A DNA stretch of 64,000 nt from Sedimentisphaera salicampi (GTDB lineage: Bacteria; Planctomycetota; Phycisphaerae; Sedimentisphaerales; Sedimentisphaeraceae). The translations under genes and the position numbers were made by a program. Below the pieces are notes generated by a model. The model saw only the letters and a list, made by a program, of their open reading frames with translations. It was not told the DNA's origin and ran no database searches. Where the stretch lies: NCBI RefSeq assembly GCF_002117005.1, contig NZ_CP021023.1, positions 1,612,001 to 1,676,000 of the forward strand, in the 5' to 3' direction. Below are positions 1 to 64,000 of this stretch, one piece after another. Position 1 is the stretch's first letter. Each line of letters starts with the position of its first letter.

Positions 1-858
1 GGGACAGTTTTCAGCATGGAAAACTGCGATTTCGATGCCATAGAAATGTTTCTCGAGAAGGGCTTTATAGATGAAGAGTTTAAGGAAAGCGGCTTCGGCG
101 TTATTCTCGTGAGCAGAAACCGCAAAATAACTCTCGTGATAAACGGAGAAGACCACATAAGCCTTTTCATAAACGGCCAGGATGACGACATATTCGAGAG
201 CTGGGAAACACTCTCTGATATTGATGATGAGCTTGAAAAAAGGCTCGGGTTCTCATTCGGGCCTAAATACGGCTACCACTGCAGTAAAATATCAAACGCC
301 GGCACCGGTTTTACCGTTACCTACTTCCTGCATATACCAATGCTCACCGCTGAGGCGGAGGATGAAGACCTCGACTTCTTCTGCGAGCAGTATAAACTCT
401 CCATCGAAAACTCAATCAGAGATTCTTCCGGAATCTCCGATTATTCCAAGATCGAAAACGAGCAGAAAATCGGCATAAGCGAAGATGAGATAATAGTCCG
501 AATGGAAACTGCGGCCGTTCAGATCTCCGAGCGTGAGAGATTCCTGCGTGAGAAGGTGATTCAAAAGAAAAGCATTGTTGTAGAAGACGGCATAAAAAGG
601 GCGTGTGCAGTGCTTAAAAACGCAAAGCTTATTACCTTCCATGAAACTGAAAGGCATTTGAGCTTTCTGCGTCTCGGGATTGAAGCGGGCATTGTTAAAG
701 GCCTTTCGCTTAAGAAAGCAGATTCTATTTTCAGCAGATCAACTCCTGCATACATCCAAAACCGCATCTTCGCAGCAGACCCAATTGAAGAAGACAAATT
801 CAGGGCCGAGCAAATACAAAAACAGCTTCCTGAAAACATAAAATATGAAGAGATGTAA
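1..858 (+). CDS. mcsB: Protein-arginine kinase McsB-like, 5' end cut by the window
   Basis: Phosphagen kinase-type (ATP:guanido phosphotransferase) domain, most like McsB, which phosphorylates arginines on proteins and marks them for ClpCP. Seen: the motif NGEDH at about residue 48 of the visible part, matching the NEEDH loop of the family, followed by a YGYHCSKISNAGTG stretch like the McsB nucleotide-binding region. The frame is open from base 1, and an ATG at 16 lies inside conserved sequence. Family members are about 350 residues and only about 285 are visible, so I infer that the N-terminal third lies upstream of the window. The gene ends 15 bases before larC, with an AGGAGG ribosome site between, so the two are probably co-transcribed. 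Substrates cannot be told from the sequence. Confidence 0.8.
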   Translation, partial: GTVFSMENCDFDAIEMFLEKGFIDEEFKESGFGVILVSRNRKITLVINGEDHISLFINGQDDDIFESWETLSDIDDELEKRLGFSFGPKYGYHCSKISNAGTGFTVTYFLHIPMLTAEAEDEDLDFFCEQYKLSIENSIRDSSGISDYSKIENEQKIGISEDEIIVRMETAAVQISERERFLREKVIQKKSIVVEDGIKRACAVLKNAKLITFHETERHLSFLRLGIEAGIVKGLSLKKADSIFSRSTPAYIQNRIFAADPIEEDKFRAEQIQKQLPENIKYEEM

Positions 859-873
859 GGAGGGAAAAAGGGA

Positions 874-2067
874 ATGAAAATTGGTATATTCGACTGCCCG
901 TCAGGAGCCGCTGGAGATATGATCCTCGGCGCACTGATAGACTGCGGGGCGGATTCTGAGAGGATAGAATCTGCCTTGATGTCTCTTGGGGTAGAAGAGC
1001 TTGAAGGGGTTGAGATAAAAGAGGTATTCCGCAGCGGCGTAAGAGCGGTGAAGTTTGAGCCTTTAATCGGCCACCACCATCACCACAGCCAGGGTGAGAA
1101 TCATCATCACCAGCATCGTCATCTTCCGGATATCGAGCGGATGATTGATGCAGCTGATCTGCCTGAGAAGGTTCAGCAGGATTCCAAAGCGGTGTTTTCA
1201 ATGATAGCCAAGGCAGAGGCTCAGGTTCACGGAACAACGCCTGAGAAGGTGCATTTCCATGAAGTTGGGGCGGCCGATTCCATCGCGGATATCGTAGGCT
1301 GCTGCTTCGGTATATACCTGCTGGGATTCGAGAAGATGTACTGCCCGAAAGTGGCAATCGGAAGCGGAACCGTCCAGTGCGCTCACGGCGTGATGCCCGT
1401 TCCAGCCCCAGCAACTGAAATTTTAATCAGAGGGCTCAATGTGTTCAGGGGCGAGGCAGATACCGAGCTGCTAACGCCCACCGGCGCAGCGATTCTGAAA
1501 TACTTCTGTTTGCCGGGCGAGCCTCCCGCCTACAACAACGTGCGCAGCGGGTACGGCGCCGGCAGCAAAGAGTTTGCTAAAATGGCAAATATAATCCGCC
1601 TTACAGAGGGCAGCTCGGGCGATGAGCAGCTTATGGAGAAGGCTGTGATGATGGAAACAAATGTTGATGACAGCACAGGCGAGCTTGTTGGTTCACTCGC
1701 AGGCGAGCTTGCAGGAAACGAAAGCTGCCTAGATGTTTGGACAGAGCCTGTGTATATGAAGAAAGGCAGGCCCGGGGTGAAGTTCTGCGTTCTCTGCCGA
1801 GCCGAAGACCTCGACAAGATAGCTGAAATTGTCTTTCGCAGCGGGATCACGCTCGGAATAAGATACCAGACAATGGACAGGATAACCCTCCAGAGGGAGT
1901 TTGAAACAGCAGAGATTGAAGGCTGCGAGGTTAGGCTCAAAAAAGGATTCTATAACGGAGAGCAGGTTTTCTGCAAACCCGAATTCAGCGACTGCCGAAA
2001 ACTTGCAGAGATGAAAGAGTTATCACCAGCAAGGGCATTAAACACTATCACTGGACATCTTAAATGA
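874..2067 (+). CDS. larC: LarC, nickel insertion protein for the nickel-pincer cofactor
   Basis: Homologue of LarC (old family name TIGR00299), which loads nickel into pyridinium-3,5-bisthiocarboxylate mononucleotide, the cofactor of lactate racemase and related enzymes. Seen: N-terminus with DCPSGAAGDM, the HFHEVGAADSIADIVG motif near residue 128, ELLTPTGAAIL near 190, and a histidine-rich loop at residues 68-85 that could bind nickel. At 397 residues it holds both halves of LarC in one open frame; in lactobacilli the full protein needs a frameshift. AGGAGG lies 10 bases before the ATG. No larB, larE or racemase is in the window, so the client enzyme is unknown. Confidence 0.9.
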   Translation: MKIGIFDCPSGAAGDMILGALIDCGADSERIESALMSLGVEELEGVEIKEVFRSGVRAVKFEPLIGHHHHHSQGENHHHQHRHLPDIERMIDAADLPEKVQQDSKAVFSMIAKAEAQVHGTTPEKVHFHEVGAADSIADIVGCCFGIYLLGFEKMYCPKVAIGSGTVQCAHGVMPVPAPATEILIRGLNVFRGEADTELLTPTGAAILKYFCLPGEPPAYNNVRSGYGAGSKEFAKMANIIRLTEGSSGDEQLMEKAVMMETNVDDSTGELVGSLAGELAGNESCLDVWTEPVYMKKGRPGVKFCVLCRAEDLDKIAEIVFRSGITLGIRYQTMDRITLQREFETAEIEGCEVRLKKGFYNGEQVFCKPEFSDCRKLAEMKELSPARALNTITGHLK

Positions 2068-2990
2068 ACGAAAAAAACAGGAATCTCCTCAGCGAAATAA
2101 CCCTTTGGCTCACAAGCGCTGTTTTGATTTTCTCAGCGGCTGCAAAATTCAAGATGGTTCTCAGCGAACCGATTGTGCCTGCGAATATATTTGAAACGCG
2201 GGAATTTGTAATCATTCAGACGGTGCTGATAACAGGGCTTGCGATTTGGCTTATTTGCGGGATATTCAAAAAGGCTGGCTGGCTGCTCGCTGTTCTGGCT
2301 TTCACCGCCTTCACGCTCGACAGCCTCTACAAAGGGCTCAGCGGGGCAGCGTCTTGCGGATGTTTCGGGGAGGTGGCAGTTAATCCATGGATTACGGTCT
2401 TTGCGATTGATGTGCCTATTGTGATTCTGCTTGTGGTTTTCAGGCCTCGGGGCGAGAAGCTTCTGCCACCGCCATGGCCGAACATCCGACATCTGGTTTC
2501 AACCGCATTGCCAACAGCACTGCTGCTTGCCTCTATCAGCTGGACGATGGTGCATTTCGAACCTCCCGCCGAAACCGAGGATTATCTCTTCGTGGAAGAG
2601 GAGAAGTGGGAAGGGGAGTATTTCGAATACCTCTACGATATAAGCATAGCAGATAAACTAGCTGAAGGGCTCTCAATTATGCTCTTCTACCACAACGACT
2701 GCCCGAACTGCCGCGAGGCGATTCCGGTTTACGAGGAGTTTAATCAAGTGATGCAGGCTTCAGGGCAGGATGTGAAGATCGCATTCATTCATCTGCCCTC
2801 CCATGAGAGCTCTGCTCCTGATCCGGTTCCGCAGGATACAACATGCCTTACAGGCGAGATTGTTAATGAGAGGCAGTGGCTCACGGCTACCCCGCTGGTT
2901 ATAGTTATTGAAGACGGCACCGTGCTGGAGGTTTGGGAGAATGAAGTGCCTATGGATCTCGATAAACTGCTCAGCGCCGTTTTTGGTTAA
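2064..2990 (+). CDS. MauE/DoxX-like membrane protein with C-terminal thioredoxin-like domain
   Basis: The N-terminal 160 or so residues carry four or five hydrophobic segments and the CGCFG motif typical of the MauE/DoxX-like family, linked to periplasmic redox handling. The C-terminal part, from about residue 200, is thioredoxin-like with FYHNDCPNCREAIP, a CPNC pair in the active-site position, and looks periplasmic. The ATG overlaps the larC stop codon by four bases (ATGA), which indicates translational coupling. The role is inferred to be disulfide or thiol transfer in the envelope; no partner is evident and the link to LarC is only positional. No clear terminator follows. Confidence 0.7.
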   Translation: MNEKNRNLLSEITLWLTSAVLIFSAAAKFKMVLSEPIVPANIFETREFVIIQTVLITGLAIWLICGIFKKAGWLLAVLAFTAFTLDSLYKGLSGAASCGCFGEVAVNPWITVFAIDVPIVILLVVFRPRGEKLLPPPWPNIRHLVSTALPTALLLASISWTMVHFEPPAETEDYLFVEEEKWEGEYFEYLYDISIADKLAEGLSIMLFYHNDCPNCREAIPVYEEFNQVMQASGQDVKIAFIHLPSHESSAPDPVPQDTTCLTGEIVNERQWLTATPLVIVIEDGTVLEVWENEVPMDLDKLLSAVFG

Positions 2991-2999
2991 CCCGCCTGC

Positions 3000-3153
3000 G
3001 GATTTATTACAGCTAAGTATTTTAACGGCAGAAGGGTAAAAGCAAAGATGGACGCATGCATTGGTCGCCCCTGCGGGGCTGCAAGGATTCACACAAATAA
3101 TGACTTTGAACAGAATTTACAGAAAAGATTCTGAACTGCCGCAAAGTAAACTA
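3000..3153. other. Short intergenic stretch with a GC palindrome
   Basis: No gene seen. It holds a small palindrome near 3066 (GCCCC TGC GGGGC), then runs straight into the end of the IS200-type element. I see no promoter or terminator of quality. Confidence 0.4.
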
Positions 3154-3173
3154 CCACGGGCTTACGCCCGTGG
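3154..3173. repeat. Subterminal hairpin of the IS200-type element (3' end)
   Basis: Perfect 8-bp stem CCACGGGC / GCCCGTGG with loop TTAC, just past the transposase stop codon. It is the likely TnpA recognition hairpin at the right end. Confidence 0.75.
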
Positions 3174-3178
3174 CATTT

Positions 3179-3643
3179 TCAGAATAGAAGCTTCGCTTCC
3201 CCGCTGTCTTCTCTACCCTGATGTTCAATATATTTCCTTATTGTTTCTTCATTAATTCCGACTGTTGAAACGAAGTAGCCTACCGACCAAATACCGTCCT
3301 GATCCCAGTATACCTTATCAAGCCACGTGAATTTCCTTCTCAGGACTCTGCCGGTATTGGCTTTTAGCTTATTTACAATCTCACTCACAGAATATTTCGG
3401 CGGTATTGAGAGCAATATATGAACGTGATCTTCATCTGTGTTAATTTCCCTTATTTCTAAATCGGAAACCCTTCTTCCAATCCCTTCAACCACTTGTTCT
3501 AAATATTCGCCAATACCGCTTCGAAATATCTTTCGACGGTATTTGGTCGACATCACCAAGTGGTATCTGGTATAATATACGCTGTGTCCTTGCTTATTGT
3601 ATTCCATAAGAGCATTATAATCGAAGACAGCGGATACTTCCAT
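3179..3643 (-). CDS. tnpA: IS200/IS605 family transposase TnpA
   Basis: 154-residue Y1 transposase that cuts and rejoins single-stranded DNA. Seen: HVHILL, the HUH metal motif, near residue 74; a conserved YHLVMSTKYRRK stretch near residue 27; and a C-terminal helix with the likely catalytic tyrosine in KYIEHQ. Length is normal for the family (about 130-155). The ATG at 3643 abuts the 5' hairpin; a second ATG at 3607 is possible, and neither has a clear ribosome site, which fits the usual low, hairpin-masked translation of these genes. It appears intact. Confidence 0.9.
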   Translation of the reverse strand: MEVSAVFDYNALMEYNKQGHSVYYTRYHLVMSTKYRRKIFRSGIGEYLEQVVEGIGRRVSDLEIREINTDEDHVHILLSIPPKYSVSEIVNKLKANTGRVLRRKFTWLDKVYWDQDGIWSVGYFVSTVGINEETIRKYIEHQGREDSGEAKLLF

Positions 3644-3663
3644 CTACAGGTTTACACCTGTAG
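3644..3663. repeat. Subterminal hairpin of the IS200-type element (5' end)
   Basis: Perfect 8-bp stem CTACAGGT / ACCTGTAG with loop TTAC. It shares loop and stem length with the hairpin at the other end and touches the transposase start codon, so it may also occlude translation. Confidence 0.75.
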
Positions 3664-3682
3664 AATTACGGCGGAAGGATTA

Positions 3683-3714
3683 AAAAACCCTCCTGAAAAA
3701 TCAGGCGGGTTTTT
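3683..3714 (-). terminator. Terminator of the betaine operon
   Basis: Stem of 14 pairs with one mismatch and an AAAA loop, A-rich on one side and T-rich on the other, so it can work in both directions. It lies 92 bases past the last gene of the minus-strand operon. Confidence 0.75.
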
Positions 3715-3805
3715 AATTCAGAATCCTGATGCTATCTTATTGAATTCAGCTTCAGACTCTAATAGATTGAGCATTAAATTTTTAATACTCAATTCTGGTA
3801 TAATC

Positions 3806-4714
3806 TTACTGAACTGTTGTCCAAGTTGCTACAAGAGCGGGATTATCCATCATCCATTGCCTTGCGGCCTCTTCCTTATCATCTGCGTTTGCCATAACGT
3901 CCATCAGCGAGCCGATCTGAGCGGTGTTGAATTTGATCTTCGAGAAGAACTCAGCCACTTCCGGCATATCCTGTTTGAATCCCTTCCTGCATATAGCCAC
4001 AACCCTCTCGGTGCTTCCGTAAACGCCTTTGGGGTCTTCGAGGAATTTGAGGTCGTACCTTGCAAACTTCCAGTGCGGAGCCCATCCTGTAACCACGATC
4101 GGCTCTTTCTTGTCGATTGCTGATTTGAGAGAGGCCGTCATCGCAGGGCCGCTTGAAGTAAGCAGTTCGAGATCGAGGTTGTAATCCTGGATAGCCTGCT
4201 TTGTTTTCTTCATAATCCCCGCACCTGCATCAATGCCTGTGATCTGGCCTTTGATGCCCTCTTTGATCTGGTTCAAATCTGCAACACTGTCAATTTTCAC
4301 ATAATCAGGGACAACCAGCCCGATCTTCGCTGTATCGAACCACGTAACCAGCTCGTCGAAGTCCTCGCCATACTGCTCCCAGTAATGTCCATGGGTGGCG
4401 GGCATCCAGCTCTCTACCATAATATCCTGATTCCCCTCAGCCACAGAGGCAAAAAGCGGCCCGAGGTCTGCGAGAGTCATCTGGACGTCATAGCCCATAT
4501 CCGTAAGCATTACTTCCATCAGATGAGCAAATGCAACACCCTCAGCCCAGTTGCCGTAGCTGAGCTTTATCTCTTTGGAGCCCTCCGAGCTTTCCTGCTG
4601 CTGAGCCTGCTGGCCGTCATCCTGTGCGGGTGTTTGTTTTTTGCAGCCTGTGAAAGCTGTTAAAGCCGCTGCCAAAAACGAAATCACCATAACACTAATT
4701 AATCTTTTCTTCAT
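3806..4714 (-). CDS. Glycine betaine/proline ABC substrate-binding lipoprotein (second copy)
   Basis: OpuAC/ProX-type solute-binding lipoprotein for quaternary ammonium solutes such as glycine betaine. Seen: lipoprotein signal with lipobox LTAFTGC, then a mature domain rich in conserved family stretches (GNWAEGVAFAHL, TGIDAGAGIMKKT, TSSGPAMTASLKSAI, VTGWAPHWKFARYDL) with the tryptophans that cage the cation. I take the ATG at 4714, which has AAAGGA just upstream, rather than the longer frame to 4750. 302 residues. It is closely paralogous to the protein encoded at 6199-7128 and is the last gene of the operon, separated from the porin by a hairpin. The two copies may differ in ligand or affinity. 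Confidence 0.9.
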   Translation of the reverse strand: MKKRLISVMVISFLAAALTAFTGCKKQTPAQDDGQQAQQQESSEGSKEIKLSYGNWAEGVAFAHLMEVMLTDMGYDVQMTLADLGPLFASVAEGNQDIMVESWMPATHGHYWEQYGEDFDELVTWFDTAKIGLVVPDYVKIDSVADLNQIKEGIKGQITGIDAGAGIMKKTKQAIQDYNLDLELLTSSGPAMTASLKSAIDKKEPIVVTGWAPHWKFARYDLKFLEDPKGVYGSTERVVAICRKGFKQDMPEVAEFFSKIKFNTAQIGSLMDVMANADDKEEAARQWMMDNPALVATWTTVQ

Positions 4715-4808
4715 AACATTCCTTTCTAAATTAAAATCTAACTGCTCCAAGGCAGCCCGATAAAGGATTAAAAAGGCTGAAACATTTTCTATTCCCTGCG
4801 CATTAAAA

Positions 4809-4831
4809 GGGCAGCCCTCACAAGGCTGCCC
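4809..4831 (-). terminator. Stem-loop between porin and second binding-protein gene
   Basis: Perfect 8-bp GC-rich stem (GGGCAGCC) with a 7-base loop, 42 bases past the porin stop. On the minus strand it is followed by only four T, so I read it as a partial terminator or mRNA-stabilising element that would set the level of the distal gene. Confidence 0.5.
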
Positions 4832-4872
4832 GAAATCCTTTTATCGGATGATTAAGATGCAAGGTTTAGTTT

Positions 4873-6150
4873 TTAGAAGTAGTAGCCAATGTTTACGTTA
4901 AATCTCGTGTGCCAGCCTTGATCTTCAGAAGCTGCTGATAGTCCATCAGTCCAATTTTGGCCGGCAGTATGGAACCACGGGTGGTTCTTACCCATTGCAA
5001 GGTCAACCATTGTGAAGAACCTTCCAACGCTGAAAGACATACCGAGAACGTTTTGCTGAGTATCGTTGTAGTCAGACTTGTCTTTCAGAAGAATAGAATA
5101 GTCGTTGTAAACGGTAACAGTCTTGATCGGGCCGAAGTTTACGTCGAGATCTCTGCTGATACCAGCTACAAGCATTGTGCCATCCGCTGCTACTTGATAC
5201 GGAGCATCGTAAGCACCCATTACTACGTAGTCATCGCTCACGCCTGCAGGATTTTCTGCATCGTAGCCATACCTGATAGCTTCAAGCTTGGCGTTCCACT
5301 TTCCGTAGTACCCGTCGAGGTGAGTACCGATAGCATAGTGATCGCCATCATCATTGGTCTTGCTGTTGTGAATCTGAGAATACTGGAGAGAAAGGCCGAG
5401 CTCGGTCTTGTCGCCGTCGCCGTGGTCAAGTGTCTGGGCTATTCTTGCATTTACCTGATTGCGCTCAGTATTATAGCTTTCAACACCAGGCCATTCATCG
5501 CCCTTTACAAGATCGTAAGAGTACCTTGAAGAATCGCGGCTGTCGCCGTAGTAGCTTCCTTCATCGCCGTAGTAGTAGGCAAGTTTCAGGTTTGTGTTGC
5601 CCATGTCCTGAATCCACTTAACACCAAGGTCGTAGTCGTCTTCAAAGCCTACGTAGTAGGGAAGCTGGAAGAACCAGTTGTGAGATGCGTAAGGCTGGAT
5701 ACCGAAAGGCACCTGATGAACACCGAATTGAATCTGTTTGGTGTCATCAAACTTATACCCCAGCCATCCGTGATGGAGGAAGTGGTAGAAGTGCCCCGGA
5801 TCAGCGTGGTGGGTTCTGTAATACCTGTACTGGAATGAACCGATAATCGGGTCAGTTCCCTGAAGGTTAACATTAACGCCAATTGTGTCCAGCGCGAGCT
5901 CGCCGCCATGCTCGTAATCTTTTGCCCAGCTCTTGTAAGCGTAATTTGCTCTTATGAATCCGCCAATCTTGAGAGGGCCTGCGGTAATAGGGAGCACCTG
6001 CTTGTCAAACGAGGCGTTAGCATCGTCAGTCTCCCCGAATTTGATGCCGCTGAAAGCAGAATCAATATCCTGCTCACTCGCAGCAAACGCGCCTGCAGCC
6101 AGAAACGCAACCATCAGTGCGGCCGCTAAAGGAGTCTTTAGGGTCTTCAT
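4873..6150 (-). CDS. Outer-membrane porin in the betaine operon
   Basis: Predicted beta-barrel porin. Seen: a cleavable signal peptide ending in AGAFA, a mature chain with alternating aromatic/polar strands, many Tyr and Trp, acidic loops, and a terminal aromatic residue (YYF) as in outer-membrane proteins. The ATG at 6150 is chosen because AAAGGATTC precedes it; the frame extends to 6177 without such a site. 425 residues. It resembles phosphate-selective porin (OprO/P) style barrels in general form, but I cannot name a family with certainty. Lying between two betaine-binding protein genes on the same strand, it likely lets betaine or related osmolytes through the outer membrane. The acidic character suits cationic solutes or a halophilic life. 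Confidence 0.7.
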   Translation of the reverse strand: MKTLKTPLAAALMVAFLAAGAFAASEQDIDSAFSGIKFGETDDANASFDKQVLPITAGPLKIGGFIRANYAYKSWAKDYEHGGELALDTIGVNVNLQGTDPIIGSFQYRYYRTHHADPGHFYHFLHHGWLGYKFDDTKQIQFGVHQVPFGIQPYASHNWFFQLPYYVGFEDDYDLGVKWIQDMGNTNLKLAYYYGDEGSYYGDSRDSSRYSYDLVKGDEWPGVESYNTERNQVNARIAQTLDHGDGDKTELGLSLQYSQIHNSKTNDDGDHYAIGTHLDGYYGKWNAKLEAIRYGYDAENPAGVSDDYVVMGAYDAPYQVAADGTMLVAGISRDLDVNFGPIKTVTVYNDYSILLKDKSDYNDTQQNVLGMSFSVGRFFTMVDLAMGKNHPWFHTAGQNWTDGLSAASEDQGWHTRFNVNIGYYF

Positions 6151-6198
6151 CAATGAATCCTTTCCAATTTGTAACAATATTCACTTTTTTTAAATTAA

Positions 6199-7128
6199 CT
6201 ACTTCCAGCTGTTAATCAGCTGCTGATTTTCTGCCATCCAAGCCTTGAGAGCTGCCTTTTTGTCGCCATCGGCATTAGCCATAGCGTCCATGAGTGTTCC
6301 AATCTGGGCATTATTGAATTTGATGCTTGAGAGGAACTCAGCAACCTTCGGCATATCTTCCTTGAAACCTTCACGGCAAGTCATACGGATCTCTTCAGCG
6401 CTTCCGTAAACACCCTTCGGGTCGTCGAGGAATTTGAGGTCGTATCTAGCAAATTTCCAGTGCGGAGCCCAGCCAGTAACCACGATAGGATTGTTCTTAT
6501 CGATGGCTGATTTTAGAGAGGCCGTCATAGCAGGTCCGCTTGAAGTGAGAAGGGTATAGTCCAGGCCGTATTTTTCAATAGCTGTTTCGGTAGTCTTGGT
6601 GATTCCAGCACCTGCATCAATACCAGTAATCTGGCCTTTGAGCTTATCTTTGATTGAGTTAAGCTCTGTTATGCTGCTGATTTCCATGTACTCAGGGACA
6701 ACGAGGCCGATCTTTGCATTTTCGAACCAAACGCCGAGCTGCTCGAAATCATCGCTGTACTGATCCCAGTAGTCTTTGTGGGTTACAGGCATCCATGTCT
6801 CAAGCATAACGTCCTGATCGCCTTTTGCAACAGATGCATAAATCGGGCCTACGTCAGCCATAGTAAGCTTTACTTCATAGCCCATATTTGTGAGCATCTC
6901 TTCTACCAGCTGCGAAAGAGCAACGCCTTCGGCCCAGTTTACGTAGCTGATTTTCACAACCTTTGACTCGCCGCCGCTGCCGGACTGTGCCTCAGCAGAC
7001 TCAGAGCTGCTTGAAGAAGCGCCCTGCGACTCTTCGCCGCCGGTTGTCTGTTTCTTGCAGCCGCTGAATGCGATCAGCGATACCGCTGCAAACGATAGTA
7101 ATGTGAGTTTAAGTAGTCTGTTTTTCAT
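6199..7128 (-). CDS. opuAC: Glycine betaine/proline ABC substrate-binding lipoprotein (first copy)
   Basis: OpuAC/ProX-type lipoprotein, 309 residues. Seen: lipobox LIAFSGC followed by a low-complexity Ser/Glu linker (residues 27-55), then the same conserved stretches as its downstream paralogue, including NWAEGVALSQL, TGIDAGAGITKTT and VTGWAPHWKFARYDLKFLDDPKGVYGS. Delivers the solute to the permease. GGAG-type ribosome site 8 bases before the ATG. It follows the permease gene by 27 bases and precedes the porin by 48, which supports one transcript. The Ser-rich linker, absent from the other copy, may set distance from the membrane. Confidence 0.92.
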   Translation of the reverse strand: MKNRLLKLTLLSFAAVSLIAFSGCKKQTTGGEESQGASSSSSESAEAQSGSGGESKVVKISYVNWAEGVALSQLVEEMLTNMGYEVKLTMADVGPIYASVAKGDQDVMLETWMPVTHKDYWDQYSDDFEQLGVWFENAKIGLVVPEYMEISSITELNSIKDKLKGQITGIDAGAGITKTTETAIEKYGLDYTLLTSSGPAMTASLKSAIDKNNPIVVTGWAPHWKFARYDLKFLDDPKGVYGSAEEIRMTCREGFKEDMPKVAEFLSSIKFNNAQIGTLMDAMANADGDKKAALKAWMAENQQLINSWK

Positions 7129-7155
7129 TTCGGATTTCTCCTTTCAAAAATAATT

Positions 7156-7992
7156 CTAACGATTACCCCACTTTTCACCCATAGCCTGGGTTACTCTGTC
7201 CAAGTAAATAGCAAGTATAACAACTGAGAGCCCGGCTTCAAACCCTAATCCAATTTTTAACTGGGTAATTCCAAAAAGAACCTGTTTTCCAAGTCCGCCG
7301 GCGCCAATCATTGCAGCGATAACAACCATAGATAATGAAAGCATAATCGTCTGGTTAATACCTGCAAGAATACTCGGAAGAGCGGAGGGCAGCTGTACCT
7401 TAACAAGCTGCTGAGTTGTTGTTGAACCGAAGGAAACTGCCGCTTCCATCACCTCTTCAGGCACCTGCCTCAAGCCGAGGCTGGTGAGCCTTACTGCCGG
7501 GGGCATAGCAAAAATCACCGTTGCCATAGCGCCGGGAACCTTACCGAGCTCGAAGAAAAGCACGGCAGGAATCAGGTAAACAAAAGCGGGCATTGTCTGC
7601 ATAAAGTCCAGAATAGGCCGGATAACGGTTTCGCCCTTTTCGCTTCTTCCTGCAAATATCCCCACAGGGATACCTATAAGAAGGGCTATAAATGTAGCTA
7701 CAAGAACAAGGGCGAGAGTCTGCACTGTAGCTTCCCAGAGCCCCATTCCGACAATTACAGCAAAGCCGATAAGAGTCATAATGGGGTAGTGGAAGTGTTT
7801 CCAGCCCTTAAGATACCACGCCAATACCACAAGAATACCTATCAGAACCCAAGGGTTTGTTCCGGTAAATGTGGTTTCAAGAGTATCGATAAGCGTACCA
7901 ACGCCCTGATTGATTCCGTCGAAGAACCCCTCAAAGTTGTCGGTAAGCCAGTTTATTCCCTTTTCAAATGTATCGCCTATCTTAAGATTCAT
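7156..7992 (-). CDS. opuAB: Glycine betaine/proline ABC transporter permease
   Basis: ProW/OpuAB-type inner-membrane permease, 278 residues with about six hydrophobic helices and the EAA-type coupling region (EVMEAAVSFGSTTTQQLVKVQLPSALPS split over residues 170-200). I choose the ATG at 7992, preceded by GGAAGGAG, over the longer frame to 8052. The start overlaps the end of the ATPase gene by 11 bases, so the two are translationally coupled. Works with the CBS-containing ATPase and the two binding proteins. Confidence 0.92.
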   Translation of the reverse strand: MNLKIGDTFEKGINWLTDNFEGFFDGINQGVGTLIDTLETTFTGTNPWVLIGILVVLAWYLKGWKHFHYPIMTLIGFAVIVGMGLWEATVQTLALVLVATFIALLIGIPVGIFAGRSEKGETVIRPILDFMQTMPAFVYLIPAVLFFELGKVPGAMATVIFAMPPAVRLTSLGLRQVPEEVMEAAVSFGSTTTQQLVKVQLPSALPSILAGINQTIMLSLSMVVIAAMIGAGGLGKQVLFGITQLKIGLGFEAGLSVVILAIYLDRVTQAMGEKWGNR

Positions 7993-9178
7993 TATTATCT
8001 CCTTCCGATGACATTGCTGCCAGAATGCTGGCGCGGGTAACAATCCCCTCAAAGTGTCCGTCCTCGCTTATTACAGGAATAGGCAGAGCGGTTTCAGAGG
8101 CTGCCGGTATCATTTCGGCAATAGCGGTATCTGGCGTGCTTGTGTATGCATCTTTTATGATAATTTCATCAAGCTTTTTCTTATTCTCTTTAGAAAGCCT
8201 GATTGCATCATCAATTTTCACGTGACCGATGAATTCTCTGTTTTCATTAACAACAAACAGAGTTGAAAGTCCGGAGCGTTCCATCTGCCTGAGAGCCTGA
8301 GCGGGTCCGTCTTTATGAGAAGCAATCACTTCCGGCTTCCTCATAACAGTTTTGGCTGTAATCACCTTAGACCTGTCAACATTCTCAACGAAATCACGGA
8401 TATACTGAGATGCAGGAGCGATAAGTATATCTTCCGGCGTACCGATCTGTTCAATGAAACCGTCTTTCATAATAGCGATCCTGTCGCCGAGTTTGAGTGC
8501 TTCGTCGAGGTCGTGAGTAATAAAGACAATCGTCTTGTGCATTTTAGCCTGAAGCTCAAGCAGCTCATCCTGCATATTAGTCCTGATAAGCGGGTCCAAA
8601 GCACTGAAAGCCTCATCCATAAGGATTATGTCGGTATCAGCGGCCAGAGCCCTTGCAAGCCCCACTCTCTGTTGCATACCGCCGCTGAGCTCTGCGGTTT
8701 TGCTGTCTTCATAGCCTGTAAGGCCAACAAGCTTAACGGCCTTTTCAGCAAGCTCGTATCTTTTATTCTTTTCAACACCTCTGATTTCAAGCCCGAAAGC
8801 AACGTTATTCAACACGTTCTTGTGAGGCAGTAGGCCGAAGTGCTGGAAAACCATCGACATCTTCTGGCTTCTGAGCTTATTGAGGTTTTTCTGGTCGAGA
8901 TCCATTATATCCTTGTCGTCAACTATTACTGAACCTCTTGTCGGACTGATAAGACGGTTCAGGCAGCGAACCAGCGTGGATTTACCGCTTCCGGAAAGAC
9001 CCATAATAACGAAGGTCTCTCCCTTCTGCACCTCAAAAGAGGCATCATTAACGCCTATGGTGCAGCCGGTTTTGGCCAGAATCTCTTCTTTGTTCATTCC
9101 CTTTTCAATCAGAGGGAAAACCCTTGAGGGATTCCTTCCAAAAACCTTGAAAAGGTTTTTAACTTGAATTACTGACAT
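7982..9178 (-). CDS. opuAA: Glycine betaine/proline ABC transporter ATP-binding protein with CBS pair
   Basis: ProV/OpuAA-type ATPase, 398 residues. Seen: Walker A GLSGSGKST near residue 60, signature LSGGMQQR near 165, Walker B IILMDEA near 186, then a tandem CBS module from about residue 280 to the end. In OpuA, CBS domains sense ionic strength or cyclic-di-AMP and gate transport, so uptake is probably switched on by osmotic upshift. First gene of the five-gene operon, read from the promoter at 9351-9379. Confidence 0.95.
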   Translation of the reverse strand: MSVIQVKNLFKVFGRNPSRVFPLIEKGMNKEEILAKTGCTIGVNDASFEVQKGETFVIMGLSGSGKSTLVRCLNRLISPTRGSVIVDDKDIMDLDQKNLNKLRSQKMSMVFQHFGLLPHKNVLNNVAFGLEIRGVEKNKRYELAEKAVKLVGLTGYEDSKTAELSGGMQQRVGLARALAADTDIILMDEAFSALDPLIRTNMQDELLELQAKMHKTIVFITHDLDEALKLGDRIAIMKDGFIEQIGTPEDILIAPASQYIRDFVENVDRSKVITAKTVMRKPEVIASHKDGPAQALRQMERSGLSTLFVVNENREFIGHVKIDDAIRLSKENKKKLDEIIIKDAYTSTPDTAIAEMIPAASETALPIPVISEDGHFEGIVTRASILAAMSSEGDNNES

Positions 9179-9350
9179 ACCTGTCTCTCTTAATTTAATT
9201 TTCCAATTTCAAAGTAAACGTGCTAAGCTAATACTCGCCCACAATTCAGCGGCAAAGCCGCACGATATCCTCAGAAAAATAACTGACACGACTGCAAATT
9301 GAGCCTGTCAGAACACTAACTACCGCTAATAATGGGCAGATTAAACAGTA

Positions 9351-9379
9351 TTTATAACACGAAAGATTTCAGTTGTAAA
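9351..9379 (-). promoter_or_regulatory. Sigma70-like promoter of the betaine operon
   Basis: Minus-strand -35 TTTACA (9379-9374), 17-base spacer, -10 TATAAA (9356-9351). Predicted start near 9344, about 165 bases before the ATPase gene. It lies 170 bases inside the insertion site of the IS256 element and is not broken by it. Confidence 0.6.
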
Positions 9380-9543
9380 GTTTTTTATTGAAACTCAGCA
9401 GCCGATTATCAACTCAAAAACCCGCTTTAGGGCTTTATTAAATTATCAAAAAGGCCGTTTTGAAAGCGTAAACAACAGTTTTTTCTTCGCATTGCGAATG
9501 ATTAGATAAAAAAATAAAAAGTTTTCTTGAAGCTAAAAAACAA

Positions 9544-9551
9544 GTATTTTT
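9544..9551. repeat. Target-site duplication, left copy
   Basis: GTATTTTT, identical to 10954-10961 on the other side of the IS256 element. Confidence 0.8.
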
Positions 9552-10953
9552 GGCAGTGTCCCAAATTGTGTGTCTGAAGGATCTTTTCAGCATTTATGCT
9601 TAGCTCCTTATTTCACCTCAGGGTACCCTGAGGTGAAATTTTCCGCCTTTCTTTTGCCATTGTATCAAGTTCATCCTTGCATGCAAACAGACTCGTAACT
9701 TTATACCTCATCAATTTCGTCTCACTGTGCTCCATTAAACGGGCGCAGATCAGATTCAACGCACTTTCTTCTGTAGGAAAGCTGCAGCGTATTTTAACGG
9801 TTCTCCTGATTATCCTGTTAAGAGCCTCTATCCAATTGGTGGTGTACATCATACGATGCAGTTTAGTCGGATATTTCAAATATGTGAAATAATCATCCCT
9901 CTCCTGCTCAGGGAAAATATTCTCAAAACTGCTGTACTTCTTTGCCCATTTCTTCACAAATTTATCCAGCTCGCATTTACCATCTTCTAAACGGTAGCTG
10001 CCATCTTCAAGCTTGAAGACCGCTTTGAAATCTGAGGCAACTTCCTTCTTGTCATTTTGGCGAACCTTGCTGAGTACATTGCGAAGCTTATGAATAAGAC
10101 AACGTTGAAAATCGCTTGAAGGATAAACCCTGCTCACAGTTTCCGACAAACCCTTTAGACCATCTGCAGCAAAGCAAAGAACCTTCTTTACTCCACGCTC
10201 TTTGAGGTCTTTAAGAACTGAATGCCAGCCTTCGCTGCTCTCTTCTGGTATATTGTAAACACCTAATACATCTCGACTTAGGTCTTCCTTTAGCCCTAAA
10301 GCAACGTACATCGATTCATTGGAAACCTTGTCCCTGCGAAGCTTTACCTTTACCGCATCAATGTAAATGATGTACCAGTCTTCATCCAGCGGCCTGTTCT
10401 GCCAGAGCTTGCGGTATTCTGTGAAATTCGAGGTTATGCGAGATATGCTGCTCTTGGAGTAATTTTGCTCGAAAAGCTCCTGGAAAATCTCTTCGATCTT
10501 TCGAGTCGTAAGGCCTTTGCTGTATAACCTAAAGGCTAAATTATCATATTTGCCTCTCTGAGAATTTAACAGATCAAGAAAAAATGGCTGAAAATTACCA
10601 AGACGATCTCGGGGAATGTTTATCCTGAAAGTGGATTGCAATCCCTGGACTAAAGCCTGACGGTAACCATTACGCTTGTTGCTCGTGGATTTGTCTTTCC
10701 GGCAGCCGTTGACGTAACCCAAAAATTCATCCTGCTCGGCTTTGAGAATAGTCTCGAATGTAATCCGAATTGCATCTTCCAAACTTTTCCCGCTGTGGGC
10801 AAGAAAATCTTCAACCGCTTTTTCCAAAATTGTGTTATAATTCCTTTTCATAGGGGTTCCTTTTTGTTTAATTTGACTTTTTTTTAACATACTAAGCATA
10901 TAGCTTAGAAAAGGAATCCCTTTTTCTTTAGACACACTAATTGGGACGGTCTC
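9552..10953 (-). mobile_element. Complete IS256-family insertion sequence
   Basis: 1402-base element with imperfect 24-base terminal inverted repeats (9552-9575 and 10930-10953, 18 of 24 matching, core GTCCCAA and GTGTGTCT) and an exact 8-bp target duplication GTATTTTT on both sides. It encodes one intact transposase. The perfect duplication and full reading frame suggest a recent insertion into AT-rich intergenic DNA between the betaine operon and the LamG-GH32 gene. Confidence 0.9.
9613..10851 (-). CDS. IS256-family (mutator-type) transposase
   Basis: 412-residue DDE transposase. Seen: the first Asp in IYIDAVKVK, the second in FAADGLKG, the Glu in TTNWIEALNRIIRR, and the RCLIHKLRN C/H motif typical of the mutator superfamily. 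The ATG at 10851 follows AAAGGAAC and is preferred over the frame to 10935, which would begin next to the inverted repeat. Length is typical of IS256 (about 400). No frameshift or stop, so likely active. Confidence 0.95.
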   Translation of the reverse strand: MKRNYNTILEKAVEDFLAHSGKSLEDAIRITFETILKAEQDEFLGYVNGCRKDKSTSNKRNGYRQALVQGLQSTFRINIPRDRLGNFQPFFLDLLNSQRGKYDNLAFRLYSKGLTTRKIEEIFQELFEQNYSKSSISRITSNFTEYRKLWQNRPLDEDWYIIYIDAVKVKLRRDKVSNESMYVALGLKEDLSRDVLGVYNIPEESSEGWHSVLKDLKERGVKKVLCFAADGLKGLSETVSRVYPSSDFQRCLIHKLRNVLSKVRQNDKKEVASDFKAVFKLEDGSYRLEDGKCELDKFVKKWAKKYSSFENIFPEQERDDYFTYLKYPTKLHRMMYTTNWIEALNRIIRRTVKIRCSFPTEESALNLICARLMEHSETKLMRYKVTSLFACKDELDTMAKERRKISPQGTLR

Positions 10954-10961
10954 GTATTTTT
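10954..10961. repeat. Target-site duplication, right copy
   Basis: GTATTTTT, matching 9544-9551 exactly. Confidence 0.8.
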
Positions 10962-11078
10962 ACAAACAAATATCCTAACAAACAATACTTTAACAATTGA
11001 TTCTTTTAATTTAAGACAATTAATACAAGACGACAGGAATTCACGTGCAAAACAAGTTAAGCAAACGGTATTTATCTT

Positions 11079-14000
11079 CTAATCATCCCAAACCGAACGC
11101 AGCTTGTAAAGATCGAGATAATTAATATGAGCAGTCCCGCTTATGGAGTACAACTGCACACCTTCACTGTCTGCCCGAGTTGGATAAACACGAGTACTGA
11201 AAACAGCCCTGTCATTAACAAAAACATCTAAAATACTGTGGTCAACATAAATATGGAATCTAACCGGCTCGCCAGAGGCATCAAATGGGGCGCTTAATAG
11301 GTTTGTCTCCGAACCAGTCTTATCAAGGGTTGAGTTTCTCTTATCTAAATTTATTGTACTTGCCAGACGGTCATAGTATATTAAAGTTTCTTCTGCGCCG
11401 TCAGGACTTCTTAATACTTTCACACCAACAATAGCAGAATCCTGAGGGTCTATTTCTGTTTTAATTTCAACCATCTTGCCGTAGGCTGGACGAAGCGTTT
11501 CATCTCCGATGCCGGTAGCCAGCGTTTGGTTTTCTATATTCAGGTGATACTCTCTGAGGTTTGCAAGCTCAGGGGCAGGCTGCTGTCTTAGAGTACCATC
11601 AGAAGCTGCATATAATTTGCGAGGCAGCGAAAAGGTATGGCGCCAACCTGCATTTTCAATAAGTGCAGGACATCTCTGCTCCGGCACAATCCCCATTATT
11701 CTCGGCAACCCGTCCTGAGGGGAAACATAAGCCGCAGGGGCAAGCATCCAGTTAAACACATCAAGCTGCCTGGGCTCGGGGTGGTCAGGAATGAAGTGCT
11801 CATTCTGCCATGTACCAACCCAATAAAGCTCTCTTGCCGGTCCGTCAGATTCCAGCGTAGTAATCAGAAGGATATGCTTGCCATTTCCAATCGGCAGAAA
11901 AACAGGCATTTCCCAGTAAAAACCTGAAACGTCGATATTTCCGCTGTACAGAGGATGGAGATACTGCCAGTCTCTGAGGTTGGTAGATTTGTACAGCAGT
12001 GCTGCACCGCCTGTACCATCTACACCTGAGCCTATAACCATATACCACCAACCGTTTTCCTCCCAGACGTAAGGATCACGATAATCCATATATCCTGGGG
12101 GAACATCACTAAGCACATGCCCCTGCTTCTGCCAAGTTTTCCATCCATCAACGCTCGTGGCAAGGGCCACATGCGCCTTACCTTCAATTGCTGTATAAAC
12201 TAAAGTGGGTGTGCCGTTGTAATAAACCGCATTGCCGGACCAGCACCCGCCTGAATCTATGCCGGGCTCAGGGGCTATAGCATTAGGCATATGGTCCCAG
12301 TTGGCCAGATCAGGACTTTTCAGGTGCCCCCAATGTATATGATCCCAGAAACTTCCTGAAGGATTTTTCTGGTGAAAAATATGCCACTCTCGGCGTTCTG
12401 GGTCGTAAACCAATCCTGTTGGCTCATTGGTCCAGTTTGCTGAAGTGCCAGCGTGATATCCCGGGCGTGCTTGAGAATCAGATATAAACCTTTCTTTTGA
12501 AGGAATCAGGTCTGGTTCGCTTTCCAGAGGCAAGGCCTTTGAATAGTTTGCTCTGATTTCCTTGGCAGAAAGGGCTCTGTTGTATACCCTGAGCTCATCA
12601 AGTATGCCATTTACAGCGCCATGGGCATAAGGGCCAGACCATTGAGTATTGATGTCTCTGCCTATCATAAGATCATTCTCTGAATTTGGCGTAAGGGGCA
12701 CGCCTGAGGGGGTTTGCGCTGTACCAACAAGGCGGCTGTTAAGATAAAGTTTAAGGCCGTTATTTTTATGAAAGGAAGCTGCGATATGATTCCACTTATA
12801 TTTCGGCAGCTCCATCGTCGCCCAGCATGTGTACCAATTCCCATCTACAGAAACAGAAAAATTCCATCTTCCATACTTAGTAAGGCCAAGAAAATAGCCG
12901 GCTGTTGGATGTGTATATTGGTTTACAATCGCAGCATCATCTACAGGATAAGATTCAATTGCTACCCAAGACTCAACCGTAAGCTCATCGTCGGGAAGTT
13001 TGTCTTGAGTTATAGATTTTGTTATCCAGTTTGTTCCCCCGTCTAAGCGAAGAGCATTCCCATAAACACCTTTTTCCCATTCAGGCTCATAAAACGGACT
13101 GTTTATTCTCAGCATTGAATCCGAGACTTTGTCGTAAGTTTGGTATCCATTAGCTTCTTCAAAGTCCAAGACCACTTGAGCATCATCATAATTCATATCA
13201 TTTCGATAGGGAGTTACATCAAACCCGTTTAGCCAATGACCCATAAAACCAGTAAAATCAACATAATCTACATAGCAGTCTCCATTTTCATCGTGAACTG
13301 AAGGAAATTTGCAGGTCGAGGTTACCGTTGAGAACTGCCAAGTAGTGCCCGTAACAACTTCCTGTTCAAAGACTTCGTCAATTCTCCAATAATACGTTCT
13401 TCCTGCTTCAAGTTCTCCTGTAATATAGGAAGTTCCCTGCTGTTCAGAACGAAGCTGCAGAGGAAATTCACTGCCGAGGTAAACCCTGTGGCTTTCTGCA
13501 CCAGCAGCAGGTATCCACTGAAGAGATTTATTTATCCAAACTTCCTTTTCATAATGGGCAGGGGAAGGTTTAAGGGCAGCATTTTTATTAGGCAATGCGG
13601 CTAGAAGCTGATCGTCAGTGAGAATATCTGAACTGAAACGCAGCTCATCTATCAGGCCATTAAAAGTTTTTGCGCCGCCGGAAGTTTCCCTGCCTATAAA
13701 CATTGATTCGTCATTCCCTTGATTCAAACGGCTTCCGTCATAAAATTGCTTCATACTGGTATCAAAGCTGTCGTCTGGGTTTAGGATACCGAAGGTTAGC
13801 CTGTCGGATACATTATTGTACCTCGCAACGAAATAATGCCAGTTTCCATCGGCATAATTTCTGCTGTTTAGAGTAACAGACTGGATACCTCCAGGAAGCA
13901 TATTGATGTTGAAGTCGGCAGCCCCTCTTCCGCTCTCATTTAGCACCATACTGTAGCTGAAATCGCTGTCTGCCTGTAGAAAAATCTGCATTGGGCCGGC

Positions 14001-14369
14001 AAGAGACTGCTCGCCATTTGTCCTGAAGAACCCCTCAACTGTAAATGAACCTGAGAAGTCCAAATTATTTCCATATTGATCAGGTGGAAAAAACAGTACC
14101 CCGTATCCTGACTGCTGTGAGGGGGCATAAGAATGAACACCGCCGCTGAAACCGGCATTGAACATCTCAGCGGGCGGTGTCTGGTTAGACGTGGTGTACC
14201 CTGCTACTCCCATATACCAGAGATTATTCCCATGCCCGCTTGAATCTTTTACTACCGGATTTCCGGATAAAGGATCCATAGACCAAAATCCAACCGTCTC
14301 AGCACAGCCTAAACAGCAGACAAATTCAACAAAAACTAATATAAAAATCACCAGTCCCAATCTATGCAT
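11079..14369 (-). CDS. LamG / EF-hand / LamG / GH32-like fructan hydrolase
   Basis: Secreted 1096-residue enzyme. Order: signal peptide (1-23), LamG-type jelly roll (about 24-255), Fn3-like segment (270-345), one dockerin-like EF-hand (about 353-378, DENGDCYVDYVDF), second LamG (about 395-610), GH32 five-blade propeller plus beta-sandwich (about 625-1090). GH32 marks: WTNEPTG at the nucleophile site (about 646-652), GCWSGNAV, the RDP triad in YRDPYVW, and WEMP for the acid/base Glu. The usual nucleophile Asp of NDPNG is Glu here (codon 12423-12425). GH32 acts on beta-fructans such as inulin, levan and sucrose. GAGG precedes the ATG, and the gene starts 20 bases after the neighbouring LamG gene, so they are co-transcribed. 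Substrate and activity are uncertain because of the Glu change. Confidence 0.85.
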   Translation of the reverse strand: MHRLGLVIFILVFVEFVCCLGCAETVGFWSMDPLSGNPVVKDSSGHGNNLWYMGVAGYTTSNQTPPAEMFNAGFSGGVHSYAPSQQSGYGVLFFPPDQYGNNLDFSGSFTVEGFFRTNGEQSLAGPMQIFLQADSDFSYSMVLNESGRGAADFNINMLPGGIQSVTLNSRNYADGNWHYFVARYNNVSDRLTFGILNPDDSFDTSMKQFYDGSRLNQGNDESMFIGRETSGGAKTFNGLIDELRFSSDILTDDQLLAALPNKNAALKPSPAHYEKEVWINKSLQWIPAAGAESHRVYLGSEFPLQLRSEQQGTSYITGELEAGRTYYWRIDEVFEQEVVTGTTWQFSTVTSTCKFPSVHDENGDCYVDYVDFTGFMGHWLNGFDVTPYRNDMNYDDAQVVLDFEEANGYQTYDKVSDSMLRINSPFYEPEWEKGVYGNALRLDGGTNWITKSITQDKLPDDELTVESWVAIESYPVDDAAIVNQYTHPTAGYFLGLTKYGRWNFSVSVDGNWYTCWATMELPKYKWNHIAASFHKNNGLKLYLNSRLVGTAQTPSGVPLTPNSENDLMIGRDINTQWSGPYAHGAVNGILDELRVYNRALSAKEIRANYSKALPLESEPDLIPSKERFISDSQARPGYHAGTSANWTNEPTGLVYDPERREWHIFHQKNPSGSFWDHIHWGHLKSPDLANWDHMPNAIAPEPGIDSGGCWSGNAVYYNGTPTLVYTAIEGKAHVALATSVDGWKTWQKQGHVLSDVPPGYMDYRDPYVWEENGWWYMVIGSGVDGTGGAALLYKSTNLRDWQYLHPLYSGNIDVSGFYWEMPVFLPIGNGKHILLITTLESDGPARELYWVGTWQNEHFIPDHPEPRQLDVFNWMLAPAAYVSPQDGLPRIMGIVPEQRCPALIENAGWRHTFSLPRKLYAASDGTLRQQPAPELANLREYHLNIENQTLATGIGDETLRPAYGKMVEIKTEIDPQDSAIVGVKVLRSPDGAEETLIYYDRLASTINLDKRNSTLDKTGSETNLLSAPFDASGEPVRFHIYVDHSILDVFVNDRAVFSTRVYPTRADSEGVQLYSISGTAHINYLDLYKLRSVWDD

Positions 14370-14388
14370 AATATTACCTCAGAAAATC

Positions 14389-15609
14389 TTATAAACAGTC
14401 GCTTTCAGGAACTATTCCGCAATCCAGCCAAGCCGCAGCAAAATGAGCAAGATCATTTGTATCTATAACGCAGTCATCATTATAATCATGAACTGTAAAA
14501 AAATCGCAAGAAGGCCGTTTTGTAGTAAATGACCAAACCTCTCCTTTTACAATAGTCCCATCTTTGAGGATATCATCAACCCGCCAGAGATAGGTTGTGC
14601 CCGGATTTAATGTTTCCGGAGAATAAACAGTTTGTGTTTGCTGTTTCTTAAAAGCAGGTGGGTCTGTTTGGCCAAAATACACATTGTAAGCGTATATATC
14701 TTGGCTTGATTCCCACTGTAACTGCACGTCCAAATCAACATCATCCTGCCTTGGTTTCGGCTGCGGGTTCTTAGAAGCAGGGAGATTGCCAATAAGATTG
14801 GTATTTGAAACAAAGCCCCCGCTCAGCCTTAATTCATCAATAAGGCCCGCAAACTGCCAACTTCCGCTGTAGTTTTTACGTCCGATGAGCATATTCGAAC
14901 TTCCGCCTCTTCGCACCTCAGAACCTGAAGCAAGCTGCACATTCTTCTGTTCTACCTGCCCGTCCTGCGACAAAACTGTTAAAGAAATTTCATCGGAGGG
15001 GTCATTATAACGGGCAGCAAAATAATACCATTGCCCATCAGCATAATTGCCCAAATTCGTATCCGCAAAAATTATTCCGTCAATAGTCGAATCAATTGCG
15101 AACCTTAGACAGCCTGCTCCACCTTCATTGATTGATATTCCATAACTGTAATCATTCTCAGCCTGACGAAGAATTTGCTGAGGACCGCTTTCCGATTGAT
15201 CCCCGTGAGTCTTGAAAAAACCTTCCACTGTAAAGGAGTCGTAATAATCAAATTCATTACCATATTGATCCTGCGGAAAAAAAAGCACCCCATCACCAAA
15301 CTGCGCACCTGAATCATAGGAAGCGCCTCTCGGGAAATAACCATCGGAAAAGAGAGTTTGCGGAGGCTGCAGAGAATTTTCAGTAAAGCCTGCGTTACCG
15401 AAATACCAGAGATGGTCGAATTCGACAACATTTTCCCCCGACCCGCCGATCGTGCCTTGGCCAAGCCCAAATGCGATATCATAAACAGAAGGATTTGCAA
15501 GATGAGTCCACTCCATAGACCAGCGTGCAGTTGTCTGGGCAAAACAAACTGATACTGCAATTATCATCGCAATGAAAGCTGTTTTCTCTAACAAACGATT
15601 CAAAAACAT
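14389..15609 (-). CDS. Secreted LamG protein with C-terminal dockerin-like EF-hand
   Basis: 406 residues with a signal peptide (ending near CFAQ), a LamG/concanavalin-like domain (about 70-270) marked by FTVEGFFKTHGDQ and FAGLIDELRLS, an Fn3-like segment (285-365), and a final EF-hand repeat (DYNDDCVIDTNDL...AAAWLDC) that ends the protein. It has no enzymatic domain. The layout is the same as the first 380 residues of the next gene (LamG-GH32) and the C-terminal part of the gene before it, so it is a paralogous carbohydrate-binding or adhesion module. GGGAG ribosome site before the ATG. Confidence 0.8.
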   Translation of the reverse strand: MFLNRLLEKTAFIAMIIAVSVCFAQTTARWSMEWTHLANPSVYDIAFGLGQGTIGGSGENVVEFDHLWYFGNAGFTENSLQPPQTLFSDGYFPRGASYDSGAQFGDGVLFFPQDQYGNEFDYYDSFTVEGFFKTHGDQSESGPQQILRQAENDYSYGISINEGGAGCLRFAIDSTIDGIIFADTNLGNYADGQWYYFAARYNDPSDEISLTVLSQDGQVEQKNVQLASGSEVRRGGSSNMLIGRKNYSGSWQFAGLIDELRLSGGFVSNTNLIGNLPASKNPQPKPRQDDVDLDVQLQWESSQDIYAYNVYFGQTDPPAFKKQQTQTVYSPETLNPGTTYLWRVDDILKDGTIVKGEVWSFTTKRPSCDFFTVHDYNDDCVIDTNDLAHFAAAWLDCGIVPESDCL

Positions 15610-15787
15610 TCTCCCTTCGAATTGCTTTTCAATTTTATCAGTTGGATTATTAAAATTTTTTCCATTTACAGAAATGTAATTTCCCGCCTTTCCGACAGAA
15701 TCGCAGCTTAGAGCCGTCCTCAGTGTTGTGAGAGTGAGGTTTTATATGAAACATTAGAGTTTCAACTTTGCATCACCTCTGTGGAAA

Positions 15788-15820
15788 CTTAAACAGCAGG
15801 GGGTTCCCCTGCTGTTTAAG
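15788..15820 (-). terminator. Long perfect stem-loop after a LamG gene
   Basis: Perfect 15-bp stem (AAACAGCAGGGG core) with a 3-base loop, 10 bases past the stop of the gene ending at 15830. The T tract on the minus strand is short, so it may end transcription partly or protect the 3' end. Confidence 0.7.
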
Positions 15821-15829
15821 TCTTAATTT

Positions 15830-18019
15830 CTATGGACAAGCTTCGGATGGCACAAGGTTGCATTTGAGCCAATTCGATGACATCACAGCAAGGTCCATTA
15901 AGTCAATATAGCAGTTTCCGTCAGCATCGCCCGGTAATGGCGGATCACATTGAGGAATAACAGTGGTGAAGCTCCAAACTTTACCCTGAAGAGTATTGGA
16001 CATACTGTCAACCTGATCAACCCTCCAGTAATATGTGGCAGACCAGTCAAGACTGCCAGGGTCGTAAGTTGTAGAGCTCTGATTCCCCTGGAATGTAAGG
16101 TTATTGGGATCGGTGCCGAAATACACATCATGGCTTACTGCATCTTTCCCTGCATTCCAGCTCAGTTCGACATCAATATCAATACCCTGAGCCCCGTCTG
16201 CAGGATACGGGCTGTATGCCCATGGAGACATACCACCCACTTCCGCCGGCGAAAGTTTCTGGTCGTAGATGCTGAACTCATCAAGTTTGCCGACAAAATT
16301 CAAAGTATTTGACCATATATTCTGATAAGTAGAGGCCTTCACCTGAGAACTGGAATCATTCAAATCAAACTGTGCTGAAGCTAACTCAGATCCGTTTCTA
16401 TAAAGAACGCACTGATTAGTCCATCCGTCATAGGTTGCTGTAATCATCTGCCATGTGCCTGTGGTAAAATCTACGCCCGATTCAACATCTGTCCGATTGC
16501 CGTAAAACGTAATCCCGCTCCATGGGAAAGAAGAAATATAGCGCAATGAACCGAACATATTAGGATCTGCTGAAGGGTCTTCTGTGTTTTCGCTTGAGGT
16601 AAACATCTGGTCGCCCATTCCAGCAATGATGGTTTCTTCATCAAGAGGCTGATCGATATACACAAAGATATTCATTGTCCATGAATCTTCGCTTCCCAGA
16701 GGCAGATTAACAGGGCTCTGATTCACTACAGAACCTCCCCCGTTGAACTCAAGGCAGTTCCCTTCAAAGCCCTCTGTCCATGTTGGATTTGCCCATCCGT
16801 CAAAGTTGCCGTCATTACCATTTCCAGAAGTGTCTTGTACGGTCTGGCCTGAGCTTTCATCCATTTTCCATTCAAGAACCTTTTGAGGAGCCTGACGTGT
16901 CGTGAAAGTCCAGACAGGGCCATTAACCTCAACATTCCCTGAGGCATCCAAACCATCAACCTTCCAGTAGTAAGTGGTGTTTTCTTGAAGGCCTGAGAGA
17001 GAATCATAAAAGCTCTGAGAAACATTATCAAGCTTGGACATACTGGTCTGTGATTCTCCAAGATAGACATCATAAGAAGCGATAACCTCTTCATCACCCC
17101 ACCACTCAAGATAGGCATCCTCAGCCACAACATTCTCTTGACCGTCCTGAGGCTGGATCACGCTTACGCTAACCGGCACTGCACCCATAAGCTGCGTATC
17201 AGATACAATCCCCGAGCTGAAACGAAGTTCATCTATAAACCCGTTAAAATTCCGGCCGCCTGTAAAGTTTTCTCTGCCGATAAGCATATTCCCCGCTCCT
17301 TCATGAAGGAGCTCAGAACCGCCTGGAAGGGCCTGTGTTGCGGAGTAAACCGAACCATTCTCTTTCATTACAGTTAAAGAAAAACGGTCGTTGCGGTCAT
17401 CGAAACGGGCTGCAAAATAATGCCATGTACCATCCGCGAAGTTCGCGACTCCCGGCCCCCCTGCATATACTGTGGTGATCTGGCCGGTTCCAGAGGCTAT
17501 CGTGTTTACAGCAAACATTAAAGCTCCTTCACCGCCTTCGTTAAGCGTGATGTTATAACTGAATCCAGCTTCATCCTGAATCAGAATTTGCTGAAATCCA
17601 TTTTGAGACTGGTCTCCATCAGTTTTGAAAAATCCTTCAATCGTAAAAGAATCAGCGAAATCGAATTCATTTCCGTAGCCGTCCTGAGGAAAAAACAAAA
17701 CGCCGTCCTGACCCTGCATATATCCAGCATAAAACGATTCTTCGCCGCCAGAAAATCCATCGTTGAACATACTAGCGGGCGGTGTATCATAACCAGATAC
17801 ATATCCGTTTTCAGGGAAGAAATAAAGGTGATCTTCCGATTCTTCGACAGGCAATCCACCACTCAAGTTCCCTTGGCCTGTCTCAGTAGCGGAATCATTA
17901 ACCACAGGATTAACTGCTCCGGTGTAATCCATACTCCAATGACTTATTGGAGTAGCAGCGGAAACCATAATGCTCGCCGCAAGCAGAAACAGTAATGAAA
18001 CTAATCTATTAATTTTCAT
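15830..18019 (-). CDS. Secreted two-LamG protein with C-terminal dockerin-like EF-hand
   Basis: 729 residues from the ATG at 18019 (AGAGG site upstream; the longer frame to 18181 overlaps the preceding gene and lacks a signal). Order: signal peptide, LamG (about 30-270, FADSFTIEGFFKTDGDQ), Fn3-like (280-370), second LamG (about 375-595, DTSGNGNDGNF and FVGKLDEFSIYDQ), Fn3-like (600-685), EF-hand repeat (DADGNCYIDLMDL...SSNWLKC) at the end. No catalytic domain is recognised. It probably binds glycan outside the cell. Followed by a long hairpin at 15788-15820. Confidence 0.8.
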   Translation of the reverse strand: MKINRLVSLLFLLAASIMVSAATPISHWSMDYTGAVNPVVNDSATETGQGNLSGGLPVEESEDHLYFFPENGYVSGYDTPPASMFNDGFSGGEESFYAGYMQGQDGVLFFPQDGYGNEFDFADSFTIEGFFKTDGDQSQNGFQQILIQDEAGFSYNITLNEGGEGALMFAVNTIASGTGQITTVYAGGPGVANFADGTWHYFAARFDDRNDRFSLTVMKENGSVYSATQALPGGSELLHEGAGNMLIGRENFTGGRNFNGFIDELRFSSGIVSDTQLMGAVPVSVSVIQPQDGQENVVAEDAYLEWWGDEEVIASYDVYLGESQTSMSKLDNVSQSFYDSLSGLQENTTYYWKVDGLDASGNVEVNGPVWTFTTRQAPQKVLEWKMDESSGQTVQDTSGNGNDGNFDGWANPTWTEGFEGNCLEFNGGGSVVNQSPVNLPLGSEDSWTMNIFVYIDQPLDEETIIAGMGDQMFTSSENTEDPSADPNMFGSLRYISSFPWSGITFYGNRTDVESGVDFTTGTWQMITATYDGWTNQCVLYRNGSELASAQFDLNDSSSQVKASTYQNIWSNTLNFVGKLDEFSIYDQKLSPAEVGGMSPWAYSPYPADGAQGIDIDVELSWNAGKDAVSHDVYFGTDPNNLTFQGNQSSTTYDPGSLDWSATYYWRVDQVDSMSNTLQGKVWSFTTVIPQCDPPLPGDADGNCYIDLMDLAVMSSNWLKCNLVPSEACP

Positions 18020-18107
18020 ATATAAAACCTCTAACATGCACATAGAATTATTAACGAATACAACTGGTGCAGACAACTGCATCCGTGTTTCATCAATTTC
18101 AACAAAA

Positions 18108-19055
18108 TCAAGCCTTGCGTTTTCTCGTGTAAAGCAAGCTGCCAATACCAAACAAAACGGCGGTAGTCGGCTCAGGGACACCTATAAGATCAGGATTGCT
18201 AAGCGTTTCATTTGAAAGCCTTACCTCATCAATCAAACCGGCAAAACGCTCAACTTCAGCTTCCCTGCGTCCAATCATAATATTATTGGTCCCTCCGCTG
18301 ATGAGTATATCATTAGTGAGAGTCTGGTCTTTAAAATAGGCGTTGCCGTCTTCACTGTAAACAAGCAGGCTCATTTCATTAGCCACCTGATCATACCTTG
18401 CAGCGGCATAATGCCACATACCATCCTGAAAACCGGCTGCCCTGTCGTCTTTTGTCAAAACGAGGTTCACAAAACCATTGCCGTCATATCCCCAAAACTC
18501 AAGTCCTCCATCGCCTGAGGCTCCAGTGTTGAGCTGTAGATGGCTTGCGGCGTGCCCTTCTTTTGCCCAGAGCAGAGTCTGAGTTCCTGATGTATCCCCT
18601 ATCTGCTTGAAAAACAGTTCGGCGGTAAAACTCCCAGAATCATATTCATTTCCATACTGATCAGCAGCATAAAACATATTTCCTCCAACTTCCCTGACAG
18701 CATTAAAATTGAAGGAGTGGGATGATGAAATCCCGTTGCGCAGGTTAGAAGGCGCAGCATCAGAGCTGAAAGCATTTTCTCCGCCCCCTGAGTCAGGATT
18801 CTCCATATCACCCCATACATACAAGGGGTCGTGTGCAGGATTTGGATCACCCGAGTTTCCTGCAATGGTTCCCTGACCTGCCCCATCAGCACTGTCAAGT
18901 ATGCCGTGGGTATCCGTACTCCCGTTTATATAAAGCCCATCTGCCCACGCATCCATTTTCCAGTGGTGGACATAGGCAGCCGGAGCAGCGGAACTAATAA
19001 CGCACACAATCATCAATAACATCAGCAAGTGATTCTCTCTTTTTAGAATTCTCAT
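18108..19055 (-). CDS. LamG domain protein with PEP-CTERM sorting signal
   Basis: 315 residues from the ATG at 19055 (GGAG 9 bases upstream). Signal peptide, one LamG domain (about 75-285, SGSFTAELFFKQ and FAGLIDEVRLS), then a C-terminal PEP-CTERM signal: VPEPTT, a hydrophobic helix, and RKRK. Such signals are cut by an exosortase during export to the surface; no exosortase is in the window. It is the only member of this cluster with PEP-CTERM instead of the EF-hand tail. Confidence 0.85.
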   Translation of the reverse strand: MRILKRENHLLMLLMIVCVISSAAPAAYVHHWKMDAWADGLYINGSTDTHGILDSADGAGQGTIAGNSGDPNPAHDPLYVWGDMENPDSGGGENAFSSDAAPSNLRNGISSSHSFNFNAVREVGGNMFYAADQYGNEYDSGSFTAELFFKQIGDTSGTQTLLWAKEGHAASHLQLNTGASGDGGLEFWGYDGNGFVNLVLTKDDRAAGFQDGMWHYAAARYDQVANEMSLLVYSEDGNAYFKDQTLTNDILISGGTNNIMIGRREAEVERFAGLIDEVRLSNETLSNPDLIGVPEPTTAVLFGIGSLLYTRKRKA

Positions 19056-19118
19056 TTTCTTGCACTCCAAATTAAACGACAATTATTTTCTGAGCCCATT
19101 GCTCATTTTTTCCAAATC

Positions 19119-20006
19119 TCATCTTGGCCAGACAAGTCTGAATGCCTCTTCTCTCACATCGGAAGGAGAATCATTCCTCGAAATTTTTTCACCAAAACCT
19201 ATGGTCTCTGAGTGGCCATCTAGAAAAACCACATTCCCCTCACCCCTATTCTTTTCTTCTCCGAAAACCTTATGGAAAGTTCCGAAATAATTCACAGGTC
19301 TTGACCGCAGAATATACAATGAGTTGTCATCCAAGCCGTAATCACTAACCCCCTGAATAGTCCATGCGTTCTCATCTGCAAAAGCCACAATCTCAGCAGG
19401 CTTATCGACACTCAGCATCTTTATGGTTCTCCCGCTGGCCTCTAAGCTGTCTGGATGTGAAGCAGGGGGCGGTACAGATGTAACCCACGGATTCCATTTA
19501 TTCGATTCTACCCCCAGCCAATAATTCATGCTGTAGCTGTACTGCGGTTCAATAGGTATTGCAGGCTGATGGCCAGGATGGTGATCTGAGCCGTAGGTTT
19601 TGGCGAAAGAAGGAAATGAAGGGCATAAATGCGCTGCCTCATTTTCAAGATAAGGCCAAAGACCTCCATCAGGAGTTGCCAAACTGTTATGCCAAACGCA
19701 TTGGGGCGGGCAAGCTGGGCCGGATTCATAAGAACCGTCGGGTTGGAGATACTGGCCCTTGCTTATATTGCTTAGATTCTCCTGCGAATAGAGCCAGTTA
19801 TATACGTAAGGAAAATATCCGTCATTACTGTTTGCATACATTTGTATTGCAAAGCCATACTGCCTCAAATTAGAATTGCAGACGATAATCCTTGCGCTTT
19901 CACGTGCTCTTCCCAGAGCAGGCATAAGAATCGCCATCAGAAGAGCTATTATCGAAATGACAACAAGCAGCTCAATTAACGTAAACCCTTTTTTCGATTT
20001 GGTCAT
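19119..20006 (-). CDS. Type II secretion-type pseudopilin with C-terminal FLDGH motif
   Basis: 295 residues. N-terminal prepilin signal: a short basic leader, then GFTLIELLVVISIIALLMAIL, with the peptidase site before Phe and Glu5 present. The C-terminal half has the VVFLDGHSE motif of the large planctomycete-type DUF1559/H-X9-DG pseudopilin families. It heads the LamG cluster, 64 bases before the LamG-PEP-CTERM gene. Role inferred: assembly of, or cargo recognition in, a pseudopilus that exports the LamG proteins; families like this are present in many copies per planctomycete genome and their function is unknown. Confidence 0.85.
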   Translation of the reverse strand: MTKSKKGFTLIELLVVISIIALLMAILMPALGRARESARIIVCNSNLRQYGFAIQMYANSNDGYFPYVYNWLYSQENLSNISKGQYLQPDGSYESGPACPPQCVWHNSLATPDGGLWPYLENEAAHLCPSFPSFAKTYGSDHHPGHQPAIPIEPQYSYSMNYWLGVESNKWNPWVTSVPPPASHPDSLEASGRTIKMLSVDKPAEIVAFADENAWTIQGVSDYGLDDNSLYILRSRPVNYFGTFHKVFGEEKNRGEGNVVFLDGHSETIGFGEKISRNDSPSDVREEAFRLVWPR

Positions 20007-20566
20007 AATTAAATCTCAAAATTACAAAGACTAAGCTTACTAACCTTATATTGTAAAACTAAGTTTATCTTTTAAGCTCTTGCAAGTCAAGCAATTTAAA
20101 AAAAATTTCTAAGTTTTTTCAATTAAGCCCAAAAAAAACACCTCGTTTTCTAAAAGTTTACAGGATCGCAGATTATTAAACATATCTTAGCGAGCAAAAG
20201 GGAAGGGATGTTGTTAAAATTAAGCATTGACATATAAAAACGTTAAAAAAGCACAAAATTATTAAAACAACATACATTTATCTTACGGACAACTTAACTT
20301 TACTTAAAAGAAACATAATCAAAATTAAACCCTTTAGACTTATTCGCAACCAAGGATAGACAACCCTTTCAAGGCTTTTAATAAAATTGGGCTTTTCTGA
20401 TAGCTTTACAGAATTAAACCAGCCTCTAAAATCTCCAATAAGCTTGACTTTCCTCAAAAGCTTTTTTTGTTTTGTGGCTCTCAAATAAAATCGGCTGGAC
20501 AGGTATAATGTATAGGAAGCCTAATTTCATTTGGCAATTGTACTGGAATTATTAAAATACCCGTCT
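20007..20566. other. AT-rich intergenic region between divergent clusters
   Basis: About 560 bases without a convincing gene. It contains a minus-strand promoter for the pseudopilin cluster near 20062-20090 and a TATAAT box at 20504-20509 facing the surface-glycan genes. A 68-codon TTG frame on the minus strand (20278-20484) has no ribosome site and is not called. Confidence 0.5.
20062..20090 (-). promoter_or_regulatory. Putative promoter of the pseudopilin-LamG cluster
   Basis: Minus-strand TTGACT (20090-20085), 17-base spacer, TAAACT (20067-20062); start predicted near 20055, about 50 bases before the pseudopilin ATG. Confidence 0.5.
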
Positions 20567-21532
20567 ATGCCCGGAAAAAGCAAAAGAAAGAACAAGAGAA
20601 AGCGCAGCGCTGCTGAGCATTATATCGAATATCTCGGTGTTCGGTTTGCCGCGGGGGTGCTGCATACCCTCGGTGTTCGCCGTTCGCTGAAGCTCGCTAT
20701 GAAGATTGGCGAGATTATGTGGGACCATTACCCCAAAGGAAGGAAAAAGGCTGTGGAGAATCTTCGCAGCAGTTTCCCCGAGAAGGATGATGAATGGATC
20801 AAGCAAACCTGCATCAAGAGCTTTCAGCATCTTGTGATGCTTGCCGCAGACGTTTTCTTCACAACGAAGCTCGTCCGCCGCGATAATTGGCGAGAGTATG
20901 CAGAGTTTATCAACGCAGAGCGGGCAAAGTGGATGATGGCCGAAGGCAAGGGGCTTATAATGCTCACCGGCCATTACGGAAATTTCGAGATTATGGGCTA
21001 TCTGATGGGACTTTTCGGCTTCGAGGTGTACAGCATTGCCCGCCCGATAGACAACCCATATGTAAATAAATGGCTCTATTCGGTACGTGAGAGGCACGGC
21101 CAGCACATAATCAACAAAAAGGGAGCGGCAAAGGTGATGCCGGAGCTGGTGAAGAAAGGGGCCACGCTGGGCTTCATTGCAGACCAAAACGCCGGCAGGA
21201 AGGGCATATTCGCTGATTTCTTCGGCAAGCCCGCAAGCACATACAAAAGCATCGGCCTGCTCGCTATAACGGAAAACCTGCCCATTGTTGTAGGCGTATG
21301 CCGGCAGCGGATGGGTGAGTTTTTCTTCGAGATCGAATGCGGGCGGATTATTATGCCTGCAGAATGGCAGGATAAAGATGAGCCGCTCAAATGGCTCACG
21401 CAGGAATATACCAGTGAGCTGGAGAAGCTTATCCGCAAGGCTCCAGAGCAGTATTGGTGGATACATCGCCGCTGGAAGACGCGGCCGGAAGACGTGAAAC
21501 GAAGGCGGAAAACCAAAGCGGAGGAAAATTGA
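20567..21532 (+). CDS. LpxL/HtrB-type lipid acyltransferase
   Basis: About 321 residues. Lauroyl/myristoyl acyltransferase-like member of the lysophospholipid acyltransferase superfamily, which adds secondary acyl chains to lipid A. Seen: the catalytic H-X4-E motif in GHYGNFE near residue 148, a basic N-terminus, and IADQNAGRKGIFADFFG near 212, typical of the family. I use the ATG at 20567; a TTG at 20531 would add 12 residues and neither has a strong ribosome site. A TATAAT box lies at 20504. First gene of the surface-glycan cluster, and overlapping the next gene. Confidence 0.85.
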   Translation: MPGKSKRKNKRKRSAAEHYIEYLGVRFAAGVLHTLGVRRSLKLAMKIGEIMWDHYPKGRKKAVENLRSSFPEKDDEWIKQTCIKSFQHLVMLAADVFFTTKLVRRDNWREYAEFINAERAKWMMAEGKGLIMLTGHYGNFEIMGYLMGLFGFEVYSIARPIDNPYVNKWLYSVRERHGQHIINKKGAAKVMPELVKKGATLGFIADQNAGRKGIFADFFGKPASTYKSIGLLAITENLPIVVGVCRQRMGEFFFEIECGRIIMPAEWQDKDEPLKWLTQEYTSELEKLIRKAPEQYWWIHRRWKTRPEDVKRRRKTKAEEN

Positions 21533-22137
21533 GCGATTTTTGCAAAAGACTCATAGATCTGCTCGCCTCGCTTGCCGCCCTGCTTCTGCTCTGGCCTGTG
21601 ATACTGCTTATTGCAGCGGCTGTTCGGCTGGAGAGCAGGGGCAATCCTTTTTTCCTGCAGGAAAGAGCCGGCAAAAACGCAAAGCCCTTTACGATGATCA
21701 AATTCCGCACAATGAGAGCCGATGTGGATCCTTTCGGCAATTCGCCCAAAACAAGCGACGACCCGCGGGTAACACGGACGGGCAGATTTCTGCGTGAAAC
21801 GAGCCTTGATGAGCTGCCCCAGCTTGTGAACGTGCTCAAGGGAGATATGTCTCTGGTTGGGCCGAGGCCGCTTTATGTTTCCCAGATAGCAGAATGGAAC
21901 GACAGGCAGAAACGAAGGCTTGAGGCCAAGCCCGGGATTACAGGCCTCGCGCAAATCTCCGGCAGAGGTTCGCTTACGATCGAGGAAAAGCTTGAGCTGG
22001 ATGTGCAGTATATCGAAACACGAGGACTGATTACCGATTTGAAAATCCTGCTGCGAACATTTGCCGGCGTTTTCTCAAGATCGGATATATACGAAAAGAA
22101 ATATTCACAGAATCAGCATACGCGGGGCGAGAAATAA
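21529..22137 (+). CDS. Undecaprenyl-phosphate sugar-1-phosphate transferase
   Basis: About 202 residues. Bacterial sugar transferase (PF02397-like), catalytic half only: one N-terminal membrane helix (about 12-35), then PFTMIKFRTM, DELPQLVNVLKGDMSLVGPRP and KPGITGLAQISGR. It loads the first sugar phosphate onto the lipid carrier to begin an O-antigen or exopolysaccharide repeat. I choose the TTG at 21529: GGAGG lies 6 bases before it and TTGA overlaps the stop of the acyltransferase, so starts and stops are coupled. The longer frame to 21454 would overlap 79 bases of that gene. Confidence 0.9.
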   Translation: MSDFCKRLIDLLASLAALLLLWPVILLIAAAVRLESRGNPFFLQERAGKNAKPFTMIKFRTMRADVDPFGNSPKTSDDPRVTRTGRFLRETSLDELPQLVNVLKGDMSLVGPRPLYVSQIAEWNDRQKRRLEAKPGITGLAQISGRGSLTIEEKLELDVQYIETRGLITDLKILLRTFAGVFSRSDIYEKKYSQNQHTRGEK

Positions 22138-22171
22138 TGACAATCACAAACGCAAAGGCTGGTGTAACAGT

Positions 22172-23287
22172 ATGAGAATTCTCCAAATACTTCCAGAGCT
22201 GAATCAGGGCGGCGTTGAACGGGGCGTTGTGGAGCTGAGCCGTGAGCTCGCTGCCCGAGGGCACGAAAGCTTCGTGATAAGCGCAGGCGGCAAACTCGCG
22301 GGCAAAATAAACGCAGAGGGCGGAAAGCATATAACAATGGACGTATGCTCAAAAAACCCGATCACAGCCCCGCTTAGAACATGGGGACTGCGGGGATTTA
22401 TCAAGGGGCTAAAGCCTGATATCGTGCATGCGAGGAGCCGCGTGCCTGCGTGGATGTGCTGGTTTGCCCTGAGGGGGATGAAGATTCCGTTCGTTACAAC
22501 CGTGCACGGATTCAACAGCGTAAGCGCCTACAGCAAGATTATGACCGGCGGCGACAGGGTTATCTACGGCAGCAGCGCTATCAGGGATTTTGTGGTAAAG
22601 AATTATAAATTCGATTACGAAAAACTAAGATACGTTCCCCGCGGCGTGGATATGGACTACTTCGATCCTGAGAAATTGGACACGGATTTTATCGAGGCGT
22701 TCAAAAAACAGTACGCCCTTGACGGCAGATTCGTGATCTCGATTGTGGGAAGGGTTACTGAATTGAAAGGCCACGAGGATTTTATCAGCGCAGTTGCCAG
22801 ATACCGGAAAAAGCACCCAGAGGCAGTGGGGCTTATCGTTGGGCGTAAGGCAGGAAATAAGGGAGACTATTTCGAAAAGCTTCACAGTATGACCGAACGG
22901 CTCGGTGGAAAAGAGGCGTTCAAATTCGCCGGCCCTCAGGCGAACGTGCGTGAGATTTACGCAATGAGCGATCTAACAGTATCAGCGGCATCAAGCAAGC
23001 CCGAATCGTTCGGCAGGGTAGCAGCCGAGGCGATGGCTATGAACACGCCCGTTGTAGGAAGCCGGCACGGCGGAACGCTCGATATCATTAAAGACGGCCA
23101 GACCGGCCTGCTCTTCAACCCCAGAGATGCCGATGAGCTCGCAGAGAAAATTGAAACTGCGGCGAATATGAGCTTCACCGGCCTGCGGGAATATATTGAT
23201 GACAACTTCAGCCTCAGGATTATGGTCGATAAAGAGCTTGAGGTTTATCACGAACTCCTTAGAGGACCCGCTGATATACTTACTTGA
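22172..23287 (+). CDS. Glycosyltransferase family 4
   Basis: 371 residues, GT-B fold, GT4. Seen: the N-terminal ILPELNQGGVERGVVELSR motif (acceptor-side Rossmann domain) and the C-terminal SVVGRVTELKGHEDFI, AASSKPESFGRVAAEAMAM (the E-X7-E donor-binding region) and GTLDIIKDGQTGLLF motifs. It adds a sugar from a nucleotide donor to the growing lipid-linked glycan. The start at 22172 gives the standard N-terminus; the frame is open back to 22061. Donor sugar not predictable. Confidence 0.92.
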   Translation: MRILQILPELNQGGVERGVVELSRELAARGHESFVISAGGKLAGKINAEGGKHITMDVCSKNPITAPLRTWGLRGFIKGLKPDIVHARSRVPAWMCWFALRGMKIPFVTTVHGFNSVSAYSKIMTGGDRVIYGSSAIRDFVVKNYKFDYEKLRYVPRGVDMDYFDPEKLDTDFIEAFKKQYALDGRFVISIVGRVTELKGHEDFISAVARYRKKHPEAVGLIVGRKAGNKGDYFEKLHSMTERLGGKEAFKFAGPQANVREIYAMSDLTVSAASSKPESFGRVAAEAMAMNTPVVGSRHGGTLDIIKDGQTGLLFNPRDADELAEKIETAANMSFTGLREYIDDNFSLRIMVDKELEVYHELLRGPADILT

Positions 23288-23358
23288 CATTGACAGTTAA
23301 TAAGGTAATATTTTTCTGCAATCATAATTTTAAGATTAAAAAGTCGAATAGGAACACT

Positions 23359-24114
23359 ATGACTCCTAAAGAGCCGGTAAATATAATTACCCTGAAATGG
23401 GGTAATCTTTACGGATATGAATATGTAAACAGACTCCAAAAGGCTGTTGAGAGGAACTTATCCATAAAGCATAATTTTATCTGTTTCACAGACGACAAAA
23501 CAGGATTGAATAATAGCATTCAGCCTTACCCAATACCAGAAATAGACCTTCCCCCGCAGCCTAAGGTTACAGGTTGGAGAAAGCTTTGCCTATTCAGGCC
23601 GGATTTACCTATAGAGGGAATCTGCCTTTTTTTAGACCTCGACATTCTTATACTGAATTCAATTGATAAATTCTTTGATTACGGCGAAGATGATCAGATA
23701 CCTATAATTCACAATTGGATTGAACCTTACAAAACAATCCTCAGAAAGAGGCCAGAAATAGGAAACTCTTCAGTTTTCAGATTTGAGGCTAATAAATGCA
23801 CCTTTGTTTATGAACAGTTTTTAAGAGAGAAAGAATGGGCTTTAGAGAATTTTCGACCTCCTCAAACTTATCTCACCCACTGCATAAGGCCGAAAATGAT
23901 TTATTGGCCTGAGCAATGGGTACGAAGTTTCAAGAGACACTGCCGGCCTGTATTCCCTCTCAATTTGCTTCTTACCCCAAAGATCCCAGAAAATGCATCT
24001 ATACTTGCTTTTCACGGCAAACCCGACCCGCACGAAGCACTAGCCGGATACAGAGGCAGAAAACTGAACCATTTTTCAAGACCAGCTAAATGGATTGAAG
24101 ATTACTGGCACTAG
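23359..24114 (+). CDS. Glycosyltransferase-like protein (paralogue 1 of a pair)
   Basis: 251 residues from the ATG at 23359, which follows AGGAAC; a TTG at 23284 is less likely. The fold looks GT-A-like (GT8-type). Seen: NIITLKWGNLYGYEYVN at the start, a CFTDD motif, a DLDIL metal-binding D-X-D near residue 98, and a late AFHGKPDPHEA motif. It shares length and all these blocks with the next gene, so the two are a tandem paralogous pair. Acts in surface-glycan assembly by context; donor and acceptor unknown. Confidence 0.75.
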   Translation: MTPKEPVNIITLKWGNLYGYEYVNRLQKAVERNLSIKHNFICFTDDKTGLNNSIQPYPIPEIDLPPQPKVTGWRKLCLFRPDLPIEGICLFLDLDILILNSIDKFFDYGEDDQIPIIHNWIEPYKTILRKRPEIGNSSVFRFEANKCTFVYEQFLREKEWALENFRPPQTYLTHCIRPKMIYWPEQWVRSFKRHCRPVFPLNLLLTPKIPENASILAFHGKPDPHEALAGYRGRKLNHFSRPAKWIEDYWH

Positions 24115-24123
24115 GAAAATAAA

Positions 24124-24879
24124 ATGGCTGAAAAAATAAAAAATTTGAATATAATTTGCTATAAATGGGGGGATCTTTATTCGCCATATTATGTTAATAT
24201 ATTATACAGAATGGTAAAACGAAATCTAAGCACACCTCACAAATTCCATTGTATAACAGACGATCCTGAAGGAATTTCTGACGGAATTTTTGTTCACAAA
24301 TTGCCTGATTACGGTATTGAAGGAATTTGGCGCAAATTAATGACTTTTCAACCAAATTTCTTAGGGCTTCAAAATCAGTTTGTTGTGAGTATTGATATAG
24401 ATGTTGTTGTTATTGGCTCTCTTGATTTTTTAGCAAACGAACCTGATAAAGATTTTATTGTAGCCAAAAACTGGAGCCGTAAAGGTGCAAAAGCAAGCGG
24501 CTGTTTATATCGTCTTAGAGTTGGCTCGCATTGCGAGATATGGAACAATTTTATTTCAAACCCTGAAAAGGCTATAGATAAATATCACGGAAAAAACCGT
24601 TTAATTGGAGAGCAAAATTGGCTCAATGCTCATTATAATTCTTTCAATTATTTTCCTTTAGATAAAGTGGTATCCTTCAAAAAACACTGCAGATCAAAAG
24701 GACACATATGGAAAATCGGCAGTTTTGAACTTTTTAATACTGCAAAATTCGGAAATGCTAAGCCTCCAAAAGGAGCCGCTTTAGTTTCTTTTCACGGTGA
24801 GCCTTCTCCTGAGCAAGTTTCAGATAATCATTATGGAAGGTGGAGACAGGCACCTTTTGTAAAAAAACATTGGAAATAA
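24124..24879 (+). CDS. Glycosyltransferase-like protein (paralogue 2 of a pair)
   Basis: 251 residues, same family as its left neighbour: CYKWGDLYSPYYVN start, CITDD, the metal motif DIDVV near residue 97, ENWLNAHY-type acceptor stretch (EQNWLN), and SFHGEPSPEQ near the end. The gene is visibly richer in A and T than the surrounding genes, including at wobble positions, which suggests that it came from elsewhere and not from a local duplication of the left copy. Starts 9 bases after the previous stop. Confidence 0.75.
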   Translation: MAEKIKNLNIICYKWGDLYSPYYVNILYRMVKRNLSTPHKFHCITDDPEGISDGIFVHKLPDYGIEGIWRKLMTFQPNFLGLQNQFVVSIDIDVVVIGSLDFLANEPDKDFIVAKNWSRKGAKASGCLYRLRVGSHCEIWNNFISNPEKAIDKYHGKNRLIGEQNWLNAHYNSFNYFPLDKVVSFKKHCRSKGHIWKIGSFELFNTAKFGNAKPPKGAALVSFHGEPSPEQVSDNHYGRWRQAPFVKKHWK

Positions 24880-24912
24880 ACCCTTAATTAAAACCATGCT
24901 GGGATTGTCAAA

Positions 24913-25674
24913 ATGAAGATCGCATTCGCAAAATTCAAAAGAGCCCTTAAAAAAATCAGCAGACAACTTCGTCTGGCCTCAAAAGAAGATATCAGAGAAA
25001 TCAACCAGAAACTCGACAGAATAATCTACTGCACCAACTGCGTTTTCAGGCACCAAGCTGGTCTTTCCATAACTGACAGCGATTTCCAACTTGAGAGACA
25101 GATAGTATTCAGGCCTGAAGAGGCACCAAAAAGCCAATTGACAAGATATATGTTTGCGAAGAAAATTGTTGAAAAGAACGATTCTATTCTGGACTGCGCC
25201 TGCGGTGTGGGTTATGGCTCTTTCATTCTTGCAGAGAAAGTGAAAATCGTTTTAGGCGTCGATCTTTCAGAAGGCAGTATTGAATGGGCTAATAGATTTT
25301 TCAAGAGAGACAACAATGATTTCAAACAAGGAGATGCTTCCGTTTTCAAGTGGCCAGAAAGGTTTGACAAAATAGTATCTTTTGAGACGATAGAGCATCT
25401 TGAAGACGACAAGAAACTAATAAAGAATTTTTATAACCACTTGGAAGACGGCGGCACACTTATCTGTTCTGTGCCCAATCAGAACATTCGGCCATGGAGC
25501 AGGGATGTTAATAAATATCATTTCAGGCATTATACCACTGAAGATATTCGCAACCTTCTCGAAACCTGCGGGTTCAAAGTTGTCGATATTTTGTACCAGT
25601 ACCCGGGCGATAAAATTGAAAAAAAACAGGGAAAAGAGGGCAAGACAATAGTTTGCATAGCAAAAAAGAAGTAA
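24913..25674 (+). CDS. SAM-dependent methyltransferase
   Basis: 253 residues, class I Rossmann methyltransferase. Seen: motif I ILDCACGVGYGS near residue 96, a DLSEGSIEWA acidic post-I, a FDKIVSFETIEHLED motif IV region near 155, and GTLICSVPNQN. The first 60 residues form a charged helical extension with no known domain. The position after the glycosyltransferases suggests methylation of a sugar or the end of a glycan chain. ATG follows a 33-base gap without a strong ribosome site. Confidence 0.8.
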   Translation: MKIAFAKFKRALKKISRQLRLASKEDIREINQKLDRIIYCTNCVFRHQAGLSITDSDFQLERQIVFRPEEAPKSQLTRYMFAKKIVEKNDSILDCACGVGYGSFILAEKVKIVLGVDLSEGSIEWANRFFKRDNNDFKQGDASVFKWPERFDKIVSFETIEHLEDDKKLIKNFYNHLEDGGTLICSVPNQNIRPWSRDVNKYHFRHYTTEDIRNLLETCGFKVVDILYQYPGDKIEKKQGKEGKTIVCIAKKK

Positions 25675-25681
25675 TAGTACA

Positions 25682-26707
25682 TCAAACAGCAGAAATTCTC
25701 TTTAAAACTGCTTTTGAAATTTTTTCCTGTATTACCTTAGGATTACATATTTCAAAATCGCCAATATCACAATTGTAGCCCCCGAAATCTGAACAATTTT
25801 TTGGGATTATCAGTTTTTTTTCATCTAAATTATGATAATATTCCACTAAAAAGCTCCGGCTATCAAAAGCTGTCCTTAATGGCCTTATAGCAACCGTCGG
25901 TGTTCCTGAAGAAACGGCCTCCGTTATCATTGTTACACTGTCTTGAGTAACGAATGCAAATTCTGCTTTTCCCAAAAATGCCTGCACACATTTTTCAGGA
26001 TTCTCTGACCACCAAACCGCTTTTTGAATATGCTGCGTATTTATATTGCTCCGCAGAATTTTTTCAGCCTTCTCGCCCGTACGACGCGAAGTGGTAACAA
26101 GCCATTTTATATTGTTTTTTTGAGCAAGTCGGTTCGCACCTTCGGCAATATTAAGCCAGTCTTCATCTTCAAAACAGTGACTTCTGGAACGGCCTCCTAT
26201 TATAAGCGTCCAATAACGACCATCTGGAAGTTCATATTTATCAGCAGCTTTTTTTGCCGTATCAGGGGAAACCATTGAAGGTATAACATCTAGTATAATA
26301 CTGTTATGGCTTCGCTCACTTTGTACCGGGGTAAGCACAGTATGGAACCACGACGCCGGATAATGTTTTCGCTCTCCTATATAAATATAGTGAGCTTTGT
26401 ACTTTTCTGCAAAGTATCTTCCCGGAACAACGCTTTTACCGCCGCTTGAAATTATAATATCGGGATTGGGTGTTCCTTTTGGCAAGCCAATATTGCAAGA
26501 AGCTTTCACAACCGGCCACGGCAAATAACCAAGATTACCCATAAATCTTATGAGAGGCCTTAGGATGCCAGGCAAAGTCATTCTGGCATTTACTTCATAA
26601 AGCCCAGAATTAAGCTTTTCAGCTATCTCCGTTGCAATACCCCTTGATTGAGATATATGCCCTGGGCTGCCCTCATTTACAATCCAAATATTCAACGTAA
26701 ATTCCAC
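25682..26707 (-). CDS. ELM1-family protein, GT-B-like
   Basis: 341 residues related to the bacterial members of the mitochondrial-fission ELM1 family (DUF1022). Seen: N-terminal WIVNEGSPGHISQSRGIA, IIISSGGKSV near residue 87, LIIGGRSRSHCFEDED near 170, and FVTQDSVTMITEAVSSGTP near 260, the last resembling the donor site of GT-B glycosyltransferases. Bacterial relatives sit in lipopolysaccharide loci; the reaction is not established. Converges on the methyltransferase gene with only seven bases between. Confidence 0.75.
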   Translation of the reverse strand: MEFTLNIWIVNEGSPGHISQSRGIATEIAEKLNSGLYEVNARMTLPGILRPLIRFMGNLGYLPWPVVKASCNIGLPKGTPNPDIIISSGGKSVVPGRYFAEKYKAHYIYIGERKHYPASWFHTVLTPVQSERSHNSIILDVIPSMVSPDTAKKAADKYELPDGRYWTLIIGGRSRSHCFEDEDWLNIAEGANRLAQKNNIKWLVTTSRRTGEKAEKILRSNINTQHIQKAVWWSENPEKCVQAFLGKAEFAFVTQDSVTMITEAVSSGTPTVAIRPLRTAFDSRSFLVEYYHNLDEKKLIIPKNCSDFGGYNCDIGDFEICNPKVIQEKISKAVLKRISAV

Positions 26708-26726
26708 AAAACAATATTACAAAGAG

Positions 26727-27539
26727 TTAATTATTAATCATCAGTACCGTATTATTTTTCTTCATGCAGGCGACTTTATAGCCTATAGCCTTCAGGCTGC
26801 TGATTAAATCCGTATCCCACTGCTCCCTGCTACTGTGTTCAGTTATAAGGCATTTAGGGAGCATCTCTACTGGAGCTTTTTCAAAGAAAGGCAGCAAAGC
26901 CCTATCTTCAAAGCCTTCGACATCAATTTTAAGTCCATCAATTTTATCAACGCCCATCTCTTTCAGAGTTTTAAGCAAAGATTTAACAACCACTTTGGTG
27001 CTTATATCTTGATTTATGTCGCCTTCGCAAACAGTTGCACTGCCAAGCGATCCCACTGAGTAATGCAACTCAAGCTCCCCTTCTTCCCCCACCGCCGCAG
27101 GGATAACGGTTATCTTATCCTGAAGCTCGTTGAGGGATATGTTGTAGTTCAGTCTTTCTAAAGTTGGCGGGTTGGGCTCGAAAGAAACAACACTTTTCGC
27201 ACCGCTCTTAGCAATCTCCAAAGAATAGAATCCTATATTAGCACCTATATCTACAAAAACCCCGCCTTTGCAGTATTTCCTTAGAAAATCAAGCTCTTCG
27301 GGATCGTATTTGGTTGAAGAAAGATATATCTTCCTGTCGGTAACATTATTCTGCAAGTTTAAGCGGTATTTAATGCCTCCAGATTCAATATCAATAATCG
27401 GGCCGAAATCTTTAATCCATTTGCTAACGATTTTTTTTCTGATGCTGCCTCTGCTTAAGCCAATTTTAACAAACGCTCTTAATAAACGGCTTCCACCGGC
27501 AGGCTTATATGTGCCCCAAGTTGATTGTAAATCCATCAA
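26727..27539 (-). CDS. FkbM-family methyltransferase
   Basis: 270 residues. FkbM-type SAM methyltransferase: VDIGANIGFYSLEIAKSG near residue 97, SFEPNPPTLERLNYN, and DKIDGLKIDVEGFEDRAL near 200. Members O-methylate sugars or polyketides. Upstream of the ELM1-like gene by 19 bases on the same strand, so the two form a small operon at the end of the glycan cluster. Two adjacent start codons (27539 and 27536) are equally possible. Confidence 0.85.
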   Translation of the reverse strand: MMDLQSTWGTYKPAGGSRLLRAFVKIGLSRGSIRKKIVSKWIKDFGPIIDIESGGIKYRLNLQNNVTDRKIYLSSTKYDPEELDFLRKYCKGGVFVDIGANIGFYSLEIAKSGAKSVVSFEPNPPTLERLNYNISLNELQDKITVIPAAVGEEGELELHYSVGSLGSATVCEGDINQDISTKVVVKSLLKTLKEMGVDKIDGLKIDVEGFEDRALLPFFEKAPVEMLPKCLITEHSSREQWDTDLISSLKAIGYKVACMKKNNTVLMINN

Positions 27540-27655
27540 TTACCTTGCTTAACTAATAACTATGTACAATTTTGGTTTCTATTATATGTTAATGAAATCG
27601 AAACACAAATCCCGAATTGAGCCTCTTTTTCGGCTTTTAATCGGGGCAGCTAATC

Positions 27656-28495
27656 CTATTTGCTGCGATACTTATGCCTTGTTTTTCTATTGTTTCTCTC
27701 TCCTGCATATTTTTTCTTCGCAGGTCTTTTACGTTTTGCAGATTTGCCCGGATTTGGGGATTTTTTCTTTTTGGGCTTCTGCATAATGAAGAGGTAGTTG
27801 AAGCCTCGGAGGAAGAAGTTCTGCTCGTCTGCTGATTTTCTGTAGTTGCCCATTTCGAGGGTTTTGTTTCGGCGGACAACGGATACTATATCTGCCGGCG
27901 TGAATTTTTCCCGCATAATTGAGAAAAGCTCGAAGCCAATCGGGAAGAAGCCCTTCTTCAGCTCAAATGAATCGCAGACATACAGCCCCATAAATTTGCC
28001 GGGCTTTAGAACGCGGTGAATCTCCGCTAACACCTGCCGCATTGATTGGTAATATTCATCTTCGCCGGCGTGCAGCTTGCCGATGCACCTCTGATCTTCG
28101 CTGTAGTCGATGTGAGTGGAATATGGCGGATCTACGAAAACGAAATCGGCCTTCTCATCTTCCAGCGGGAGCTTGCGTGCATCCACATTGAATATATCCG
28201 GCCGAGTTGGGCTTACATCATACCCGAGGGCTTTTCGGCCGAGGTCTCGGGCTACATCCAGCGTTGTTCCGCTGCCGCACATCGGATCAACGACGAGATC
28301 ATTCTTTTTCGTATATCGCTCGAGCAGATTCCATATTACATAGCTTGGTGTGGCTCCAACGAAGCTGGTATCGCCCTGCTCTGGGCCGGCGTAGTTTTGC
28401 GAGGGGTAGTCCCAGAGCGTGGTAACTTCCCTCTGCAGAGCAGGCTTCTCGAAAACGGGCTTTTTGCTTTTCTTTCTGTTTGGTTTTTCTGGCAT
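27656..28495 (-). CDS. DNA N4/N6-methylase family protein with Lys/Arg-rich tail
   Basis: 279 residues. Seen: VDPMCGSGTTLDVARDLG (SAM site) near residue 60 and FVFVDPPYSTHIDYS near 108, the DPPY catalytic motif of N4-cytosine/N6-adenine methylases. The order of motifs is SAM site first. Residues from about 235 on are very basic (KKKKSPNPGK, KRKRPAKKK), likely nucleic-acid binding. No restriction enzyme or specificity subunit is nearby, so an orphan methylase or a TRM11-like RNA methylase is possible. Confidence 0.75.
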   Translation of the reverse strand: MPEKPNRKKSKKPVFEKPALQREVTTLWDYPSQNYAGPEQGDTSFVGATPSYVIWNLLERYTKKNDLVVDPMCGSGTTLDVARDLGRKALGYDVSPTRPDIFNVDARKLPLEDEKADFVFVDPPYSTHIDYSEDQRCIGKLHAGEDEYYQSMRQVLAEIHRVLKPGKFMGLYVCDSFELKKGFFPIGFELFSIMREKFTPADIVSVVRRNKTLEMGNYRKSADEQNFFLRGFNYLFIMQKPKKKKSPNPGKSAKRKRPAKKKYAGERNNRKTRHKYRSK

Positions 28496-28899
28496 AAGGG
28501 GTATTTTAGCAATCCCCGCAGAATTGCCAAATGAAATAAGGATTCGGTGAAGGCAAGGTGTGCGGCATTATTTTTTGGCAAAGCTTTTAAAGCCACTAAT
28601 TTTCGCTAATGATTTTTGCCACGGGCAATCCGCCGCAGGCGGACCTCCACGCACGGCTCTGATTGTCATTAGTATTACGCAGCGATTTCACAAAACGAGA
28701 TATTTAAACCGAGCCACCCATGTAGGCCCGCCGCAGGCGGGACGAAATAAGTGGACAAAAGGCAGTGAGAAAGCAATAGGCTTAAGTTTTTTTCGAAGAA
28801 TTTTCACGCCGCAAGGTTAATGAACATTCAGGGCAAATCAAAAAAACCGCCCTAAACAATTAAGGCGGTTTATTTATCTTTTATTTAGCCGAATAGTTA
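28496..28899. other. Intergenic region with two 15-base GC palindromes
   Basis: No convincing gene; an 86-codon frame at 28560-28820 reads through repeats and is not called. It holds the palindromes TCCGCCGCAGGCGGA (28629-28643) and CCCGCCGCAGGCGGG (28727-28741), 98 bases apart, and the terminator at 28841-28870. It looks like a REP-like or decaying repeat region. Confidence 0.5.
28841..28870 (-). terminator. Terminator of the PEP-CTERM gene
   Basis: Stem AACCGCC / GGCGGTT with a 12-base loop and a T tract on the minus strand, 30 bases past the stop. Confidence 0.75.
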
Positions 28900-29713
28900 T
28901 CAGCTTGAGCGTTTTCTTCTAAGAGAGAACAATCCGCCGATTCCAAGCAAGGCCATTGTTGCTGGTTCGGGAATTGTTACAGTAACAGGGTCAAAAGCAT
29001 CTAATGCTCCTCTCAAAGAACCTCCGTCAACAAGAAGATTTCTACCAGTATCTCCACCCTCTGTTACTTCATATGCAAAGCTCACTGAATTTGTGTTCTG
29101 CAGTGTGTAGAGTACGGCAACATCTGCTTGATCCTCTGTGAGGGGAGGCACAATCCCTAACTCTCCAGGTATATTTCCTTCAGCGTCTGAGCCATCGAAT
29201 ATGGGCTGAGCGGGGTCGCTGTCATCTATAGCCAAAAAGGTATCTTGCGTAACTGTGTAAGTACCCGCCGTTTTCAAGGTTAATATATCAGCAGTTCCAC
29301 TACTCGTTCCGTCAATGTCATAAAATCCGAGCATCCATTCGTAATCACCACTGGGAGAGAATGCTGTTTCGTAAGTATCATCCGACCATAGATTCAACGT
29401 AAGCTCTACAGATGAACCGTTTTCTACCTGAACCCTGATGTCGTCGCTTACAGAGCCATTATTGGATGGATTGTTGCTTGACCACGGAGCGTCTGCTTCA
29501 AGTGTTGCGTATATATCGATTGTTGATCCATTAGTGTAACTGCCAACCTGCCCAAATTCCATTCTAAGGTCGTCTGAGTCTGGGAAAGTATCCTGTACTG
29601 TGTCGCCAAAGTTTAAGTTTATCTCAATGAACTCTGCATGAGCAACATTGCAAAGCAGTGCAACAACTGCCAGTAGGATAACCACTCCTGTTTTTTTTGA
29701 TAATTTTTTTCAT
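28900..29713 (-). pseudogene. PEP-CTERM protein with a frameshift in the signal peptide
   Basis: The body frame (29685 to 28900, 261 codons) encodes the hydrophobic half of a signal peptide (VVALLCNVAHA), a secreted beta-rich domain, and a C-terminal PEP-CTERM signal (IPEPATMALLGIGG... RRKR). The good start, ATG at 29713 with AAAGGATG upstream, is in another frame. Between them lie A7 and A8 runs (minus strand); removing one A joins MKK-type start and hydrophobic core into a normal signal peptide. The in-frame GTG at 29685 lacks a basic n-region. So either a sequence error, a phase-variable gene, or expression by slippage. Function of the domain not recognised. Confidence 0.6.
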
Positions 29714-30034
29714 TTCCACATCCTTTAATTAACAACATGGTTAAATATTATTCACTACATTTGACTCTTATACCACTTTAAAAATTCAAGTCAACAAAAT
29801 TTTAAAAAAATTGGGTTTTTTTTGTTTCGAGAAAAAAAAAGTGTGTAAATCCAGTAGTTTTTCTAAAAAACCTTTGATTTTACTGCGGCCGTCAAAAAGT
29901 ACTGGTCGGTAATGGTATAGATTAAGGGCAAACAAAATGAGAGAAGCTTTAATTGTATATGTGAAGAATCTCAATACCTAACAGTTCGATATCGAAAAAG
30001 CCTCCCCAATTATCTGAGGAGGCTTTATGCGTTT
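29714..30034. other. AT-rich intergenic region
   Basis: No gene seen. Long A and T runs near 29800-29850, and the terminator of the GH43 gene at 29997-30026. Confidence 0.5.
29997..30026 (-). terminator. Terminator of the GH43 gene
   Basis: 9-bp stem AAAGCCTCC / GGAGGCTTT followed by T on the minus strand, just past the stop at 30035. Confidence 0.75.
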
Positions 30035-31651
30035 CTATCTTCTTCTGATTTTAATATTGTCAAATTCTGCTTCGCTGTCTATAACCCGAACGCCGGCCAA
30101 GCCGCTGGAATAGTCATCGTCTTTCACCTCAATCTGCTTTTCATTATTGATGAAAAACTCAATATTTTCGCCTTTCGCCATTACTTTCAGGTGATAGTCT
30201 TTCCCCTGCTTTAGGGGGATTTCTTTGCGGGCAAGCTCTTTCCAGTTTTCCCCGTCCATCTTGCCGAGGACTGCTATATTATTCTGCGGGATTATTCCGG
30301 CAAAATAGCCTTTCATCGCATCATAGCCCACTGCAGGATGATTAACCCTGAATATGAGCCCGGCATCTCTTCCGCCTTTAACCACCTTCACCTTTGCATA
30401 ATAGACAAAATCATCCCAGAGCATATCCCTGATTACCGCCTTTTCGCCGCTGCGGTAGTTGTTGGCTATGCCCCAACCCGGATTGATTCCGAGAACTAAT
30501 TTTTCGCTGCGCACATCGATAAAGCGATTGTAGCCGTAGTAAACCCAGTTATCCCAGCGTCCTGAGCTGAATGAATCGGTGAAATGGCTTGCCGATTCGG
30601 GCAGCTTCTCGCCTGAGGGCTTTTGCAGCACAGTGCCTTCGGGAGTGGGCTTGCCGAAGTCCGGAGAACCGTCTGGATTCCAGCCGAATTTCTCAATCCG
30701 CACATTTCGCTGCCATCCGTGCCGCTTGGAAATCTTGGAGTGATACATCATCCAGTCCTCTGTTCCATCCGGCGATTTGGTAAAGCAGCAGTGGCCCGTG
30801 CCGTAAACTTCGTCTGTTCCCTGAAAAACCGGCTCGTCTTTCTTTTTCCAGTTTTCAGGGTTCATCGGGTCCTGTCCCTTTTCTATAGAAAGCTGGGCGA
30901 GCTTGTAGGTTGGCTCCCAAGAGCCGCTGCACGAGTATATAACGTAAATCTTATCTTCATTTCTGAGGATTTGAGCGGCTTCATTCAGCCCTCGCTGATT
31001 TGCCTTCTCAGACACCTTCTCCCATACATATGTATCGTTCTCGGCCATCTTCACGCGGTTTGTCGCGGCTGTCCATGGGTTTTTCATCTCGGCAATATAA
31101 AGCGACTGAATATCATCATCATAGCCTTCCCAGCCAGACCATATCAGATATAGCTTTCCGTTCATTTGAAGCGGGGTTGCATCAATCGCCCAGCGATTAT
31201 TCTTCTTCGTTTCAATTTCATCGCCTGTGTAAACGATCCCCATATCTTCATATTCGCCCTGCTGGTCTTGAGTTTTGCTGCGCAGAACGCCGGTTCTGTG
31301 GTCGATGTTTTTCCCGCTGTCTGCGGCGTAGTAGATATACCATTTGCCCTGAAGATAATGCAGCTCCGGCGCCCAGACCTGGCTTGTGTTCCATCCGGTG
31401 TCCGGGGCCTTCCAGACCACTCTTTTAACACCTTTGTCTGTAAGCTTGGGGGATTTCCAAACAGCGATTCCCTTATCACCCTCAGACTGACAGAAATAAT
31501 AAAATCCGTCGGTATGCTTATATACGAACGGGTCTGCCCCTTCATAAATCGGGTTTACAAATGTTTGTTTGTAATCAGCTGCGAACAAATGCAATGCGCC
31601 GCACAAGGCAAATGCCGAAACGGCCAACTTGAAAAAGGATTTTTGCTTCAT
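30035..31651 (-). CDS. Glycoside hydrolase family 43 with C-terminal sandwich domain
   Basis: 538 residues, secreted (signal peptide to about residue 25). Five-blade GH43 propeller from about 30 to 340 with the three acidic residues in place: Asp40 (GADPFV, base), Asp157 (AIDATPL, pKa modulator) and Glu224 (LNEAAQIL, acid). The C-terminal domain (about 360-538) is a concanavalin-like sandwich. GH43 enzymes remove xylose or arabinose, or cut beta-xylosides. In this locus a beta-xylosidase that takes xylose off a sulfated algal glycan is plausible. It has its own terminator, and a sulfatase terminator lies just upstream. Confidence 0.88.
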   Translation of the reverse strand: MKQKSFFKLAVSAFALCGALHLFAADYKQTFVNPIYEGADPFVYKHTDGFYYFCQSEGDKGIAVWKSPKLTDKGVKRVVWKAPDTGWNTSQVWAPELHYLQGKWYIYYAADSGKNIDHRTGVLRSKTQDQQGEYEDMGIVYTGDEIETKKNNRWAIDATPLQMNGKLYLIWSGWEGYDDDIQSLYIAEMKNPWTAATNRVKMAENDTYVWEKVSEKANQRGLNEAAQILRNEDKIYVIYSCSGSWEPTYKLAQLSIEKGQDPMNPENWKKKDEPVFQGTDEVYGTGHCCFTKSPDGTEDWMMYHSKISKRHGWQRNVRIEKFGWNPDGSPDFGKPTPEGTVLQKPSGEKLPESASHFTDSFSSGRWDNWVYYGYNRFIDVRSEKLVLGINPGWGIANNYRSGEKAVIRDMLWDDFVYYAKVKVVKGGRDAGLIFRVNHPAVGYDAMKGYFAGIIPQNNIAVLGKMDGENWKELARKEIPLKQGKDYHLKVMAKGENIEFFINNEKQIEVKDDDYSSGLAGVRVIDSEAEFDNIKIRRR

Positions 31652-31691
31652 AATAGTCCTGAAAATTTGATTTACTTTTAGATGAGTACAT

Positions 31692-31723
31692 TAAAAAGCC
31701 CCGTCTGTTCGAATGGCGGGGCT
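31692..31723 (-). terminator. Terminator of the first sulfatase gene
   Basis: 7-bp GC stem AGCCCCG / CGGGGCT with T tract on the minus strand; separates the sulfatase gene from GH43. Confidence 0.7.
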
Positions 31724-31744
31724 AAAATAGGGCTTTTGCGAAAA

Positions 31745-33286
31745 TTATATAGTCTTGAATTTACCCCTTGCAGAGGCCTTGATAATCCTGTTTTGAGTCC
31801 AATGTTCTCTGTACCATGTGGAGGCGGGGAAATCGTCGTTGAGCTCTATCATCTTGGCCATCATCATTCTTCTGAACCTTTCAACCTCTTTCTTGTGCCC
31901 CGGGTCATTGACAAGGTTGTTCTGCTGATAAGGGTCTTTCTTATTGTCGTAGAAAACTTCTTTTCTTGGAAGATTGTCTCTTCCGCCGCCCCTGAATACG
32001 CCGTAAGTGTATTTCGGGCTTCTCATTGCCCGCCATTCGTGGCCGTTTGCCCATACTGCACATGCCCCTGTGTTCATAAGAAACGCAGCTTCCGGCTCTG
32101 CCGGACATTTCTCACCAAGAGCAGCATTCGCAAGGCTCACTCCCTCTACCTCATCAGGGATCTCAGTTTTGAGGCCAGCAAGGTCGAGGATGGTGGGCAT
32201 AATATCAACAGTGTTCATACATACATCTGTGGCAACAGGCTTTGTTTTGCCTTTCCAGTAAACCAAAAACGGAACGCGTGCGGCTTCTTCGTAGAATATA
32301 TTCTTCTTCATACGGCCGTGTCCGCCGAACATCTCGCCGTGATCGCTTGTGAAAACTACAATCGTATTTTCAAGCAGCCCTTGATCCTTCAGCGAGCTCA
32401 TAATCCTGCCTATGTTCCAGTCGAGGTTGGCTGTCATAGCATAATAGCAGCGCATCCAGTTTTGGAGCTTTTCGGGGTTCTGATCTACGTTAGACCAGCC
32501 GTCGCCGTATGGGTCTTTCTTCTGAGAATAGTTCTTGGGCGGATCAAACTCGACATCCTTATACATATCCATATATTCCTCAGGGACATTGTTTGGCTGC
32601 CACGGGTCGTGAGGAGTGCCGTAGGATACGGTAAGATAGAAGGGCTTATTGCTCTTGGAGTTCTTCTTGATATAGTCTATGGCCATATCCGTCTGGGCAT
32701 CGGGCTCGAATTTATTATCTTCGTAATGAATCTTTTCCTTAGATTCAGTATGGTAATATGCGGCGCCGCCGTAGTAGTCGTGGTGGAAGTTGTAGGCAGC
32801 CCAGTAGCCGTCGAAGCCGAGCCTGTGTTTGCCGCGGGGAATAAATGAATTGTCAGGATTGTAATGGTCTCCAAGTTCGTTGGCATACAAGTGCCACTTG
32901 CCGATATAGCCTGTGTTGTAGCCGGCGTCTGTGGCCACGTGGCCGATACACCTGTGGTTGGGGTTCATCCGGAGCTCATTTATCACCATACCGGTCGAGG
33001 AGGTGTATTTCCCCGTGAAAAGCGAAGCCCTGTAAGCCGAGCATACCGGCATACTTGAAACCGCCTGACGATAATTCGCCCCGTCTCTGGCCATCTTGTC
33101 GATATTTGGAGTATGCGCCTTCTCGTCGCCTGCATATCCGCAGGAAGCGTATCTGAGCTGATCAGCGAACAGAAAAACAATATTCGGTTTGTTCTCCGGC
33201 ATAGCATAGCCGAAATTCGCCGCTGCTGTTGCTGCAACAGCAGCAGAGGTTCGCTGAAGAAATTTTCGCCTTGATATCTTATTCAT
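31745..33286 (-). CDS. Formylglycine-dependent sulfatase (C-X-A-X-R type)
   Basis: 513 residues. Twin-arginine-type leader SRRKFLQRTSAA, then a family S1 sulfatase fold: metal Asp in FLFADQLR (about 42), the modification motif CSAYRASLFTGKY with Cys82 and Arg86, and FTSDHGEMFGGHGRMKK near residue 315 with the metal Asp/His pair. The C-X-A-X-R core differs from the C-X-P-X-R of the three downstream paralogues, so it probably belongs to another S1 subfamily with another sulfate position as target. Cys82 must be oxidised to formylglycine by an anSME not found here. Confidence 0.9.
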   Translation of the reverse strand: MNKISRRKFLQRTSAAVAATAAANFGYAMPENKPNIVFLFADQLRYASCGYAGDEKAHTPNIDKMARDGANYRQAVSSMPVCSAYRASLFTGKYTSSTGMVINELRMNPNHRCIGHVATDAGYNTGYIGKWHLYANELGDHYNPDNSFIPRGKHRLGFDGYWAAYNFHHDYYGGAAYYHTESKEKIHYEDNKFEPDAQTDMAIDYIKKNSKSNKPFYLTVSYGTPHDPWQPNNVPEEYMDMYKDVEFDPPKNYSQKKDPYGDGWSNVDQNPEKLQNWMRCYYAMTANLDWNIGRIMSSLKDQGLLENTIVVFTSDHGEMFGGHGRMKKNIFYEEAARVPFLVYWKGKTKPVATDVCMNTVDIMPTILDLAGLKTEIPDEVEGVSLANAALGEKCPAEPEAAFLMNTGACAVWANGHEWRAMRSPKYTYGVFRGGGRDNLPRKEVFYDNKKDPYQQNNLVNDPGHKKEVERFRRMMMAKMIELNDDFPASTWYREHWTQNRIIKASARGKFKTI

Positions 33287-33408
33287 CTATATTCCTTTCA
33301 ATTTTGACAGACTCATCTTTATATTAAATAGCATCAGCAATGAAATTTTTACAATTTTTTATCATAATTTTTTCATAGAAACAATCTGCTAATCATTGAA
33401 AGGCTGAT

Positions 33409-36400
33409 TTATTTATGAATCTCAACTTTCAAAGGATTTTTTATTCTTTCTTTAAGCTCGTTAATTTCTTCCTGCCACTGCTCTTCTGTTTCAATTCCCT
33501 GCTTTTCCCAGCCGAAGCCTGTATAGTAAACTATGGGTTTATCGGTGGGCTCAGTGATGATAAATGCATGGCTCTGATCGGGTTTATCAACCCTGATTTC
33601 CATAGTCTTTTCAGGCTGAGGCTCTGCAAGCACAGCTCCGGCGCCAAGATATGTGCCGTCAATCATCTCAGAGCAAAGGATGCTGGCTATTCCAAGCTCA
33701 GCGGAAGCCTTGCCGTTGTGCGTGGTAATCCCTACAGCAAACTGCTGAGAGCTTGCGTCTTCGCCGGAAAAAGAGCTTTCAATCTTCGTAAACCATGAAT
33801 TTAGATCAATGGTAAACCTTTTAATTTCCTTCAGGCTTTTTCCGTTTCTCTTCCACGAATCATCGTAGGTGAGCTCGAAGATTGAGCGAATCGGCCCGTT
33901 TGCAATGCGTTTGTATTCATCGTAAACGCTGGAATGAACTCGTCTGCCGTTTTCCCAGAGCGATAGGCCGCCGCAGCCGGCTGATGAGCCCACGTGATAC
34001 GGGTCGTAGCCCTCGCCGAAGTAGGAGTGATAGGTTCTGCCGTGCTGGGCGGTAAAATAGCGATTGTTTGTAGTGGGGTATTCAACCTCTTTGAGCCAGC
34101 AGTCGAAGCCGCTGTTTGCTCCTTCTTTTGCGAGCTTCGGGCCGTACGCCCTGAAACCGATCAGGTCATTTTCCCACATATAATCATCTTTTCTCTCAGG
34201 CACGTATCTGCTGTAAGTTCTTAGGTTTGGAAGAGTTATTTTAGCGTCTTTGATGATGAAGTATTTTTTGCTTTCGCCGGCATCAAGGCTGGCCTGAAAG
34301 AGAAACTCATCCATTTCCCCGTCGAGATCATTATCCACAAGCTGAGTCTGAGAGATTTTATAGTTTTCCGCCGAGATAACTCCCGCTTTGCTCAGATCTA
34401 TCCCTCTAATTTCGTCCGGATCAATGGAAACAGCCCCATAGCTCACATCAACATTCGCATAATTGGAAACCCGAAGCTCCTGGGCTTCAGAAATCTTCTC
34501 TTCAACGGCAATCTTATACACCTCGGAGCCTGCAAGAAGGAACGCGCCTACGCCGTAAACTTCTGTCTGCTCTTCGGTGATATTTCTTGGGTCTGCCCCG
34601 ATTGGCTGGGTGTATCCGAGCATACCATCTGAATGAACGTTGCTGCTGAGGCTGTTCCATCCTTTCATAATATGGGGCAGGTATTCTTCTCTCTCCAGCA
34701 GGCCGTGGTTTACGCCCCATGCGAGGGCGTATAAATAGAAGCCTGAGCCGCTGGATTCGGGCGTGCTGTATGTTTCAGGGTCAAGAAGGCTCGAATGCCA
34801 GAGACCGTCGGGCTGCTGGATTGAGGCAATCTTCCTGGCCATCTTCTTGTATAGATTTTCGAAGTAGCCGATTTGCGGGTGGTCTTTGCCGAGGTATTCC
34901 ATTGTGCGCACGAGGCCTCCCATTACCCAGCCATTCCCGCGAGACCAGAAGACCTTCTCGCCGTTTTTCTCTCTCTTGTCGAAGTAGCGGGAGTCTCGGT
35001 AGTAAAGATTTTCCTTCTTATCAAAGAGCTTTTCGGTGGTATATTTCCACTCCTCAATCATAAAGTTTTCGTATTTCTTTTCGCCTGTAATAGCTGCCAT
35101 CTTCGCCCAAACAGGCGGGGCCATAAACAGCGCATCGCACCAGCTCCATCTCTCCTGAGTTTTTCCGCTGAACGGAACGATCTCAACATCTGAGCGATTC
35201 TTGAGGATCCAGTCGAGCCTTTGGCGGGTTTTCTCAATCATCTTTTTCTCGCGGTATTTCTCATAAAGCTTAAGATACATCTGGCATACGGTAAAATCAT
35301 CGGCGTGATACTTTCTCCGGTGGGGAGCCCAGTTGTTTCTCTCGCCCATCTCTATCAGATAATCAAAATATTTATCGTCTGCGGCCATTTCCGCCCATTC
35401 TGTCATACCTGCGTAAAGAGCGCCGTGTGTCCAGTCGGCGGTGTGATGGCGGGAGGGATTTTTAATCTGCCAATCTGCAACGCGCCTCATATAGTTTCGA
35501 ACAGACCTTGCAGAAGGCTTTTCAGCCGAGAGGTTTCTTTCATCTCTTAAAACATCAATCTTTATTGCTGCATTGAATTTTGTGTAATGTTGGTAGTAAT
35601 GTATCTGCTCCCACATAAGGGCGGGCCCGTCTTCGGGGTGATTGCGGATAACGTACGGACGGACATTCCCGTAGGCCGAGTTTTCGGTAACCGATTCGGT
35701 ATTCCATGTTTTACCCAAATTTTCTGTCTCATAGCGATATATCTCGAGATTTCCGTTAATCCGCCTTTTTGAGAGGTAAACCACATTCGGATTAGAATGG
35801 TCGAGGGCAATTCCGGGGGAGTAATGCGGCTCCCGCTCTTTCTTGCCCTTCGGTGTCTGCGGGAACCATTTGCCTGCATCGCAGATCTTATTGTCAACCC
35901 ATTTGCTGCCGTCCCAGCGGGCATAATGGTATCTGTGGTCTGTTTCTTCGGGCATACGGGCGTAAACAATTACCGGATTGCCACTGCTGTCCAGAGCTAC
36001 ATCCCAGTTCCAGCCTCTGCCCTTTTGCTTATCTGCCTTGTAAACAACGCTTGCCTTTGATTTTTCAATAGGCAGATTTTCTATAGAGCCTATTTTCTTA
36101 TCCTCGGCGTTGTAGAAGTTTCCAGCCTTGTAATACATATAGTAAATGCTGTTCTCCGGCCACTGCCTTGGGTGGCCGTCGGTGAAGACGAAGTGGATTT
36201 CGTCCTTTCCATTTGAAGCTATTTTAGTGTAAGGCCGGACATTTCTGCCGTGTTCAGGGTGAGGGCCGCTTTTGAAAAGCTGCTCCGGCTTGCTCCAAGT
36301 TTTAACGTTATAAACATCATCATTGTAAGAAACTGTAGGCTCGTAGTTTATGCCTCTCCAGAACATATACACCCTGTTATCCTCTTCTGAGAGCATATAG

Positions 36401-36837
36401 GGATTCGGGTATGTTATTCCCCTGTTTTCCGGATGGTTGAAATTCTTGATTTCCTGCTCGACATCCCAAACGCTTATATCTTCCGGCCTGTGAGTTACCC
36501 GCATATACATCGGGCCTCCGCCGTGCTTTGTGTAGAACATGGCAATCTTTCCGGAAGGGGTAATAAGCACTGAGGGGTTGTTGTGGTCGTCCTTTTGGAA
36601 TTTCGGGTGCAGGTTGTAAGTGTCTGTAATGCCGGATTCGATGTTATATTTGCCGGCAAATATTGAGCCGTCTCCAGACACCCAGCCGGTATAGACATTG
36701 CCGTTATAGCATACTCCTCGAGGATCGCCGAACCAGCACCAGCCGCCGCTGCCGCTTACGCTCACATAATCCTGAGAGCTCGCTGCAATAGAGAACCCTG
36801 AAATAAAAACAAACAAAAAGATAGTTAGCTGTCTCAT
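33409..36837 (-). CDS. BNR_4 propeller / GH105 / DUF4861 fusion, polysaccharide-degrading
   Basis: About 1142 residues from the ATG at 36837 (GGTGG upstream; a GTG at 36846 would add three). Signal peptide; BNR_4-like seven-blade propeller (about 22-430, GSGGWCWFGDPR, DDHNNPSV, TKHGGG), a fold shared with PL24/PL25 ulvan lyases; GH105/GH88 barrel (about 440-790) with WSWCDALFMAPPVW, catalytic Asp near 568, and SRGNGWVMGGL; then a C-terminal DUF4861-like sandwich (about 800-1130). GH105 removes the unsaturated uronate that a lyase leaves, so the polypeptide may both cut the chain and trim the product. The lyase activity of the first domain is an inference; it might only bind glycan. Own promoter at 37005-37032. 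Confidence 0.82.
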   Translation of the reverse strand: MRQLTIFLFVFISGFSIAASSQDYVSVSGSGGWCWFGDPRGVCYNGNVYTGWVSGDGSIFAGKYNIESGITDTYNLHPKFQKDDHNNPSVLITPSGKIAMFYTKHGGGPMYMRVTHRPEDISVWDVEQEIKNFNHPENRGITYPNPYMLSEEDNRVYMFWRGINYEPTVSYNDDVYNVKTWSKPEQLFKSGPHPEHGRNVRPYTKIASNGKDEIHFVFTDGHPRQWPENSIYYMYYKAGNFYNAEDKKIGSIENLPIEKSKASVVYKADKQKGRGWNWDVALDSSGNPVIVYARMPEETDHRYHYARWDGSKWVDNKICDAGKWFPQTPKGKKEREPHYSPGIALDHSNPNVVYLSKRRINGNLEIYRYETENLGKTWNTESVTENSAYGNVRPYVIRNHPEDGPALMWEQIHYYQHYTKFNAAIKIDVLRDERNLSAEKPSARSVRNYMRRVADWQIKNPSRHHTADWTHGALYAGMTEWAEMAADDKYFDYLIEMGERNNWAPHRRKYHADDFTVCQMYLKLYEKYREKKMIEKTRQRLDWILKNRSDVEIVPFSGKTQERWSWCDALFMAPPVWAKMAAITGEKKYENFMIEEWKYTTEKLFDKKENLYYRDSRYFDKREKNGEKVFWSRGNGWVMGGLVRTMEYLGKDHPQIGYFENLYKKMARKIASIQQPDGLWHSSLLDPETYSTPESSGSGFYLYALAWGVNHGLLEREEYLPHIMKGWNSLSSNVHSDGMLGYTQPIGADPRNITEEQTEVYGVGAFLLAGSEVYKIAVEEKISEAQELRVSNYANVDVSYGAVSIDPDEIRGIDLSKAGVISAENYKISQTQLVDNDLDGEMDEFLFQASLDAGESKKYFIIKDAKITLPNLRTYSRYVPERKDDYMWENDLIGFRAYGPKLAKEGANSGFDCWLKEVEYPTTNNRYFTAQHGRTYHSYFGEGYDPYHVGSSAGCGGLSLWENGRRVHSSVYDEYKRIANGPIRSIFELTYDDSWKRNGKSLKEIKRFTIDLNSWFTKIESSFSGEDASSQQFAVGITTHNGKASAELGIASILCSEMIDGTYLGAGAVLAEPQPEKTMEIRVDKPDQSHAFIITEPTDKPIVYYTGFGWEKQGIETEEQWQEEINELKERIKNPLKVEIHK

Positions 36838-36877
36838 TTCTTCCACCCTTTAAAAAAATGTAATTTATTAACTGCAA

Positions 36878-36896
36878 CGGAAGGCTTTAGCTTCCG
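36878..36896. other. Small hairpin in the leader of the fusion gene
   Basis: 6-bp stem CGGAAG / CTTCCG, about 40 bases upstream of the start of the BNR_4-GH105 gene. Possible 5' stabiliser; weak evidence. Confidence 0.35.
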
Positions 36897-37004
36897 GCTT
36901 TTACTTTCTCTGAAATGGTCTGTTCTTGACATACAAGCCTATTCCTGCGGTCATATAAAACCGAGCTATTATTCATATATGAACTTTGTTGTTATATATT
37001 GAAT

Positions 37005-37032
37005 ATTTTAGCAGATGATTTTCAATTGTCAA
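37005..37032 (-). promoter_or_regulatory. Promoter of the BNR_4-GH105 gene
   Basis: Minus-strand consensus TTGACA (37032-37027), 16-base spacer, TAAAAT (37010-37005); predicted leader about 155 bases. Sits just after the terminator of the sulfatase array. Confidence 0.65.
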
Positions 37033-37046
37033 AAGAGAAAACCGGC

Positions 37047-37080
37047 AAAAAAAAAGCAGCCGCCTGTGAAAGCAGCTGCT
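37047..37080 (-). terminator. Terminator of the three-sulfatase operon
   Basis: Stem AGCAGC / GCTGCT with a long T tract on the minus strand, 24 bases past the stop at 37104. Confidence 0.65.
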
Positions 37081-37103
37081 ATGTATCTAACTGTTATTCA
37101 AAT

Positions 37104-38567
37104 TCAGCCTTTATGCCTCGGGTTTTGCATAGGCATCTTTGCATCCACCTCTTTTCGCCAGTCAACGAGCATTTTATGCAGCTCTTTTGCTTTGCTGGGC
37201 ATTTTATCAGCGAGGTCGTTTTTCTCGCCGATATCTTCTTTGAGGTTGAAAAGCTCAAGCTTTCCGCTCTCGAACCATTCGATGAGTTTGTAGTCGCCGC
37301 AGCGAACCGCTGAGGAAGGCGAACCGCCCTGATTTCCATAATGGGGATAGTGCCAGAAGATTGCTTTGCGCTCAAGCTTTTTCTCGCCCTTGAGAAGAGG
37401 TACAAAGCTAACGCCGTCAACGTGCTGCCGGGGCTGCAGGGGCAGGCCGGCTATCTCAAGAAGCGTGGGGTAGAAGTCCGTGCTGGTAACTGGGAAATCG
37501 CAAACAGACCCGGGCTCTGTAACTCCCGGCCATACTACAAACATCGGCTCTCTGATCCCGCCTTCATACATCCAGCCCTTTCCGCATTTGAGCGGGAGAT
37601 TGCAGGTTGGGCGTCCTTCGGAGGTGGAGAGCCCCCCGTTATCGCTCATAAAAACGAACACAGTGTCTTCGTAGAGCCCTTCTTCCTTTAGAGCCTCCAC
37701 AACTTTGCCCACAGAATTATCCATCGCCTCAATCATGCCGGCATACACTTCATGTTCCTGAACTCCTCTGACTCTTCTTCCGCTCTGGGTAATCCATTCG
37801 TTGGAAATTCCCATATTCTTTTTCTTCTCTTTGTATTTCTTCTTGAGCACCTGCTTTGTCTGAAGGGGCGTATGGACAGAGTACATTGAGAAATAGAGAA
37901 GGAAGGGATTGCCTTTCTGGTCTTTGCGCACCAGCTTTGCTGCTTCTTTCCGCAGCCTTTCGGGCAGATATTCCCCCTTGGGAGCTGGAAGGTCGTTCAC
38001 TTTAGTGTAAGGGGCGAAATAGCTTCCCGGATTGCCGGCATGGCCTCCGCCAACGTTCACATCAAACCCTTGGTCTTCCGGCCAGAAGCCCTCAGGGCCG
38101 AGATGCCATTTACCGAGGAAGTATGTGTTGTAGCCGTTTTCATCAAACGCCTCTGCCATAGTCTTTTCTTCAAGCGGGAGACGCTCTTTGTACTCTGCGG
38201 GCAGGAGAGGCTTGTTTCTTGTCCAGTGCCTCTGAACATTGTAAGGCTGCGGGGCTCCGAACCAGTCTGTGGTATTGAGCCTTGCCGGATACTTGCCGGA
38301 CATAATGCTCGCCCTTGTGGGAGAACATACAGGGCAGGCGGCATAGGCATCTGTGAATTTCATTCCTCTTTTGCAGAGGGCATCTATGTGAGGTGTCTCG
38401 TAAAACTCGCTTCCGAAACAGCTTAAGTCTGTCCAGCCGAGATCGTCTATCAGGAAGAAAACAATATTAGGCTTTTTGGCAGGCTTTGCGAATAAGTTTC
38501 CGCTGCCAAGGCCGGCAAGTGAAACCGCCGCAACGCCGGCAGATTTGAGAAAAACTCGTCTTTGCAT
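37104..38567 (-). CDS. Sulfatase, third of a tandem array
   Basis: 487 residues. RRVFLKSAG Tat-like leader, metal pair in LIDDLGWTD (41-42), active-site CSPTRASIMSGKY with Cys81 to become formylglycine, and VFMSDNGGLSTSEG further on. Same family as the two genes upstream but more divergent, with 29 bases to its neighbour. Removes sulfate esters from a polysaccharide or oligosaccharide; the array suggests several sulfate positions. Periplasmic or secreted. Confidence 0.92.
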   Translation of the reverse strand: MQRRVFLKSAGVAAVSLAGLGSGNLFAKPAKKPNIVFFLIDDLGWTDLSCFGSEFYETPHIDALCKRGMKFTDAYAACPVCSPTRASIMSGKYPARLNTTDWFGAPQPYNVQRHWTRNKPLLPAEYKERLPLEEKTMAEAFDENGYNTYFLGKWHLGPEGFWPEDQGFDVNVGGGHAGNPGSYFAPYTKVNDLPAPKGEYLPERLRKEAAKLVRKDQKGNPFLLYFSMYSVHTPLQTKQVLKKKYKEKKKNMGISNEWITQSGRRVRGVQEHEVYAGMIEAMDNSVGKVVEALKEEGLYEDTVFVFMSDNGGLSTSEGRPTCNLPLKCGKGWMYEGGIREPMFVVWPGVTEPGSVCDFPVTSTDFYPTLLEIAGLPLQPRQHVDGVSFVPLLKGEKKLERKAIFWHYPHYGNQGGSPSSAVRCGDYKLIEWFESGKLELFNLKEDIGEKNDLADKMPSKAKELHKMLVDWRKEVDAKMPMQNPRHKG

Positions 38568-38596
38568 TGTAATGCTCCTTTATTTGAATATCATTA

Positions 38597-40066
38597 TTAC
38601 TGCTTATAACCCGGATTCAGCTGCGGCATTTCAGCATCAACTTCTTTGAACCAATTTAACAGCTTATTAAACAATCTGTCAGTGATTTCAGGCTTTTTAT
38701 CTGCAAGGTTGTTCTTTTCTCCAATATCCTCTCTGAGATTGAATAATTCCTTCCGGCCGTCTTCATACCACAAGATCAGTTTCCACTCATTTTCGCGAAT
38801 TGCAGAAGCGGGCGAACCTCCCTGAGGGCTGTAATGCGGGTAGTGCCAGAAAATCGGGCCGCGGTCCATATTTTCTCCCTTAAGCAGAGGCACCAAACTT
38901 TTGCCGTCCTTATGCTGTTCAGGACGGGCAGGCAAACCCGCCATTTCGAGAATTGTTGGATAGAAATCATTGCTTATCACCGGTTCCTTGCAAACCTTTC
39001 CGGGCTCTGCTTCGCCCGGCCATTTGATTATCATCGGTTCACGAATCCCGCCTTCGTAAATCCAGCCTTTCCCTGCGCGCAGGGGCAGGTTGGAGGTCGG
39101 TCCTGGGTCGGCAGTAGAACACCCGCCGTTGTCCGACATTAAAAAGACGATCGTATTTTCATCCAGCCCCAACTTCTTTAAATTCTCAAGAACCTTGCCG
39201 CAAGCCAAGTCCATAGATTCAACCATACCGGCATACACTGCATGCTCCTGGGTGAGACGGGCTTTGTATTCACCCTCTTTGCCCCACTTGGTTTCAATGC
39301 CCATCTTAGCCCTCTTTTTTCTGTACTTTTCGGTTAAGTCTTCACGGGTAACGAGGGGGACATGTACAGAATAGAAAGACAGATATGCCATAAACGACTT
39401 GTCTTTGTTTTCTTTCATAAACTTGACTGTTTCATCTGCCAGCCGGTCAGGCAAATGCTCGCCTTCCGGGCCATCCTCAAGACGCGGATTGCCGTATGGG
39501 ACAAAATATTTTCCTGGCCCGTATGGTCCGCCTAAACGCCAACCGCCTTTGTTTATGTCAAACCCCTGATGTTCCGGCCAGTAATCTGCCGTTTCGCCCA
39601 AATGCCATTTTCCAGCAAAGAACGTAGAGTAGCCATTTTGTTTTAAAGCCTCAGCCACTGTCAGCTCATCTAAAGGCATATTGTGCTTAGATGCTGCAGT
39701 TAAGATCGGCTTATTCACCGCCCAGTGCCTGTTAATTTTGTAAGGCTGAGGTGAGCCGAACCAGTCTGTGGTGTCCATCCTTGCAGGATACTTTCCTGTC
39801 ATTATGCTTGCCCTTGTGGGGGAACATACCGGAGCGGCCGCATAGGCATCTGTAAATTTTATCCCTTCTCCACACAGAGCATCTATGTTAGGCGTTTCGT
39901 AAAATTCGCTTCCAAAACAGCCTAAATCTTTCCAGCCGAGATCATCTATAAGCAGGAATAGGAAATTAGGCTTTTTTGCAGGCTTTGCTAATAAGCTTCC
40001 GCTGCCAAGGCCGGCAAGTGAAACCGCTGCAAGGCCGGCAGACTTGAAAAAAGTACGTCTTTGCAT
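38597..40066 (-). CDS. Sulfatase, second of a tandem array
   Basis: 489 residues. RRTFFKSAG leader, LIDDLGWKD metal site, CSPTRASIMTGKY with Cys81, FLMSDNGG near residue 310. The 3' part (about 38597-39070) is nearly identical at DNA level to that of the next gene (40090-40565), while the middle differs clearly, including the loop after IKFTDAYAAAPV and the region around residues 95-320. This is the pattern of recent duplication or gene conversion with diversification of the substrate-contact regions. Confidence 0.92.
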   Translation of the reverse strand: MQRRTFFKSAGLAAVSLAGLGSGSLLAKPAKKPNFLFLLIDDLGWKDLGCFGSEFYETPNIDALCGEGIKFTDAYAAAPVCSPTRASIMTGKYPARMDTTDWFGSPQPYKINRHWAVNKPILTAASKHNMPLDELTVAEALKQNGYSTFFAGKWHLGETADYWPEHQGFDINKGGWRLGGPYGPGKYFVPYGNPRLEDGPEGEHLPDRLADETVKFMKENKDKSFMAYLSFYSVHVPLVTREDLTEKYRKKRAKMGIETKWGKEGEYKARLTQEHAVYAGMVESMDLACGKVLENLKKLGLDENTIVFLMSDNGGCSTADPGPTSNLPLRAGKGWIYEGGIREPMIIKWPGEAEPGKVCKEPVISNDFYPTILEMAGLPARPEQHKDGKSLVPLLKGENMDRGPIFWHYPHYSPQGGSPASAIRENEWKLILWYEDGRKELFNLREDIGEKNNLADKKPEITDRLFNKLLNWFKEVDAEMPQLNPGYKQ

Positions 40067-40089
40067 TATGTTTATCCTTTATTTGAGCA

Positions 40090-41562
40090 TTATTGCTTAT
40101 AACCCGGATTCAGCTGCGGCATCTCAGCATCAACTTCTTTGAACCAATTTAACAGCTTATTAAATAATCTTTCAGTGATTTCAGGCTTTTTATCTGCAAG
40201 GTTGTTCTTTTCTCCAATATCCTCTCTGAGATTGAATAATTCCTTCCGGCTGTCTTCATACCACAAGATCAGTTTCCACTCATTTTCGCGAATTGCAGAA
40301 GCAGGTGAGCATCCTTGAGGACTGTAATGCGGGTAGTGCCAGAAAATCGGGCCGCGGTCCATATTTTCTCCCTTAAGCAGAGGCACCAAACTCTTGCCGT
40401 CCTTATGCTGTTCAGGACGGGCAGGCAAACCCGCCATTTCGAGAATTGTTGGATAGAAATCAGTGCTTATTACCGGCTTCTTGCAAACCTTTCCGGGCTC
40501 TGCTTCGCCCGGCCATTTGATTATCATCGGTTCACGAATCCCGCCTTCGTAAATCCAGCCTTTCCCCCCTCGCAGAGGGATATTAGAGGTAGGATGCCAT
40601 TTAGCCGTGGAGAGGCCTCCATTGTCCGACATAAAGAAGACGATAGTGTTATCATCTATATTCATCTCTTTAAGTTTATCAAGCACCTTGCCGCAAGCAG
40701 TATCCATTGCCTCAACCATGCCGGCATAAACAGCGTGGTCTTGGGTCAGCCGAATGTTGCGATTTCTGTCGCTTCCATATTCTGTTTTCAATCCAAGAGC
40801 CTTTCGCTTCTTTTCGTACTTTTCCTTCAGATCCTCTCGGGCCATCAAAGGGGTATGTACAGAATAGAAAGAAAGAAACGCAAGGAAGGGATTCTTCTTG
40901 TTAGATTGGATAAATTCTATGGTTTCATCCGCCAGCCGGTCAGGCAAATGTTCGCCTTCGGGTCCGTCTTCCAGTCTTGGGTTATCGTAAGGCGGGAAAT
41001 ATCCATCACCTTTCGGCGCTCCAACTTCCCATCCACCTTTATTTATATCAAACCCCTGATGTTCCGGCCAGTAACGCTGCTCTGCCCCCAAATGCCATTT
41101 TCCAGCAAAGAACGTAGAGTAGCCAGATTGGTTGAGAGCCTCAGCAACAGTAAGCTCGCTCAAAGGCAGAGACTCCTTAAAGTCAGCAGTTAAAAGAGGT
41201 TTATTAACCGCCCATCTGTATTTTTCAAGCGGCACTTCCCCACCCGGACCGCCAAACCATTCGGTTGTATCAAGGCGAGCGGGATACTTTCCCGACATTA
41301 TGCTCGCCCTTGTGGGGGAACATACCGGAGCAGCTGCATAGGCATCTGTGAATTTAATTCCTTCTCCGCACAGAGCATCTATGTTCGGTGTTTCGTAGAA
41401 ATCGCTTCCAAAACAGCCTAAATCTTTCCACCCGAGATCGTCTATAAGCAGAAAAAGGAAATTAGGCTTTTTTGCGGGCTTTGCTAATAAGTTTCCGCTG
41501 CCAAGGCCGGCAAGTGAAACCGCTGCAAGGCCTGCAGACTTGAAAAAGGTACGTCTTTGCAT
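40090..41562 (-). CDS. Sulfatase, first of a tandem array
   Basis: 490 residues. RRTFFKSAG leader, LIDDLGWKD, CSPTRASIMSGKY with Cys81, FFMSDNGGLSTAK. Heads the operon of three sulfatases, read from the promoter at 41602-41630. The last 160 residues match the downstream gene almost exactly. Likely S1 family; sulfated sugar target not predictable from sequence. Cofactor formation needs an external formylglycine-generating system. Confidence 0.92.
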   Translation of the reverse strand: MQRRTFFKSAGLAAVSLAGLGSGNLLAKPAKKPNFLFLLIDDLGWKDLGCFGSDFYETPNIDALCGEGIKFTDAYAAAPVCSPTRASIMSGKYPARLDTTEWFGGPGGEVPLEKYRWAVNKPLLTADFKESLPLSELTVAEALNQSGYSTFFAGKWHLGAEQRYWPEHQGFDINKGGWEVGAPKGDGYFPPYDNPRLEDGPEGEHLPDRLADETIEFIQSNKKNPFLAFLSFYSVHTPLMAREDLKEKYEKKRKALGLKTEYGSDRNRNIRLTQDHAVYAGMVEAMDTACGKVLDKLKEMNIDDNTIVFFMSDNGGLSTAKWHPTSNIPLRGGKGWIYEGGIREPMIIKWPGEAEPGKVCKKPVISTDFYPTILEMAGLPARPEQHKDGKSLVPLLKGENMDRGPIFWHYPHYSPQGCSPASAIRENEWKLILWYEDSRKELFNLREDIGEKNNLADKKPEITERLFNKLLNWFKEVDAEMPQLNPGYKQ

Positions 41563-41601
41563 TGTGATTATCCCTATGAAATAATAATTTTTAAATAACC
41601 A

Positions 41602-41630
41602 ATTTTAAGATTATGTGCCTTGTGGTTCAA
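41602..41630 (-). promoter_or_regulatory. Promoter of the three-sulfatase operon
   Basis: Minus-strand TTGAAC (41630-41625), 17-base spacer, TAAAAT (41607-41602); start predicted near 41595, about 33 bases before the ATG. Confidence 0.6.
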
Positions 41631-41950
41631 TATTTATATCCTGAAAAGCAATGGATTTTCCGGCAAATCCATATTTCATTCAGAAACCTCAAAAAACTAA
41701 TTCTTTCTATAGTTCTAATTGTATATCCTGAGAGCACCAAAAAAAATGACAAATTACGTAAAATAGTTGGCTATATACGACACGCATTTGCTGTTCTGTT
41801 CCATTTTTCTCATTAGGCTGATAGTATTTAAGATGTGTGCGACAATTTTTTATTCAAAAATTCGCAAAAACCACCCTGCCGGTGTTTTTATATTTTGCTT
41901 TTTTAATTTCATTAAAATTTGATTAAATTCCAAAATCGGCCGAATAAGTA

Positions 41951-41979
41951 TTGACTTTTCACAATAATATCACTTTAAT
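41951..41979 (+). promoter_or_regulatory. Promoter of the oadGAB operon
   Basis: TTGACT (41951-41956), 17-base spacer, TTTAAT (41974-41979); leader of about 80 bases before the GTG of oadG. Confidence 0.6.
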
Positions 41980-42064
41980 ACCACGGAATTTAAAAATACG
42001 GGGAATGTGCGCTTGCGCATTTTTTATATATATATTATGCTTTAGATAAGATAAGGGGAATTCT

Positions 42065-42277
42065 GTGAATCTCATAGGCGAAGGATTTATCTTTATGCTC
42101 GTCGGGATGGGGATGGTTTTTATATTCCTTGTTCTGATGATTTTAGTAATGAACTTATCAGCAGGTGTTATCAGCCGGTTCTTCCCGGAGAAGGCCGCTG
42201 AAGAGAGCTCTGCTGGAAGCGTAAACGAAAAATCGAAACTGGCAGCTGTAATTGCTATAGCAAAGTCAAGGCAATAA
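42065..42277 (+). CDS. oadG: Oxaloacetate decarboxylase gamma-like subunit
   Basis: 70 residues. One hydrophobic N-terminal helix (about 8-33, MLVGMGMVFIFLVLMILV) followed by a polar, Lys/Glu-rich tail ending VIAIAKSRQ, the normal layout of OadG, which holds the alpha and beta subunits together at the membrane. GTG start preceded by AAGGGGAA. First gene of the operon, 29 bases before oadA. Confidence 0.85.
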   Translation: MNLIGEGFIFMLVGMGMVFIFLVLMILVMNLSAGVISRFFPEKAAEESSAGSVNEKSKLAAVIAIAKSRQ

Positions 42278-42306
42278 CTTTAAGAAAGGTACAGGAAAGC
42301 AATAAA

Positions 42307-44118
42307 ATGGCGAAAAAGCAAATTGAAGTTATGATAACTGCATTCCGCGACGGCTTCCAGAGCTGTTACGGAGCGCGAGTATTAACAGAGGATTTCCTGC
42401 CGGCAGTAGCCGCTGCAAAAGAGGCAGGAATCACGCACTTTGAGGCAGGTGGAGGAGCCCGCTTTCAGTCTCTTTTCTTTTACTGCAACGAAAGTGCTTT
42501 TGATATGATGGACAGGTTCCGCGAAACAGCAGGAGCTGATGCGAACCTTCAAACCCTCGCAAGAGGGGTAAACGTTGTGGGGCTTGAATCGCAGAGCAGG
42601 GATGTTATCAATGCTCATGCAAAGCTCTTCAAGAAACACGGAATCACAACAATCAGAAACTTTGATGCCCTTAATGACGTGAACAATCTGGTATATTCAG
42701 GCCAGTGCATTCACGATGCGGGGCTCAAGCACGAAGTGGTTGTATCAATGATGGAACTTCCTCCTGGATGCAGCGGCGCTCATACGCCGGAATTCTACGA
42801 AGGGGTTTTGAAGAAGATACTTGATGCGGGCATACCGTTTGATTCAGTATGCTTCAAGGACGCCTCGGGAACTTCGACACCGGCTAAGGTGTATGACACG
42901 ATGAAACTTGCAAGGAAGATGCTTCCCGAGGAGATCTCGCTTCGCATGCACACACACGAAACGGCCGGCAACGGCGTAATGTGCTACAGAGCAGCCCTCG
43001 ACGGCGGAGCAGACGCCCTGGATCTCTCGATGTCTCCCGTTTCCGGCGGCACAGCTCAGACAGATGCCCTTGTAATGTGGCATGCTCTTCGCGGAACAGA
43101 GTACGAGCTGGGCTTTAACGCTGAGAAGGTACGTGAGGCTGAAAGAGTATTCAAAGACTGCATGAAAGACTACTTCTTCCCGCCTGAGGCAGGCAGGGTT
43201 GAGCCGGTTATTCCGTGGTCTCCAATGCCGGGCGGAGCTCTTACTGCAAACACACAGATGCTTCGCGATAACGGCCTGATGGACAGGTATCCAGAGATTA
43301 TCGAAGCTATGAGCGAAACAGTTCGCAAAGGCGGCTTCGGCACTTCAGTTACGCCCGTATCACAGTTCTACTTCCAGCAGGCATTCAACAACGTTATGTT
43401 CGGCCCTTGGGAAAAGATAGCAGAAGGCTACGGCAAGATGGTTCTCGGCTACTTCGGGAAAACCCCTTGCAAACCAGACCCTGAGGTAATCAAGAAGGCC
43501 TCTGAGCAGCTCAACCTTGAACCAACTGAAGAGCTGCCCGTTGACATCAACGACCGCGACACTAGCAAGGGTCTTGAACAGGCACGCAAAACCTGCGAGG
43601 CTGAAGGCTTAGAGCCGACAGAAGAGAACGTATTCATCGTTGCAACTTGCAAGGATAAGGGCGTTACATTCCTCAAGGGCGAAGCGAAGCTCAATATCAG
43701 GAAGAACGAGCCAAAGAAAGAGAGCGGCTCAGATGACAAAGACGCACCTAAAGCATACTGCGTAAACCTTGAGGGCAAGCAGTACAACGTTACTGTCAAG
43801 GGTTCTCAGGCGGTAGTGAACGGCAAGACCTACAACTTCGACTGCTCCGAAGGCGAGGTTGATCAGGCAAGCTTCAAACGCTCTTCTAACGCAACCGCAC
43901 AGACGGACAATGTAAATGCAAAGCTTCCGGGCAACGTTGTGAAGATTCTCGTTTCCGAGGGCGATGAGGTTGATGAAGGGCAGACCCTTATGATTCTCGA
44001 AGCGATGAAGATGGAAACGGAAGTTAAATCACATGTCGCCGGAACTGTTGAAGAAATCGCAGTATCAGTAGGCGACGGCGTTAAGGCAGACCAGTTACTC
44101 GTGAAGATAAGTATGTAA
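42307..44118 (+). CDS. oadA: Biotin-dependent carboxyltransferase/decarboxylase alpha subunit (OadA-like)
   Basis: 603 residues. N-terminal carboxyltransferase barrel with FRDGFQS near residue 13, the likely carboxylated lysine in CFKDASG near 184, and the metal histidines in [11 protein letters not shown] near 216. A middle linker leads to a C-terminal biotinyl domain with EAMKMET near 565. It takes CO2 from oxaloacetate (or a related acid) onto biotin; OadB then releases it and pumps Na+. The substrate-binding region ([11 protein letters not shown]) departs from the usual oxaloacetate decarboxylase pattern GG(A)TFD, so a different 2-oxo acid or acyl-CoA cannot be excluded. Confidence 0.85.
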
Positions 44119-44128
44119 GGGGTGGTCA

Positions 44129-45595
44129 GTGAATAAATTACTTAACGAAAATAAAAAGACCGGCCTGAGGGCTTTTATATTTGTGATTGCAGCGGGGCTT
44201 ATCACAGCCGGTTTTGCTTTCGCAGATAATGCCCTTAAAAAGGCCGAAGAATCCGTTCAGGAAGAAGCGGGAAATGTGCTGAAAGCTGCTGAACAAACTG
44301 AATCAGAAAAAGCTGCTTCGGAACCTCCCGAAGAATCCGGGGGCTTCAGCGAAAAGCTCGGCCTTCTCTGGAAACAAACAGGGATTTACAGATTCTTCAA
44401 TCCTGCCACAGATGCAGAAAAGGCTCAGGAAAGAGCTGCGGCTGCTGAAAGGAAGCAGCAGGCAGAAAGCGCTGAAGAGCAGGAAAGCTTCTGCGGGGAA
44501 GGGCTTGGAAGATTTCTTATGATAATCGTGGGGCTTGTTCTTATATTCCTTGCGATAAACAAGGGATTCGAGCCTCTGCTCCTTCTGCCGATAGGCTTCG
44601 GGTGCATACTCGCCAACATTCCCGTCGCGGGGATTGCAGAGCCCGGGCTTCCGGGCAATCCGGACGGCTTTCTGTACATAATCTACGATATGGGCGTGAA
44701 AAACGGGCTTTTCCCGCTTATCATCTTTATGGGTGTGGGCGCTATGACAGATTTCGGCCCGCTTATAGCAAACCCGAAAATGGCAATACTCGGCGCTGCT
44801 GCTCAGTTCGGCATTTTCTCAACACTGCTGATGGCTCTTGCTATTACGCCTCTTGGCTTCAGCCTTTCTGATGCCTCGGCAATCGGAATTATAGGCGGTG
44901 CAGACGGTCCTACTGCGATATTCCTCTCCGGCCGGCTAGCGCCGGATCTGCTCGGGGCGATAGCTGTGGCGGCGTATTCTTATATGGCTCTTGTGCCGGT
45001 GATTCAGCCTCCGATTATGCGGGCTCTCACAAGCAAGTCAGAACGAGTGATTGAGATGAAGCAGCTAAGACACGTTACAAAGCTCGAAAAGATAGTGTTC
45101 CCAATTATCGTGCTGGCTCTCTGCGTTCTGCTTCTGCCTTCGGCATGTCCGCTGATTGGTGCTCTGATGTTCGGTAATCTCTGCAAGGAATCAGGGGTTG
45201 TGAACAGGCTCTCAGATACGATGCAGAATTCACTTATCAATATCGTAACGATAATGCTCGGGCTCGCTGTGGGCTCAAAGCTGGCATACGATAAATTCCT
45301 CACCATCCAGACGGTAGGAATCCTCGTTCTGGGTGTTGTGGCGTTCTGCATTGGTACAGCTTCAGGGCTTCTTATCGCAAGGCTGTACAACAAATTCGCC
45401 AAAGACAAAATCAATCCGCTTATTGGTGCCGCTGGTGTATCAGCTGTGCCGATGGCTGCGAGAGTTGCGAACAAGGTTGGTGTGGAAGAAAATCCGCACA
45501 ATTTCCTGCTTATGCATGCAATGGGGCCGAACGTTTCAGGCGTTATCGGCTCGGCAGTAGCAGCGGGCGTGCTCCTCGCTCTCTGCGGCGGATAA
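44129..45595 (+). CDS. oadB: Na+-pumping decarboxylase beta subunit with N-terminal extension
   Basis: 488 residues. C-terminal 350 residues are a standard OadB: about nine to eleven helices, the [13 protein letters not shown] motif with the Na+-binding Asp near residue 255, and AARVANKVG near the end. The first 120 residues are extra: a membrane or signal-like helix (about 15-33), then an Ala/Glu/Lys-rich, coiled-coil-like stretch ([29 protein letters not shown]) that the usual ~375-430-residue family lacks. GTG start preceded by AAGGGG, 10 bases after oadA. Strong terminator follows. Confidence 0.9.
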
Positions 45596-45895
45596 TCAAT
45601 ACTATCCCCAAAAATTCAAAGGCGGCCGTTTTCGAACAGCCGCCTTTTTTTTTGCATAAAGAAAACTGAGCTTATCAAACTGATTTAAAGTCAGCTCAGC
45701 TTGGAAAATATAAAAATACAGAAAAATATTGCAGATTGAGCAAATGATTTTACCATACAGGTGTTTGGAGAAAAATTTTCCGGCTTGCCCCCCTGCCGGC
45801 AAACTAAAACTTCATAATACAGTAGAAAATATTATAATGACTGCCTCACGAAAATTCGTGGGCAAATTTGGATTTAGAAAACGTTTGGAGAATTT
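45596..45895. other. Intergenic region between oad operon and DUF1844 gene
   Basis: Holds the oad terminator, a GC hairpin at 45780-45799 (CCGGC / GCCGG), a TATAAT-like box near 45835 and a short inverted repeat at 45848-45861 (CACGAA / TTCGTG). Confidence 0.45.
45618..45653 (+). terminator. Terminator of the oadGAB operon
   Basis: 9-bp stem AAAGGCGGC / GCCGCCTTT with a 12-base loop and a run of nine T. Confidence 0.85.
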
Positions 45896-46315
45896 ATGAG
45901 TGAAGAGAAAAACATTCACGTTGACTCAGACTGGAAAGAACAAGTAAAGAAAGAGAAGGAAAAGCTTCAGCAGGAAGAAGAGAATCAGCAGCAGGGCGAG
46001 CAGGATCAAAACCAGATGCCTGAAGCGAGCTTCGAGGTGCTGGTGAACCTTCTGGCCACTCAGGCGGCATACGGGCTCGGGCTCGTGCCGGATGAGAAGG
46101 GTAACCCTGTAATGAATCTGCCCGTTTCCAAGCTGCATATAGACCTTATAAGCGTGCTTGAGGAAAAATGCGGAGAAAATCTCAGCGAAGACGAGAAGAA
46201 GCACATTGATGATACGCTAAGCCAGCTTCGTATGTCTTACGTTTATATGACAAACGCTCAGCAGCAGGGTGAAGACCAACAGGATCAAGGCGAAAGCACC
46301 ATCCAAACCGAATAG
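45896..46315 (+). CDS. DUF1844 family protein
   Basis: 139 residues. A charged, Gln/Glu-rich N-terminal helix (about 10-45), then a compact helical DUF1844 domain (about 48-120, FEVLVNLLATQAAYGLGLVPD, with ENLSEDEKKHIDDTLSQLRMSY), and an acidic Gln-rich tail. The family is common in planctomycetes and other deep bacterial lines; function unknown. GGAG-site 8 bases before the ATG. Single-gene transcript with its own terminator. Confidence 0.85.
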   Translation: MSEEKNIHVDSDWKEQVKKEKEKLQQEEENQQQGEQDQNQMPEASFEVLVNLLATQAAYGLGLVPDEKGNPVMNLPVSKLHIDLISVLEEKCGENLSEDEKKHIDDTLSQLRMSYVYMTNAQQQGEDQQDQGESTIQTE

Positions 46316-46341
46316 CCTGAAATGGTCAAAACCGAAAAACT

Positions 46342-46373
46342 AAAGGCAGGGAACTAAAAAGCCCTGCCTTTTT
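46342..46373. terminator. Bidirectional terminator
   Basis: 10-bp stem AAAGGCAGGG / CCCTGCCTTT with T tract on both strands; serves both the DUF1844 gene and the convergent sialidase-like gene. Confidence 0.85.
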
Positions 46374-46399
46374 CATTTCGCCTTCAGATAACTGGAAGT

Positions 46400-48115
46400 T
46401 TAATAGCTGATCGCAGAGATTTCTCGCTCCGCAACGACATTTTCCATATATTGCTCTGCCTCAGCTTTTATATCGCTGTAATACTGGCTGGCTGCGTTGG
46501 CTGTATCATCGATATCCGAGCTCTTCCATTTGCCGGTAAGCTTAATCTCTTGCTCAATTGTGTATAGAGACGGGGTTTCCTCAAGTCCGCCTGCACCGTC
46601 GTTATTTGCAATCCTGATGCTCACCTTATTCCATTTGCCCGCTAGAAGAGCTCCCTTGGGGACAGCATAAACCCTTCTAACATCCCAAGCCTGCTGACCT
46701 CGTCCGGTGCTGCCAACCTTCAGGCCGTTTATGTATGTATCATCGACATCATCAATCCTGCCTGCAAAAACCCAAACCTTTTTGTCCTGCCAGTCTACGG
46801 GGATTTTAACGTATGTAGTGATCCAGAGCGCCTCGCCTGCGGGTACATCAATATTGGTTATGCTCTTTAGTGATTCCCTCGGGGGTTTGGCGGGGTTTTC
46901 AGGAGCAGTTAAATTCGGCCATTTTTTCCAGTCCTTCCCTGCCCATGCATATTCTCCCGGGCGCGCACCATCGGCAGAATCTTCCATCTCAAGCTCTCTG
47001 AAATCTTCGAATCTGTGGAAGGTAAGATAATTTGCATTATGCTGGTTGTCTGCGCCGCTGTAGGCATCATCAAAGGCCGTTCTTGAAACTGCAATGATAT
47101 CATCCCCCTCAATTAGCCAGTCTAAATACTGGAATCCGTGTTTCTTATCATCTTTGTGATACAGCAAAACGCACTTCATCTGCCAGTCTCTCAGTTTTTT
47201 TGAACTAAGCAGAGCAGCTGCGTTTCGCACTCTCTCGTTGTTCTTTGATTCGTGCGTATTTGCAGGCATAACAGCATTGGAAATCGTCCAGTAGCTTTCT
47301 GTTTCACTGTCGTAGCGGATTGTAAATTTCTTCCCGCCTCCGGGCATATTGACAAAACCGCTTTCGGGGTCGAATGTAAGTTTTCTGCCGTTCCAGCCGC
47401 ATTCAGCTATTGCTGCCCTGCCGAGCCTGCGGTCGTCGGTATCCACGCGGAGTATATTGAGGATATTGTTATCAGGCCCAGCCACGGCATTTCCTTCCAG
47501 CCAGCCGCCGAAATTCCCGCCGAGCCAGTCTTGGTCTGCCCCGATTCGGTTGCTAACTCTCCAGTTTGAGGCATCGAGGAGATTGGAACCGTTTGGAGCT
47601 GACAGCATAAAGGCTCTGAAATGGTCGCCCCAGCCGCCGATCCCCATAGCATCCTCAAATCCTCGCCAGATCCTGCCGTGAGAATATATTACAGGCACAG
47701 GAGCTGTATGGTATTTCCCCCCGGTAAGCAGGAGACCGGAATTCTCGTCTTCTGGGGTGGTCCAGTTATCCCCCCCGTCATCGGAACGGAGGATAACCAC
47801 ATCGCCGTGCGGCCGGCTTGTACCCATCATATACAGAGAGCCGCTGTGCACGAAAATATTCGCCCAATAACAAGGCGCTTCGGAAATCTTCTGCCATGTT
47901 TTGCCCTGATTCTTTGAGCGGAAAACTAAAGTTTGAGGATCTGCCTTCGGGCCGAAATTATCACATTTTGCAATATAATCGCCATTTTGAAGAACCGCTA
48001 TCCCTGGGGAGCCCACATAAACACCGGAATCGGCCTTCTTGTGATGTACTACTGTTCCGGGAACCGCCCAAACCATCGCTGCGGCGGTTAATACTAATAA
48101 TGCTGCTTTTTTCAT
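46400..48115 (-). CDS. Secreted sialidase-like (BNR-repeat) protein with C-terminal sandwich domain
   Basis: 571 residues. Signal peptide ending near AVPG, then a six-blade propeller (about 25-395) with Asp-box-like turns SKNQGKTWQ and SDDGGDNWT, as in exo-sialidases and related families. From about 415 to 535 there is a galactose-binding-like sandwich (KVWVFAGRIDDVDDTYINGLKVG) of the type found beside glycosidases. The typical sialidase FRIP motif is not visible, so it may act on another glycan. Single gene, far from regulators. Confidence 0.7.
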   Translation of the reverse strand: MKKAALLVLTAAAMVWAVPGTVVHHKKADSGVYVGSPGIAVLQNGDYIAKCDNFGPKADPQTLVFRSKNQGKTWQKISEAPCYWANIFVHSGSLYMMGTSRPHGDVVILRSDDGGDNWTTPEDENSGLLLTGGKYHTAPVPVIYSHGRIWRGFEDAMGIGGWGDHFRAFMLSAPNGSNLLDASNWRVSNRIGADQDWLGGNFGGWLEGNAVAGPDNNILNILRVDTDDRRLGRAAIAECGWNGRKLTFDPESGFVNMPGGGKKFTIRYDSETESYWTISNAVMPANTHESKNNERVRNAAALLSSKKLRDWQMKCVLLYHKDDKKHGFQYLDWLIEGDDIIAVSRTAFDDAYSGADNQHNANYLTFHRFEDFRELEMEDSADGARPGEYAWAGKDWKKWPNLTAPENPAKPPRESLKSITNIDVPAGEALWITTYVKIPVDWQDKKVWVFAGRIDDVDDTYINGLKVGSTGRGQQAWDVRRVYAVPKGALLAGKWNKVSIRIANNDGAGGLEETPSLYTIEQEIKLTGKWKSSDIDDTANAASQYYSDIKAEAEQYMENVVAEREISAISY

Positions 48116-48192
48116 TTTTTCGCCTTTCCGTAATAAGCCTTATGATATTCTAATCAAGCAGGCCTTATTGTTAAGTGAAACAATTTTTTGGA

Positions 48193-50295
48193 CTAATTTT
48201 CGCCCATGTGAGGCGTTAACTTATCAATAACCTTCTGCCTTTTTCTCTCTGTTCTGCGGCAAGCCTGAAGATAAAGCTCCTCCTGGCTTCTGAGACGCTT
48301 CTCGCCTTTTCGAGGGGTGTTTTTCCTATAGCTTCCGTCCGGGAGGAGAGTCCAGCTGCTTACATTATCCGCCATATGAGTTTCGAGGAAGCTCTTTAAG
48401 CGTTTTTTGCAGTGCTTTGAATCTATTGGCACAAGCAGTTCCACGCGTTTATCGAGATTCCTTGTCATCCAGTCTGCGCTTGAAATAAAAATATTCTCGC
48501 TGCCGCCCTGATAAAAGCAGTAAATTCTTGCGTGCTCGAGGAATCTGTCAACGATGCTTGTAACTGTGATATTCTCGCTGAGCCCTTCCACTCCGGGCTT
48601 CAGACAGCATATCCCGCGCACATTCAGCTTAATCTCAACACCCGCCTTCGAGGCATCATAGAGCTTCCCAATAAGCTTTTCATCCACCAGAGAATTCATC
48701 TTTGCTGTAATCTGAGCCTGCTGGCCGTTTTTAGCACGCTCTGTTTCCGCCTCTATCAACTGGGTTATTTTTTTTCGGAGGGTAATTGGAGACATATAAA
48801 GCCTCCTGAGGTTCTGCGGCTGAGAATAGCCGCTCACTGAGTTGAAGAAGGCCGTGGCATCAAAGCCTAGAGCCTCATTACATGTCATATAGCTTATATC
48901 ACAATAGAGCTTGGCTGTTTTGTCGTTATAGTTTCCGGTGCCGTAATGGACATATCTAACAACGCCAGTTTCCTCCCTCCGAACCACCACGCAAACCTTG
49001 GAATGCGTTTTGAGCCCCTTCACCCCGTAAATCACCTGCACTCCGGAATTCTCAAGCACCCTTGCCCATTCAATATTTGAGCGCTCATCAAACCTTGCCT
49101 TGAGCTCCACAAGAGCGGTAACATATTTGCCGTTTTCCGCCGCCCTTTTAAGGGCTGCGGCCATGGGGCTTTTTGAGCTTGTCCTGTATATCACCAGCTT
49201 TATCGATAATACTGAAGGATCCCCTGCTGCCTCTTCAACAAACCGAATTACAGGATCGAAAGATTCGTACGGATGATACAGCAGAATGTCTTTTTTCTGA
49301 ATCTGCTCAAATATGCCCGCAGAGGGATCAATCTGGTCTGAGGGCTGAGGATGCCAAGGCTCATTCTTGAGCGATTCAAAGCCCTCCACAGAAGTCATCT
49401 CCATAAACGCCTTCAGATCTAAAGGCCCGTCCAGTCGGAATGTCCATTTCTTGTCGCATCCAAGCAGCTCACGCAGAAATTCCTCTGCCCTCGCTGACAC
49501 CCCGCTTTCAATTTCAACCCTGATGCAGTCGCTGCTCTTTCTCTCTTCGAGCACCTCTTCCATACCCGTAAGCAAATCAGGAGCTTCATCCTCCTGCAGT
49601 TCGATATCGGCGTTTCTGGTTGGGCGGAATGAACAGCATTCGAGAACTTTACAGCCTTCGAACCAATTTGAGATATGCTCTTTAACAGCATCTTCAAGGA
49701 GGATAAACTCGCATCTGCCCACATCGGAGGGGAGCAGTATAAAACGCTTAGTCTCAATGCCCAGAGGCATTACCGCATATTTATCTTTGTTCTTTTTTTC
49801 TCCTTCAATACGAACCAGCATATTCAGCTCGAGATTGTGTATCAAAGGCTTAACAGCATCCAGCTCTACAGCAGAGGGCGTTAGAACAGGGGCAAGCTCT
49901 CTTGAAATATAATCATCCAAAAACGATTTCTGTTCCGAGCTGAGCTCACTGTATCTCTTGCGCTTAAAGCCTTTGCCTGCAAGAGCGGGCTCAAGGGTTT
50001 TTGTGTAATGGGTGTACTGCTCGCAGTACATTTGATTAACCCGCTTGTTAATCGCCTTCAGCTGGGCGTAAGGTGTCATGCCGGAGGGGTCTTTTCTGCG
50101 TTTGCCCCTTTTCCGCATATACATAAGCCCGCCCACACGAACCATAATAAATTCATCAAGATTTGAGGCGGTAATGGCTGCAAATTTCAGCCTCTCCAAG
50201 AGCGGGTTATTCTTGTCGAATGCCTGATAAAGCACCCTGAAATTAAAATCTATCCAGCTCAGTTCTCTGTTAGTGTAAGGTATCTCTCTGCTCAT
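48193..50295 (-). CDS. ppk1: Polyphosphate kinase 1
   Basis: 700 residues, usual PPK1 length. All four domains: N-terminal (YTNRELSWIDFNFRVL), head, C1 and C2. The autophosphorylated histidine is in RYVHYGTGNYND near residue 442, the second in EHARIYCFY near 598; SIKLVIYRTS near 372 is in the ATP site. Makes polyphosphate from ATP, reversibly. Preceded by the ppx gene with 28 bases between and AAGGAGC before the ATG, so synthesis and hydrolysis are co-expressed. Confidence 0.97.
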   Translation of the reverse strand: MSREIPYTNRELSWIDFNFRVLYQAFDKNNPLLERLKFAAITASNLDEFIMVRVGGLMYMRKRGKRRKDPSGMTPYAQLKAINKRVNQMYCEQYTHYTKTLEPALAGKGFKRKRYSELSSEQKSFLDDYISRELAPVLTPSAVELDAVKPLIHNLELNMLVRIEGEKKNKDKYAVMPLGIETKRFILLPSDVGRCEFILLEDAVKEHISNWFEGCKVLECCSFRPTRNADIELQEDEAPDLLTGMEEVLEERKSSDCIRVEIESGVSARAEEFLRELLGCDKKWTFRLDGPLDLKAFMEMTSVEGFESLKNEPWHPQPSDQIDPSAGIFEQIQKKDILLYHPYESFDPVIRFVEEAAGDPSVLSIKLVIYRTSSKSPMAAALKRAAENGKYVTALVELKARFDERSNIEWARVLENSGVQVIYGVKGLKTHSKVCVVVRREETGVVRYVHYGTGNYNDKTAKLYCDISYMTCNEALGFDATAFFNSVSGYSQPQNLRRLYMSPITLRKKITQLIEAETERAKNGQQAQITAKMNSLVDEKLIGKLYDASKAGVEIKLNVRGICCLKPGVEGLSENITVTSIVDRFLEHARIYCFYQGGSENIFISSADWMTRNLDKRVELLVPIDSKHCKKRLKSFLETHMADNVSSWTLLPDGSYRKNTPRKGEKRLRSQEELYLQACRRTERKRQKVIDKLTPHMGEN

Positions 50296-50323
50296 AAATC
50301 AGCTCCTTCAGCTTTGGCGAAGT

Positions 50324-51877
50324 TCAGCAGGCAACGAATTTCACTTTATGCCCGTAAACCCTTTCGAACCATTCAGATTTCTCCTTCACCACGACCTTCT
50401 CAGCGGCTATATCTCTATTAGTTGAAATTTTGAACAAAAGTTCACTGTCTGTTCTTTCTATGCAAATATCTTCGGCCTTGAACTGCCTGCTGTAGTCCAG
50501 AGCATCTGCAACGCGGAGTATAGAGCCGAGCTTTTTTACGGTGAGCCTTGTATCTTTATCCAGAGATACATACTTATCATGGGAGGCCTTAGGCAAAGAC
50601 CTCCTGTGATACCTTGCAACAAGGGCAGCAATTGAAGTGTCTCTATCGCTCAAGCCAAAAATATCGCTGTTTTCAATTAGATACTGACTGTGTTTATGAT
50701 GGCTTCTGTTGCTGATATACTTTCCTATATCGTGCAGAAGAGATGCTACGACAAGTATGCCTTCATAATGGCGGGAGAGCTTATGCTCAAATTTCATTTC
50801 TTTGAAAAGCCTCAGAGATATATCCTTTACAAAATCAGCATGCTCACGTGTATAGCCGTATTTCTCCCCTACCCTCCTCACGGAATATTCCACCTGCTCC
50901 ATAAAGCTTCTTGTCCATGCACCCCCGTTTGCAAGCTCATACAAAAGCCCGTCGCGCAGGGTGGAAGTGCCCACGAGAATAGAACGTATATGCAGCTCGC
51001 CTGCAAGGCAGGCAAGGATCTTCAGAGCTGGGGCGAGTGTTTCGGCATCTGCAAAAGACATATTGTATTTCTGAACGAGGCTTTCCTCGCTTTGATTTAT
51101 AACAGACTCCACAAGCTTGTTCAGACGCGAGAGATTAACAGAAGAGATAGACTCTCCGTCCCAATTTTTATTGAGCATAGAGGCAGCGAACCTTGCATCT
51201 CCACCCAGCGCTAGGAGCTTCTGATTCGATGCTCTGCCCACATACTCATGAATCTGGCGAACGGTTTTCAAGATCTCAGCTTCATACATCTCGAGGGTTT
51301 CTTCAGGCCCTGCAGAAATATTTTCCACCCTTTCCCGAAGCCGGAATGCCCCGAGACGGTAGGTCTGCGAGAAGGAAACCCTCCCGCTGTCCATCCCTAT
51401 AAGCTCAAGCGAACCGCCTCCGACCTCCACTACGAGCACCTTATTATTTGAAAGAAAAGGCTCCTCACTGAATGACTTTTGAAGACCGAAGAATGTAAGG
51501 CGGTTTACGTCTGCCCCGTCTATAACATCCACCTTTATTCCAACTGCCATATAGATGCGGTCAACGAAAGTTTCGCTGTTTCTCGCCTCTCGTACTGCAC
51601 TTGTAGCCACTGCCTTGATTCTCTCAGGGCTGTCAATCCCGTATTCAGCGAGCACACGCTTAAATCCCCTCAGCACTGAAACGCAGCTTTCTGCTGTTTC
51701 GATGCTTATCATACCTTTCTTAAAAGTGTCCCTGCCGAGGTTGGTATCTTTGCTCAAAGTTTCTATCTGCCGGATGCCGTCTATTTTGATCTCAGCAATC
51801 ACCATCCTGATGGAGGTTGAACCTATATCTATAACCGCCCTTGTTTCAGGCAGATTTTTTCCTTCAAAATCATTCAT
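50324..51877 (-). CDS. ppx: Exopolyphosphatase / guanosine pentaphosphatase with HD domain
   Basis: 517 residues. N-terminal Ppx/GppA actin-like ATPase fold: AVIDIGSTSIRMVIAE near residue 14 (phosphate loop 1), AVATSAVREARN near 98, VVEVGGGSLELIG near 148 (loop 2). C-terminal HD-type helical domain (about 330-515) with LLHDIGKYISNRSHH near 383. Hydrolyses polyphosphate ends, or pppGpp. First gene of the operon with ppk1. Confidence 0.95.
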   Translation of the reverse strand: MNDFEGKNLPETRAVIDIGSTSIRMVIAEIKIDGIRQIETLSKDTNLGRDTFKKGMISIETAESCVSVLRGFKRVLAEYGIDSPERIKAVATSAVREARNSETFVDRIYMAVGIKVDVIDGADVNRLTFFGLQKSFSEEPFLSNNKVLVVEVGGGSLELIGMDSGRVSFSQTYRLGAFRLRERVENISAGPEETLEMYEAEILKTVRQIHEYVGRASNQKLLALGGDARFAASMLNKNWDGESISSVNLSRLNKLVESVINQSEESLVQKYNMSFADAETLAPALKILACLAGELHIRSILVGTSTLRDGLLYELANGGAWTRSFMEQVEYSVRRVGEKYGYTREHADFVKDISLRLFKEMKFEHKLSRHYEGILVVASLLHDIGKYISNRSHHKHSQYLIENSDIFGLSDRDTSIAALVARYHRRSLPKASHDKYVSLDKDTRLTVKKLGSILRVADALDYSRQFKAEDICIERTDSELLFKISTNRDIAAEKVVVKEKSEWFERVYGHKVKFVAC

Positions 51878-51969
51878 TTCGCTAACCTCTTCAAGCTGAA
51901 TGAGTAATAAGAATCTCAGCTTATAATATTCAATGTATTTTTATATCATTAGCAAAGGCGGATTTCAAG

Positions 51970-52755
51970 TTAGGATTTCTCAATTACGCGTGTAACTGAT
52001 TCAGTCTTCTTTGAAGCAGTGTCAATCACTGCAATAGCTCCCGAAAGCCTTAGATCCTCGCCTGCAACGTCAAATGGGAAATTCACCTGCGTACGCATTG
52101 ATTTTATAACGTTTTCAATATCACGCCCTATTATAGAATGAAACGGGCCTGTCATACCGATATCGGTGATAAAACCCGTACCTTTGGGCAGAATCCTTTC
52201 ATCCGCAGTTTGCACGTGGGTATGAGTTCCGAATACGAAACTCGCCTTTCCGTCGAGGTAATGAGCTAATGCAGCCTTCTCGCTGGTAGCCTCTCCGTGA
52301 ACTTCCACTACTATGATATCAGCCTGCTTTTTGAGCCTGCCGAGGATATTATCGCAGTGTTCAAAGGGGCAGTTTGCAGGTTGCATAAAAACCCTGCCGA
52401 TAAGAGAAATAATCCCCACTGAGGCCCCCTTGGCCGTATTGAAAATCACCTCCGCGCAGCCCGGTGCAGACCGGCTAAGATTCGCAGGCCTTATTATATC
52501 TCGGTTTTCTTCAAGAATTGGAACGATCTCCCGTCTTTTGTAGGCGTGGTCTCCGAGGGTGATTATATCAACTCCGCAAGCCTTGATGGATTTGTAGAGC
52601 TTTGGAGTGATGCCGGAGCCGGCTGCGCTGTTTTCCGCATTCGCTATAACGCAGTCTATTCCGTGCGCACTTTTAAGCTGGGGGAGAACCTTCTCGAGAA
52701 CCTCCCTGCCCGGTCTTCCCACAATATCTCCAATGCAAAGTATATTAAGCTTCAA
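51970..52755 (-). CDS. YmdB/TIGR00282-type metallophosphoesterase
   Basis: 261 residues. Calcineurin-like phosphodiesterase of the YmdB family (2',3'-cyclic-nucleotide phosphodiesterase in Bacillus, tied to RNase Y). Seen: GDIVGRPGREVLEKVLPQL at the start, IANAENSAAGSGI near 38, VVEVHGEATSEK near 150, and FGTHTHVQTADERILP near 175. The metal motif that is GNH in the family reads LGDHAYKRRE here: Asn is Asp (codon GAC). Asp could still bind metal. Divergent from miaB. Confidence 0.88.
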   Translation of the reverse strand: MKLNILCIGDIVGRPGREVLEKVLPQLKSAHGIDCVIANAENSAAGSGITPKLYKSIKACGVDIITLGDHAYKRREIVPILEENRDIIRPANLSRSAPGCAEVIFNTAKGASVGIISLIGRVFMQPANCPFEHCDNILGRLKKQADIIVVEVHGEATSEKAALAHYLDGKASFVFGTHTHVQTADERILPKGTGFITDIGMTGPFHSIIGRDIENVIKSMRTQVNFPFDVAGEDLRLSGAIAVIDTASKKTESVTRVIEKS

Positions 52756-52885
52756 ATTGCTTTATCTCCAGAACTGAGTTGGGTTTATAAAATTATTAGG
52801 ATATACATAAGCTTAATTTTTGCAACAAACTAATGCTTCAAAGCAAATTTTCGCTGACGGCTGCAGGGTGTTTATCAGGGCAAAA

Positions 52886-52913
52886 TTGATTTCTCGGCTG
52901 TGCTGAGTATACT
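52886..52913 (+). promoter_or_regulatory. Putative promoter of miaB
   Basis: TTGATT (52886-52891), 16-base spacer, TATACT (52908-52913). Predicted start lies only a few bases before the ATG at 52923, so the mRNA could be leaderless; no ribosome site is seen. Confidence 0.4.
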
Positions 52914-52922
52914 TCGCTGCAT

Positions 52923-54326
52923 ATGAATAAAATGAAACTTTACATAGTCAGCTTCGGCTGCCAAATGAACAAACTGGATACAAGCCTTGTTGAGGCGGAA
53001 TTCACAAAATCAGGATTTGAGCTCACGGATAACCAGACCGAGGCTGACGTTATACTTATGAACACCTGTTCGGTGCGCGAGCACGCAGAGCATCGCGTTC
53101 TATCCCGCCTTGGATATGCAAAACACCTCAAACGCAGCGGGCGGAAGGTGGTTGTGGGCGTGATAGGCTGCATGGCGCAGAGGCTCGGGAATTCACTGCT
53201 CGAACGTGAGGAAGTGGATGTTGTTTGCGGCCCAGGCCAGATTCCAGAGCTCAAAAAGATGGTGATTGAAAAGCTGGAAGGCAGCAAAGGCGGGGTTATA
53301 AACGTATCGCCGCAAATCCGGAAATCGCCTTCAGCCAAGAACTCAGCTATGCTTGATGAGTTTGAGCTTGAGAATTCGCCAAACCTCACAGAACATAAGA
53401 ACAAGGCGTTTGTGCGGGTTATGAGGGGCTGCAACAACTTCTGCAGCTACTGCATCGTGCCTTTTGTACGCGGCCCGGAGGTATCCAGAAGCCCTGATAA
53501 AATCCTCAATCAGATAAGACGGCTCGCAGAATCAGGCGTTAAGCAGGTTACCCTGCTTGGGCAGACCGTAAACTCCTACAGGCATACAGAAAACGGCAAT
53601 GAATACCGCCTGCACAACCTGCTTGAGAAAACAGCCGAGATAGACGGGATCGATAGGATAAGCTTCGTTACCAACTACCCGTATATGGATTACACCACCC
53701 CCCTTTTCAAGGCTGTCGCAGAGATTGACAAGGTTTGTCCGTATCTGCACCTGCCTGCTCAGAGCGGGTCTGAAAAGGTTTTGAAGGCTATGAACAGGAA
53801 ATACACGCCGCAGGATTATATCCGCCTGATAGATGAGGCCAGAGAGCACGTTCCGGAGATTGCTGTTGCAGGGGATTTTATTGTAGGCTTTCCGGGAGAG
53901 AGCGAGGAAGATTTCCGCGAGACTGAGAAGCTCGTTGAACGGATTCGATACAAAAACATCTTTGCTTTTAAGTATTCCCCGAGACCGGGAACCAGCACTG
54001 AAAAAAGGCTTGAGGATAATGTGCCCGATAAGATCAAGCGGGAGAGAAACATCAAACTTCTCGCCCTTCAGGAATCAATCAGCAGCGAGGACAATAAAAA
54101 ATTTGAGGGCAGAAAGATGCGGGTTTTCGTGGAAGGCAGGAGCAGCAAAGGACACCTCAACAATGCCGATAACGAAAAATCTCCCCAGCTCATCGGCCGA
54201 ACTGCCGGGGATTACATAGTTGTGTTTAACGGGCAAGAAGAGCTTACTGGAAAATTTGCAGATATTATTATAGAGAAAACCTCAGCGCTCACCCTTTTCG
54301 GAAAAGTATCAGACGGGCAAGAATAG
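52923..54326 (+). CDS. miaB: tRNA-2-methylthio-N6-dimethylallyladenosine synthase MiaB
   Basis: 467 residues, normal for MiaB. N-terminal methylthiotransferase domain with three cysteines (FGCQMN, MNTCSVREHAEHR, VIGCMAQR) for the second [4Fe-4S] cluster; radical SAM domain with CNNFCSYCIVPFVRG near residue 168; C-terminal TRAM domain. Adds a methylthio group to i6A37 of tRNAs reading U-starting codons. An ATG at 52932 is an alternative start. Confidence 0.96.
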   Translation: MNKMKLYIVSFGCQMNKLDTSLVEAEFTKSGFELTDNQTEADVILMNTCSVREHAEHRVLSRLGYAKHLKRSGRKVVVGVIGCMAQRLGNSLLEREEVDVVCGPGQIPELKKMVIEKLEGSKGGVINVSPQIRKSPSAKNSAMLDEFELENSPNLTEHKNKAFVRVMRGCNNFCSYCIVPFVRGPEVSRSPDKILNQIRRLAESGVKQVTLLGQTVNSYRHTENGNEYRLHNLLEKTAEIDGIDRISFVTNYPYMDYTTPLFKAVAEIDKVCPYLHLPAQSGSEKVLKAMNRKYTPQDYIRLIDEAREHVPEIAVAGDFIVGFPGESEEDFRETEKLVERIRYKNIFAFKYSPRPGTSTEKRLEDNVPDKIKRERNIKLLALQESISSEDNKKFEGRKMRVFVEGRSSKGHLNNADNEKSPQLIGRTAGDYIVVFNGQEELTGKFADIIIEKTSALTLFGKVSDGQE

Positions 54327-54342
54327 CAGACCGCTTGCAGGC

Positions 54343-56052
54343 TTATTTTGAGAGTTCGAAGAATCCTTTGCCCACAGGTACAAGCGTAACATCGGAGCAG
54401 TTTCTGATTTTAATCGGCTCAAGGGTTGGCAGAGGCCTGTCTGAGGGGTATATGATATTTCGCACAATATTAACGTCCTTAATCCCGCTCACAGAGATTC
54501 CGCAGTCTGAGTGCATTGTAATCTGATTGCTGTCTATGGTTACCGGCCCGCCGGCGGGGGTTATCTCTCCCTTCCCCAGCCTGCTTACAGAAATCGGGCA
54601 GTAGAGGATATCGGAGAAGGTGTTGTTTCTTATTACGAGATCTTCTGGGATCGGGCCTTCTGCAAATTTGAACGAATTGAAGCTGTGCACGCCCATAGCT
54701 GTTCTGCTGAAATCGCAGTTTCTGATACGTGCGGGAGTTCTCACAACAATCCCTACCTTCATCTGATTGCGGAAGGTGCAGTTTGTAACTATTGCAGGGT
54801 CTTCTGTTTGTATAAAAAAGCTGGGGCTCAGGCCTTCGGCCTTCATTCCCTCTAAATCGAGGTTTTCCGGCGGACGGGCAAGGGTTATAATCCGCTCTCT
54901 GTTAGCGGTAAATTTCACCTGCTCGATTTTTATGCGGTCTGTAATTTCAGCCCTGAGAGGATCAAATATTAGAGCAGTCTGCCCTTCTTTTACCGGAGCA
55001 TCGTACCATACTATATCGCTGTAGCGAACTTTATAGGCGGCTGGGGAAAGCTGCCTGAGCACCTTATATGCCATAGACGAGATATTTATCGAATCATCCA
55101 GAAGGGCTTCGAAATGGCAGCTCTCAATACGAACTCCGTCGCAGTCTTTTATGTGCATACCATCTGAGAGCGAAGCGGCGAGCCTTTCTCTGCCGGGCTT
55201 TTTGAGTATCTGCACCCTTTCCAACTGGACTTTCCTGCACCCTGTGAGGCGGTAGGTCATAGAGGGGCTTATGTAGTGGCGGATATTTCGGAACTTCAAA
55301 TTCTCGCAGCCGGAGGCCTGAATCACTCCTGACGGCGTTGTCTGGAAAACTTTGCTTCCGCGGAGTTTTTTTGTGTCGAACCGCTTTTCCCTGCTGCTTT
55401 CAGAAAGCTGAGGGGCAGCAAAAACAAAATTCATCCCCTCCTTCACTTTGGATATCCTGTCTTTGTGGTCTGGTTTGGCCTTGAGTTTTATAATTGTTTT
55501 TGAAAGCTCTTCCACTGAGCTTAGGTAAAACCATTTATGCGTGTAGTTGTTCTCTTCAAGCAGTGCGCAGTGTTTGAGGTTTTCTTCTATAGTTACCGGA
55601 CTGAAGCCATCGGCTGTTTTCCCGAGCAGAACTCCGTCTTCCGGGAACGTCTTTAAAACCCTGCCCTGAATAAAAGGAAGGGGCGAATAATCTATCTTGA
55701 GATTGCGGATTTCTATATTGCTGCAATCGCTTAGATAAAGAAAATTATTCCCGGGCTTTAGCAGAACAGTGCTCCCGTTTCCTTCTATTATTAAATCAGA
55801 GATGCCATGAAGCTTCAGGCAGCACCAGCTGTCTTCACGCTCCGGGAGAGTGTAGGTTTTTCCAGAGAGCTCAATAATCGATTCTCCGGGCAGCTCCTGA
55901 GCCTCCGTGAATGCTTTTTCGAATGATGCGTATATATCGTTATTATTTTTATTCAGGAAATCATCGATTCTCAGTGTATGGGCTTTTCCGGCACATACTA
56001 ATATCAAAACAAATAAGCAGATTCTGGTAATAACGCCTGACTGATTATTCAA
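54343..56052 (-). CDS. Secreted right-handed beta-helix enzyme, GH110-like
   Basis: 569 residues. Signal peptide (1-27), then beta-helix coils throughout: repeated NIEIRNLKID, DCDGVRIESCHFEALLDDSINI, VTNCTFRNQMKVGIVVRTPARIRNCDF, LVIRNNTFSD. The segment SDGMHIKDCDG... DDSINI near 280-310 and the block after it resemble the GH110 alpha-galactosidase core, where an Asp pair is implicated in catalysis. I infer an alpha-galactosidase or related glycosidase; a pectate-lyase-like role is the alternative. It starts 24 bases after the XylR-type regulator on the same strand, probably one operon. Confidence 0.65.
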   Translation of the reverse strand: MNNQSGVITRICLFVLILVCAGKAHTLRIDDFLNKNNNDIYASFEKAFTEAQELPGESIIELSGKTYTLPEREDSWCCLKLHGISDLIIEGNGSTVLLKPGNNFLYLSDCSNIEIRNLKIDYSPLPFIQGRVLKTFPEDGVLLGKTADGFSPVTIEENLKHCALLEENNYTHKWFYLSSVEELSKTIIKLKAKPDHKDRISKVKEGMNFVFAAPQLSESSREKRFDTKKLRGSKVFQTTPSGVIQASGCENLKFRNIRHYISPSMTYRLTGCRKVQLERVQILKKPGRERLAASLSDGMHIKDCDGVRIESCHFEALLDDSINISSMAYKVLRQLSPAAYKVRYSDIVWYDAPVKEGQTALIFDPLRAEITDRIKIEQVKFTANRERIITLARPPENLDLEGMKAEGLSPSFFIQTEDPAIVTNCTFRNQMKVGIVVRTPARIRNCDFSRTAMGVHSFNSFKFAEGPIPEDLVIRNNTFSDILYCPISVSRLGKGEITPAGGPVTIDSNQITMHSDCGISVSGIKDVNIVRNIIYPSDRPLPTLEPIKIRNCSDVTLVPVGKGFFELSK

Positions 56053-56076
56053 TTAACACCTGCTGAAACAAACCGC

Positions 56077-57282
56077 TCAAAATAAAGATCTTTCCGGAAG
56101 CAAATGTTCTTCCACGTTCTTCTTATACTCGCGGGGAGTAAATCCTGTTTCCCGCTTGAAAAGACGTGATATATGTGCTTCGCTGGTAAATCCTACGAGC
56201 CTTGCGATATCCGAGATTGGATAGCCGTCTTCAATCATATTTTTAATAAGCTCCACTCTTGATTTGCCGATCTGCTGATTTACAGAACAGCCCATATTCC
56301 TCCTGAATCTGTTAGAGAGTGTCCAGCGGGAAACCCCCGCATATTCGGCTACATCTGTAACCTGTATGCTCCTTGAGATGTTGCTGTGGATATACTGCAG
56401 CGCCTTCGCTACAACATCATCCTCCACGTTAATTATATTAGTGGATTCGCGAGTGATAACTCTGAGCGGGGAATGATATACCCGCTGGCCATTCATTGGC
56501 TCGCCTCTGAGGAGTCTGTCTAAAAGAACGGCCATTTTCAGCCCTGCAGTTGTGAGGTCAAGCTGAATGCTCGAAAGCTGCGGAGATGCCAGGGAACATA
56601 ACGTCATATCATTGCCCGTACCCAGCACGGATGCCTGAGTGGGCACTTCGATACCGTTCTTTTTGCATATTGAGAGAACCTGCTTTGCCCTGCAGTCGTT
56701 GCAGGCATAAAAAGCTGCCGGCTTGGGCACAGATTCAACCCATTTTCGAAGGTGTTCGAATCTCTCATCCCAGCTGTAATCGCAGCGTGAGGGATGTTCG
56801 TATATAAAAAGATCATAGCTTGTCTTGCGTATATGTCTTAAGAAGCTCTCTCCTCTTGACTTTGAGCAGGATTCTGCCTCGCAGCCGCAGTAGGCGAAGT
56901 TTCGAAATCCTCTTGCAAGAAAATGCTCTGCGGCCATCTTGCCGGTTAGCTCAGCATTCGGCACAACTGCGGGTATATCAGGTCTGCTGCTGTCTTCACC
57001 CCCAAAAAGAATAATAGGCAGATTGATATATTGAATTAGCCTGTTATGAAGCGGATTTCTTGATATTACAGCATCAACCCGCTGTTTGAGGATATCAACT
57101 CTCAGTTTGTTCCAGTCTATACCATCATAACAAATACTCGAAAGATCTTGTCTTCCTAAAAAAAACCAGTTACCAAAAATCCTTGCAGCTCTTCCAAGCC
57201 CCATTAAAAGCATTTTATCCTTCTGCTGGTGGGTCTTGAATAAGAGGAGGATTCTCTTTTCATTTCCGTTAAAATCCTTCAT
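56077..57282 (-). CDS. XylR-type AraC family regulator with sugar-binding domain
   Basis: 401 residues. N-terminal periplasmic-binding-protein-like domain of the LacI type (about 10-285, ILLLFKTHQQ, GTGNDMTLCSLASPQLSSIQLD), and a C-terminal AraC DNA-binding pair of helix-turn-helix motifs (about 295-395: VTDVAEYAGVSRWTLSNRFRRN and ISDIARLVGFTSEAHISRLFKRETG). This is the layout of E. coli XylR, which responds to a free sugar. It probably controls the beta-helix gene downstream and itself. Own promoter at 57311-57340; AGGGGG before the ATG. Confidence 0.92.
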   Translation of the reverse strand: MKDFNGNEKRILLLFKTHQQKDKMLLMGLGRAARIFGNWFFLGRQDLSSICYDGIDWNKLRVDILKQRVDAVISRNPLHNRLIQYINLPIILFGGEDSSRPDIPAVVPNAELTGKMAAEHFLARGFRNFAYCGCEAESCSKSRGESFLRHIRKTSYDLFIYEHPSRCDYSWDERFEHLRKWVESVPKPAAFYACNDCRAKQVLSICKKNGIEVPTQASVLGTGNDMTLCSLASPQLSSIQLDLTTAGLKMAVLLDRLLRGEPMNGQRVYHSPLRVITRESTNIINVEDDVVAKALQYIHSNISRSIQVTDVAEYAGVSRWTLSNRFRRNMGCSVNQQIGKSRVELIKNMIEDGYPISDIARLVGFTSEAHISRLFKRETGFTPREYKKNVEEHLLPERSLF

Positions 57283-57745
57283 CTTTCCCCCTACAATTTC
57301 CGACGGAGGTATATTATCCAGAAAATTTGCTTGCCGTCAAGGCTAATATTAGAGTAAGCATACTTTTTTTAATTCCATTTTTTGAGACTACCTTTAGCCG
57401 TTAATGTCCCGAAACCTTTAATATCCAACATACCATTTAAAGGCGGCAATTAAAAAGTAATTTTACTAAAAACAATTTTTTTTGAGCAAAGCCCCTGAAT
57501 TTTGCAATCGACATAAAAGGGCAGGAAAGGATCTGAATTGTACGTGAAGACTTTGCCGGAATGGCCTGCTGCCAAATCCGTATTATTTTTAATTCTGTAC
57601 CCGATTTTTCGCTTAAGGGGTAAAAAGTGCGTTTTCAACCCCGTCAGGGGGGTTGGTCTGTCTCCAAAGATGTGTTATTTTTCAGCTGGCCGCTGTATAT
57701 TTTCGGAGGTTTTGGGGGCACTGTTTTCAAGACAGGCAGAAAAAA
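57283..57745. other. AT-rich intergenic region between regulator and hydrogenase operon
   Basis: About 460 bases. Contains the regulator promoter; the rest holds open frames of 60-110 codons without ribosome sites and I call none. A C/G-rich spot at 57640 (CCCCGTCAGGGG) is a small palindrome. Confidence 0.45.
57311..57340 (-). promoter_or_regulatory. Promoter of the XylR-type regulator operon
   Basis: Minus-strand TTGACG (57340-57335), 18-base spacer, TAATAT (57316-57311); leader of about 22 bases. Confidence 0.65.
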
Positions 57746-57767
57746 GGGCGCACCAAGCGGTGCGCCC
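57741..57767 (-). terminator. Terminator of the hydrogenase operon
   Basis: Perfect 9-bp stem GGGCGCACC / GGTGCGCCC with AAGC loop and a run of T on the minus strand, 30 bases past the stop of hydA. Confidence 0.85.
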
Positions 57768-57796
57768 CTTATGCGAATCGGGTGTCTTGTTATTTT

Positions 57797-59566
57797 CTAT
57801 TCAACAGGAGATTTTTCGAAATATTCAGTATGCAGCAGATGGTGAGACCTTTCTCCCAGCGGCTGCTTAAGATATTCTGCATAAATCTGCTGGATAAACG
57901 GATTCTCGCAGGAATTGCGTATTTCCTTGCCTTCATCTTCTGTAAGGATCGCCTGAATTCTCTTCTGGCGTATGTTATTATCGGTGAATCTCGGCTGTCC
58001 GCCGCCGCTGATGCAGCCGCCCGGGCAGGCCATCACTTCAATAAAGTGATACTTGGAAATATCCTTCTCTTTGAGCACCTTCCTCACATTCGCAAGGCTG
58101 TGAATAACCATTACATTCAGCTCCGCCCCGTCGAGGAAAGACCACTCTTTAACCGGGTCTTCAATCTTAAGCGAAGCTTCCTTGATTCCTTCAAGGTCCA
58201 TAATGTTTTTGAGGTGCATTTTATCTGTAGGCAGGTTTCTTCCAGTTACAATCTTATAAGCAGTACGAACTGCTGCTTCCATCACACCGCCGGTGTTTGC
58301 GAAGATATCCGCCGCACCGGAAGATTCGGGGAATGGAGAATCCATCTTCTGATCTTCAAGAAGACTGAAAACGATTCCGCTCTGATTGACCATCCTTGCA
58401 AGCTCACGGGTGGTAAGCACGTAGTCCACATCAGCGTATCCGCTGTCTGTGAGCTCCTCGCGCTGAGATTCGAATTTCTTTGCAGTGCAAGGCATTACAG
58501 ATATAACCACCATATTCTCAGGTGCTACACCAATCTTCTCAGCGTAATAGGTTTTAGCAACTGCGCCGAACATCTGCTGTGGAGATTTGCATGTAGAGAG
58601 ATTCTTTAGAAGCTCCGGGTAATAATGCTCTGCGAAATTGATCCAAGCCGGGCAGCAGCTTGTAAACTGCGGCAGGTCTGCCTGACCGCCATCGCGGAGA
58701 ACCTTGGTGAGCCTGCTCAAGAGCTCGCTTCCCTCTTCCATAATCGTAAGGTCTGCTGTGAAATTGGTATCGAACACCCCATCAAAGCCCAGCTCCTTCA
58801 AAGCTGCAACCATCTTTCCTGTTACGGGAGTGCCGGGTTCGAGCCCGAAAGCCTCTCCAAGAGCAGAACGTATAGCGGGAGCCGTTTGCACTACTACGTA
58901 TTTCTCAGGGTCGTCTAAAACATCCCAAACTTCCTGAATGTAGTTGCGTTCGGTGATCGCTCCAACCGGGCAAACAGCTGCGCACTGCCCGCACTGAACA
59001 CAAGTTACATCGGAGAGGGCGTGGTCGAATGCAGGGGCGATCGTTGTATCAAATCCGCGGGACTGCGGCGATATCGCACCTACCGACTCTACTCCCTGAC
59101 AAACCTCAACGCATCTTCTGCATTTGATACACTTACCCGTATCACGGTATATTGCTGGCGTACTCTCATCGATATGGGAAGGGGTCTTTTCGCCTTCGTA
59201 TCTGAGCTCTTCAATGCCGAGGTCTCTTGCGAGCTTTTGGAGTTCGCAGTCGTTGTTTCTCTCGCAGGTAGTGCACTCGCCGTTGTGTTCAGAAAGCAGA
59301 AGCTCTACAATCATCTTGCGTGATTCACGAACCCGTCTCGTATTGGTTTTTACGTTCATCCCTTCAGCTGCCGGCGTGCTGCATGCAGGCACGAGATTCT
59401 TCGCACCCTCCACCTCCACAACGCAAACCCTGCAAAGCCCGCGGGGCTTGAGGTTCTCGAGGTAGCAGAGCGTAGGGATGTATATATCGCAGGTCTTTGC
59501 CGCTTCGAGGATGGTTGCCCCATCCTGCACCTGAATATCTTTATCGTTTATCTTTAGTGATATCAT
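57797..59566 (-). CDS. hydA: [FeFe]-hydrogenase catalytic subunit, NAD-linked type
   Basis: 589 residues. From the N-terminus: [2Fe-2S] ferredoxin domain (LKPRGLCRVCVVEVEGAKN), His-Cys3 [4Fe-4S] (HNGECTTCERNNDCELQ), two [4Fe-4S] sites (CIKCRRCVEVC, CVQCGQCAAVC), then the H-cluster domain with all three motifs: TSCCPAWI, MPCTAKKFE and EVMACPGGCISGGGQP. The layout is that of the group A3/A6 HydA of electron-bifurcating complexes. With HydB and HydC it couples NADH and ferredoxin to H2. Starts 35 bases after the fused HydB gene. Confidence 0.95.
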   Translation of the reverse strand: MISLKINDKDIQVQDGATILEAAKTCDIYIPTLCYLENLKPRGLCRVCVVEVEGAKNLVPACSTPAAEGMNVKTNTRRVRESRKMIVELLLSEHNGECTTCERNNDCELQKLARDLGIEELRYEGEKTPSHIDESTPAIYRDTGKCIKCRRCVEVCQGVESVGAISPQSRGFDTTIAPAFDHALSDVTCVQCGQCAAVCPVGAITERNYIQEVWDVLDDPEKYVVVQTAPAIRSALGEAFGLEPGTPVTGKMVAALKELGFDGVFDTNFTADLTIMEEGSELLSRLTKVLRDGGQADLPQFTSCCPAWINFAEHYYPELLKNLSTCKSPQQMFGAVAKTYYAEKIGVAPENMVVISVMPCTAKKFESQREELTDSGYADVDYVLTTRELARMVNQSGIVFSLLEDQKMDSPFPESSGAADIFANTGGVMEAAVRTAYKIVTGRNLPTDKMHLKNIMDLEGIKEASLKIEDPVKEWSFLDGAELNVMVIHSLANVRKVLKEKDISKYHFIEVMACPGGCISGGGQPRFTDNNIRQKRIQAILTEDEGKEIRNSCENPFIQQIYAEYLKQPLGERSHHLLHTEYFEKSPVE

Positions 59567-59601
59567 AAATTCACCTTTCTATTTGCTTTTATCGATAAGC
59601 A

Positions 59602-62600
59602 TTACTCAACACCAGCCTGCATCTTAGCAGCAGGACACTTATATTTGCCGTAATCACATCTGAGGCACCTCTGAGCCTGCCTTACGGCCTCAGCCTTATC
59701 CCATGGCTGCTCCACCTCAGCGAAGCTGTTGACTCTTCTTTCAATTGAAAGCAGCTCCATTTTCTTGCGAGGATAGCTCTTCGGCTCTTCGTCGGGGTCG
59801 AAGTATGTATCCACAGGCTCATCCTCTCGCCAGAAAGCGTGATTGGCGCCGGTGAGATATTCATCAATGCCCACAGCTGCCTTCTCGCCTTCGCCGATAG
59901 CCTCTACCACTGAAGCAGCTCCCATTGCAGCATCGCCGCCGCAGAAGAGCCAGTTGATTGAGGTTTGAGCGTTTTGGTGGCCTGCACTGATCTTGCTCTT
60001 GCCGTTGAGCCGGAGCTTCTCATTGCCCACTTCAACGAAATATTCGTAGCCTGTTTCGCCCTGAGGGTTAATCACTTTACCGAAAATCGGTTCAAGGTTC
60101 ATCGTCTGGCCTACAGCAAAGATAACCTGATCTGCCTCAAGCGTGAATTCCTCGCCGCTTGCTACGGGCTTCTTCCTGCCGGAGGCGTCGTAGTCTCCCA
60201 ACTTCATCTTCTTGCACTTAAGCCCTGAAACTTTGCCGTCTTCTGTATTGATTCTGTCTGGGGAGGCGAGCTCAATTATCCGCACTCCTTCCTGCTGGGC
60301 TTCTTCGATCTCTTCTGCATAAGCAGGCATCTCAGACTGCGTTCTGCGGTAAACCACAGTAACATTAGCCCCGAGCCTCACGGCGGTGCGGGCTGCATCG
60401 ATAGCTGAGTTTCCTCCGCCAATGATTGCAACTTCTTTGCCCGCTTCCACGGAGCCTTTCATATTGTATTCTCTGAGGAAATCCAGGGCCTCAGTAACGC
60501 CTTCGGCATCGCTGCCGGCCATATTGAGCATAACGCCGTCCGGCTGACCGATTGCCAGATAAACAGCCTCGTAGCCCTGCTCTCTGAGCTCCTGAAGCGT
60601 AAAATCTTTGCCTAATGTTTTGCCTGTAACGAGTTTAACGCCCATTCCCTGAATCATTCTGTATTCACGGGCAATTATCTCCTTGGGCAGGCGGTATTCC
60701 GGAATAGCCTGAACAAGCATTCCGCCCGGCCTTGAACGTGATTCGAAAACCGTGGGCTTATAGCCGAGCCTTGCAAGGAAATATGCGCAGGAGAAACCCG
60801 AAGGTCCTGCCCCGATTACTGCAATCTTTCGTTTTGCGTTCTCATCATTCTCTTGAACCTCTGGGATCTGAGCAACGATTTCCTGATCAACCATAAAGCG
60901 TTTAACGCCTCTTATCGACACAGGCTCGTCGAGCGATGTCCTTCTGCACTTATCCTCGCAGGTGTGGAAGCATACCCTCGCACAAACTGCTGCAAACGGA
61001 TTGCGTTCTCTATGCAGCCTGAGGGCTTCTGCGTATCGCTCCTCGCCCACAAGAGAAACAAATCCCGGGATGTTCACGCCCGCCGGACATGCGCTCTTGC
61101 AAGGAGCGAGAACCATATCCGGGCAAACGCCCGCCGGGCAGTGCTTATCGACAATGTGAGCCTCGTATTCATCGCGGAAATGACGGACAGTTGAAAGCAC
61201 GGGGTTTGGTGCTGTCTGTCCGAGACCGCAGAGGGCTGTATCTCTGATTTTCTCGCCGAGGACTTCAAGCCTTTCTATATCGCCCGGCTCGCCTTGGCCT
61301 GAACATATCTTATCGAGGATCTCAAGCATACGTTTCGTTCCAACACGGCACGGAATACACTTCCCGCAGGATTCTTCCTGAACAAACTCAAGGAAGAAAC
61401 GTGCGACATCCACCATACACGTATCTTCATCCATCACAACAAGACCGCCTGAGCCCATTACAGCTCCAAGCTTATTGAGCGATTCGTAATCCAGAGGAAC
61501 GTTCAAATGCTGAAGCGGAACGCAGCCGCCTGAAGGCCCGCCAATCTGCGCTGCCTTGAAGGCCTTGCCGTTCGGGATTCCCCCGCCGATATCATAGATA
61601 AGATCGCCGAGCGTTGTACCTATTGGAACTTCCACAAGCCCTGAGTTTCTTATAGCGCCTGCCAGAGCGAAAACCTTCGTCCCGCGGCTTTTTTCTGTGC
61701 CGAAAGAAGCAAACCACTTCCCGCCTTTGGCCACAATCGCAGCAACGTTTGCGTATGTTTCAACATTATTCAGGAGAGTTGGCTTATCCCATAGCCCCTT
61801 CTGGGCGGGGAATGGAGGTCTCGGCCTCGGCTCGCCTCTCTTGCCTTCGATAGAAGCCATCAGGGCTGTTTCCTCGCCGCAGACAAATGCGCCGGAGCCT
61901 TTTCTTATCTCGAGATCGAAGCTGAAATCTGTGCCGAGTATATTCTCGCCAAGAAGGCCTGCTTTGTAACACTTTTCTATTGATTCGCTGAGCCTTTCGA
62001 TAGCGAGAGGATATTCAGCACGAACATAAACAAAGCCCCGCTGGGCTCCTATAGTGTATGCTGCGATAGACATACCTTCGATGAGGCTGTACGGGTCTCC
62101 TTCGAGAACGCTTCTGTCCATAAACGCCCCCGGGTCTCCCTCGTCTGCATTGCATACAACGTATTTAACCTCGCCCGGGCTCTTCTTTGTGAATGTCCAT
62201 TTCATATGGGTGGGAAAACCTGCCCCGCCTCTGCCTCTGAGTCCGGAATCCTTGAGCTGTTCTATAACATCATCGCGGCTCATTCCTGCAAGAACTGAAG
62301 CCAGCCCGTCAAACCCGCCAACTGAAATTGAAGCTTCGAGGTCTGTAGGGGTGATTAGGCCGCAGTTGCGAAGGGCGATTTTTGTCTGCTTTTTGAAAAA
62401 CTCAATATCCAGCTTTGATGCAGCGGGCTTATCTGTTTTTTCATCTCTCCAGCAGAGCCTTTCAATTGGTCTGCCCTGCATAATATGGCTCTGCACAATC
62501 TCCTCAGCATCATCCGGCTGAACCTGGACGTAGAACGTTTTGTCTCTGCCCATAAGCAGTACAGGCCCTGCAGCACATGGCCCCATACAGCCTGTTTCCA

Positions 62601-62805
62601 CTACCTGAACCTTTTCGCTGAGCCCTTTTGCCTGAAGCTGAGTTCTCAGCTCGTCTCTCAGCTTCAATGCCCCTGAGGCAATGCAGCCGCCGCCGGTACA
62701 TATGAAAACCTTTTCAGTATCGCCGGGCTGGGAGCTGCTGTCTTTGAGCTGTTCTCTTATCTTATTGAAATCTTCAAGAGAATTGAATTTTTTAATCTCA
62801 TCCAT
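59602..62805 (-). CDS. hydB: HydB/NuoF flavoprotein fused to a GltD/NfnB-type FAD-NAD(P) module
   Basis: About 1067 residues from the ATG at 62805 (GAGG upstream; the frame runs to 62820). Order: thioredoxin-like [2Fe-2S] (Cys near 36, 41, 73, 77); NuoF core with RGRGGAGFPTHMKW and CNADEGDPGAFMD for FMN/NADH, SLBB, and a [4Fe-4S] (ESCGKCIPC, Cys near 526); then from about 560 CPAGVCPDM...CKSACPAGVNIPG and CARVCFHTCEDKC, the double cluster of GltD-type proteins, a first nucleotide fold IGAGPSGFS near 665 and a second VAIIGGGNSAIDAARTA near 815 for FAD and NAD(P). HydB normally stops after its own ferredoxin clusters. Here the fusion would feed electrons from NADPH or another donor into the hydrogenase. 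Confidence 0.92.
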   Translation of the reverse strand: MDEIKKFNSLEDFNKIREQLKDSSSQPGDTEKVFICTGGGCIASGALKLRDELRTQLQAKGLSEKVQVVETGCMGPCAAGPVLLMGRDKTFYVQVQPDDAEEIVQSHIMQGRPIERLCWRDEKTDKPAASKLDIEFFKKQTKIALRNCGLITPTDLEASISVGGFDGLASVLAGMSRDDVIEQLKDSGLRGRGGAGFPTHMKWTFTKKSPGEVKYVVCNADEGDPGAFMDRSVLEGDPYSLIEGMSIAAYTIGAQRGFVYVRAEYPLAIERLSESIEKCYKAGLLGENILGTDFSFDLEIRKGSGAFVCGEETALMASIEGKRGEPRPRPPFPAQKGLWDKPTLLNNVETYANVAAIVAKGGKWFASFGTEKSRGTKVFALAGAIRNSGLVEVPIGTTLGDLIYDIGGGIPNGKAFKAAQIGGPSGGCVPLQHLNVPLDYESLNKLGAVMGSGGLVVMDEDTCMVDVARFFLEFVQEESCGKCIPCRVGTKRMLEILDKICSGQGEPGDIERLEVLGEKIRDTALCGLGQTAPNPVLSTVRHFRDEYEAHIVDKHCPAGVCPDMVLAPCKSACPAGVNIPGFVSLVGEERYAEALRLHRERNPFAAVCARVCFHTCEDKCRRTSLDEPVSIRGVKRFMVDQEIVAQIPEVQENDENAKRKIAVIGAGPSGFSCAYFLARLGYKPTVFESRSRPGGMLVQAIPEYRLPKEIIAREYRMIQGMGVKLVTGKTLGKDFTLQELREQGYEAVYLAIGQPDGVMLNMAGSDAEGVTEALDFLREYNMKGSVEAGKEVAIIGGGNSAIDAARTAVRLGANVTVVYRRTQSEMPAYAEEIEEAQQEGVRIIELASPDRINTEDGKVSGLKCKKMKLGDYDASGRKKPVASGEEFTLEADQVIFAVGQTMNLEPIFGKVINPQGETGYEYFVEVGNEKLRLNGKSKISAGHQNAQTSINWLFCGGDAAMGAASVVEAIGEGEKAAVGIDEYLTGANHAFWREDEPVDTYFDPDEEPKSYPRKKMELLSIERRVNSFAEVEQPWDKAEAVRQAQRCLRCDYGKYKCPAAKMQAGVE

Positions 62806-62816
62806 AATCATTATCC

Positions 62817-63338
62817 TCACTGCTCGCTTTCATCGTTTTTGTATTCTGAAAGTATCTCATCAATCTTGCATGCACGCACCCTCTGATAAACCTGATCGTC
62901 TATCATAATAACAGGAGCCAGCCCGCAGGCACCGAAACATCTGCCTATATCCAGCGAGAAGAGCCGGTCTTCTGTTGTTTCGCCTACGCTTATGCCAAGG
63001 GCTTTCTTGAAGCCTTCCAGAAGCTCTTTGCCGCCGCGGACATAGCAGGCCGTCCCAAGGCATACACGGATAAGATGTTTGCCGCGGGGAACTGTTGAGA
63101 AAAATGAATAGAAGTTAACCACGCCGGCAACTTCACTGTATGGAATGTCTAACTTGAGGCTTACCTTCTTCAAAGCACCTTCAGGGAGATACCCGAAGAG
63201 CTCCTGAGTTTCCTGAAGCACCGGAATCAAAGCTCCGTCTTCATCCTTGAGCCTGTCGATGATTTGATCAAGCTGGGGATAGAGCTCCTTCTCAGCCTGT
63301 TCAAGACTGCATCCGTTTGCACATTCAACTTCACACAT
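62817..63338 (-). CDS. hydC: HydC/NuoE-type [2Fe-2S] subunit
   Basis: 173 residues, the small subunit of a HydABC complex. Four conserved Cys in VCLGTACYVRGG and CFGACGLAP bind [2Fe-2S]; the N-terminal helical part has LIPVLQETQELFGYLP typical of NuoE. First gene of the operon, ATG preceded by AAGGAG; its stop lies 11 bases before the HydB start. An inverted repeat sits just upstream of the gene. Confidence 0.95.
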   Translation of the reverse strand: MCEVECANGCSLEQAEKELYPQLDQIIDRLKDEDGALIPVLQETQELFGYLPEGALKKVSLKLDIPYSEVAGVVNFYSFFSTVPRGKHLIRVCLGTACYVRGGKELLEGFKKALGISVGETTEDRLFSLDIGRCFGACGLAPVIMIDDQVYQRVRACKIDEILSEYKNDESEQ

Positions 63339-64000
63339 AGATTCTCCTTGTTGAAACTTAAGTTCAATATTTCCCGCAATTTCCGCATTTTCAGCCGAAA
63401 ATTGCGATTGACGAAAAAATTATTATAACTCTGCGGACGGGGATGATTTAATGCCGGAAAGATGTTTGCTCAGTATGCCGCAGAAGAAAATTGAAAACGA
63501 AATATAGATTTTGCCCGTTTGGGCAAGTTGTTTCAAAAAGGAGGCGCAGAAGTTTTCTGGCCGGTAGTAGAGTGCTGAAAGTTTTTCAGCTTGCCGCCGG
63601 CAGGAAAATGCAGGAAGCGTTTGATTAATGCTCCCAATAGTTTTTTTCCCGCTTATCAAGCGCAAAATTACACCAATTACAAAAAAATTAAAGTTTACCC
63701 TTTTTGCAAGGGTCGATACAGATTATAACATAAAAAGCCCTGAGGTCTAAAAGAAAATGTTACGAAAAGTATTTTTTATAAACTTTTAATTATTTTTTTG
63801 GCCTCAAACAGGACAATTATTATTTTTAAGCTTCTAATAATGTTACTTATAAGCAAATCCAATGTTCTTGTATGTAACAAATCACAATAAACCCCCGCTT
63901 TAATGCACTGCATAGCTATTTTAATGTTCACTGCTTCACAAAATAAAGACAAAACTTCAACCCCTGCCACAGGAAATGGTGTCTTTCGGTGTTTGCAAAA
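63339..64000. other. AT-rich region upstream of the hydrogenase operon
   Basis: About 660 bases to the window end with no gene called. Holds an inverted repeat at 63375-63406 and long A/T tracts. Two minus-strand frames (63423-63665, 63776-63970) have no family signal or ribosome site. Confidence 0.45.
63375..63406. promoter_or_regulatory. Inverted repeat upstream of hydC, possible operator
   Basis: Arms CGCAATTT and AAATTGCG, 16 bases apart, about 35 bases before the hydC start. Possible binding site for a redox or H2-responsive regulator; the identity is unknown and no match to the Rex consensus is seen. Confidence 0.35.

What the first reader, a model, noticed from the sequence alone, without database searches (positions are those of the whole stretch)
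33409..36837. Predicted lyase-fold / unsaturated uronyl hydrolase / DUF4861 triple fusion
Seen: one continuous frame with a BNR_4-like propeller, a complete GH105-type barrel with WCDALFM and RGNGW motifs, and a DUF4861-like tail. Known: the BNR_4 fold is shared with PL24/PL25 ulvan lyases, and GH105 removes the unsaturated uronic acid created by lyases. Inference: chain cleavage and end trimming may be joined in a single secreted protein. If the first domain has the lyase active site, this would be a new processive or self-sufficient enzyme.
Basis: partly seen in the sequence, partly recalled or inferred. Interest (0 to 1): 0.75.

Follow-up and report, generated by a model that had tools for sequence, protein, structure and literature searches.

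The report
Secreted lyase–uronyl hydrolase fusion enzyme
A bacterium encodes one secreted protein that appears to join an enzyme that cuts uronic-acid-containing polysaccharide chains with the enzyme that removes the altered sugar left at the cut, and related fusions have arisen many times across bacteria, probably as a cut-and-trim tool.

Summary
It is no assembly accident: the triple fusion recurs in same-genus (89%), same-order (48%) and same-class (36%) genomes and four further Planctomycetota/Verrucomicrobiota contigs. The GH105 Asp is intact too. Propeller–GH105 fusions occur in 28 of 80 sampled loci over several phyla, once in reversed order; in four others the genes are adjacent. Three triple fusions sit in iclR–fusion–kduI–kduD operons, which consume the GH105 product. 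Best reading: a bifunctional β-elimination lyase plus unsaturated-uronyl hydrolase. Ulvan is only one possible substrate; other fusion loci sit beside PL8 or N-acetylglucosaminidase genes. The propeller is too diverged, and lacks PL25's zinc site, to be filed as PL25. Activity and processivity are untested.

The parts
36775..36834 (-). Residues 1-20: probable Sec signal peptide MRQLTIFLFVFISGFSIAAS (no lipobox Cys), ATG start
   Evidence: Read directly from sequence; no signal-peptide predictor was run. Homologues also begin with hydrophobic leaders
35545..36774 (-). Residues 21-430: BNR_4 propeller, putative polysaccharide lyase domain
   Evidence: Pfam BNR_4 E 1.3e-40; AF2 pLDDT 89.2, pTM 0.90; best structures PL25 5UAM/5UAS and PL42
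36583..36591 (-). Asp82-Asp83-His84: D-x-H of the His-His-Asp triad (PL25 Asp121/His123; by pattern FoRham1 Asp83/His85)
   Evidence: PMC10951650
36523..36525 (-). His104: second catalytic His (PL25 His143; by pattern FoRham1 His105)
   Evidence: 102/103
36409..36411 (-). Tyr142 (PL25 catalytic Tyr188; by pattern FoRham1 Tyr150)
   Evidence: 103/103
36355..36357 (-). Arg160: carboxylate neutraliser (PL25 Arg204; by pattern FoRham1 Arg166)
   Evidence: 103/103
36229..36231 (-). Tyr202 (PL25 substrate-binding Tyr246)
   Evidence: (103/103)
34495..35514 (-). Residues 441-780: complete GH105 (alpha/alpha)6 barrel, closest solved relative the ulvan enzyme 4CE7
   Evidence: Pfam 1e-90; phmmer 4CE7 8.5e-75
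35134..35136 (-). Asp567: vinyl-hydration Asp (YteR Asp143)
   Evidence: alignment to 1NC5; 32/32 fused homologues
33412..34485 (-). Residues 784-1141: DUF4861, super-sandwich (mutarotase-like) fold, role unknown
   Evidence: Pfam 2.2e-68; AF2 pLDDT 84.7; GH38/PL26 super-sandwich matches Z 14-17
31745..33286 (-). Neighbouring sulfatase, same strand; order kept in G325
   Evidence: Pfam 5.7e-59; synteny
37104..41562 (-). Three tandem sulfatases upstream (37104-38567, 38597-40066, 40090-41562)
   Evidence: Pfam; two sulfatases in the same place in G325
30035..31651 (-). GH43 with C-terminal 3-keto-disaccharide hydrolase-like domain
   Evidence: Pfam 1.7e-49; synteny kept in G325

Best explanation
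It is a secreted bifunctional enzyme. The propeller (residues 21-430) cleaves a glycosidic bond at O-4 of a uronic acid by beta-elimination: Arg160 with His104 neutralises the carboxylate, and His84 held by Asp82 (with Tyr142) acts as base and acid. This leaves a 4,5-unsaturated uronic acid at the new non-reducing end. The adjoining GH105 barrel, about ten residues further on, hydrates that double bond through Asp567 and releases the unsaturated sugar as 5-dehydro-4-deoxyuronate. The cell then processes it by KduI, KduD, KDG kinase and KDPG aldolase. DUF4861 follows GH105 and probably handles the released sugar or the shortened chain end. Shown: domains, residues, fold, recurrent fusion, operon context. 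Inferred: both chemistries, their order, secretion, and the DUF4861 role.
For: (1) A profile of 15 propellers finds PL25 ulvan lyase 5UAM as best PDB hit, E 8.3e-7, 2.2e-7 with 59 sequences. PLSV_3936 Asp121, His123, His143, Tyr188, Arg204 and Tyr246 all fall on the family's conserved D, H, H, Y, R, Y, kept in 99, 103, 102, 103, 103 and 103 of 103 homologues. (2) Model pLDDT 89; PL25 Z 35.3 (rmsd 2.7 A, 365 aligned), PL42 Z 30-35, PL24 Z 21-23. (3) GH105 best match 4CE7, 8.5e-75, with Asp567, Trp565, Trp630, Arg632 and Trp636 in 32/32 fused homologues. (4) Loci picked only by propeller similarity: 28 of 80 fused to GH105, 4 more adjacent; one fusion in reversed order. (5) iclR-fusion-kduI-kduD in G287, G077 and L046; kduI/kduD next to 9/28 fused against 1/52 unfused loci. 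(6) The own genome has the iclR-kduD-kdgK-eda-kduI operon elsewhere.
Against: No activity data. Sequence identity to characterised lyases is only 11-18%. PL25's zinc-site Cys266 and two of its His are absent. The same residue set is found in exo-acting PL42, so endo cutting is not implied. The own genome has other lyase candidates (PL11-like, heparinase-like, alginate-lyase-like), so the GH105 could also serve them. Most propellers (52 of 80 loci) are not fused.
Confidence: 0.74

Rival explanations
1. The propeller is an exo-acting PL42-like lyase that removes a terminal rhamnose (or other cap) from a GlcA, leaving unsaturated GlcA for the GH105; the protein strips side-chain ends rather than cutting a backbone. 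(A sub-reading of the best explanation: still lyase plus GH105.)
For: PL42 structures (5MUM, 4IRT, 5MVH, 7ESK) match the model as well as PL25 does, Z 32-35. FoRham1 uses the same kind of Asp-His-His/Tyr/Arg set and has a shallow pocket (PMC8377490, PMC10951650). A step-by-step exo mode suits fusion to an exo-hydrolase.
Against: The only PDB lyase found by sequence profile is PL25, not PL42. No cleft measurement was possible because model coordinates are not released by the tool.
Confidence: 0.35
2. The propeller is a lyase on a non-ulvan acidic polysaccharide (glycosaminoglycan-like or microbial exopolysaccharide), with substrate differing among lineages. (Also compatible with the best explanation.)
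For: Fusion loci sit next to PL8 (L060), NAGLU, GH20 and sulfatase (L117) and heparinase-like genes (L101); phyla are diverse. In the window, four sulfatases and a GH43 adjoin.
Against: The GH105 is closest to the ulvan enzyme 4CE7 and the propeller to an ulvan lyase, though at low to moderate identity.
Confidence: 0.5
3. The propeller eliminates water rather than a sugar: an oligosaccharide dehydratase that makes saturated uronate ends ready for the GH105.
For: Such an enzyme (P29_PDnc) exists in ulvan loci and feeds a GH105 (PMC8511951).
Against: P29_PDnc uses a different residue set (Asp, Arg, Lys) and its Tyr306Phe variant stays active; the present propeller has the PL24/25/42 set. Homology to P29_PDnc was not tested.
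Confidence: 0.06
4. The propeller is a non-catalytic sugar-binding module, and only GH105 is active.
For: Lectin propellers (PLL/PHL) are also structural neighbours, Z about 25.
Against: Lyases of PL25/PL42 score about 10 Z units higher; catalytic positions are 96-100% conserved across fused and unfused members; stand-alone propellers are common.
Confidence: 0.12

Closest known systems
PL25 ulvan lyase PLSV_3936 (PDB 5UAM/5UAS)
   Same: Seven-bladed propeller, Z 35.3; Asp121, His123, His143, Tyr188, Arg204, Tyr246 all matched
   Different: 16-18% identity; zinc-site Cys266 and two His missing; here fused to GH105 and DUF4861
PL42 Rha-alpha-1,4-GlcA lyases (FoRham1, former GH145)
   Same: Same Pfam family BNR_4, same kind of His-His-Asp, Tyr, Arg, Tyr set and fold, Z 30-35
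   Different: 13-16% identity, no sequence-level PDB hit from the profile; FoRham1 is single-domain and exo-acting
PL24 ulvan lyase LOR_107 / Uly1
   Same: Same fold; His-His-Asp motif reported as shared by PL24, 25 and 42
   Different: More distant structure (Z 21-23), 11-13% identity
GH105 unsaturated 3S-rhamnoglycuronyl hydrolase Nu_GH105 (PDB 4CE7)
   Same: E 8.5e-75 over the full barrel, WCDALFM and RGNGW motifs, catalytic Asp
   Different: Nu_GH105 is a separate enzyme, not part of a fusion (solved chain of 370 residues)
Formosa agariphila ulvan pathway (separate lyases P10_PLnc and P30_PL28, dehydratase P29_PDnc, P33_GH105)
   Same: Same logic: uronyl end made unsaturated, then removed by GH105 (PMC8511951)
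   Different: Separate proteins there; here one polypeptide

Membership tests
GH105 | (alpha/alpha)6 barrel covering the full family profile | tested here: met
   Pfam GH88/105 profile 2-351 of 352, E 1e-90
GH105 | Vinyl-hydration Asp (YteR Asp143) and pocket Trp/Arg | tested here: met
   Asp567, Trp565, Trp630, Arg632, Trp636
GH105 | Hydrolysis of unsaturated uronyl oligosaccharides | not testable with these tools
   needs assay
PL25 | Seven-bladed propeller superposing on PLSV_3936 | tested here: met
   Z 35.3, rmsd 2.7-2.8 A, 365-366 aligned
PL25 | Catalytic His123, Tyr188, Arg204 | tested here: met
   His84, Tyr142, Arg160
PL25 | Structural zinc site His208, His264, Cys266, His278 | tested here: not met
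   Only His264 has a counterpart; Cys266 falls in an unmatched insert, His278 aligns to Arg, no His follows the Arg160 motif
PL25 | Family-level sequence identity to characterised members | tested here: not met
   16-18% to 5UAM over the structural alignment
PL42 | His-His-Asp triad with neutraliser Arg and Tyr (FoRham1 Asp83, His85, His105, Tyr150, Arg166, Tyr202) | tested here: inconclusive
   The pattern D-x-H, second His 20 residues on, then Y, R, Y fits by order and spacing and via PL25 (PMC10951650); not aligned residue by residue to FoRham1
PL42 | Exo release of rhamnose from Rha-GlcA | not testable with these tools
   needs assay
PL24 | Fold and His146/His167/Tyr243/Arg259 set | tested here: inconclusive
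   Fold similar, Z 21-23; residues not aligned directly
DUF4861 (PF16153) | Full-length profile match | tested here: met
   profile 3-380 of 380, E 2.2e-68; below the NCBIfam BT_3233 equivalog cut-off, 290 against 320 bits

The most novel reading that the evidence does not exclude
A new polysaccharide lyase family (sister to PL24/25/42) that has repeatedly fused to GH105 to make self-sufficient cut-and-trim enzymes, and in Planctomycetota and Verrucomicrobiota also to DUF4861, which would be a third catalytic module (for example a mutarotase-like step on the released unsaturated uronate), so that one secreted protein delivers the KduI substrate from polymer.
Probability: 0.3. Interest if true: 0.72.

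Novelty: new variant of a known kind. Interest (0 to 1): 0.62.

Why it matters
Lyases and GH105 enzymes are known as separate proteins acting in sequence. A widespread family in which they share one chain, with the fusion gained or lost many times, suggests that coupling the two steps is useful and gives a ready-made tool for breaking down acidic algal or microbial polysaccharides. It also gives a concrete functional lead for hundreds of unassigned BNR_4 propellers and for DUF4861, for which no paper was found in the library searched here.

Tried and rejected
The first whole-protein scan of genome contigs found nothing (patterns too specific); the propeller-alignment scan then gave 475 relatives. 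DUF4861 has no sequence match in the PDB. The idea that the fusion is unique to this genome was rejected. The idea that it is the only lyase in its genome was rejected; the PL8 search is uninformative because no control rang. Sulfatase neighbours are not specific to fused loci (4/28 against 12/52), so they do not argue for coupling. Literature searches for DUF4861, BNR_4 with GH105, GH105 fusions, and PL42 with GH105 found no description of the fusion; PMC13193363 mentions an unspecified two-domain BNR_4 protein of Draconibacterium, and PMC10868263 describes BNR4 and GH88 as separate genes. An overlay on coordinates was not possible because the models are not released as files.

Full report
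Observation. Pfam finds BNR_4 at 48-317, a full GH88/GH105 domain at 449-775 and a full DUF4861 at 791-1137. The sequence begins with a typical signal-peptide-like stretch (read by eye; no predictor was run). The gene is alone of its kind in its genome: one BNR_4 and one DUF4861, and one other strong GH105.

It is not an artefact. In 392 genomes of the phylum the whole protein recurs in a same-genus genome (89%, also 1141 aa), a same-order genome (48%) and, at 36%, a same-class genome; a further one has propeller plus GH105 only. Ka/Ks between the two same-genus copies is 0.064, 0.069 and 0.108 for the three domains, so all three are under purifying selection. The neighbouring sulfatases and GH43 keep their order in the same-genus genome.

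The propeller. A profile of 15 homologous propellers against PDB sequences finds the PL25 ulvan lyase 5UAM first (E 8.3e-7), with five catalytic or triad positions aligned exactly: Asp121, His123, His143, Tyr188, Arg204. A sixth, substrate-binding Tyr246, also aligns. In 103 propeller sequences (a few of them the same gene fetched twice), the corresponding residues Asp82, His84, His104, Tyr142, Arg160 and Tyr202 are kept in 99, 103, 102, 103, 103 and 103. That His-His-Asp motif is described as shared by PL24, PL25 and PL42 (PMC10951650), and mutation of the His and Tyr kills a recent PL25 enzyme (PMC13193363). The predicted structure (pLDDT 89.2, pTM 0.90) matches PL25 (Z 35.3, 2.7 A over 365 residues) and PL42 (Z 30-35) about equally well, then lectins and PL24. 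PL25's zinc ligands are mostly missing and identity is 16-18%, so it is lyase-like but is not filed as PL25.

The GH105 domain. The closest solved protein is the ulvan unsaturated rhamnoglycuronyl hydrolase 4CE7 (E 8.5e-75). The vinyl-hydration Asp (YteR Asp143) is Asp567, and pocket Trp and Arg residues are invariant in 32 fused homologues (PMC4528949).

DUF4861. The model (pLDDT 84.7) is a super-sandwich like the beta domains of GH38 and PL26 (Z 14-17). A run of invariant residues (R-PER-D-WE-D; YH-GEG-D) suggests a working site, but its function is unknown. There is no sequence match in the PDB.

The architecture is widespread and recurrent. Searching one genome for each of 84,980 species with the propeller alignment gave at least 475 relatives; the best 80 were read. 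In 28 the propeller is fused to GH105, in four of these also to DUF4861; in four others the GH105 gene is adjacent (L053, L091, L098, L109); in one the order is reversed (L099). The fused loci are assigned to nine phylum-level groups, including one archaeal label that may be a binning error. On the propeller tree the fused state needs 15 changes (quick tree, SH-aLRT support only; gains and losses are not told apart), and the triple fusion of G077 sits across a fully supported branch from the window's. The propeller-GH105 linker, measured between profile matches, is short (7 residues in 18 of 32).

Pathway context. In G287 the gene order is iclR, fusion, kduI, kduD, eda-type aldolase, KDG-kinase-like; in G077 and L046 it is iclR, fusion, kduI, kduD. 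KduI uses the product of unsaturated-uronyl hydrolases (established pathway knowledge). kduI or kduD lies next to 9 of 28 fused loci but 1 of 52 unfused ones (Fisher p 2e-4, not corrected for kinship). In L053 kduI, kduD, DUF4861, propeller and GH105 are five consecutive separate genes. The window's genome has the iclR-kduD-kdgK-eda-kduI operon elsewhere.

Mechanism and limits. The most likely reading is beta-elimination by the propeller and removal of the resulting unsaturated end by the GH105. The substrate is open: the window has four sulfatases and a GH43 next door, but other fusion loci neighbour PL8, or NAGLU with GH20 and sulfatase. Endo or exo action, processivity and DUF4861's role are not decided by the data. 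The own genome carries other lyase candidates.

Novelty. No paper in the library searched describes a BNR_4-GH105 fusion or DUF4861. I file it as a new variant of a known kind: known chemistries, a widespread covalent coupling not found described, and a possible new lyase family.

Noticed in passing
L099:6879-9185 (Ignavibacteriales): The fusion exists in reversed order, GH105 first and propeller second.
   Followed up: partly
L059:8151-11189 (Planctomycetota PNC21): Propeller-GH105 fused to DUF6807 instead of DUF4861, next to a sulfatase.
   Followed up: no
L085:6498-9215 (Parapedobacter composti): The propeller is fused to a sulfatase domain.
   Followed up: no
L053:4817-10421 (Flavobacteriales DT_38): kduI, kduD, DUF4861, propeller and GH105 as five consecutive separate genes: an unfused version of the triple fusion.
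   Followed up: partly
L073:7941-10232: A contig labelled Methanoregulaceae archaeon carries the propeller-GH105 fusion, closest to Armatimonadota; transfer or binning error.
   Followed up: no
window 37104-41562: Three tandem sulfatase paralogues with nearly identical leaders (MQRRTFFKSAGLAAVSLAGLGSG).
   Followed up: no
window 46400-48115: A 571-aa apparently secreted protein with BNR-like SxDxGxxW repeats but no Pfam match at 1e-3.
   Followed up: no
window 28900-29685 and 18108-19082: PEP-CTERM-type C-terminal sorting tails (Pfam match for the first; the second read by eye).
   Followed up: no
L041:7841-12149: Own genome's iclR-kduD-kdgK-eda-kduI operon, same gene set as in G287 but without the fusion gene.
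   Followed up: yes
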